23,921 nucleotides of DNA, taken from NCBI GenBank assembly GCA_946619065.1, contig CAMOLY010000001.1, forward strand, positions 1 through 23,921, read 5' to 3'. Position 1 is the first letter of the stretch. The number at the start of each line of letters is the position of its first letter. Both the position numbers and the translations under genes were made by a program. Below the pieces are notes generated by a model, which had not been told where the DNA came from, ran no database searches, and was given only the letters and a program-made list of their open reading frames with translations. Below, piece by piece: positions 1 through 23,921 of this stretch. The DNA is from an uncultured Clostridia bacterium. GTDB lineage: Bacteria > Bacillota > Clostridia > Oscillospirales > Oscillospiraceae.

Positions 1-7
1 AGAAGCG

Positions 8-51
8 AACAAAAGGCCCGAAAACCCTTGAATTTACAAGGATTTTCGGGC
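8..51 (-). terminator. Rho-independent terminator behind tRNA-Tyr
   Basis: Read on the minus strand, positions 51-37 and 30-16 form a 15-bp stem with one G.U wobble and a 6-base loop. CTTTTGTT follows at 15-8. It directly follows the CCA end of the tRNA-Tyr fragment, so it is the natural terminator of that tRNA. It may belong to the host chromosome left of the prophage or have travelled with the attachment site. Confidence 0.8.
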
Positions 52-53
52 TT

Positions 54-110
54 TGGTGGGGGAAGGTGGATTCGAACCACCGAAGGCGGTGCCAGCAGAT
101 TTACAGTCTG
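54..110 (-). tRNA. tRNA-Tyr (GTA) 3' half, truncated
   Basis: On the minus strand this reads as anticodon arm (CAGA, loop CTGTAAA, TCTG), long variable arm, T arm with GGTTCGAATCC, acceptor strand and CCA at 56-54. The anticodon GTA lies at 104-102. Base 27 (position 111) no longer pairs with base 43, and no D arm or 5' acceptor strand follows. The tRNA is therefore only its 3' half and is not functional alone. The long variable arm and GTA anticodon identify tRNA-Tyr. Confidence 0.85.
54..110. other. Prophage attachment site (attL-like) in tRNA-Tyr
   Basis: The tRNA identity ends in the anticodon stem, and the integrase gene ends only about 50 bp away. This is the usual layout where a tyrosine recombinase inserts a phage in the 3' half of a tRNA gene. 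The reconstituted tRNA-Tyr should lie at the other prophage end, outside the window. The exact crossover cannot be placed without the second copy. GCCATCA occurs twice just beyond (147-153 and 158-164) and could be a recombinase-binding element; this is only a guess. Confidence 0.7.
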
Positions 111-162
111 TAAAAAACTATGGATTATCAAGTAAAATCTGTATCTGCCATCAAAAACGCCA

Positions 163-1305
163 TCAGACTGCTGGTTTTTCCTTCTTTTGCTTGACCGGAA
201 TGATCCCGGCCTTCTTATTCATGCCCTTATCGAAACGCCCGACGCTTTTTTTGAGTTGCTTTGCACGGAGATCTGTGTAGATCTCCCGGGTGATCTCTAC
301 TCTGCTGTGGCCAAGGATCCGTTGAGCTGTCAGCTCGTCAACGCCCAGCTCGAAGAACAGAGTTGCAGTCCCATGCCGGAGGTTATGGGCCGTGATAGCC
401 GGCTTGCCCTCCGGATCCAGGAGGCCCACAGCCTCACAATACCGCTGCCAGGCGCCGTCATAGGCTCTGTCGGGCATCAGGCCGCCGCCGGATCCTCCGC
501 GATTACTTGGAGGTGCCGGGAATAGCAGCGTGCTCTTTGTGTCCTTCCTGGCGGCCTGTAGTGCGTCGTGGAGGATCCCGATGATCGGGACGTCACGGGT
601 GCCAGCGTCGGTTTTCGGCGCCTTGTACCTCGGAGAGCTGCCATTCGAATAATCCAAGCTCTTCGTGATATGGATCATGTTCTCTTCGAGATCTACGTCG
701 GACCAGCTAAGCGCCAGCGCCTCCGATTTGCGGAGGCCGGTGCAGAGAAGCAGGAAGGCAAAGAGCCCAAAAGGCGCATCCAGGCCGCCCAGGATGATCT
801 GCATCTGCTCATCGGTGGGCGCCGACCGCTTCCCTCGGTGCAGTCCCTTCGGGAGTTTCACGGAGCTGACCGGATTATACTTTGCTACACCCTGTATCAC
901 AGCGTGATCGAAGATTCCACGCCAGATGGAGCGCCTGGCATTGACCACAGATGCGCTCAGACCGCGAGCTTTAGCCCTGGCGAGATCTGCGGCTATGTCT
1001 GCGGCCTCTACCTGTCCAAAGGGAATGTCTCCGTATTCGTCCAGGAGCTGCTCATAGTGGGGCTTGTAATTCTTCCAGGTCCTGGTCTCGATTTCTTCAC
1101 GGTGCTGGGCCTCCCAGCTGCCGGCGACGGCCCGGAAGGTGATAACCGGAGCTGGCTGTGATTCCTTATCCAGAATCTTCCGGTGGAGCTGCTCCGGATC
1201 CCGGTCGCAGATTGCGTGGCGCCTGCCTTCTGCATCACGGTAATAGCCTTGATACCGGCCGTCAGATCTCAGCGTGTACAGATCCGCATATTTGCTTTTT
1301 CTCAT
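163..1305 (-). CDS. int: Tyrosine recombinase, phage integrase
   Basis: This 380-aa enzyme should insert and excise the phage by site-specific recombination at the tRNA-Tyr site. It has an N-terminal arm-binding segment, a core-binding SAM-like domain (about 55-145) and a C-terminal catalytic domain. Expected catalytic residues are visible: R192 in TGLRKSE, K231 or a nearby Lys in the hairpin, H307-x-x-R310 in HNLRHG, H333 in LGHS and nucleophile Y343 in IYTDL. The ATG at 1305 is chosen over one five codons upstream because AGGAGG (1310-1315) is ideally spaced for it. It is transcribed leftward toward the attachment site, downstream of the repressor and zinc-repeat genes. Its length is normal for Firmicute phage integrases. 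Confidence 0.96.
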   Translation of the reverse strand: MRKSKYADLYTLRSDGRYQGYYRDAEGRRHAICDRDPEQLHRKILDKESQPAPVITFRAVAGSWEAQHREEIETRTWKNYKPHYEQLLDEYGDIPFGQVEAADIAADLARAKARGLSASVVNARRSIWRGIFDHAVIQGVAKYNPVSSVKLPKGLHRGKRSAPTDEQMQIILGGLDAPFGLFAFLLLCTGLRKSEALALSWSDVDLEENMIHITKSLDYSNGSSPRYKAPKTDAGTRDVPIIGILHDALQAARKDTKSTLLFPAPPSNRGGSGGGLMPDRAYDGAWQRYCEAVGLLDPEGKPAITAHNLRHGTATLFFELGVDELTAQRILGHSRVEITREIYTDLRAKQLKKSVGRFDKGMNKKAGIIPVKQKKEKPAV

Positions 1306-1390
1306 GATTCCTCCTTGCATTCGGCGGAGAAATCTGCTATCATAAAAGGGCAGACTTCTCCTGCTATTCCTTTCAGTGGGTTTTCTGCGT

Positions 1391-1434
1391 GCCCGTCTCC
1401 GGCTGGTTCCCGGGGGCGGGCGTTTTTGTTTTAT
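1391..1434 (+). terminator. Rightward terminator between integrase and zinc-repeat gene
   Basis: GCCCGTCTCCGG (1391-1402) can pair with CCGGGGGCGGGC (1410-1421), using two G.U pairs that exist only in plus-strand RNA. TTTTTGTTTT follows. No plus-strand gene ends here, so it may stop antisense transcription entering the leftward lysogeny operon. The rest of the 1306-1466 gap holds a weak TATGAT-like -10 for the integrase on the minus strand without a convincing -35. Confidence 0.6.
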
Positions 1435-1466
1435 CGCAATGACGGGGGGTCAGAGGGTCCGGCAAT

Positions 1467-2552
1467 TTAATCAAACTCGCTTTTATTGACCGGGGTTTCC
1501 TGGAAGTTGCCGTCGGTCACCGAATACAACGTATAGGTATAAGTGTACCTACTAAAATCCCGCAATTCATTATCCTTGGAATAGGTCGTGGAGTCACCAA
1601 AGTAGTATTTCGGGCCGTACCAATCTGTTCCATGCGCAAAGTACACCCTATATTTTCCGGCAGGCACAGACACCGTTGTTGTTTTGTATGCACGGGCAAA
1701 GAAAGAAAACACAGTTTTTCCCTTGGCGTTTTTTAATTTGACATACACGGATTTGCTTGAGGCTATGATTGTTAACTCTGACGGGCAATCAAGATCTGAA
1801 CCTGTATAGACCTGTCCCGATTTGGGCGTCTTCATTGGCTGCTTTTCGCCGCAGCGACTGCAGATGCTTGGAGTGGTTAAGGTCTCTTTGCTCCAATTGT
1901 GACCGGGCGCTTTGCCTTCGACCTTGCCGCAGACGCTGCAGGTCTTGGCTTTTGTGCAAGTGGCGGCGCTCCAAGAGTGTCCGTTGGGGGAGCCTTCCTT
2001 TGTACCGCAAACAATGCAGTACTTCGGCTTTTCGCAAGAGGCAAGCATCCAAGTATGTTCGATGGGAGAGCCTTTTGTTGCACCGCAAATGCTGCAGGTT
2101 ATTGGCGCTGTACAAGTTGCCGATTGCCAGGAGTGACCATTGGGGGATCCCTTGGTTTTGCCGCAACCGGTACAGGTTATCGGCTTATCGCATGTTGCAT
2201 CAGCCCATGTATGAACATGCCTGTTTACCCATAAAAGGATACCGATCCCGATTAACGCAGCAATTCCAAGCGCAATTGACAAGCCAATGATTCTCTTTTT
2301 CTTCTGCTGCGGCGAGATTTGTTTGATTTCAGGCTGGGGTGATTCTTCCTTCTCGCTTGGAGAGACAGGAACGCTGCTGGCATACGGGTATATTTCGTCA
2401 TTGAGAAAAACGAAATCACTGTGACAATTCGGACAGGTAACCATGATCGGATTACTGCTCGACTCGCCGCTTGCGGAAAAAACAATTCGTTTTCCGCAGC
2501 CAGGACAATCACGCACCACCAAGCGCGGATTCAGTTTGCTATCTTCATCCAT
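1467..2552 (-). CDS. Membrane-anchored zinc-ribbon repeat protein
   Basis: The function of this 361-aa protein is unknown. The N-terminus is a zinc ribbon (C16, C19, C40, C43), then an acidic/polar linker, one membrane helix (about 87-109, with KKKR on the N side), then five repeats of about 26 residues with pattern HxW-x4-C-x5-C-x2-C (about 112-236). The fifth repeat lacks its first Cys. A C-terminal beta-rich domain rich in Tyr (about 245-361) follows. The KKKR before the helix suggests the zinc ribbon is cytoplasmic and the repeats are outside. AGGAGG precedes the ATG. It lies between repressor and integrase, where phages often carry lysogenic conversion genes, so superinfection exclusion or a host-surface role is possible but unproven. 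It is an apparently complete gene. Confidence 0.85.
   Translation of the reverse strand: MDEDSKLNPRLVVRDCPGCGKRIVFSASGESSSNPIMVTCPNCHSDFVFLNDEIYPYASSVPVSPSEKEESPQPEIKQISPQQKKKRIIGLSIALGIAALIGIGILLWVNRHVHTWADATCDKPITCTGCGKTKGSPNGHSWQSATCTAPITCSICGATKGSPIEHTWMLASCEKPKYCIVCGTKEGSPNGHSWSAATCTKAKTCSVCGKVEGKAPGHNWSKETLTTPSICSRCGEKQPMKTPKSGQVYTGSDLDCPSELTIIASSKSVYVKLKNAKGKTVFSFFARAYKTTTVSVPAGKYRVYFAHGTDWYGPKYYFGDSTTYSKDNELRDFSRYTYTYTLYSVTDGNFQETPVNKSEFD
1845..2219 (-). repeat. Five coding repeats of a Cys3-His zinc motif
   Basis: Five tandem units of about 78 bp encode residues about 112-236 of the membrane-anchored protein. Each unit carries HxW, a Cys in an ATC context, and CxxCG, with GSPNGH-like linkers. 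Units are diverged at DNA level, so the array is old rather than a recent slippage product. Three Cys and one His per unit would suffice for one zinc each, except for the last unit. Confidence 0.8.
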
Positions 2553-2598
2553 AATGAAACCTCCTATTTGGCTGTATCATCGGCGCGGACAATAGGCT

Positions 2599-3522
2599 TC
2601 AGGGGTTTATTGAAAAAGGGTTTGGCGGCAGGGTGCTGGTGAAGGCGACGGCTTTCCCGAGAATACGAACATCTTCCAACTCCAAATCACGGAAGTAAAA
2701 AGAAGGCACATCATCATTCGCTGGCTTAAGAATTAGTTGATCGTCAGAGAAATAATATCGTTTCAATGTGGCTTCATCGCCGATCAAAACGGCGGCAATT
2801 TCTCCATTTTCTACAGTGGGTTGCTGTCGAATGTATACAATGTCACCATCACAGATTCTCGCCTTGATCATGCTATTTCCTTTGCATCGAAGTGCAAAAT
2901 CTGCACGAACTCCGTCAGGCAGCGGTACCATGGCCTCTGTATTCTCTTCTGCAAGGATCGGAGAGCCGCAGGCAATGGTGCCGACCAACGGCACCAAAGC
3001 ATAGCGGGAGCTTCGAATCGCAATCATCGGATGCTCAGATCCATGTCTATAAGCATTAATCTCATCATCAGGGAACAGCTCTTCCGGACGAAGGGAAAAC
3101 ACGGACAAGAAGCGGTCGACAACTGCCCTTTGAGGGATCAAATTGAAATTGATCCAATTCATGATTACATCTTCAGAGATATTCAAATGATTGCACAAAG
3201 CATTCAGGTCAAGATTTGAATTTGAAAAGAGGGCGTCTACCCGCTGGCCAGACTGCATATCTGGGTGTTCGCGAAGCTCGACAAACAGCCCATCCCTTGC
3301 CCTGCGAAGCTCTTCATCATCCATCTCCCAGCCGAGAAGATACGCAGCCCGGACATCCAAAGCAGCCGCGATTTTTTCAAGGCGATCTATTGGAATATTT
3401 GTTACGATCCCTCTTTCATATTTGAAAATCGTTTGCTTTGTTGTATTTGTCAAGCGTCCGAGTTCTTCTTGAGTCATGTTTCGAAGTTCTCGGATCTTTT
3501 GGATCCGTTGACCCATTGTCAT
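2599..3522 (-). CDS. Phage repressor, HTH plus S24 autoprotease
   Basis: This 307-aa CI/LexA-type repressor should keep the prophage silent and self-cleave on DNA damage. The N-terminal XRE helix-turn-helix spans about 3-62 (MTQEELGRLTNTTKQTIFKYE). A second HTH-like segment (about 93-150; LDLNALCNHLNISEDVIMNW) precedes the C-terminal S24 domain. There, the Cys-Gly at 185-186 matches the cleavage position, S217 (GNSM) is the nucleophile and K254 (ATLKRYY) the general base. The ATG at 3522 sits 8 nt from AGGAGG; the in-frame GTG at 3531 overlaps that site and is rejected. It is transcribed from a consensus promoter embedded in operator palindromes, so it should regulate itself. Confidence 0.94.
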   Translation of the reverse strand: MTMGQRIQKIRELRNMTQEELGRLTNTTKQTIFKYERGIVTNIPIDRLEKIAAALDVRAAYLLGWEMDDEELRRARDGLFVELREHPDMQSGQRVDALFSNSNLDLNALCNHLNISEDVIMNWINFNLIPQRAVVDRFLSVFSLRPEELFPDDEINAYRHGSEHPMIAIRSSRYALVPLVGTIACGSPILAEENTEAMVPLPDGVRADFALRCKGNSMIKARICDGDIVYIRQQPTVENGEIAAVLIGDEATLKRYYFSDDQLILKPANDDVPSFYFRDLELEDVRILGKAVAFTSTLPPNPFSINP

Positions 3523-3553
3523 TATAGTCACCTCCTACGTTATTGCTGTCTTC

Positions 3554-3582
3554 ATTATAGTGACATATTTGACGCTTGTCAA
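3554..3582 (-). promoter_or_regulatory. Leftward promoter of the repressor operon
   Basis: The minus strand reads TTGACA (3582-3577), a 17-base spacer, then TATAAT (3559-3554): a perfect sigma-70-type promoter about 30 bp upstream of the repressor ATG. Its -35 lies inside the palindrome at 3575-3583, so a bound repressor or Cro protein would block it. It probably drives the repressor and the zinc-repeat gene. Confidence 0.85.
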
Positions 3583-3644
3583 GAAAAAAATAACTTGACA
3601 AGTTCCAAAAGATGTGCTATCCTCGAAGTAACTTAATAAGTTAC
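3575..3644. promoter_or_regulatory. Operator array of the lysis-lysogeny switch
   Basis: Three perfect odd-length palindromes are present: CTTGTCAAG (3575-3583), AACTTGACAAGTT (3592-3604) and GTAACTTAATAAGTTAC (3628-3644). Their centres are 3579, 3598 and 3636, so spacings are 19 and 38 bp. The first covers the leftward -35, the second the rightward -35, and the third lies between the rightward -10 and the Cro-like ribosome site. The first two share CTTGNCAAG, and all share a CTT-x-AAG-like core. Confidence 0.75.
3595..3623 (+). promoter_or_regulatory. Rightward early promoter
   Basis: TTGACA (3595-3600), a 17-base spacer, then TATCCT (3618-3623), with TGC directly before it as an extended -10. 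The -35 lies within the perfect 13-bp palindrome at 3592-3604. It should start the early lytic transcript beginning with the Cro-like gene. Confidence 0.78.
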
Positions 3645-3657
3645 GGAGGTGATGAGT

Positions 3658-3855
3658 ATGAACGTCCCGAGACTTAGAGGCATTATCGCAGAACGTGGTC
3701 TGACCCAGGCAAAGGTCGCAAAGAGCATCGGAATCAGCGAAAGATCCTTTTATCGAAAGATGAAAAACGGAGTATTCGGCACCGACGAGGCACAAAAAAT
3801 GATCGCTCTGCTGAATATCCAGAATCCAGCGGATATTTTTTTAACCAAAAAGTAA
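3658..3855 (+). CDS. Cro-like HTH regulator
   Basis: This 65-aa protein is little more than one helix-turn-helix domain (LTQAKVAKSIGISERSFYRKMKNG, about residues 15-38). As the first gene rightward of the operator array and divergent from the repressor, it is the likely Cro, competing for the same palindromes. GGAGG (3645-3649) is 8 nt from the ATG at 3658; the GTG at 3649 and ATG at 3652 are too close to it. It ends at TAA (3853-3855), inside a further inverted repeat. Confidence 0.88.
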   Translation: MNVPRLRGIIAERGLTQAKVAKSIGISERSFYRKMKNGVFGTDEAQKMIALLNIQNPADIFLTKK

Positions 3856-3869
3856 CGCCACAAGTTACT
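3851..3869. repeat. Operator-like inverted repeat after the Cro-like gene
   Basis: AGTAAC, 7 bases, GTTACT. The arms match the outer arms (GTAAC/GTTAC) of the third operator palindrome at 3628-3644, but the centre differs. It could be an auxiliary operator or a chance inverted repeat. There is no T-run, so it is not a simple terminator. Confidence 0.4.
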
Positions 3870-3881
3870 GTACAGCAAGGT

Positions 3882-3898
3882 GGCGCTCACTGTGCGCC
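3882..3898. repeat. Palindrome GGCGC-N7-GCGCC (copy 1)
   Basis: A 17-bp palindromic segment matches 15 of 17 bases of GGCGCACAATGTGCGCC found inside the Rad50-like gene (5768-5784). Downstream to the next gene, the gap ends in a CACCCCTACA stretch resembling the tails of the other dispersed repeats. Confidence 0.55.
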
Positions 3899-3977
3899 GC
3901 TACAGGCGGGCGGCAAATGATACCCGAAGGGCACACAGCCACCCCTACAATGAAAAACCACTGAAAGGAGTTTCGAT

Positions 3978-4184
3978 ATGGCAAGAGAAAAACCTGATTA
4001 TCGGGCGACCATGGAGCAGCTGAACGGGCTGTTTCCGGGGCGCGAGCTGCTCACGATGGAAGAAGTAAAAACTGTCACCGGGTACCGGACCGCGTTCAGC
4101 ATCAGAAAGCACTTTCCCAGCGTCTGTGGAGGGCGCTATAACAAGACCACCGTGGCCAGGATCCTGGCGGGAGGCTCAACATGA
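3978..4184 (+). CDS. Small HTH DNA-binding protein, excisionase-like
   Basis: This 68-aa protein has a predicted winged or MerR/AlpA-like helix-turn-helix (LLTMEEVKTVTGYRTAFSIRKHF, then NKTTVARIL). It is preceded by AAAGGAG at good spacing. Its size, its early position and the presence of an integrase make an excisionase or an early transcription regulator plausible. The sequence does not decide between them. Its TGA overlaps the next ATG (ATGA), indicating translational coupling. Confidence 0.75.
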   Translation: MAREKPDYRATMEQLNGLFPGRELLTMEEVKTVTGYRTAFSIRKHFPSVCGGRYNKTTVARILAGGST

Positions 4185-4390
4185 TTAAGGAGATGGTTTT
4201 ATCGGTTTTGTTCGCCACGCCGCTGGGGCTGGCAATGGTGGCCGGGATCCTCTGGCTGTTCCGGTACGGCTGGCGGGCGCTGCGGGCCGCTGTGCGGGAA
4301 CGCAGCCGAAGGACGGGGGCTTACCCCTCCACCGCTTCGCGGTCCCCCTCCCCTTGGCAGGGGAGGTCAGGACGGAGGACGCGGGGATGA
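4181..4390 (+). CDS. Small membrane protein with repeat-derived tail
   Basis: This 69-aa protein has one strongly hydrophobic segment (about residues 4-27), then a basic cytoplasmic stretch. From about residue 45 on, the protein is encoded by a family B dispersed repeat (GAYPSTASRSPSPWQG...), so the native C-terminus has been replaced or extended by the repeat. The start overlaps the upstream stop as ATGA. Its function is unknown; small phage membrane proteins can modify host physiology or superinfection, but nothing specific is visible. Confidence 0.6.
   Translation: MIKEMVLSVLFATPLGLAMVAGILWLFRYGWRALRAAVRERSRRTGAYPSTASRSPSPWQGRSGRRTRG
4313..4378 (+). repeat. Family B dispersed repeat (copy 1)
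   Basis: It contains the small hairpin CCGCTTCGCGG and the larger one CCTCCCCT-tggc-AGGGGAGG. Over its first 62 bases it differs from the copy at 16570 by one base (t/g after the second hairpin). It forms the 3' end of the small membrane gene, and its last bases (GGAGG) act as ribosome site for the next gene. Confidence 0.9.
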
Positions 4391-4563
4391 AGCACGGGAA
4401 ACGGCCAACGCGGGAACAGAAGAAGCTGCTCCGGAAATGGGGAGCGGTGCCGGAAAACTGGCTGATCGAGCGGGATACGCCCACCGAGATGGTGATCATC
4501 CACCGGATCAGCGAAAGAACCAAGACAATCAGGAAGGGGGACAAAGATAATGAAAGACAATAG
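4387..4563 (+). CDS. DUF6906-like small phage protein
   Basis: This 58-aa basic protein (MKHGKRPTREQKKLL...ENWLIERDTPTEMVIIHR...KTIRKG) matches, from memory, the pattern of the DUF6906 family common in Firmicute phages; its function is unknown. The ATG at 4387 is chosen over an in-frame ATG at 4354, because GGAGG (4374-4378) is 8 nt upstream and the family begins at MKHGK. The ribosome site is supplied by the end of the family B repeat. Its end overlaps the next gene by 14 bp. Confidence 0.8.
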   Translation: MKHGKRPTREQKKLLRKWGAVPENWLIERDTPTEMVIIHRISERTKTIRKGDKDNERQ

Positions 4564-5035
4564 AGAATTCGGATGGATCGTAGATCTGGTACGATCCGGA
4601 AGAGACGTCGAGGACGGGAAGCTGTTGGACGCATGGAATTACGCAGCGGACGGAGTCAACGAGATGTACCGTCTCTGCAAGAGCCTGCTGGAGGGATTCC
4701 GGGAGCAGGCCAGGGTGATGCGGAAGATGGACGCGCTGATCGGCGAGAAGGACCGGCAGCTCAGCGAGAAGAACCTGCTCATATGGAAGCTGAACCGGAA
4801 GCTGCAGGATGGGACGGTCCGGGCCGAAGATCGGGGGACCACCTCATCCGGTCCTTCGGACCACCTTCCCCTCAAGGGGAAGGCTTTCGACGAAGGACGA
4901 GAGACGAGGGACGAGGACGCGAGGGATATGTCCGCTGTGGTCAGCGGCCACTACGGGACGGCGAAAGACGCTATGTGTCCATCTTTCTCGGAACCGGAGG
5001 ACGAGGGAACAGTCCCTGCGGAGGGGGCGGAATGA
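4550..5035 (+). CDS. Coiled-coil protein with palindromic repeats in its C-terminus
   Basis: This 161-aa protein has a helical, charged first part (about 1-95, heptad-like from about 50 to 92: REQARVMRKMDALIGEKDRQL) that suggests a coiled coil. From about residue 97 the sequence is low in complexity and repeat-derived: family A encodes TTSSGPSDHLPLKGKAF, purine-rich GAC-repeats follow, and family C encodes MSAVVSGHYG. The last 25 residues may be the old C-terminus. GGGGG precedes the ATG, and the stop overlaps the next start (ATGA). Function unknown. Confidence 0.7.
   Translation: MKDNREFGWIVDLVRSGRDVEDGKLLDAWNYAADGVNEMYRLCKSLLEGFREQARVMRKMDALIGEKDRQLSEKNLLIWKLNRKLQDGTVRAEDRGTTSSGPSDHLPLKGKAFDEGRETRDEDARDMSAVVSGHYGTAKDAMCPSFSEPEDEGTVPAEGAE
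4838..4887 (+). repeat. Family A palindromic element in a gene (copy 1)
   Basis: Two hairpins lie in order: GGTCC-ttc-GGACC and CCTTCCCCT-ca-AGGGGAAGG, framed by ACCACCTCATCC and CTTTC. The second copy (8817-8866) has GGCCC-tgc-GGGCC in the first hairpin, a paired change that keeps the stem. Read in frame it gives TTSSGPSDHLPLKGKAF. Confidence 0.9.
4928..4957 (+). repeat. Family C repeat (copy 1)
   Basis: ATG-TCCGCTG-tggt-CAGCGGCC-ACTACGGG. The 8-bp stem is damaged here by one mismatch (T for G) relative to the copies at 5428 and 16653. It lies in frame in the coiled-coil gene and encodes MSAVVSGHYG. Confidence 0.85.
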
Positions 5036-5217
5036 AGTGGTTCCGAATGAAGGGGCCGGGCGGGACGATCACCTGCAAGGGAAATTATGCCGGAGAAGCA
5101 ATCCGCGAAGCTTCCGAGCGCTGGGCTTGTGATCCGGAGACGATCGAGATCATCGGAGAGGATCCCTACTACGGAAGCGGAGAAAGGATTCCCGTTTCGG
5201 AGGAGGCAAGATGGTGA
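5032..5217 (+). CDS. Small unknown phage protein (61 aa)
   Basis: The ATG overlaps the previous TGA, and the gene runs to 5217. The product (MKWFRMKGPGGTITCKGN...EIIGEDPYYGSGERIPVSEEARW) has no motif I recognise. The ATGA coupling, the high-GC third positions and the 7-bp overlap with the next gene support it as real. It may be a small early phage protein acting on host functions, but this is not shown. Confidence 0.65.
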   Translation: MKWFRMKGPGGTITCKGNYAGEAIREASERWACDPETIEIIGEDPYYGSGERIPVSEEARW

Positions 5218-5375
5218 CAAAGATCCTGCCGACAGCATCAGACATCTGGGAGATCCGCAAGGGCGGAAAGGTTTGGGTCCGTTCGCCGGCTGCCAACTGC
5301 GGCTACGATGAGAAGACCCTGGCCGGCATGCGCAAGCGCGGGTACCGGCTTTACAAAAACGGGAAACCGGCATAA
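5211..5375 (+). CDS. Small basic unknown protein (54 aa)
   Basis: The ATG at 5211 has GGAGGAGG 6-9 nt upstream, and the frame stays open to TAA at 5373-5375. The product (MVTKILPTASDIWEIRKGGKVWVR...GYRLYKNGKPA) is basic with no recognised motif. It overlaps the gene before by 7 bp and is followed by a perfect hairpin. Its compact beta-like sequence would fit a small DNA- or protein-binding phage factor, but this is a guess. Confidence 0.65.
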   Translation: MVTKILPTASDIWEIRKGGKVWVRSPAANCGYDEKTLAGMRKRGYRLYKNGKPA

Positions 5376-5379
5376 AAGA

Positions 5380-5410
5380 GCCGCCTCCGATGAAGCAGAT
5401 CGGAGGCGGC
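5380..5410. terminator. 12-bp perfect hairpin between genes
   Basis: GCCGCCTCCGAT (5380-5391) and ATCGGAGGCGGC (5399-5410) form a perfect stem around a 7-base loop. Rightward there is no U-tract after it (GGAGGGGCC follows); leftward TCTTTTATG follows. It could be a terminator whose U-tract was displaced by the family C repeat just downstream, or an attenuator or processing site ahead of the Rad50-like gene. Confidence 0.5.
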
Positions 5411-5427
5411 GGAGGGGCCTTGCAAAC

Positions 5428-5457
5428 ATGGCCGCTGTGGTCAGCGGCCACCACGGG
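5428..5457 (+). repeat. Family C repeat (copy 2)
   Basis: ATGGCCGCTGTGGTCAGCGGCC then ACCACGGG. The 8-bp stem GGCCGCTG/CAGCGGCC with loop TGGT is perfect. It lies in the leader of the Rad50-like gene, upstream of its ribosome site. Confidence 0.85.
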
Positions 5458-5494
5458 CCGCCTCCACTATATCACAATCATGGAGGAATATCAA

Positions 5495-7795
5495 GTGAAA
5501 AGTATTACGATTGACAAGCTGTCCATCCGGAATTTCAAGGGCTGCGGCAGCCTGGATCTGGACTTCGGCGGAAAGAACGCCGCAATCTACGGCGACAACG
5601 CAACTGGGAAGACGACGGTTTACGACGCGCTGACCTGGCTGCTGTTCGGCAAGGACAGCCGCGGGAGCTCTGATCAGGAGACTATCAAGCCGCTGGACAC
5701 GGAAGGCAACGTCCGGGATCACGAAGCTGTTACCTGTGTAGAGGCGGTGCTTGGGGTCCGGGAAGATGGCGCACAATGTGCGCCGCTGCAGCTCAGAAAG
5801 GAAATGCAGGAGAGCTGGGTCACCCGGCGGGGCAGCGCTCAGCCGGTCTATGACGGCAACGATTTCCGATACTACGTGGACGACGTACCCATGAAAAAGA
5901 ATGAATTTTCCAAGCGAGTCGGCGAGTTGGTGGAGGAAGACACCTTCCGGTTGCTGACCTCCGTGACTGCGTTTGCCCAGGATATGCCCTGGAAGAAGCG
6001 CCGGGAAATTCTGTACGACATGAGCGGCGCCGCATCGCTCAGCGACCGGGCCCTGCTGCAGACGGCTGCCAGGGAGAATGCTGAAGATTTGGACCCTGAC
6101 ACCAAACAGAGGTTCAGCGAGTTGGCCGAGCTGATGGGCAGCAAGAGCCTGGACGATCTGAAGAAGATTCTGGATCAGAAGCGGAAAAATCTCATGGGAA
6201 CCAGGGATCAGACTCCTGCCCGTATCGACGAGCTGACGATTCAGGAGGCCAAGATGGCCATGCTGGACTTTGACAAGGCGGAGCTGCAAAAAGCTGCGGC
6301 AGAGGACGCAATCCGGAACGCCCGGGAAGAGCTGGCCAGGCTGCAGGGGATTGCAGGGCACCTGGCCCCTACGGAGGCAGGGCCTACGGCGGCGGAGATT
6401 GGGCTGCGGGAGCTGGAGGCCGAAAAGGCGTCCTATGAAGCTGCCTGGTCTGTGCAGCGGAGCGCGATCCTGGATAAGCAGGCTGCCCTGATCTTCGAAA
6501 ACGCCGCCTGGGTACGGGCCCAGCGGGATGAAGCCCTGACTGTAGAACGGGAAATTCTGGAACTGGACGCGAAGAACCGTACCTATCGGCAGGAACAAGC
6601 CGCGGCTTTGCCAGATCTGAACGCGCTGCAAAGCGCTGCGGATGCTCTGGCAGACAGAATCCGCGGGCATCAGGATTCCTTCCGAGAGTTGGAGGCGGAG
6701 GCCTCCAAGTGGGATGAGTTGGTGGAGCAAAATCGCAAGGAATGGTTGGAGGCCGACCGTGTCGCGTTCAGCGGCGGGAATTGCCCGACCTGCGGCCAGC
6801 AGCTGCCACTGGAGCTGTTGGCAGAGGCCAAGGCCAAGTTTGAAACAGGAAAGGCCAGACGGCTGAAGGACATTGAAGGCCGGGCGGAAATCAACCGCGG
6901 CAACGGGGAACGCTGCCGCAAACAGGCAGAAGATGCCCGGGCAAAGGCAGAATTGGCGAAGCCGACCCTGGACAAAGCCCTGGACGATCTGGAAGCCGCG
7001 AAAAAGCAGCCCAGGGAGCTCCTGGACCTGGACGGTTATCAGGAGCGGCGCGAAGCCCTGATGGTCAAGCGGGAGGCCCTGGAAGGGCAGGAACACATGC
7101 CGGACTACAAGGCGCGGCTGGAGCCCATCCTGGAGGAACTGGCAGCGCACGACAGCAGGAAGGCTATGACGGGGTATGAGGACCGCCGTGCTGCTTTGCA
7201 GACAAAGTTGGACGCAGAACTGGCGCAGGCAGCCCGCGAGGCCGACGAGAAGGCCCGTCAGAAGGATCAAATTCAGGACGAGATTCTGGACGTCCAACAG
7301 TACATCAAGGAGCAGGAGGCCGTCCACGGGGACGCTGTGCGGGTTCTGGGGCAGAGGGTTGTTCTGGACTACACCCGGAAGCGGATTCAGGAGCTTCGAG
7401 AGGCCCAAAAGGCGGCCGGCGCCGAATTGGAGCAGGTTGCCGCGGCCCTTTATGCAATGGAAGCCTTCATCCGCTGGAAGACCCGTTTTGTGGAAGGCTC
7501 CATCAACGATTTGTTCCGCATTGTCACCTTCCGGCTGTTCCGGGAGCAGGCCAACGGCGGCCTGGAGGAGCGCTGCGACGTGGTAGTAGACGGCGTGCCC
7601 TACAATGCTCTGAACAACGGAACCAGGATCAACGCCGGCTTGGACATCATTCGTCGATTGGCGGAGCACTATGGCGTCCGGGTACCCCTCTTTGTTGACA
7701 ACGCCGAAGGGGTGACCAGACTGGAGGACGCCGGAACTCAGGTAATCCGGCTGGTGGTTTCTGCGGAGGACAAGCGCCTGCGTGTGGAAGTTTAG
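5495..7795 (+). CDS. Rad50/SbcC-like AAA ATPase with zinc hook
   Basis: This 766-aa SMC-type ATPase has Walker A GDNATGKTT (33-41), long coiled coils (about 215-420 and 445-665) split by a zinc hook CPTC (C430, C433), and Walker B LFVDNAEG (D735, with E738). It probably dimerises through the hook and handles DNA ends in phage recombination or replication. GTG at 5495 is chosen: GGAGG is 8 nt upstream, and the alternative ATG at 5480 contains that site. An upstream in-frame extension from 5390 crosses hairpin and repeat sequence. The family usually pairs with an Mre11/SbcD nuclease; none is seen, but a metallo-beta-lactamase-fold protein lies two genes downstream. A small palindrome (5768-5784) inserts DGAQCAP-like residues. 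Confidence 0.92.
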   Translation: MKSITIDKLSIRNFKGCGSLDLDFGGKNAAIYGDNATGKTTVYDALTWLLFGKDSRGSSDQETIKPLDTEGNVRDHEAVTCVEAVLGVREDGAQCAPLQLRKEMQESWVTRRGSAQPVYDGNDFRYYVDDVPMKKNEFSKRVGELVEEDTFRLLTSVTAFAQDMPWKKRREILYDMSGAASLSDRALLQTAARENAEDLDPDTKQRFSELAELMGSKSLDDLKKILDQKRKNLMGTRDQTPARIDELTIQEAKMAMLDFDKAELQKAAAEDAIRNAREELARLQGIAGHLAPTEAGPTAAEIGLRELEAEKASYEAAWSVQRSAILDKQAALIFENAAWVRAQRDEALTVEREILELDAKNRTYRQEQAAALPDLNALQSAADALADRIRGHQDSFRELEAEASKWDELVEQNRKEWLEADRVAFSGGNCPTCGQQLPLELLAEAKAKFETGKARRLKDIEGRAEINRGNGERCRKQAEDARAKAELAKPTLDKALDDLEAAKKQPRELLDLDGYQERREALMVKREALEGQEHMPDYKARLEPILEELAAHDSRKAMTGYEDRRAALQTKLDAELAQAAREADEKARQKDQIQDEILDVQQYIKEQEAVHGDAVRVLGQRVVLDYTRKRIQELREAQKAAGAELEQVAAALYAMEAFIRWKTRFVEGSINDLFRIVTFRLFREQANGGLEERCDVVVDGVPYNALNNGTRINAGLDIIRRLAEHYGVRVPLFVDNAEGVTRLEDAGTQVIRLVVSAEDKRLRVEV
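5768..5784. repeat. Palindrome inside the Rad50-like gene
   Basis: GGCGCACAATGTGCGCC has 7-bp arms with a 3-base centre and 15 of 17 bases matching 3882-3898. It encodes residues within GVREDGAQCAPLQLRKE, between two strands of the N-terminal ATPase lobe. From memory, relatives have a shorter turn at this point, which suggests insertion. Confidence 0.55.
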
Positions 7796-7843
7796 GGCCG
7801 ATGTGGTCATACATTCGTGACTCTACGAGTTCGGCCCCTACGG
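7795..7843 (+). repeat. Family D dispersed repeat (copy 1)
   Basis: GGGCCGA at one end pairs with TCGGCCC at the other, and the element ends CCTACGG. It starts at the last base of the Rad50-like stop codon. It is nearly identical to 16481-16528, with differences only in the loop and final arm. It fills most of the gap before the NGO0469-like gene. Confidence 0.88.
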
Positions 7844-7866
7844 ATAAAATGAAAGGAGATTAAACC

Positions 7867-8526
7867 ATGAGTCTCAAAATCAAGGACAGAGCAAAGCCCG
7901 CGGTACCGCCGGTTGAGCCGGGCGTGTACATGGCAGCCTGCGTCGGTGTCATCGACCTGGGCGAGCAGTATTCCGAGAAATACAAGAATTACAGCAACAA
8001 GGTGATGCTGACCTTTGAGCTGCTGGGTGAGACCGTGGAGATCGACGGCGAGCAGAAGCCCCGTCAGATTTCGAAGATATTTACCTTTGCCACCGGGCAG
8101 AGGTCAGGCCTCCGGAAATTCCTGCAGAGCTGGGACGGAAAGCAGCTGTCAGACGAGCAGGCAGCAGAGGAAGATCTGAGCCAGCGCCTGGGCCGGACCT
8201 GCCAGCTCCAGGTGGTGCTCAATGAGACCGGCGACAAAGCCAACATCGACAACATCATGGCGCTGCCGAAGGGCATCAAGCTGGACAAGCCACAAAGCGA
8301 GCTGATCCTGTTTGACCTGGACGAATTCGACCAGGCCACCTTCGAGAAGCTGAGCGACTGGACGCGGGAGACCATTCAGAAGAGCAGCCAGTGGCAGAAG
8401 GAACACGCCAGCACGGAGACGATCCAGGTCAACCCGGAGACGGGGGAGGTTTTGGAGGACGGCGGGGCGGGCACTAACTTCGCGTCGCAGGCTCCCACGA
8501 ATCGGGACGGAGGTGTGCCGTTTTGA
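7867..8526 (+). CDS. NGO0469-family phage replication protein, ssDNA-binding-like
   Basis: This 219-aa protein resembles the phage replication protein family NGO0469. Cues are PGVYMAACVGVIDLGEQ near the N-terminus, KVMLTFELLGETVEIDGEQKP, ISKIFTF, LRKFLQSWDGKQLSDEQ, LGRTCQLQVV, IMALPKG and a LSDWTRETIQKS helix. It ends with an acidic, flexible tail and VPF, as single-strand binding proteins often do to recruit partners. AAAGGAG precedes the ATG. It lies between a Rad50-like ATPase and an MBL-fold protein, so it probably coats or delivers ssDNA in phage recombination/replication. The family assignment is from memory of the motif pattern. Confidence 0.82.
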   Translation: MSLKIKDRAKPAVPPVEPGVYMAACVGVIDLGEQYSEKYKNYSNKVMLTFELLGETVEIDGEQKPRQISKIFTFATGQRSGLRKFLQSWDGKQLSDEQAAEEDLSQRLGRTCQLQVVLNETGDKANIDNIMALPKGIKLDKPQSELILFDLDEFDQATFEKLSDWTRETIQKSSQWQKEHASTETIQVNPETGEVLEDGGAGTNFASQAPTNRDGGVPF

Positions 8527-9353
8527 CGTTTGAGGCTTTGGCTTCGAGCTCTCACGGCAACGCCTACATTGTTTCGGACGGGCAGTCCCGCATTCTGCTG
8601 GAGTGCGGGCTTGCCTTCCGGACGCTGCAAAAGACAGCGGGGTTTTCGCTGTGCGAGTTCGATGGGGTTTTGCTGACCCATGAGCACAAGGACCATGCCC
8701 GGTCGGCCGGGGAGTTGATCCGCAGCGGACAGACCGTATACATGAGCTGCGGGACGGCCCTGGCTCTGGGCCTGGCGGAGGAACGGCCGCTTTCAGCTGT
8801 GGTGCAGGTCCGAAGTACCACCTCATCCGGCCCTGCGGGCCACCTTCCCCTCGAGGGGAAGGCTTTCCCGGTGGATCCGGAGAAGGCTGTGGCTGTGGTG
8901 GGCTGCCCGGGGGTGGAGCTGGTAGAGCACAGGGAGCAGTTCCGGGTTGGCAGTTTCGATGTGACAGCCTTTGCCACATACCACGACGCCGCGGAGCCGC
9001 TGGGCTACGTGATCCGATCCCGGGCGGACGGGGACGTTCTGGTTTTTGCTACCGACACGGTGAACCTTCGGTATCGGTTTCCCGGGCTCAGGTTACTGGC
9101 TATCGAGGCCAACTACGACAGAAACATCCTGGAACGATCTCAACGGCTGCCGGACAAAACCAAGGATCGGATCCGCAACACCCACATGGAGATCGAAACC
9201 CTCTGCGACATCCTCCGTGGCATGGATCTGCGCGAGTGCCGGGAGGTCTGGCTCCTGCATCTGTCGGATGCCATGAGCCACGAGGGAAACTTCATCAACA
9301 AGGTGCGGCGGGCGGTTCCGCCCTGGGTGACGGTTCGAGCCGCGGCGAGATAG
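8523..9353 (+). CDS. Metallo-beta-lactamase-fold protein, YycJ-like possible nuclease
   Basis: This 276-aa protein has the metal-site motif LTHEHKDH (H53, H55, D57, H58), YHDAAEPLGY (H154), ATDT (D178), a likely H221 and LHLSD (H246), so the full two-metal site seems intact. The order fits phage and YycJ/WalJ-type MBL proteins, some of which are DNA exonucleases. The start is TTG at 8523, with GGAGG at suitable spacing and a TTGA overlap with the previous stop; the N-terminus MTFEALASSSHGNAY matches the usual family start. Residues about 98-117 (STTSSGPAGHLPLEGKAFPV) are encoded by family A repeat copy 2, inserted in frame in a loop between the metal motifs. Together with the Rad50-like ATPase it could replace SbcD. 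Confidence 0.88.
   Translation: MTFEALASSSHGNAYIVSDGQSRILLECGLAFRTLQKTAGFSLCEFDGVLLTHEHKDHARSAGELIRSGQTVYMSCGTALALGLAEERPLSAVVQVRSTTSSGPAGHLPLEGKAFPVDPEKAVAVVGCPGVELVEHREQFRVGSFDVTAFATYHDAAEPLGYVIRSRADGDVLVFATDTVNLRYRFPGLRLLAIEANYDRNILERSQRLPDKTKDRIRNTHMEIETLCDILRGMDLRECREVWLLHLSDAMSHEGNFINKVRRAVPPWVTVRAAAR
8817..8866 (+). repeat. Family A palindromic element in the MBL gene (copy 2)
   Basis: Hairpins GGCCC-tgc-GGGCC and CCTTCCCCT-cg-AGGGGAAGG lie in the same order and reading frame as the copy at 4838-4887, encoding TTSSGPAGHLPLEGKAF. About 45 of 50 bases match copy 1. The host protein stays open and keeps its metal ligands. Confidence 0.9.
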
Positions 9354-9364
9354 GAGGTGCTGAA

Positions 9365-10048
9365 ATGGGATTCAGCCGGAAACAATTCACATTTTATCGT
9401 TCGTATATCGACGCTGCCGCATCGCTTACCGTGAAGCAACGGGGCGAATACCTGGTTGCTTTGATCCAATACGCGCTGGACGAAATCGAGCCTGATTGTA
9501 TATCTCCAGCGGCACGGACCGCATTTGAGATTGTCAGGCCCTTCCTCGACGTGGCCAGACGCAAGGCCCAGGCTGGGAAATCGGGCGGTGAGGCCAGCGG
9601 AGAAGCCCGAAGCAAAACCGAAGCAAACCGAAGCAAAACGAAGCAAAACGAAGCAAACACGAAGCAAGGGGAAGAACAAGTAAAAGAACAAGTAAAAGGT
9701 AAAGGGGAAGGAGAAGGGGATGCTTCCCCCAGTTGGAAAAGCAAAGAGTCTTTTACCGATGTCTTTGACAAGCTGATGAGAACAGGTGTTTTTATGTCGG
9801 ACAAGGACAACCTGGACTGTGAGGCGCTGTGTGCGGAGTACGGAACAAGGGCGGTCACGGAGGCAATCGAGCGAGCGAGAGAACAGAACGCGCCGAGATG
9901 GAGCTACGTCCGGGCCATCGTCACCAGCGGCGGGGTCGGAGGCGGGCATTCAGGCGGGCGCGGCGGATTCATCCGGCACGGAGACAGCATGAGCCCGATG
10001 ATGCAGCAGGCCGTGGATCGGATGCTCGCTGAAGACGACGACAAATGA
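9365..10048 (+). CDS. DnaD-like phage replication initiation protein
   Basis: This 227-aa protein has an N-terminal DUF6291-like domain (FYRSYIDAAASLTVKQRGEYL...about 1-78), a low-complexity basic linker (about 80-118: repeated EA/SKTKQ), and a C-terminal DnaD/DnaB_2-like helical segment (ALCAEYGTRAVTEAIERAREQNAPRWSYVRAIV, about 155-190) before an acidic end. Such proteins recruit replisome or helicase loader to the phage origin. AGGAGG precedes the ATG at 9365; the in-frame upstream extension lies inside the MBL gene. The linker DNA carries six phased direct repeats, so the origin may lie in this gene, as in lambda O. Confidence 0.85.
   Translation: MGFSRKQFTFYRSYIDAAASLTVKQRGEYLVALIQYALDEIEPDCISPAARTAFEIVRPFLDVARRKAQAGKSGGEASGEARSKTEANRSKTKQNEANTKQGEEQVKEQVKGKGEGEGDASPSWKSKESFTDVFDKLMRTGVFMSDKDNLDCEALCAEYGTRAVTEAIERAREQNAPRWSYVRAIVTSGGVGGGHSGGRGGFIRHGDSMSPMMQQAVDRMLAEDDDK
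9608..9697 (+). repeat. Phased direct repeats, candidate replication origin
   Basis: CGAAGCAAA (with variants) begins at 9608, 9619, 9629, 9639, 9649 and 9660, i.e. steps of 11, 10, 10, 10 and 11 bp: one helical turn each. They are followed by two exact GAACAAGTAAAA units (9674-9685, 9686-9697) and an A/G-rich stretch to about 9720, with low melting energy for this GC-rich phage. The array lies in the linker of a replication initiator gene, as lambda's origin does in O. It also encodes a basic linker, so a purely coding cause is possible. Confidence 0.6.
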
Positions 10049-10072
10049 AGGGCCACAGAAAGGAAAAATCAC

Positions 10073-10345
10073 ATGGGAAATAAGAAAATCAATCCCAGGC
10101 GGCAGATCTGCACCGGGGAGGACGTCAAGCGGGCGGAAAACCGAGGAATCGAAACGGGCCTCCGGCAGGCGCTGAAAATTGCCCTCTACATCCTGCTGGA
10201 CAAGCACGACGCCCCGCGGGAGGACGTTCAGGAGTTGGCCAGGGAGTTCACATGGCTGGCCGAGCGGATTAACGAGGGAAGGATCTCGTGGCCATTCGTG
10301 GATCGGGTGCTCGAGGAAAACGACGTGGAGGTGCGGCTGAGGTGA
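10073..10345 (+). CDS. Small helical phage protein (90 aa)
   Basis: This 90-aa protein is predicted mostly helical (GEDVKRAENRGIETGLRQALKIALYILLDK, then EDVQELAREFTWLAERINEGRI). The family is not recognised with certainty; similar small proteins sit between replication and modification genes in Clostridial phages. GAAAGGA precedes the ATG. Its stop overlaps the GTG of the next tiny ORF (GTGA). No catalytic motif is seen. Confidence 0.75.
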   Translation: MGNKKINPRRQICTGEDVKRAENRGIETGLRQALKIALYILLDKHDAPREDVQELAREFTWLAERINEGRISWPFVDRVLEENDVEVRLR

Positions 10346-10404
10346 CATACGGCGAGTTTCTGCAGACCATGAGTCTGTTTGACCTGATGGAGGGAGCGAG
10401 ATGA
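10342..10404 (+). CDS. 20-codon coupled ORF before the cytosine methyltransferase
   Basis: A GTG at 10342 overlaps the previous stop (GTGA), and the frame ends at 10404, overlapping the ATG of the methyltransferase (ATGA). GGAGG lies 10 nt upstream. It encodes 20 residues including YGEFLQTMSLFDLM, an amphipathic helix-like peptide. It may be a genuine micro-protein or a translational coupling relay. It is too short for sequence alone to prove. Confidence 0.4.
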   Translation: MTYGEFLQTMSLFDLMEGAR

Positions 10405-12485
10405 AACGAACAAGGGACCCAGCGCAGATCAGCATGACAGAGGAGATCATCGTGGACAGCTTCGCCGGAGGCGGCGGGGCGTCTACTGGGATCGAGGTGG
10501 CCACCGGGCGGGTGGTGAGCATTGCCATCAACCACGACGCGGACGCGATCCTGATGCACAGCGTCAACCATCCATTCACCGAGCATTACCAGGCTTCGGT
10601 CTGGGACATCGACCCGGAGGAGGTCTGCAAGGGCCGCCCTGTGGGGCTGGCCTGGTTCTCGCCAGACTGCAAGCATTTCAGCAAAGCGAAAGGCGCTGCC
10701 TTGGTGGATAAGAAGATCCGAGGACTTGCGTGGATCGTACTTCGGTGGGCGGCTACCGTTCGTCCACGTGTGATCATGCTGGAAAACGTGGAGGAGTTCC
10801 AGACCTGGGGGCCGGTCCGAAAAGGAAAGCCCGTAAAGAAAAAGGCTTGCAAGACCTTCCAGCAGTGGAAATGGCAGCTGATGAACTTAGGCTACGAAAT
10901 CGAACACAGAGAGCTGGTAGCGGCTGACTACGGAGCGCCGACCTCCCGCAAGCGGTTTGTGCTGGTTGCCCGGTGCGACGGGCGGCCCATCGTCTGGCCG
11001 GAGCGAACCCACGCCCCCGCAGATCATCCTGACGTGATAGCCGGAAAACTGAAGCCCTGGCGCTCCGCCGCGGAGATCATCGACTGGAGCTTGCCGTGCC
11101 CGTCCATCTTCGCCTCCAAGGCGGAGATTAAGGAGCGGTATGGTCTGGACGCCGTGCGGCCGCTGGCGGACAACACCCAGCGCAGGGTGATCAGAGGCGT
11201 GGACAAGCACACCATTCAATCAGTAAAGCCTTTCATTGTACCGGTAGGTTACGTGGAACGGCGCGGCCAGGCTCCGCGGGTACATGATGTGGACAAGCCT
11301 CTTCCAACGGTTGTGGGTACCGGGAAACAATATCTGGGAGCGCCGAAGCTGGCGCCTTTTACGGTCACAAATACCACCAACTCCGTCGGCGCTTCGGTCT
11401 CACAACCGGTACATACGGTCACAAGCGCCGGAAATCAGATGCTTGTAGAGCCAAAGCTGACAGCCTTCGGCGTGGAGTGCAATCACAGCGGAGGCGGCCA
11501 CGTTTCGGACCTCCGGGACCCATTTAAGACCATCACGGCTAATCACACAGGCGGGATCTGTGAGCCGGTGCTTTCCCCATGCATCGTACAGAGCAAATTG
11601 TACAACGGTCCGCGGAGTGTCAAAAAGCCGCTCTCAACGATAACAGCTGTAGGTTCCCATGAGCTGGTGACGGCCAACCTGGCACAATACCACACCGAGC
11701 AGACCGAGACCGCAAGGGTAAACAGCCTGGACGCGGCTCTGCCAACGGTGGACGCATCAAACCGTTACGCCGTTGTAACGGCCCATCTCAACGAATACTA
11801 CGGCAACGGCCAACCCATAGACATCTCGAAGCCCATGCGCACGGTCACAAGCCACGACCGGGAGGCGCTGACCACAGCATTCATGCAGCCCTTCCACGCG
11901 GGCGGGTATCACGGGAAAGGAAACTCTCCGGACAAGCCGGTGAACACCGTGACATCCTCCGGCGGTCAGTCGCTTGTAACGGCCCAGGTTGCGGAGTTTA
12001 AGGGGCAGGATATAGGACAGCCGGTGGACAAGCCGCTGCGGACCATTACCGCATCTTCGGGCCAGTTCGCAGACGTGCGGGTCCAGGTGGTGCGATATGA
12101 CCAGGAGCAGACAGGCAATGCCCGCCCATACGGGTACTGGCCGGAGATCCGGCAGCTGCTGAATCAATACTGCGGTTATTCTCTGGGCGAGAACGAGATC
12201 CTGCTGCTGAATATCGAAGGTGTCTGGTATTACATTTCCGACATCGGACTTCGGATGCTGACGCCCCGTGAGCTCTACAACGCCATGGGCTTCCCGCCGG
12301 ACTACATCATCGACTTCGTGGACCCCAAGACCGGAAAGGAGTATTCCAAGGCCGCCAAGGTGGCCCGCTGTGGCAATGCCGTCTGCCCGCCCATGGCGGA
12401 GGCGGTGGTCCGGGCCAACCTCCCGGAATGGTGCGGCGGCAAGATCGAGACCATGGAGCAGCTGCGGAAGGTTGTTGCGGTATGA
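10401..12485 (+). CDS. C5-cytosine DNA methyltransferase with internal repeats
   Basis: This 694-aa enzyme methylates cytosine in phage DNA. Motif I is FAGGGGASTG (21-30), the catalytic motif IV is SPDCKHFS with C90, motif VI is ENV (128-130), motif VIII YGAPTSRKRF, and motifs IX-X near the end (RMLTPRELYNAMGFPP...CGNAVCPP). Between VIII and IX, residues about 297-565 hold about eight degenerate repeats of pattern P-x-x-T(V/I)T-x8-LV-x6-F, where the target-recognition domain belongs. Large phage C5 enzymes often have such repeats; eight is many. GGAGG precedes the ATG. It overlaps the adenine methyltransferase gene by 4 bp (ATGA). No restriction enzyme is near, so self-protection or regulation is likely. 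Confidence 0.94.
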   Translation: MKRTRDPAQISMTEEIIVDSFAGGGGASTGIEVATGRVVSIAINHDADAILMHSVNHPFTEHYQASVWDIDPEEVCKGRPVGLAWFSPDCKHFSKAKGAALVDKKIRGLAWIVLRWAATVRPRVIMLENVEEFQTWGPVRKGKPVKKKACKTFQQWKWQLMNLGYEIEHRELVAADYGAPTSRKRFVLVARCDGRPIVWPERTHAPADHPDVIAGKLKPWRSAAEIIDWSLPCPSIFASKAEIKERYGLDAVRPLADNTQRRVIRGVDKHTIQSVKPFIVPVGYVERRGQAPRVHDVDKPLPTVVGTGKQYLGAPKLAPFTVTNTTNSVGASVSQPVHTVTSAGNQMLVEPKLTAFGVECNHSGGGHVSDLRDPFKTITANHTGGICEPVLSPCIVQSKLYNGPRSVKKPLSTITAVGSHELVTANLAQYHTEQTETARVNSLDAALPTVDASNRYAVVTAHLNEYYGNGQPIDISKPMRTVTSHDREALTTAFMQPFHAGGYHGKGNSPDKPVNTVTSSGGQSLVTAQVAEFKGQDIGQPVDKPLRTITASSGQFADVRVQVVRYDQEQTGNARPYGYWPEIRQLLNQYCGYSLGENEILLLNIEGVWYYISDIGLRMLTPRELYNAMGFPPDYIIDFVDPKTGKEYSKAAKVARCGNAVCPPMAEAVVRANLPEWCGGKIETMEQLRKVVAV

Positions 12486-13303
12486 ATGCACCGATCAAAT
12501 ACCCAGGATCCAAGTGGAAAATTGCACGATGGATTATCAGTTACTTCCCGGAGCATCACAGCTACTTGGAGCCTTTCTTCGGATCGGGAGCGGTGCTGTT
12601 CACCAAAAGCCGGAGTAACATCGAAACCGTAAACGATCTTAACGGGGACGTGGTAAACCTGTTCGAGTGGATCAAGAGGGACCCGGAACGCCTGGCGCGA
12701 GAAATCTACTTCACGCCATATGCCCGGGACGTGTACGAGGCGGCATTCAGCCGCCAGTGCACGGAAACAGACAGCTTCCAGCGTGCGTTTGATTTCTTCG
12801 TCCGGATGATGATGGGGCACGGGTTCCGATGCACCGGCGAAAAAGTGGGATGGAAAAATGACGTACAAGGCAGAGAAAAATCCTACGCCGCAAATCAGTG
12901 GTGTAATGCTCCAAAGGTCCTCCTCGAAGCGTCTGACCGGCTCCGTGGCGTCCAGATTGAAAATCGCCCGGCATTGGAGCTGATACGCAGATTCAACTAT
13001 CAAAATGTGCTGATCTACGCCGACCCACCCTATATGCTGTCCACCCGGCACGGCAAGCAGTATTCAGTGGAGATGACCGACGCAGACCATGCCGAATTGC
13101 TGGAAGCATTGAAGCGGCACATCGGCCCTGTGCTGATTAGCGGATACGACCATCCCTTGTACACGGAACTGCTGGATGGTTGGCACCGCAGGAAAACAAC
13201 CACAACAGACCAAAAAGCCCGGGTTCGGCAAGAGTGCCTTTGGATGAACTTCGACCCGCCCGAGCAAACTTCACTATTTGACATTTCAGGAGAGAGACTA
13301 TGA
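12482..13303 (+). CDS. dam: D12-class N6-adenine DNA methyltransferase
   Basis: This 273-aa Dam-like enzyme should transfer methyl groups to adenine N6. It shows KYPGSKWK at the N-terminus (SAM contact), EPFFGSGAVLF (motif I), and the catalytic DPPY (181-184) in IYADPPYML. The order fits the D12/alpha class. The start ATG overlaps the stop of the cytosine enzyme (ATGA), and the stop overlaps the next ATG, so the two methyltransferases are expressed together. Target sequence cannot be read from the protein; GATC is only a family default. It probably protects phage DNA from host restriction. Confidence 0.93.
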   Translation: MNAPIKYPGSKWKIARWIISYFPEHHSYLEPFFGSGAVLFTKSRSNIETVNDLNGDVVNLFEWIKRDPERLAREIYFTPYARDVYEAAFSRQCTETDSFQRAFDFFVRMMMGHGFRCTGEKVGWKNDVQGREKSYAANQWCNAPKVLLEASDRLRGVQIENRPALELIRRFNYQNVLIYADPPYMLSTRHGKQYSVEMTDADHAELLEALKRHIGPVLISGYDHPLYTELLDGWHRRKTTTTDQKARVRQECLWMNFDPPEQTSLFDISGERL

Positions 13304-13395
13304 AACGATTGACTTTCAAAGACAGCCACGGCCTGGCCGCCCTGCTGGACGGGATGCTGGATCAGCTGGATCAGATCGGAGCTGCCGATGGATAA
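13300..13395 (+). CDS. 31-aa coupled small protein
   Basis: The ATG at 13300 overlaps the methyltransferase stop (ATGA), with AGGAGAG upstream. The product (MKRLTFKDSHGLAALLDGML...) ends at TAA 13393-13395 and overlaps the next gene by 8 bp. It has no recognised domain. The perfect operon-style overlaps on both sides are the main support. It could be a micro-protein or a coupling relay. Confidence 0.5.
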   Translation: MKRLTFKDSHGLAALLDGMLDQLDQIGAADG

Positions 13396-13594
13396 CGGAA
13401 AGATGTGCGGAACATGCAAACACTTCCGCGCCCTTGAAAGGCCATTTGAGCGGGAAGATGGCGTGACTATTTATGGATACTGTTTCAAGGATGCCAGAAA
13501 CGACTATTCTCCGAACATGGGGAAAGGATATCCGGTCTTTCTTCCGCCAACTTGCGGCGGAGCTTGTAAAAGCTATTCAAAAGAAAGGGCGTAA
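13388..13594 (+). CDS. Small Cys-rich, probably zinc-binding phage protein
   Basis: This 68-aa protein carries CGTCKHF near the N-terminus and later Cys residues (GYCF, PTCGGACKSY), giving up to six Cys in an arrangement that would bind zinc. Such small Cys-rich proteins are frequent in Firmicute phages; function unknown. The start overlaps the end of the 31-aa gene by 8 bp, and the stop lies 3 bp before the radical SAM gene. Its place in the modification operon suggests a role near DNA modification, but this is inferred from context only. Confidence 0.72.
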   Translation: MDNGKMCGTCKHFRALERPFEREDGVTIYGYCFKDARNDYSPNMGKGYPVFLPPTCGGACKSYSKERA

Positions 13595-13597
13595 GCA

Positions 13598-14302
13598 ATG
13601 AAACCTATCTATGAGCCGAAAGGCAAGGCAAAAGAATATGGCGACCTCGCTATCAACATCTACACTGGCTGCCCACACCGCTGCTATTACTGCTTCGCTC
13701 CGAACGTGCTGCATCGGGAAAGGGAGCAGTTTCATTCCGTTGTGGAGCCCCGCCCGGGTATTGTGGAGGCGACGCGGCAGCAGTTGGAACGGGAGCAGAT
13801 CACCGGCAAGCTCATTCACTTGTGCTTCACCTGTGACCCGTACCCAACAGGCTATGACACCAGCATCACCCGGGAGATCATCAAGCTCCTGAAGGAGTAT
13901 GGCAATCACGTCCAGATCCTCACCAAAGGTGATGGGATCCGAGACCTCGACCTGCTGGACAAAAACGACTGGTACGGGATCACCCTTGACGGAAGCGAGC
14001 CCGGCCAGCATCTGCCTGAGGGCATCAATCTGTATGAATACCGCGTTCGGTCAATGACAAAGGCAAAAATAGCCGGCGTGAAAACGTGGGTGTCATTTGA
14101 GCCTGTGCTTGATGCAGAAAACGTTCTGAGAATGATATGGGCCGTGTACGGGCTGGCGGACCGAGTTAAGATCGGCAAGCTGAATTACCATCCGTCGGAA
14201 ATTGATTGGGCGTCCTTCGGACGTGAAGCGGAGCGGATCTGCAAGATGCTCGGTTACGACTATTACATCAAGGATAGCCTGCGGGATGAAATGAGAGAAT
14301 AG
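13598..14302 (+). CDS. Radical SAM protein (SPL/Rv2578c-like)
   Basis: This 234-aa protein has the radical SAM cluster motif CxxxCxxC in TGCPHRCYYCFAP (C25, C29, C32), the LCFTCDPYPTGYD stretch and ILTKGDGIRDLDLL, matching the Rv2578c/spore-photoproduct-lyase-like group. It should bind a 4Fe-4S cluster and cleave S-adenosylmethionine to make a radical. Substrate is not visible. Placement directly after two methyltransferases suggests DNA repair or base modification, though phages also carry such proteins next to unknown Cys-rich ones. Start ATG at 13598 lies 3 bp after the previous stop, with AAAGAAAGGG-like sequence upstream. Length is short but includes the core barrel. Confidence 0.87.
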   Translation: MKPIYEPKGKAKEYGDLAINIYTGCPHRCYYCFAPNVLHREREQFHSVVEPRPGIVEATRQQLEREQITGKLIHLCFTCDPYPTGYDTSITREIIKLLKEYGNHVQILTKGDGIRDLDLLDKNDWYGITLDGSEPGQHLPEGINLYEYRVRSMTKAKIAGVKTWVSFEPVLDAENVLRMIWAVYGLADRVKIGKLNYHPSEIDWASFGREAERICKMLGYDYYIKDSLRDEMRE

Positions 14303-14318
14303 GACGGCGGGGGTTCCG

Positions 14319-14341
14319 AGTCACTGGTCACGAGTCACCGG
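14319..14341 (+). repeat. Heptamer microsatellite AGTCACN
   Basis: AGTCACT, GGTCACG, AGTCACC lie in tandem between the radical SAM stop and the next ribosome site. The same heptamer (AGTCACC twice) lies right after the tail-fibre gene stop (16430-16443). On the minus strand it gives GTGACT with TGA in changing frames. Confidence 0.7.
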
Positions 14342-14357
14342 ATAAGGAGGGAATGAG

Positions 14358-14591
14358 ATGCCTGGAGGTTACAGATGGCAGTCCGCCGATGCGGAATGCC
14401 CGTATTACAAGGATTCAAACCGAAATTCAATCCGCTGCGAGGGGCTGCTGGACGCTGACGGCTGCTCCACGATCCAGCTCAACTACGCGCTGAGCAGGGA
14501 CCGGGCGTGGCACGAGAAGACCTACTGCGAAAAGTCATATCGGTTCTGCCCGATCTATGCTGCGGTCATGAGCCTGAAGGACGAGGGATAG
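14358..14591 (+). CDS. Cys-rich small phage protein upstream of terminase
   Basis: This 77-aa protein has CPYYKDSNRNSIRCEG near the N-terminus and further Cys (CSTIQL, YCEKSYRFCPIY). This pattern, ECPYY...SIxCEG...YC...CPIY, recurs in small proteins placed before terminase genes in Clostridial phages, so it is probably a conserved late-gene or zinc-binding protein. AAGGAGGGAAT precedes the ATG. The stop TAG is also the first unit of the TAGGCAA heptamer array. Function unknown. Confidence 0.8.
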   Translation: MPGGYRWQSADAECPYYKDSNRNSIRCEGLLDADGCSTIQLNYALSRDRAWHEKTYCEKSYRFCPIYAAVMSLKDEG

Positions 14592-14626
14592 GCAACAGGC
14601 AATAGGCAATAGGCAATAGGAGACGG
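14589..14626 (+). repeat. TAGGCAA heptamer array (copy 1)
   Basis: TAGGCAA, CAGGCAA, TAGGCAA, TAGGCAA, then TAGGAGACGG. The first TAG is the stop codon of the Cys-rich gene. Because the unit is 7 bases, TAG appears in successive frames. An almost identical array starts at a stop codon at 20494. GAC-rich purine tract follows (14627-14655). Confidence 0.9.
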
Positions 14627-14655
14627 TGGACGCGGGACGAGAGACGGGACGCGGG

Positions 14656-14685
14656 AAAGCCCAGGGGGGAGACCTCCTGGGCTTT
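14656..14685 (+). terminator. Probable terminator before the terminase genes
   Basis: AAAGCCCAGG (14656-14665) pairs with CCTGGGCTTT (14676-14685), leaving a 10-base purine-rich loop. The T-run is short (TTTGTG), so efficiency is uncertain. It lies between the early/modification operon and the packaging genes, where a late-gene switch would be expected. The remainder of the gap to 14827 holds family E, a GAC-rich tract and no clear promoter. Confidence 0.65.
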
Positions 14686-14699
14686 GTGTGCGTTTGGCA

Positions 14700-14729
14700 G
14701 CGGGCCGTCGGGGACGCCGGCCCCTACGA
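14700..14729 (+). repeat. Family E palindromic repeat (copy 1)
   Basis: GGGCCG and CGGCCC arms surround a TCGGGGACGC loop, followed by CCTACGA. The copy at 20537-20566 matches 26 of 30 bases but has GGGACG and CGTCCC arms: a paired change that keeps the stem. Confidence 0.85.
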
Positions 14730-14827
14730 CGCGGGACGGAGGACGGGGGTGCGGCGGGTACTTAGAGATCCGGGGAGGGGAGTGGTACCATAGTTGAACA
14801 GAGGACGGACTGAAAGGGGGTGAGACC

Positions 14828-15328
14828 GTGGCGGCTGGGAAGCTGACGCCGAAACAGAGCCGGTTTGTGGCGGAATATCTGGTCGACCTGAATGCGACAC
14901 AGGCGGCGATCCGGGCAGGGTATAAGAAAAAGAACGCCTATCAGATCGGATCGGAAAACTTGAGAAAACCACAAATCCAGGAAGCAATCCGGGTGAATCG
15001 GGAGGCCCAGGAGGTTCGGACGCAGATCTCTGCGGACCGGGTGCTCCGGGAGCTGGCGCGGGTGGCATTTGCGGACGCGACGGACCTCGCCTTCATTGAG
15101 GACGGGCACGTGCGGCTGCGGGACAGCAGCACGCTGTCGGAGGATCAGAGGGCTGCCGTCGCTTGCATCAAGGAAGGCGCCGCTGGCCCGGAGGTCCGGC
15201 TGTATGACAAAATCAAAGCCCTGGAGCTGATCGGGAAACACCTGGGCATGTTCGAGAGACGCGAGGAGGCCGAGGATCGGAGCGTCCGGGTGGTCATCGA
15301 GGACGAGGCCGAGGCGTGGTCAGAGTAG
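14828..15328 (+). CDS. terS: Terminase small subunit
   Basis: This 166-aa protein has the Terminase_2 (XtmA) pattern: LTPKQSRFVAEYLVDLNATQAAIRAGY, a DNA-binding helix-turn-helix, then LRKPQIQEAI and a C-terminal oligomerisation region (YDKIKALELIGKHLGMF). It recognises the packaging site and loads the large subunit. GTG at 14828 is preceded by AAAGGGGGTGAG, a good ribosome site. The large subunit does not follow directly; a tail-fibre-like gene lies between. Length is normal for the family. Confidence 0.93.
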   Translation: MAAGKLTPKQSRFVAEYLVDLNATQAAIRAGYKKKNAYQIGSENLRKPQIQEAIRVNREAQEVRTQISADRVLRELARVAFADATDLAFIEDGHVRLRDSSTLSEDQRAAVACIKEGAAGPEVRLYDKIKALELIGKHLGMFERREEAEDRSVRVVIEDEAEAWSE

Positions 15329-15343
15329 CGGAATCACGGGGGT

Positions 15344-15355
15344 CCACCTCATCCG
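15344..15355 (+). repeat. Family A fragment
   Basis: CCACCTCATCCG matches the first part of family A (4838, 8817), but both hairpins are missing. It lies in the short gap between terS and the tail-fibre-like gene and looks like a truncated remnant. The match is short, so chance cannot be excluded. Confidence 0.5.
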
Positions 15356-15381
15356 TGGGCACAACGGGAAAGGAGATTTAG

Positions 15382-16428
15382 ATGCCGTTTGAATATCCGA
15401 TGGAGGAGAGCCGCAGGAGTCTGGACCGGATGTGGGAGGACGTCTGGCGGCTGGTGGAGCAGCTGCGGCTGATGGAGGGAAGGCTGGCGGAAGAGGACGC
15501 CAAAAAGCTCGCGGAAGTGAAAAAAAGGTTTGCGGCATTGGAGAGCGCGTCCGGATCCAGGAGGACGTCGAGCACTGGCGGAGGGCAGCACAAGATTCCG
15601 ATCGGACGGCTGGACAGCAGCTCCACGGCGACGGTTATGACGGCTACCGTGGACGGAATCACCAGTCTGGAAGACGGTGTGGCGGTGTATCTGACAAACG
15701 GGGTGATCACCTCCGCAGCCAACTTCACGCTGAACATCAACAACCTGGGGGCCAAGCCGGTCTATCAGTCCATCGCCGCGGCAGGGCGGGTCTCCACCAC
15801 GTTCAATTCGGCCTACACGATGCTGTTCGTCTACAACGAGACCCGCGTGGCCGGCGGGTGCTGGGACATGTACTACGGCTACGATTCGAACACCAACACC
15901 CTCGCCTACCACGTGCGGACCCAGCAGACCAGCCGGAAGCTGGGGGACAGGCTGAGCCGGTATCTGTTTTTGTTTACCCAGCGGGACGGGACGCTGGTGC
16001 CGAGCTACACCGTATCCAGCGGAAACGGGACCATCGGCACGTCGAAAACGCTGAACACCGGGAAGGCGTTCGATCCGAAGCTGCCGATTTTCTACTATGG
16101 CACTTCCACCAACGTCTCAGCGGGGAGCATGCCGGGCGGAACGTACCTGTGGCGCCAGTATTCCGCCTGCGAGATGCGGTACGCCTGGAACGTGGGAACG
16201 ACGCTGACGGCCGACACGCCGGTTTGGGTGCGGTGCGTACCAAACGCCGACGGGACCGTTCAGCTGGACGGGAACGACTGCATTGTGCAGGCGCTGCCGT
16301 CTGCCGAGGACGGGAAGGTCTATATCTGGCTTGGCGTGGCCTACGGAACAACCGGATACAACATTGAGCTTGATTTGGAGCATCCGGTTTTCGAATTTAA
16401 GGAAGGGCGGCTGCAGCGCTGGACGTGA
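15382..16428 (+). CDS. Tail fibre or receptor-binding-like structural protein
   Basis: This 348-aa protein has an N-terminal helical/coiled-coil stretch (about 10-57: SLDRMWEDVWRLVEQLRLMEGRLAEEDAKKLAEVKKRF), a Ser/Gly linker, then beta-rich repeats with TTFNSAYTMLFVYNETRVAGGCW and YYGYDSNTNT, a pattern seen in tail-fibre or baseplate proteins of Firmicute phages. The C-terminal half is beta-rich with SGNGTIGTSKTLN. It probably trimerises and binds the cell surface. AAAGGAG precedes the ATG. Its place between the terminase subunits is unusual. A head-fibre role is possible. Confidence 0.72.
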   Translation: MPFEYPMEESRRSLDRMWEDVWRLVEQLRLMEGRLAEEDAKKLAEVKKRFAALESASGSRRTSSTGGGQHKIPIGRLDSSSTATVMTATVDGITSLEDGVAVYLTNGVITSAANFTLNINNLGAKPVYQSIAAAGRVSTTFNSAYTMLFVYNETRVAGGCWDMYYGYDSNTNTLAYHVRTQQTSRKLGDRLSRYLFLFTQRDGTLVPSYTVSSGNGTIGTSKTLNTGKAFDPKLPIFYYGTSTNVSAGSMPGGTYLWRQYSACEMRYAWNVGTTLTADTPVWVRCVPNADGTVQLDGNDCIVQALPSAEDGKVYIWLGVAYGTTGYNIELDLEHPVFEFKEGRLQRWT

Positions 16429-16480
16429 CAGTCACCAGTCACCAGGGGACGGGGACGGGAGACGAAGGGACGGAGGTTAT

Positions 16481-16528
16481 GGCCGATGTGGTCATACTTC
16501 GTGACTCTAAAGAGTTCGGCCACTACGG
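16481..16528 (+). repeat. Family D dispersed repeat (copy 2)
   Basis: GGCCGA and TCGGCC arms end in ACTACGG. The interior ATGTGGTCATAC and CGTGACTCTA are shared with copy 1 at 7795-7843. It also contains CTCTAAAGAG, which copy 1 has as CTCTACGAG. Confidence 0.88.
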
Positions 16529-16569
16529 GACAGGCCGCCAGTCGGGCCGCCATACGAGGCGCGGATGTG

Positions 16570-16635
16570 GACGGGGGCTTACCCCTCCACCGCTTCGCGG
16601 TCCCCCTCCCCTTGGCAGGGGAGGGCAGGACGGAG
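16570..16635 (+). repeat. Family B dispersed repeat (copy 2)
   Basis: It is nearly identical to 4313-4378 over the first 62 bases, including the CCGCTTCGCGG and CCTCCCCT/AGGGGAGG hairpins. The GAC-rich tail that follows is similar but longer. Near identity over 12 kb distance means recent copying or gene conversion. Confidence 0.9.
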
Positions 16636-16652
16636 ACGGGAGACGCGGGGGT

Positions 16653-16681
16653 ATGGCCGCTGTGGTCAGCGGCCACTACGC
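16653..16681 (+). repeat. Family C repeat (copy 3)
   Basis: ATGGCCGCTGTGGTCAGCGGCC then ACTACG. The stem is perfect, as in copy 2 (5428). Two shorter variants ending CACTACGAGG and CATTACGGGG follow to about 16720. Confidence 0.85.
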
Positions 16682-16748
16682 GGGTCAGCGGGCACTACGA
16701 GGGAAGCGGCCATTACGGGGCGACCTACGGGATGCGGAGGATGAGATG

Positions 16749-18182
16749 ATGGAGCTGAAGATCGGGAGGCCGAATGCGAAGCAGGCGCTGATGCTGCAGG
16801 CGAAGACCAAGCATGTGGGCTTCGGCGGGGCCCGCGGGGGCGGCAAGAGCTGGGCCGTGCGGTGCAAGGCGAAGCTGCTGGCTCTCCGCTATCCGGGAAT
16901 CCGGATGCTGATCGTCCGCCGGACTTACCCGGAGCTGATGAACAACCACATCCAGATCCTTCGGACCGAGCTGCTGGACATGGCACGGTACAACGACAAG
17001 GACAAGGTCCTGCGATTCCTGAATGGGTCGTCGATCCACTTCTCGTATTGCCAGTACGACAAGGATCTGGACCGGCTGCAGGGCGTGGAGTTTGACGTGA
17101 TCTTCCTGGACGAGGCAACACAGCTTTCAGAGTACCAGATGAAGACAATCACCGCCTGCCTGCGCGGCGTCAACGACTTTCCGAAGCGGATCTACTACAC
17201 CTGCAACCCGGGCGGGCAGGGCCACGGCTACATCAAGCGGATCTTCATCGACCGCCGCTACGAGGCCGGCGAGAAGCCGGAGGACTACACCTTCATCCAG
17301 TCGCTCGTGACCGACAACCGCGCGCTGATGGCGGCCCAGCCGGAGTACGTCCGGCAGCTGGAGGCCCTGCCGGAGAAGCTGCGCAGAGCCTGGCTGGAAG
17401 GAGACTGGGACATCTTCGAGGGACAGTTTTTTGAGGACCTGCGCACGTCGCCGGACATCCGGAAGTGCGCCGAGCATGGGATCGATCCGGAGGACGCGAA
17501 GAAGCGGGGGCTTTGGATCCACGTGATTCCGGCCTTCGATCCGCCGCGGGAGTGGAAGCTCTACCGATCCTTCGACTGGGGCTACGCGAAGCCCTTCTCC
17601 TGCGCCTGGTGGGCCGTGGACTACGACGGGAGGATCTACCGGATCCTGGAGCTCTACGGCTGCACCAAAACGCCAAACGAGGGCGTGAAGTGGACAACGG
17701 ACGAGGTTTTCGCCCGAATCGCACAGATCGAGCGGGAGCACAGGTGGCTCAAGGGCCGGCAGATCGAAGGTGTGGCCGATCCGGCCATCTGGCAGGAGAA
17801 CGGCGGCGTGAGCATTGCGGAGACCGCGGAGAAATACCGTGTATATTTCAATCCCGGAGACCACGAGCGGATCGCTGGCTGGATGCAGTGCCACTACCGG
17901 CTGGCCTTCGATGAAAACGGGGTGCCGATGATGTACGTCTTCGACACCTGCCAGGCATTCATCCGGACGGTCCCGCTGATGGTCTACGACGAGCACCATC
18001 CGGAGGATCTGGACACGAGTCTGGAGGACCACGTCTGCGACGAATGGCGCTATATGTGCATGGCAAGGCCGATCCGGCCGGTGAAACGCGACGAGGACCC
18101 GCTGATCAGGGCGGATCCGCTGGATCAATTCAAGGGGCGCAGCGTGCTGTACGCGCCCGGATTTGGAGGACAATATGGTTAA
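16749..18182 (+). CDS. terL: Terminase large subunit
   Basis: This 477-aa DNA packaging motor has Walker A GARGGGKS (27-34), Walker B VIFLDEA (D121, E122), coupling motif CNPGGQGH, and a C-terminal RNase H-like nuclease domain with acidic residues in RSFDWGYAKP, GVADPAIW and HVCDEWRY. It cuts the concatemer and pumps DNA into the prohead. ATG at 16749 is preferred (GGAGG 8 nt upstream); ATG at 16746 is also possible. The frame is open for about 107 codons upstream to a GTG at 16425, but that region is repeat sequence. It overlaps the next gene by 8 bp. Confidence 0.96.
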   Translation: MELKIGRPNAKQALMLQAKTKHVGFGGARGGGKSWAVRCKAKLLALRYPGIRMLIVRRTYPELMNNHIQILRTELLDMARYNDKDKVLRFLNGSSIHFSYCQYDKDLDRLQGVEFDVIFLDEATQLSEYQMKTITACLRGVNDFPKRIYYTCNPGGQGHGYIKRIFIDRRYEAGEKPEDYTFIQSLVTDNRALMAAQPEYVRQLEALPEKLRRAWLEGDWDIFEGQFFEDLRTSPDIRKCAEHGIDPEDAKKRGLWIHVIPAFDPPREWKLYRSFDWGYAKPFSCAWWAVDYDGRIYRILELYGCTKTPNEGVKWTTDEVFARIAQIEREHRWLKGRQIEGVADPAIWQENGGVSIAETAEKYRVYFNPGDHERIAGWMQCHYRLAFDENGVPMMYVFDTCQAFIRTVPLMVYDEHHPEDLDTSLEDHVCDEWRYMCMARPIRPVKRDEDPLIRADPLDQFKGRSVLYAPGFGGQYG

Positions 18183-20496
18183 ATATCCGCACTTGCAGTT
18201 CCGCGGGAAGCAGAAGACGGTGCTCACGGAGTTCCGCGGGCTCAACCACACGCCAACCTGCGAGCCTGGGGAGTGGTACGAGGCAAAGAACGTGAGCAAC
18301 ATCGAGTATCCGATGCTGACGACCCATGGGGACCGGGCGGCGGTGACGGAGCTGGACGGCTGCGCCGTTCCGACGCGGGACATTTTGGGATTCTGCGCGT
18401 CGGAACCGCCGGCCTATCTGATGAGCGACGGACATCTGCTGTGCGGCGGAAACGAGGTCGTGCTGGCCACGACGACGGAGATCGGGTGGACGGCGACGTG
18501 CACCATGATCCTGGACGAATCAAATTCCCAAGCTGTCTTCGTCATCACGGACGCCGGCGCTGCGGCGGTGGCGGGTCGGCTGGGGCTGATCGGCGGAAGC
18601 GGGAAGGCGACGTTTGTCTGCGTTGGGGATGAGACGGCTTACGATTTCGACAGCAGCCGGTGGGACGTCTTCGACAGCAGCGCCAACAAGCTGGATTCCG
18701 GCGTGAAGCTCTCGGACTACGGCATCACGCGGACCGACGCCCGCGGACCGGCGTGCGCCGGAGAGGAAGCCTTCACGGTGGACGTGCAGGAGGTGGTGCT
18801 TAACGCGCTGACGGGGCCGAGGCAGATGGTGCAGATGGGGGCCTGGGTGCTGGTCTGGCCGGACAAATGGTTCTGCAACGCGGCCAAGCTGGCCAGCGGG
18901 CTGGCAATGGTCCCCGGCGAGGACTACGGCAGCATGGCGCTGGACAATCAGGCAGAGGCCAGCCAGAACCACCCGGTCTACACAATGCTCTGCCATCTGG
19001 ACGGGACGGCCTACAACACGTCCAACGCGAGACCGGCGGGGGTTTCCGCCAGCGGGAGGGTCTACTTCGGCAAGGACGAGCCCTACAATCCGAACAACAC
19101 GGCATACGCGGCCGGTGATCTCTGGCTGAGCGTCAACTCGGACTACACAGAGATCGAGGCGCGGGTGTGGGACACGGACATGGGCTGGATGCCGACCACG
19201 GATCTGGGCGTCATGCTCTGGAGCAGGGGAATCGCGGCGGGCGTCAAGGAGGGCTACCGGGTGACGGTGGCCGGCTGGGACGGAGCCGGCGCGCTGAAAG
19301 CGGTCCGCGAGCGGGTCAACGGGGAGCACCCGGTGCTGGGCGTAGATCCGGACGGCGACTGGATGATTCTTGGTGACTGTTTTGTAACCACGTCCGGAAC
19401 GATGAAGATGACGTCCGGCACGGTGTCCGTGGGAATGGACATTCCGGACATGGACTATGTGGTGGAGTGCCAGAACCGGCTGTGGGGCTGCTATTACGGC
19501 CAGGACGCGGAGGGGAACGTGCTCAACGAGATCTACGCCTCCGCCCTGGGAGATTTCCGGAGCTGGCGGCAGTACGAGGGACTGGCCACGGACGCCTGGA
19601 CCGCATCCAGAGGCTCGCCGGGGCCGTTTACAGGGGCGGCGGTGCTGGGCAGCAACCCGCTGTTTTTCAAGGCGGACAGTCTGGAGAAGGTTTTCCCGTC
19701 CGCGACCGGGGCCCATCAGATCCAGACGGTCAGCCTCAACGGCGTGCAGGCAGGGTGTGCGAAGAGCCTGGTGGTGATCGACAACGCGCTGTACTACAAA
19801 TCGCCGCTGGGCGTGTGCGTCTACACCGGGAGCCTTCCGAGACAGATTGGGTACAAGCTGGGCCAGGAGGCCACAGAATACGGGCTGGCTACGGCAGGAC
19901 GCAGCGGCAAGCGGTACGTCATCGACATGCAGGGGCCGGACGCGCGACGGCTGTTTGTGTACGACACCGAGACCGGCTACTGGCAGGCTGAGGACCCGGT
20001 GTACAGCTATCTGTACACCGACGAGACGGACGTGCCCTGTCTGGTGACATTCGGCGACGAGCTGTACGCCACGCGAAACGGGGCGCTGCTGCAGCTGGTG
20101 CGGAACGCGGGATACGAGGAGGGAACCGAACTTCGGCCCATCCCGCGGCCAGGCAAGCCGACGATTCGGACACCGAAAGAGGGAGCGGAATGGTACGCAA
20201 TCACGGCAAATCTCGGCGTGGAGCACGGGCAGCGGAAGTATGTCTCGCGGATCCGGATCCGGGTGCGGCTCTACGATTTCAACCTGTTCCGCGTCTACAT
20301 CTCCTACGACGACGGGCAGACCTGGGAGCTGAAATACAACAAGAGCAATCTCTTTGCCGGGACGTCTGCGCAGGAGCCAAAAACGATTTGCCTGTATCCG
20401 CGGCGGTGTGACCGGTTCCGGCTGAAATTCGAGGGCGCGGGACGGTTCGAGCTGCAGATGATCCAGTGGGACACGGAGACGGGGAGCGATGTTTAG
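18175..20496 (+). CDS. Large tail-hub or stabilisation-like protein (gp10-type)
   Basis: This 773-aa protein is beta-rich, with blocks NRLWGCYYGQDAEGNVLNEIY, ALGDFRSWRQYEG, GVQAGCAKSLVVIDNALYYKS and LFVYDTETGYW that match, from memory, a large structural protein common in short-tailed Clostridial phages and likened to P22 gp10 (tail hub/stabilisation). The repeated beta strands suggest a beta-propeller. ATG at 18175 has GGAGG 5 nt upstream and overlaps terL by 8 bp. The stop TAG at 20494 is the first unit of a TAGGCAA array. The function is inferred from context (between terL and portal) and resemblance. Confidence 0.75.
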   Translation: MVKYPHLQFRGKQKTVLTEFRGLNHTPTCEPGEWYEAKNVSNIEYPMLTTHGDRAAVTELDGCAVPTRDILGFCASEPPAYLMSDGHLLCGGNEVVLATTTEIGWTATCTMILDESNSQAVFVITDAGAAAVAGRLGLIGGSGKATFVCVGDETAYDFDSSRWDVFDSSANKLDSGVKLSDYGITRTDARGPACAGEEAFTVDVQEVVLNALTGPRQMVQMGAWVLVWPDKWFCNAAKLASGLAMVPGEDYGSMALDNQAEASQNHPVYTMLCHLDGTAYNTSNARPAGVSASGRVYFGKDEPYNPNNTAYAAGDLWLSVNSDYTEIEARVWDTDMGWMPTTDLGVMLWSRGIAAGVKEGYRVTVAGWDGAGALKAVRERVNGEHPVLGVDPDGDWMILGDCFVTTSGTMKMTSGTVSVGMDIPDMDYVVECQNRLWGCYYGQDAEGNVLNEIYASALGDFRSWRQYEGLATDAWTASRGSPGPFTGAAVLGSNPLFFKADSLEKVFPSATGAHQIQTVSLNGVQAGCAKSLVVIDNALYYKSPLGVCVYTGSLPRQIGYKLGQEATEYGLATAGRSGKRYVIDMQGPDARRLFVYDTETGYWQAEDPVYSYLYTDETDVPCLVTFGDELYATRNGALLQLVRNAGYEEGTELRPIPRPGKPTIRTPKEGAEWYAITANLGVEHGQRKYVSRIRIRVRLYDFNLFRVYISYDDGQTWELKYNKSNLFAGTSAQEPKTICLYPRRCDRFRLKFEGAGRFELQMIQWDTETGSDV

Positions 20497-20531
20497 GCAA
20501 TAGGCAATAGGCAATAGGCAATAGGAGACGG
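20494..20531 (+). repeat. TAGGCAA heptamer array (copy 2)
   Basis: Four exact TAGGCAA units (20494-20521), then TAGGAGACGG. The first TAG is the stop of the 773-aa gene. It has the same order and end as 14589-14626. TAG occurs in all three plus-strand frames within 21 bases. Confidence 0.92.
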
Positions 20532-20536
20532 GGGAT

Positions 20537-20566
20537 GCGGGACGTCGAGGACGCCGTCCCCTACGG
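20537..20566 (+). repeat. Family E palindromic repeat (copy 2)
   Basis: GGGACG and CGTCCC arms replace GGGCCG and CGGCCC of copy 1 (14700-14729) with pairing kept. It is followed by CCTACGG. It lies directly downstream of the heptamer array, the same order as at the first locus, although the first locus also has a terminator between. Confidence 0.85.
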
Positions 20567-20584
20567 ACGAAGGAGGAACGGAAT

Positions 20585-20968
20585 ATGACAGTGAAGTCGG
20601 CAATTGAGGCGGCGGATCGACTGCTGGCGAACGAGATCAGCCTGGAGGACAAGATCCGCTGGCTGAACGCGCTGGACCATCAGATCGCGGAGGAGCTGCT
20701 CTACACCCACGAGGGCAGCGGTTATGATCCGAAGGACAGCCCCTGGACCCCGCATACGGAGAACGGCTACGCGGCGGAGGACCTGCTGGTCAGCGACTAC
20801 TACGCGGACCTGTACGTAGACTATCTGCTGATGCAGTACAGTCTCTACCAGCGGGAGACGGAGGCCTACAACGCGGAGGCCGCGGCGTACCAGGCGAAAT
20901 ACGCGGCCTACGCCATGTGGTTCAACCGGACCCACATGCCCAAGGCTGGGCCGAATCTGATGTTTTAG
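20585..20968 (+). CDS. Head-tail connector-like protein (gp4-type)
   Basis: This 127-aa helical protein has a first part AADRLLANEISLEDKIRWLNALDHQI and a second part LLVSDYYADLYVDYLLMQYSLYQRETEAYNAEAAAYQAKYAAYAMWFNRTHMPK, rich in Tyr and Ala, a pattern I associate with connector/head-completion proteins of Clostridial phages. It lies between hub and portal, so it may form the ring under the portal. AGGAGG precedes the ATG at 20585. Function is inferred. Confidence 0.72.
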   Translation: MTVKSAIEAADRLLANEISLEDKIRWLNALDHQIAEELLYTHEGSGYDPKDSPWTPHTENGYAAEDLLVSDYYADLYVDYLLMQYSLYQRETEAYNAEAAAYQAKYAAYAMWFNRTHMPKAGPNLMF

Positions 20969-20979
20969 GAGGCGAGACA

Positions 20980-22938
20980 ATGGCAATTTTCAAAAGACGG
21001 CCGGAGCAGGAGCCACCGATGCTGCAGATGGGCGCCGGCGGACAGATGCTGCCATATCAGGGGGGCATGGGGCGGGAGCCGGACGAGCAGACTGCGCCGG
21101 CGCAGATCATGGCGCCAGGCGGTGAAATGCTGCGTCAGCCCATCGGCAAGGAACAGGTCCGGGAGGCGATGCAGACTCTCCGGAAATACAAGGCCGGCAA
21201 GGCCAACATGGAGCGGCGGATCATCGAGAACGAGGAGTGGTGGAAGCTGCGCCATTGGAATTTTATCCCTGAGCAGGGAACCACACAGCTCAAAACCAAG
21301 AGTGCCTGGCTGGTCAACGTGATCCTGTCCAAGCACGCAGACGCGATGGACGCCTTTCCGGAGCCCAACTGCCTGCCGCGTGCAGCGGACGACGAGCAGG
21401 AGGCGCAGATGCTCTCCTCCGTGCTGCCGGTGGTGCTGGAGCAGGACGAATTCGAGAAGACCTGGTCCGACAACTGGTGGAAGAAGCTCAAGTCCGGCAC
21501 GGCGATCTACGGCGTCTTCTGGGACCACGCCAAGCTGAACGGACTGGGGGACATCACGATCCGTGCGGTGGATCCGCTGAATCTCTTCTGGGAGCCGGGG
21601 ATCCGGGAGCTGCAGCAGAGCCGGAACATCTTCCACGTGGAGCTGTGGAGCAACGACGCTCTGAAAGAGCAGTATCCGGATCTGGAGGACAAGCAGCTCA
21701 CAAAGGACATTGTGACCAGCAAATATCTATACGACGACAACGTGGACACCTCCGATAAAAGCCCGGTGGTGGACTGGTACTACAAGAAGAACGAAGGCGG
21801 GAGAAACGTCCTGCACTACGTGAAATTCGTCGGCGATACGGTCCTGTACGCAACCGAGAACGAGGCCGACATGCGGGGCGGTCTGTACGACCACGGGATG
21901 TATCCCTTCTTCGCGGACATTCTGTTCCCGGAGGAGGGCACGCCGGCAGGCTACGGCTACATCGACATCTGCAAGGACGCCCAGCGGCAGATCGATCTGA
22001 TGAACAACGCGATCGTCGCAAACTGCGTGGCCGCGGCCACGCCCCGGTGGCTCAAGCGCGGCGACGACGGGATCAATGAGGCGGAATACGCCGACTGGAC
22101 CAAGCCATTCGTCCACGTGCAGGGATCCATCGACGAGAACGTGCTCAAGCCGGTGCCGGTGCAGATGCTGAGTGGAAACTACATCACAATCCTGCAGGAA
22201 AAGATCAACGAGATGAAGGAGACCTCCGGCAACCGGGACGTCAACAACGGCGGCAGCGCCGCGGGCGTCACGGCGGCTTCGGCCATCGCCGCCATGCAGG
22301 AGCAGAGCGGGAAGCTGAGCCGGGATCAGATCCGGCAGTCTTACCGCTGCTTCCGCAGCATCTGCTACTGCGCGATTGAGCTGATCCGGCAGTTTTACGG
22401 GGAGGCCAGGACGTTCCGCATCACCGGACCGAACGGCGCGCCGATGTTTGCGCCCTTCGACAACTCCGGCCTTGCCCCGGTGCCGCAGGGTCAGGGAGCG
22501 GACAACAAGGAGTTCGGTGTGGACATGGGATTCCGGGTGCCGCAGTTCGACATTGAGGTCGACGCCCAGAAGGAAAGCCCTTACACCAAGATCACCCAGA
22601 ACGAGCTGGCGCTGCAGTTCTACAACAACGGATTCTTCAACCCGCAGATGGCAGACCAGGCGGCGATGTGCCTGGGCATGATGGACTTCAAGGGGAAGGA
22701 CAAGATCAAGCAGCAGGTTCAGCAGAACGGCGGGCTGTTCCAGCAGATGCAGATGCAGATCGCACAGCTGGAGGCCATGCTGGGGATCCAGCGGGACGAG
22801 CAGGGAAACATGATCCAGGGGCCGACGCCGGGCGGCGGAGGCGGCAGGATGCCGGCAGGGGACGAGATGAACAGCCGGTCCCGCTCCGTGATCGACCGGG
22901 CGAAGGAACAGGCCGCGGCGGCGACGCAGCCGAGATAA
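20980..22938 (+). CDS. Phage portal protein (P22-like)
   Basis: This 652-aa dodecameric ring protein through which DNA enters and leaves the head has a portal-like core: WWKLRHWNFI, AWLVNVILSKHADAMDAFPEPN, DPLNLFWEPG, YGYIDICKDAQRQIDLMNNAI and SGNRDVNNGGSAAGVTAASAIAAMQEQSGK. A Gln-rich C-terminal coiled region (QQMQMQIAQLEAML, about 590-615) and a basic tail follow. This is the type used by P22-like podoviruses, larger than siphovirus portals. ATG at 20980 has AGGAGG at 20967-20972. No protease or major capsid gene lies before it; they should lie to the right of the window. Confidence 0.92.
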   Translation: MAIFKRRPEQEPPMLQMGAGGQMLPYQGGMGREPDEQTAPAQIMAPGGEMLRQPIGKEQVREAMQTLRKYKAGKANMERRIIENEEWWKLRHWNFIPEQGTTQLKTKSAWLVNVILSKHADAMDAFPEPNCLPRAADDEQEAQMLSSVLPVVLEQDEFEKTWSDNWWKKLKSGTAIYGVFWDHAKLNGLGDITIRAVDPLNLFWEPGIRELQQSRNIFHVELWSNDALKEQYPDLEDKQLTKDIVTSKYLYDDNVDTSDKSPVVDWYYKKNEGGRNVLHYVKFVGDTVLYATENEADMRGGLYDHGMYPFFADILFPEEGTPAGYGYIDICKDAQRQIDLMNNAIVANCVAAATPRWLKRGDDGINEAEYADWTKPFVHVQGSIDENVLKPVPVQMLSGNYITILQEKINEMKETSGNRDVNNGGSAAGVTAASAIAAMQEQSGKLSRDQIRQSYRCFRSICYCAIELIRQFYGEARTFRITGPNGAPMFAPFDNSGLAPVPQGQGADNKEFGVDMGFRVPQFDIEVDAQKESPYTKITQNELALQFYNNGFFNPQMADQAAMCLGMMDFKGKDKIKQQVQQNGGLFQQMQMQIAQLEAMLGIQRDEQGNMIQGPTPGGGGGRMPAGDEMNSRSRSVIDRAKEQAAAATQPR

Positions 22939-22951
22939 GGAGGGCAACAGG

Positions 22952-23921
22952 ATGAGATACGACGAGAAAAAGCTGACGGCGGGACAGAAGCCGTCCGCAC
23001 AGCAGAGCTACGTCCAGCAGGCTGGAGGCGCCGCAGGGGCTGCATTCCAGCGGGCAAGGGCTAACCAAGGATTGCCGAGCGGGCAGCAGAGCTACGTCCA
23101 CCAGGCGGGAGCTGCCGCGGGGGACGCTTTCCGGCGAGTGGGGCTGCCTGGCGCACAGCAGAGCTACGTCCACCAGGCGGGAGCTGCCGCGGGGGACGCT
23201 TTCCGGCGAGTGGGGCTGCCTGGCGCACAGCAGAGCTACGTCCACCAGGCCGGAGCTGCCGCGGGAAATGCGTTCCGGCAGCAGGCGGCGGCGCAGCAGG
23301 GGAACGCGCCGACCGCAGCGCAGAACGGGTACGTCAGTCCTTATGCGGACAACATGGACAGTCTGCGGCAGCAGATGGGGGATCTGGCAGACCAGTACGC
23401 AAACCGCGGACCGTTCCAGGTGAACCTGGCCAACGATGCCCTCTACAAACAGTACGCGCAGCAGTACGCCCAGATGGGCAAGCGCGCCATGCAGGACACC
23501 ATGGGGCAGGCCGTGGGGCTGACCGGCGGCTACGGCAGCTCCTACGCACAGAACGTTGGGCAGCAGGCGTACAACCAGCAGATGCAGGGGCTGAATGACG
23601 CGGCGCTGAGCATCTACGACCGGGCCAAGGCCCGCTGGGACGCCGAGGGCGACCAGATGCTGCGACGGCTGGAGCTGCTGGGCAATCAGTACGAGCGGGA
23701 GCGCCAGGCGGACATCGACGCGTATGGCCGATACCGGGATCAGGTGTCGGATGATCGGTACGCCGACGAGCGGGACTACAACCGGGATTGGCAGCAACGG
23801 CAGTGGGACCGGGAAGGTCAGTGGCATGACCAAGAGTTCAATTACAACGCTGAGCAGGACCGGATTGCAAACGATTGGCGTGAACGGGAATTTGGCCGTG
23901 AAGGTCTGTGGCACGACCAAG
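22952..23921 (+). CDS. Repeat-rich virion protein, 3' end cut
   Basis: The frame opens with ATG at 22952 (AAGGAGG upstream) and is still open at the window end, so at least 323 residues. Residues about 17-116 are four repeats of QQSYVHQAGAAAGDAFRRVGLP type. A helical part follows with QMGKRAMQDTMGQAVGLTGGYGSSYAQNVGQQAYN, common in Clostridial phage virion proteins of unknown role, then a charged region with repeating RDW/REG-WHDQ units. It follows the portal, so it may be an ejected internal or scaffold-like protein. The assignment is uncertain. Confidence 0.8.
   Translation, partial: MRYDEKKLTAGQKPSAQQSYVQQAGGAAGAAFQRARANQGLPSGQQSYVHQAGAAAGDAFRRVGLPGAQQSYVHQAGAAAGDAFRRVGLPGAQQSYVHQAGAAAGNAFRQQAAAQQGNAPTAAQNGYVSPYADNMDSLRQQMGDLADQYANRGPFQVNLANDALYKQYAQQYAQMGKRAMQDTMGQAVGLTGGYGSSYAQNVGQQAYNQQMQGLNDAALSIYDRAKARWDAEGDQMLRRLELLGNQYERERQADIDAYGRYRDQVSDDRYADERDYNRDWQQRQWDREGQWHDQEFNYNAEQDRIANDWREREFGREGLWHDQ
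23000..23299 (+). repeat. Tandem coding repeats, 72-bp unit
   Basis: Units begin with CAGCAGAGCTACGTCCA at 23000, 23084, 23156 and 23228. The two units 23084-23155 and 23156-23227 appear identical over 72 bp; the first is 84 bp long and diverged, and the fourth diverges in its second half. A 24-codon unit keeps the frame. Exact identity of the middle pair means a very recent duplication. Confidence 0.9.

Follow-up and report, generated by a model that had tools for sequence, protein, structure and literature searches.

A palindromic repeat dispersed among gut Clostridia and their phages and probably tolerated in protein loops

In this study, we analyzed a palindromic sequence, element A, found twice in a 23,921-nt stretch of DNA from an uncultured Clostridia bacterium (hereafter the window), and followed it through related genomes and viral contigs. 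Each element has a conserved box, a hypervariable first hairpin and a conserved second hairpin. The most probable interpretation is that gut Clostridia and their phages share a dispersed, non-autonomous palindromic repeat, element A, which resembles Rickettsia palindromic elements (RPEs) and intragenic REP sequences and is tolerated in loops. Such a repeat would be copied at the DNA level as one unit (fixed box, variable hairpin, fixed hairpin), its insertions within genes would persist only with an intact frame and with the peptide in a loop or linker, and the encoded peptide would be tolerated as disordered sequence. To our knowledge, coding palindromes are known mainly from Rickettsia and from isolated REP examples, and we now see them repeatedly in one gut Clostridia genus and its phages.

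The two window copies, both on the + strand (4838..4888 and 8817..8867), were 92% identical over 51 nt in a repeat search. In 50 first-order resamples of the window, exact repeats reached at most 13-16 nt, so this similarity is far above chance. Copy 1 consisted of the box CACCTCATCCG, hairpin 1 GGTCCTTCGGACC (4850-4862), hairpin 2 CCTTCCCCTCAAGGGGAAGG (4864-4883) and the tail CTTT, and encoded TTSSGPSDHLPLKGKAF; copy 2, with hairpin 1 GGCCCTGCGGGCC (8829-8841) and hairpin 2 CCTTCCCCTCGAGGGGAAGG (8843-8862), encoded TTSSGPAGHLPLEGKAF, residues 99-115 of an MBL-fold protein. An initial sequence-only reading had described a two-hairpin palindrome read in the same frame in two unrelated phage proteins, with neither gene broken, and our analysis agreed with it: both copies were translated as TTSSGPxxHLPLxGKAF within open ORFs (4550-5035 and 8523-9353; 161 and 276 aa), and both formed the two hairpins (-22.4 and -24.5 kcal/mol; folding z of -4.07 and -2.88 on the + strand, -3.09 and -2.04 on the - strand). 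The same reading had counted two substitutions that keep pairing. The copies differed at four positions (4852, 4856, 4860 and 4874 in copy 1 numbering), of which 4856 and 4874 were in loops, and 4852 faced 4860 in hairpin 1, where T-A was replaced by C-G. Thus, pairing was indeed kept, but by one compensated base pair rather than by two independent events. This single pair may be viewed as a small case of the wholesale differences in hairpin 1 described below.

The host gene of copy 2 (8523..9353, + strand, TTG start) encodes a 276-aa MBL-fold protein (PF12706, 1.1e-11), whose Bacillus phage relatives are annotated as metal-dependent hydrolases and have SbcC-like and RecT-like genes nearby. 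Most of the 45 aligned relatives lacked the insert. The element A peptide appeared in P0001 and P0002 only and, as far as the comparison went, with DNA read for the window copy and the G005 relative, no relative was seen to carry the peptide without the DNA palindrome. The insert was placed in a predicted AlphaFold coil (block pLDDT 53-79) after the HxHxDH stretch, for which we assume the MBL metal-motif numbering; this prediction is in line with the earlier suggestion of a surface loop. In a related prophage of genome G005, which was 87% identical to the window up to this loop and 76% beyond it, the loop was filled by a different palindrome, GGCGCACAATGTGCGCC.

The host gene of copy 1 (4550..5035, + strand) encodes a 161-aa phage protein with no match in a Pfam search or in tblastn against named phages. 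Comparison with homologues, proposed at the outset, yielded an insert-free relative (P0124, 116 aa) and a second homologue (P0125) whose same site was filled with a different hairpin-1 peptide. Alignment with P0124 revealed a composite in-frame insert (approximately 4808..4972, + strand; ~45 residues net) made up of element A, another repeat of the GACGAGGGACGAG type and the palindrome CCGCTGTGGTCAGCGG (4932..4947), the latter with more copies at 5432-5447 and 16657-16672. Other families were also present in the window. A GGCGCACAATGTGCGCC palindrome (5768..5784) was in frame (REDGAQCAPLQL) in an SbcC-like ATPase ORF (5390-7795), and family B, a parallel two-hairpin palindrome (CCACCGCTTCGCGGT + CTCCCCTTGGCAGGGGAG), occurred on the + strand at 4311..4377 and, 99% identical, at 16569..16635, upstream of a likely terminase start. 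One CTAC-type palindrome was found in the window by a strict pattern, and more by direct string search.

With regard to dispersal, 18 places in the host genome matched element A at 0-1 mismatch. CACCTTCCCCTNNAGGGGAAGG was detected in 18 of 23 genomes of the host genus (1-51 copies each, 0 in the remainder), and the reversed sequence gave 0 in all 59 genomes searched. Within the order, we found the full pattern in 24 of the 295 genomes sampled, representing 17 of 149 genera. Beyond the order, element A occurred in other Clostridia, Selenomonas and one Bifidobacterium, and 93 stretches of viral contigs carried it as well. The 191 host elements measured 45-63 nt, counting box 1 through hairpin 2. 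Element A is a dispersed palindrome both between genes and in ORFs, as RPEs are. The initial description, RPE-like but in a temperate phage, therefore stands as to phage occurrence, but not as a phage speciality, given the host-genome copies and the order-wide spread. A search of the open-access literature by element sequence and family terms found no paper on element A. With 152 contigs and 57% completeness, the assembly of the window genome might raise the concern that element A results from faulty assembly or binning of metagenome-assembled genomes; however, element A also occurred in independent assemblies, in viral contigs and in two strain genomes (Selenomonas ruminantium S137 and Bifidobacterium vansinderenii Tam10B), and one tsaD site was filled in six species, which makes such an artefact extremely improbable.

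A minority of copies were clearly intragenic (31 of 191 host copies were clean at the middle threshold), in coaE, tsaD, polA, rlmD, copA and other genes. They were in frame, almost all of them using just two of the six frames, and lay in loops or linkers where position was tested. The forward peptide was TTSS..HLPLKGKA and the reverse peptide LPLEGK..GADEV. Seventeen of 34 clean in-gene host copies were in the TSS frame, 15 in the GADEV frame and 2 in others, showing a frame bias as far as tested; 13 of the 17 TSS copies were coaE or tsaD orthologues, mostly fetched deliberately. In host copies with both flanks scored in one frame, stops lay within ~60 nt of the element in 11 of 45, so some copies may interrupt genes or be intergenic. 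Two early coding-potential tests, on overlapping sets and with little power (9 clean copies: 8 TSS, 1 other forward; 7 clean copies: 5 TSS, 1 other forward, 1 reverse non-GADEV), were superseded by this host-DNA test with longer flanks.

When forward sites were collapsed by hand, 13 of 16 were in the TSS frame: the window MBL gene, the window first protein, coaE, tsaD, L416, L422, L419 and, in phages, L094/L132, L098, L116, L180, L172 and L216; the others were L123, L453 and L019. The flanks of the window first protein failed host frame scoring, and its entry was supported by P0124. L216 came from a named-genome contig and was counted as phage by a phage-like gene, its reverse copy being left out of the forward and reverse site counts, and L172 and L098 were the weakest TSS sites. 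Seven of 10 listed phage cases were used; L089, which directly follows a stop codon, and L102, which is repeat-rich and has no supported gene, were among those dropped. The 15 reverse host copies represented 12 sites (13 before L409 and L427 were merged; L443, 71 aa, is weak), all 12 in the GADEV frame (0.72^12 ~0.02, by hand). The viral copy L145 was in a third, reverse frame. The predominance of the TSS frame, despite three usually open forward frames, would be expected if the peptide itself were selected, that is, if a protein module were spreading through something the peptide does. However, reverse copies yield another peptide, the reading frame of box 2 varies between copies, homologues without the peptide exist and unrelated palindromes fill the same loops. 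We consider a selected peptide very unlikely; the element A peptide is presumably neutral. HLPLKGKA, GGRPMAAP, CHSERSEES and GAHCAPLQ segments in annotated proteins look like translated repeats, and annotators should be warned accordingly.

Insert-free sites were found in unrelated genes that carry the element in frame elsewhere, again as for RPEs. In tsaD, one site was filled in 6 of 23 genomes and free of element A in 17, and the insertion point corresponded to a 4-residue turn in structure 6n9a. The coaE loop region varied from 201 to 453 nt, a multiple of 3 in all 17 rows (16 distinct), with three rows nearly empty at the loop; the CoaE loop stretch was 24-181 residues where both anchors were found, the longer forms holding several repeat-derived peptides, and the insert position was a coil in AlphaFold. 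Filled and insert-free orthologues were both found for a phage portal, ParA and lysin. If peptides are tolerated in loops, the same loops should also collect other palindrome families, and in coaE and the window MBL gene several unrelated palindromes indeed shared one loop. The same loop with different inserts and near-empty relatives offers natural replicates for insertion tolerance in enzymes.

The most variable part was hairpin 1: 328 copies yielded 224 different first hairpins, mostly self-pairing, and hairpin 1 differed wholesale between copies, orthologous sites included. Distinct elements whose hairpin 1 is 11 nt long (26 in all) were 96.8% paired versus 88.3% after shuffling, and covariation was 0.218 versus 0.069 (0 of 500 shuffles as high), although further pair types were not above shuffles (114/500). 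In 9 of 10 length classes, no shuffle reached the observed pairing. Changes in hairpin 2 were one-sided or unpaired in 28 cases versus 6 compensated. The view that paired change implies selection or mechanism at the nucleic-acid level thus gained family-wide backing, paired substitutions being evident as far as tested, and either selection or the copying mechanism would maintain hairpin pairing. Differing hairpins at one site could represent separate insertions; at a fixed site, hairpins would be swapped wholesale, probably via conversion from another copy or re-insertion. A bolder and rather doubtful possibility is active exchange, in which template switching or recombination would swap hairpin 1 in place, boxes and frame being kept in core enzyme and phage genes alike, so that the family would evolve by cassette replacement while phages spread it across classes and phyla. 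A first hairpin that changes wholly yet stays paired provides a handle on the copying mechanism.

Strong paired variation might also reflect selection on RNA structure. Element A would then be a functional RNA element (a processing site, terminator or mRNA stabiliser), with a few copies overlapping genes. The small in-gene share noted above would fit this, and among 21 copies between same-strand frames, 10 had an element end 0-14 nt away from an adjacent stop codon. On the other hand, the distribution was patchy (species of a single genus ranged from 0 to 51 copies), in-gene copies occurred in both orientations, and no Rfam family matched the window at the gathering threshold; a functional RNA thus seems unlikely compared with a dispersed repeat.

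The repeat is presumably mobile, and no mobilising enzyme was found for it. A RAYT-type REP element mobilised in trans by a Y1 transposase would account for the hairpin architecture and for both dispersed copies and inverted pairs. Y1 matches were found in 26 of 59 relatives' genomes and, within the host genus, in 6 of 8 genomes with at least 8 copies versus 6 of 15 with fewer, a weak excess. However, the consensus termini (CACC.. and ..GGAAGGC(TTT)) carry neither a GTAG nor a CGTC tag and are not inverted; of the 46 Y1 matches listed, 21 were covered by 20 stretches, none of which held a complete element A (2 had a lone box-1-like match); and G007, with 24 copies, had no Y1 match at 82% completeness. 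Y1 mobilisation therefore appears improbable, somewhat more so than the RNA explanation. With regard to a MITE, which would have terminal inverted repeats and a target-site duplication, no target duplication was recognisable among the insert-free sites read, which were too diverged to reveal a short one.

Finally, we compared element A with known systems, as described in the cited papers. GTAG/CGTC REPs, for example those of Opitutus terrae and Thauera, are short hairpins that usually follow genes or separate them; some are inside ORFs, repair and tRNA-modification genes included (PMC3733652). Element A likewise has short hairpins and part of its copies inside ORFs, but it lacks the end tag, occurs in phage genes and was not found complete near the Y1 matches examined. 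Coding inverted repeats gained and lost between species are described in Nematomorpha mitochondrial genes (PMC6649704); those are organellar and have much longer perfect arms, whereas element A is a dispersed family whose boxes are conserved. PARCEL repeats, for which horizontal spread of palindromic coding DNA has been proposed (PMC2996958), form tandem arrays of a 25-residue motif, whereas element A is a single or paired insert in the genes examined. RPEs, as described, are dispersed palindromes, many in frame in unrelated genes, with several families per genome (PMC10969869, PMC3733652). Element A differs in its length (45-63 nt versus about 150 bp), its occurrence in Clostridia and phages, its hypervariable first hairpin, the lack of the CGTC end of the RPE-4/RPE-6 type and the several palindrome families in one loop. 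By description, nevertheless, the resemblance to RPEs proposed from the beginning holds for element A in its dispersal, its in-frame insertion in unrelated genes and its insert-free homologues.

The contig C1 (23,921 nt) carries integrase, terminase and portal genes and is therefore a prophage or phage contig; its host genome measures 1.08 Mb and is 57% complete. The two copies of the palindromic element (element A) recognized in the sequence-only reading proved to be real: they occupy 4838-4888 and 8817-8867, are 51 nt long and 92% identical, and chance exact repeats were no longer than 16 nt in 50 first-order resamplings of the window. Folding predicted two hairpins in both copies. The compensatory change proposed for hairpin 1 was confirmed as a single base pair: the copies differ at 4 positions, and two of these substitutions make up one compensated pair.

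The conserved parts of element A were CACCTCATCCG and CACCTTCCCCTCAAGGGGAAGGC(TTT); outside them the flanks showed hardly any conservation, except that the genus has a partial extension on the 5' side. We found 224 different first hairpins among 328 distinct copies, with a mean folding energy of -5.98 versus -1.81 for shuffled letters (71% versus 14% below -4 kcal/mol). For the 11-nt hairpin 1 (26 distinct elements), pairing was 96.8% versus 88.3% in shuffles, and covariation was 0.218 versus 0.069, a value reached in 0 of 500 shuffles and lost on sliding the partners; further pair types were no more numerous than in shuffles (114/500). In 9 of 10 length classes, hairpin 1 was better paired than any of 300 shuffles; the 10-nt class (five members) equalled the best shuffle. 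Hairpin 2 was nearly constant, with 6 compensated versus 28 one-sided or other changes in 46 distinct sequences.

The core of element A occurred at 18 places in the window's own genome at 0-1 mismatch, host genes among them; a few two-mismatch matches (contigs C28 and C90) may be partial copies. It was present in 18 of 23 genomes of the genus (1-51 copies) and 24 of 59 relatives' genomes, and within the order the full pattern turned up in 24 of 295 genomes (17 of 149 genera). Viral contigs held the full pattern in 93 stretches (80 listed), and named genomes contributed at least 118 more (80 of them listed). The listed named carriers were mostly gut and rumen Clostridia, together with Selenomonas ruminantium and Bifidobacterium vansinderenii; the copy in a Bifidobacterium strain genome (L258), from another phylum, has a similar CCTTCC..GGAAGG sequence a short way downstream. 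Some copies recur as pairs, often in inverted orientation, with a spacing of about 134-136 nt (G000:C37:7141-7435 and several places in genomes G019 and G012), which suggests a composite unit. Two contigs of genome G006, C55 and C99 (L412, L415), hold tandem arrays with element A every 177 nt and a common spacer.

Host DNA, made up of the genus, a few loci of relatives at family and order level, and purposely fetched coaE and tsaD loci, yielded 205 copies, 191 of them with usable flanks. At the loosest threshold, a coding signal was seen on both flanks in 74 copies, on one in 65 and on neither in 52. Of the 74, 45 had both flanks in one frame (11 interrupted by stops, 34 free of them), 23 had them on a single strand but in differing frames, and 6 had them on opposite strands. 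In-gene elements measured 45, 46, 47, 51, 53, 54, 56 or 63 nt, so that not all were multiples of 3, and their flanks nevertheless remained in one frame. The 34 clean copies were read 17 times in the forward frame TTSS..HLPLKGKA (TSS; 8 in coaE, 5 in tsaD, 4 in others), 15 times in the reverse frame LPLEGK..GADEV (GADEV) and twice otherwise. Forward phases 0, 1 and 2 were open in 92, 94 and 73% of the 191 copies; TSS is phase 2, the least open, so stops alone would not favour it. With sites collapsed by hand and phage cases joined to host copies, TSS was used at 13 of 16 forward sites (binomial 2.8e-4 at p = 0.36). Reverse phases were open in 29, 85 and 4%, and GADEV (phase 1) was used at 12 of 12 reverse sites (about 0.02 at p = 0.72), a preference nearly explained by stops. 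Thus, the frame preference is clear forward and modest in reverse, and we infer that it reflects tolerance of hydrophilic peptides.

Domain searches located inserts in diverse genes. A single profile match ran across the insert in DNA polymerase I, as did the Pfam match in an HI0933-type flavoprotein. The insert fell within a linker in an EF-G-like/NYN protein and in lysine--tRNA ligase, before the tRNA-binding domain; it separated the domains of lipoate--protein ligase, stood close to the profile end in MtaB and lay past the matched domain of a pseudouridine synthase. RlmD, a copper-type P-ATPase, CoaE and TsaD also carried inserts, and loci L409 and L429 gave no domain match at the limits used. 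In TsaD, element A followed the conserved INLIH in 6 of 23 genus genomes and was absent in 17, at a position corresponding to a 4-residue turn of structure 6n9a. Extra flanking residues QKL..A..xR were common to four tsaD species, two with a 17-nt hairpin 1 (TCACGGCTGCGCC...) and two with an 11-nt one (GCCCTGC...); two further species sharing YGADA.. had hairpins of 29 and 11 nt. The shared flanks favour a single insertion after which hairpin 1 would have been replaced, either through conversion by another copy or through re-insertion.

Both anchors of the coaE loop were present in 17 of 30 loci (16 distinct, L355 duplicating L333), and the intervening length was divisible by 3 in all 17. Three were nearly empty and eight held element A, in which four or more hairpin types were seen; others held family B, a parallel two-hairpin repeat, or GGRPMAAP, CHSERSEES, GSDAxIAPVIAAGNDAA or GEQCSPLQ repeats. 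In one relative (L339), an element resembling family B lay within coaE without breaking the frame. The stretch spanned 24 to 181 residues in the both-anchor cases among 120 listed database relatives, and in the model of one CoaE (P0128) residues 107-117, between a helix and a strand, were below pLDDT 50. Several repeat families together thus appear to have landed in the CoaE loop (L330-L359, P0127-P0200), up to 181 residues in the compared stretch.

Copy 2 lies in a metallo-beta-lactamase-fold (MBL) protein (276 aa, ORF 8523-9353); among solved structures, its fold is nearest to members of the metallo-beta-lactamase family, 1zkp and YhfI for example. The database held 2,884 relatives of this protein (E <= 0.001), with 232 aa a common length. 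In 45 aligned relatives from the best 120 of these, a single loop was enlarged in the closest ones, with differing contents: P0001 and P0002 have the element A peptide, while GAQCAPLQ-type peptides occur in P0003, P0012, P0014 (twice), P0016 and others, an NRQQATGD-type peptide in P0009 and a ERIATGSASPRNDK-type peptide in P0024. Tandem repeats of AGGCAATAGGCAATAGG (D3) lie in the window at 14582-14653 and 20487-20544, and the NRQQATGD peptides of the MBL relatives may stem from a repeat of this kind. A locus in genome G005, probably a related prophage, holds GGCGCACAATGTGCGCCGCTAC in this loop in place of element A; its match to the window is 87% across the 1.8 kb that lead to the loop and 76% across 1.5 kb past it. 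In agreement with the surface loop presumed earlier, residues 99-115 were mostly coil (block pLDDT 53-79) in the AlphaFold model of the MBL protein, with strands 91-93 and 114-116 on either side.

The 161-aa protein holding copy 1 (ORF 4550-5035) had six database matches, itself included; at the insert site P0124 was shorter by about 45 residues net, and P0125 had a different hairpin-1 peptide, SSGAYAPPSPQGEGF. Other repeats were present in the window. The palindrome GGCGCACAATGTGCGCC (5768-5784), distinct from element A, is in frame in an SbcC-like ATPase (ORF 5390-7795), and the homologue of Bacillus phage Pascal is about 5 residues shorter there. Family B has two copies with 99% identity (4311-4377 and 16569-16635). 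CCGCTGTGGTCAGCGG occurs three times (4932-4947, 5432-5447 and 16657-16672), with CCACTACG or CCACCACG behind it, and looks like the hairpin and CTAC repeats of coaE loops. A 72-nt repeat has four copies (22989-23288), and CGAAGCAAAA is tandemly repeated at 9608-9679.

Matches to Y1, a RAYT-type transposase, occurred in 26 of 59 relatives' genomes and, within the genus, in 6 of 8 genomes with at least 8 copies of element A versus 6 of 15 with fewer. Of the 46 listed Y1 matches, 21 were examined with their surroundings, and none of the 20 stretches concerned held a complete element A; the survey of Y1 matches in the 59 relatives and the stretches around them did not find a mobiliser. Searches of the open-access literature by element sequence and family terms found no publication on element A. 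Its mode of working is that of Rickettsia palindromic elements (RPEs) and intragenic REPs (PMC10969869, PMC3733652), but the end tags of both are missing from it, and RPEs are longer. Therefore, on this comparison of working mode, end tags and length, we file element A under neither RPE nor REP. Further systems for comparison are the coding palindromes of Nematomorpha mitochondria (PMC6649704) and PARCEL repeats (PMC2996958).
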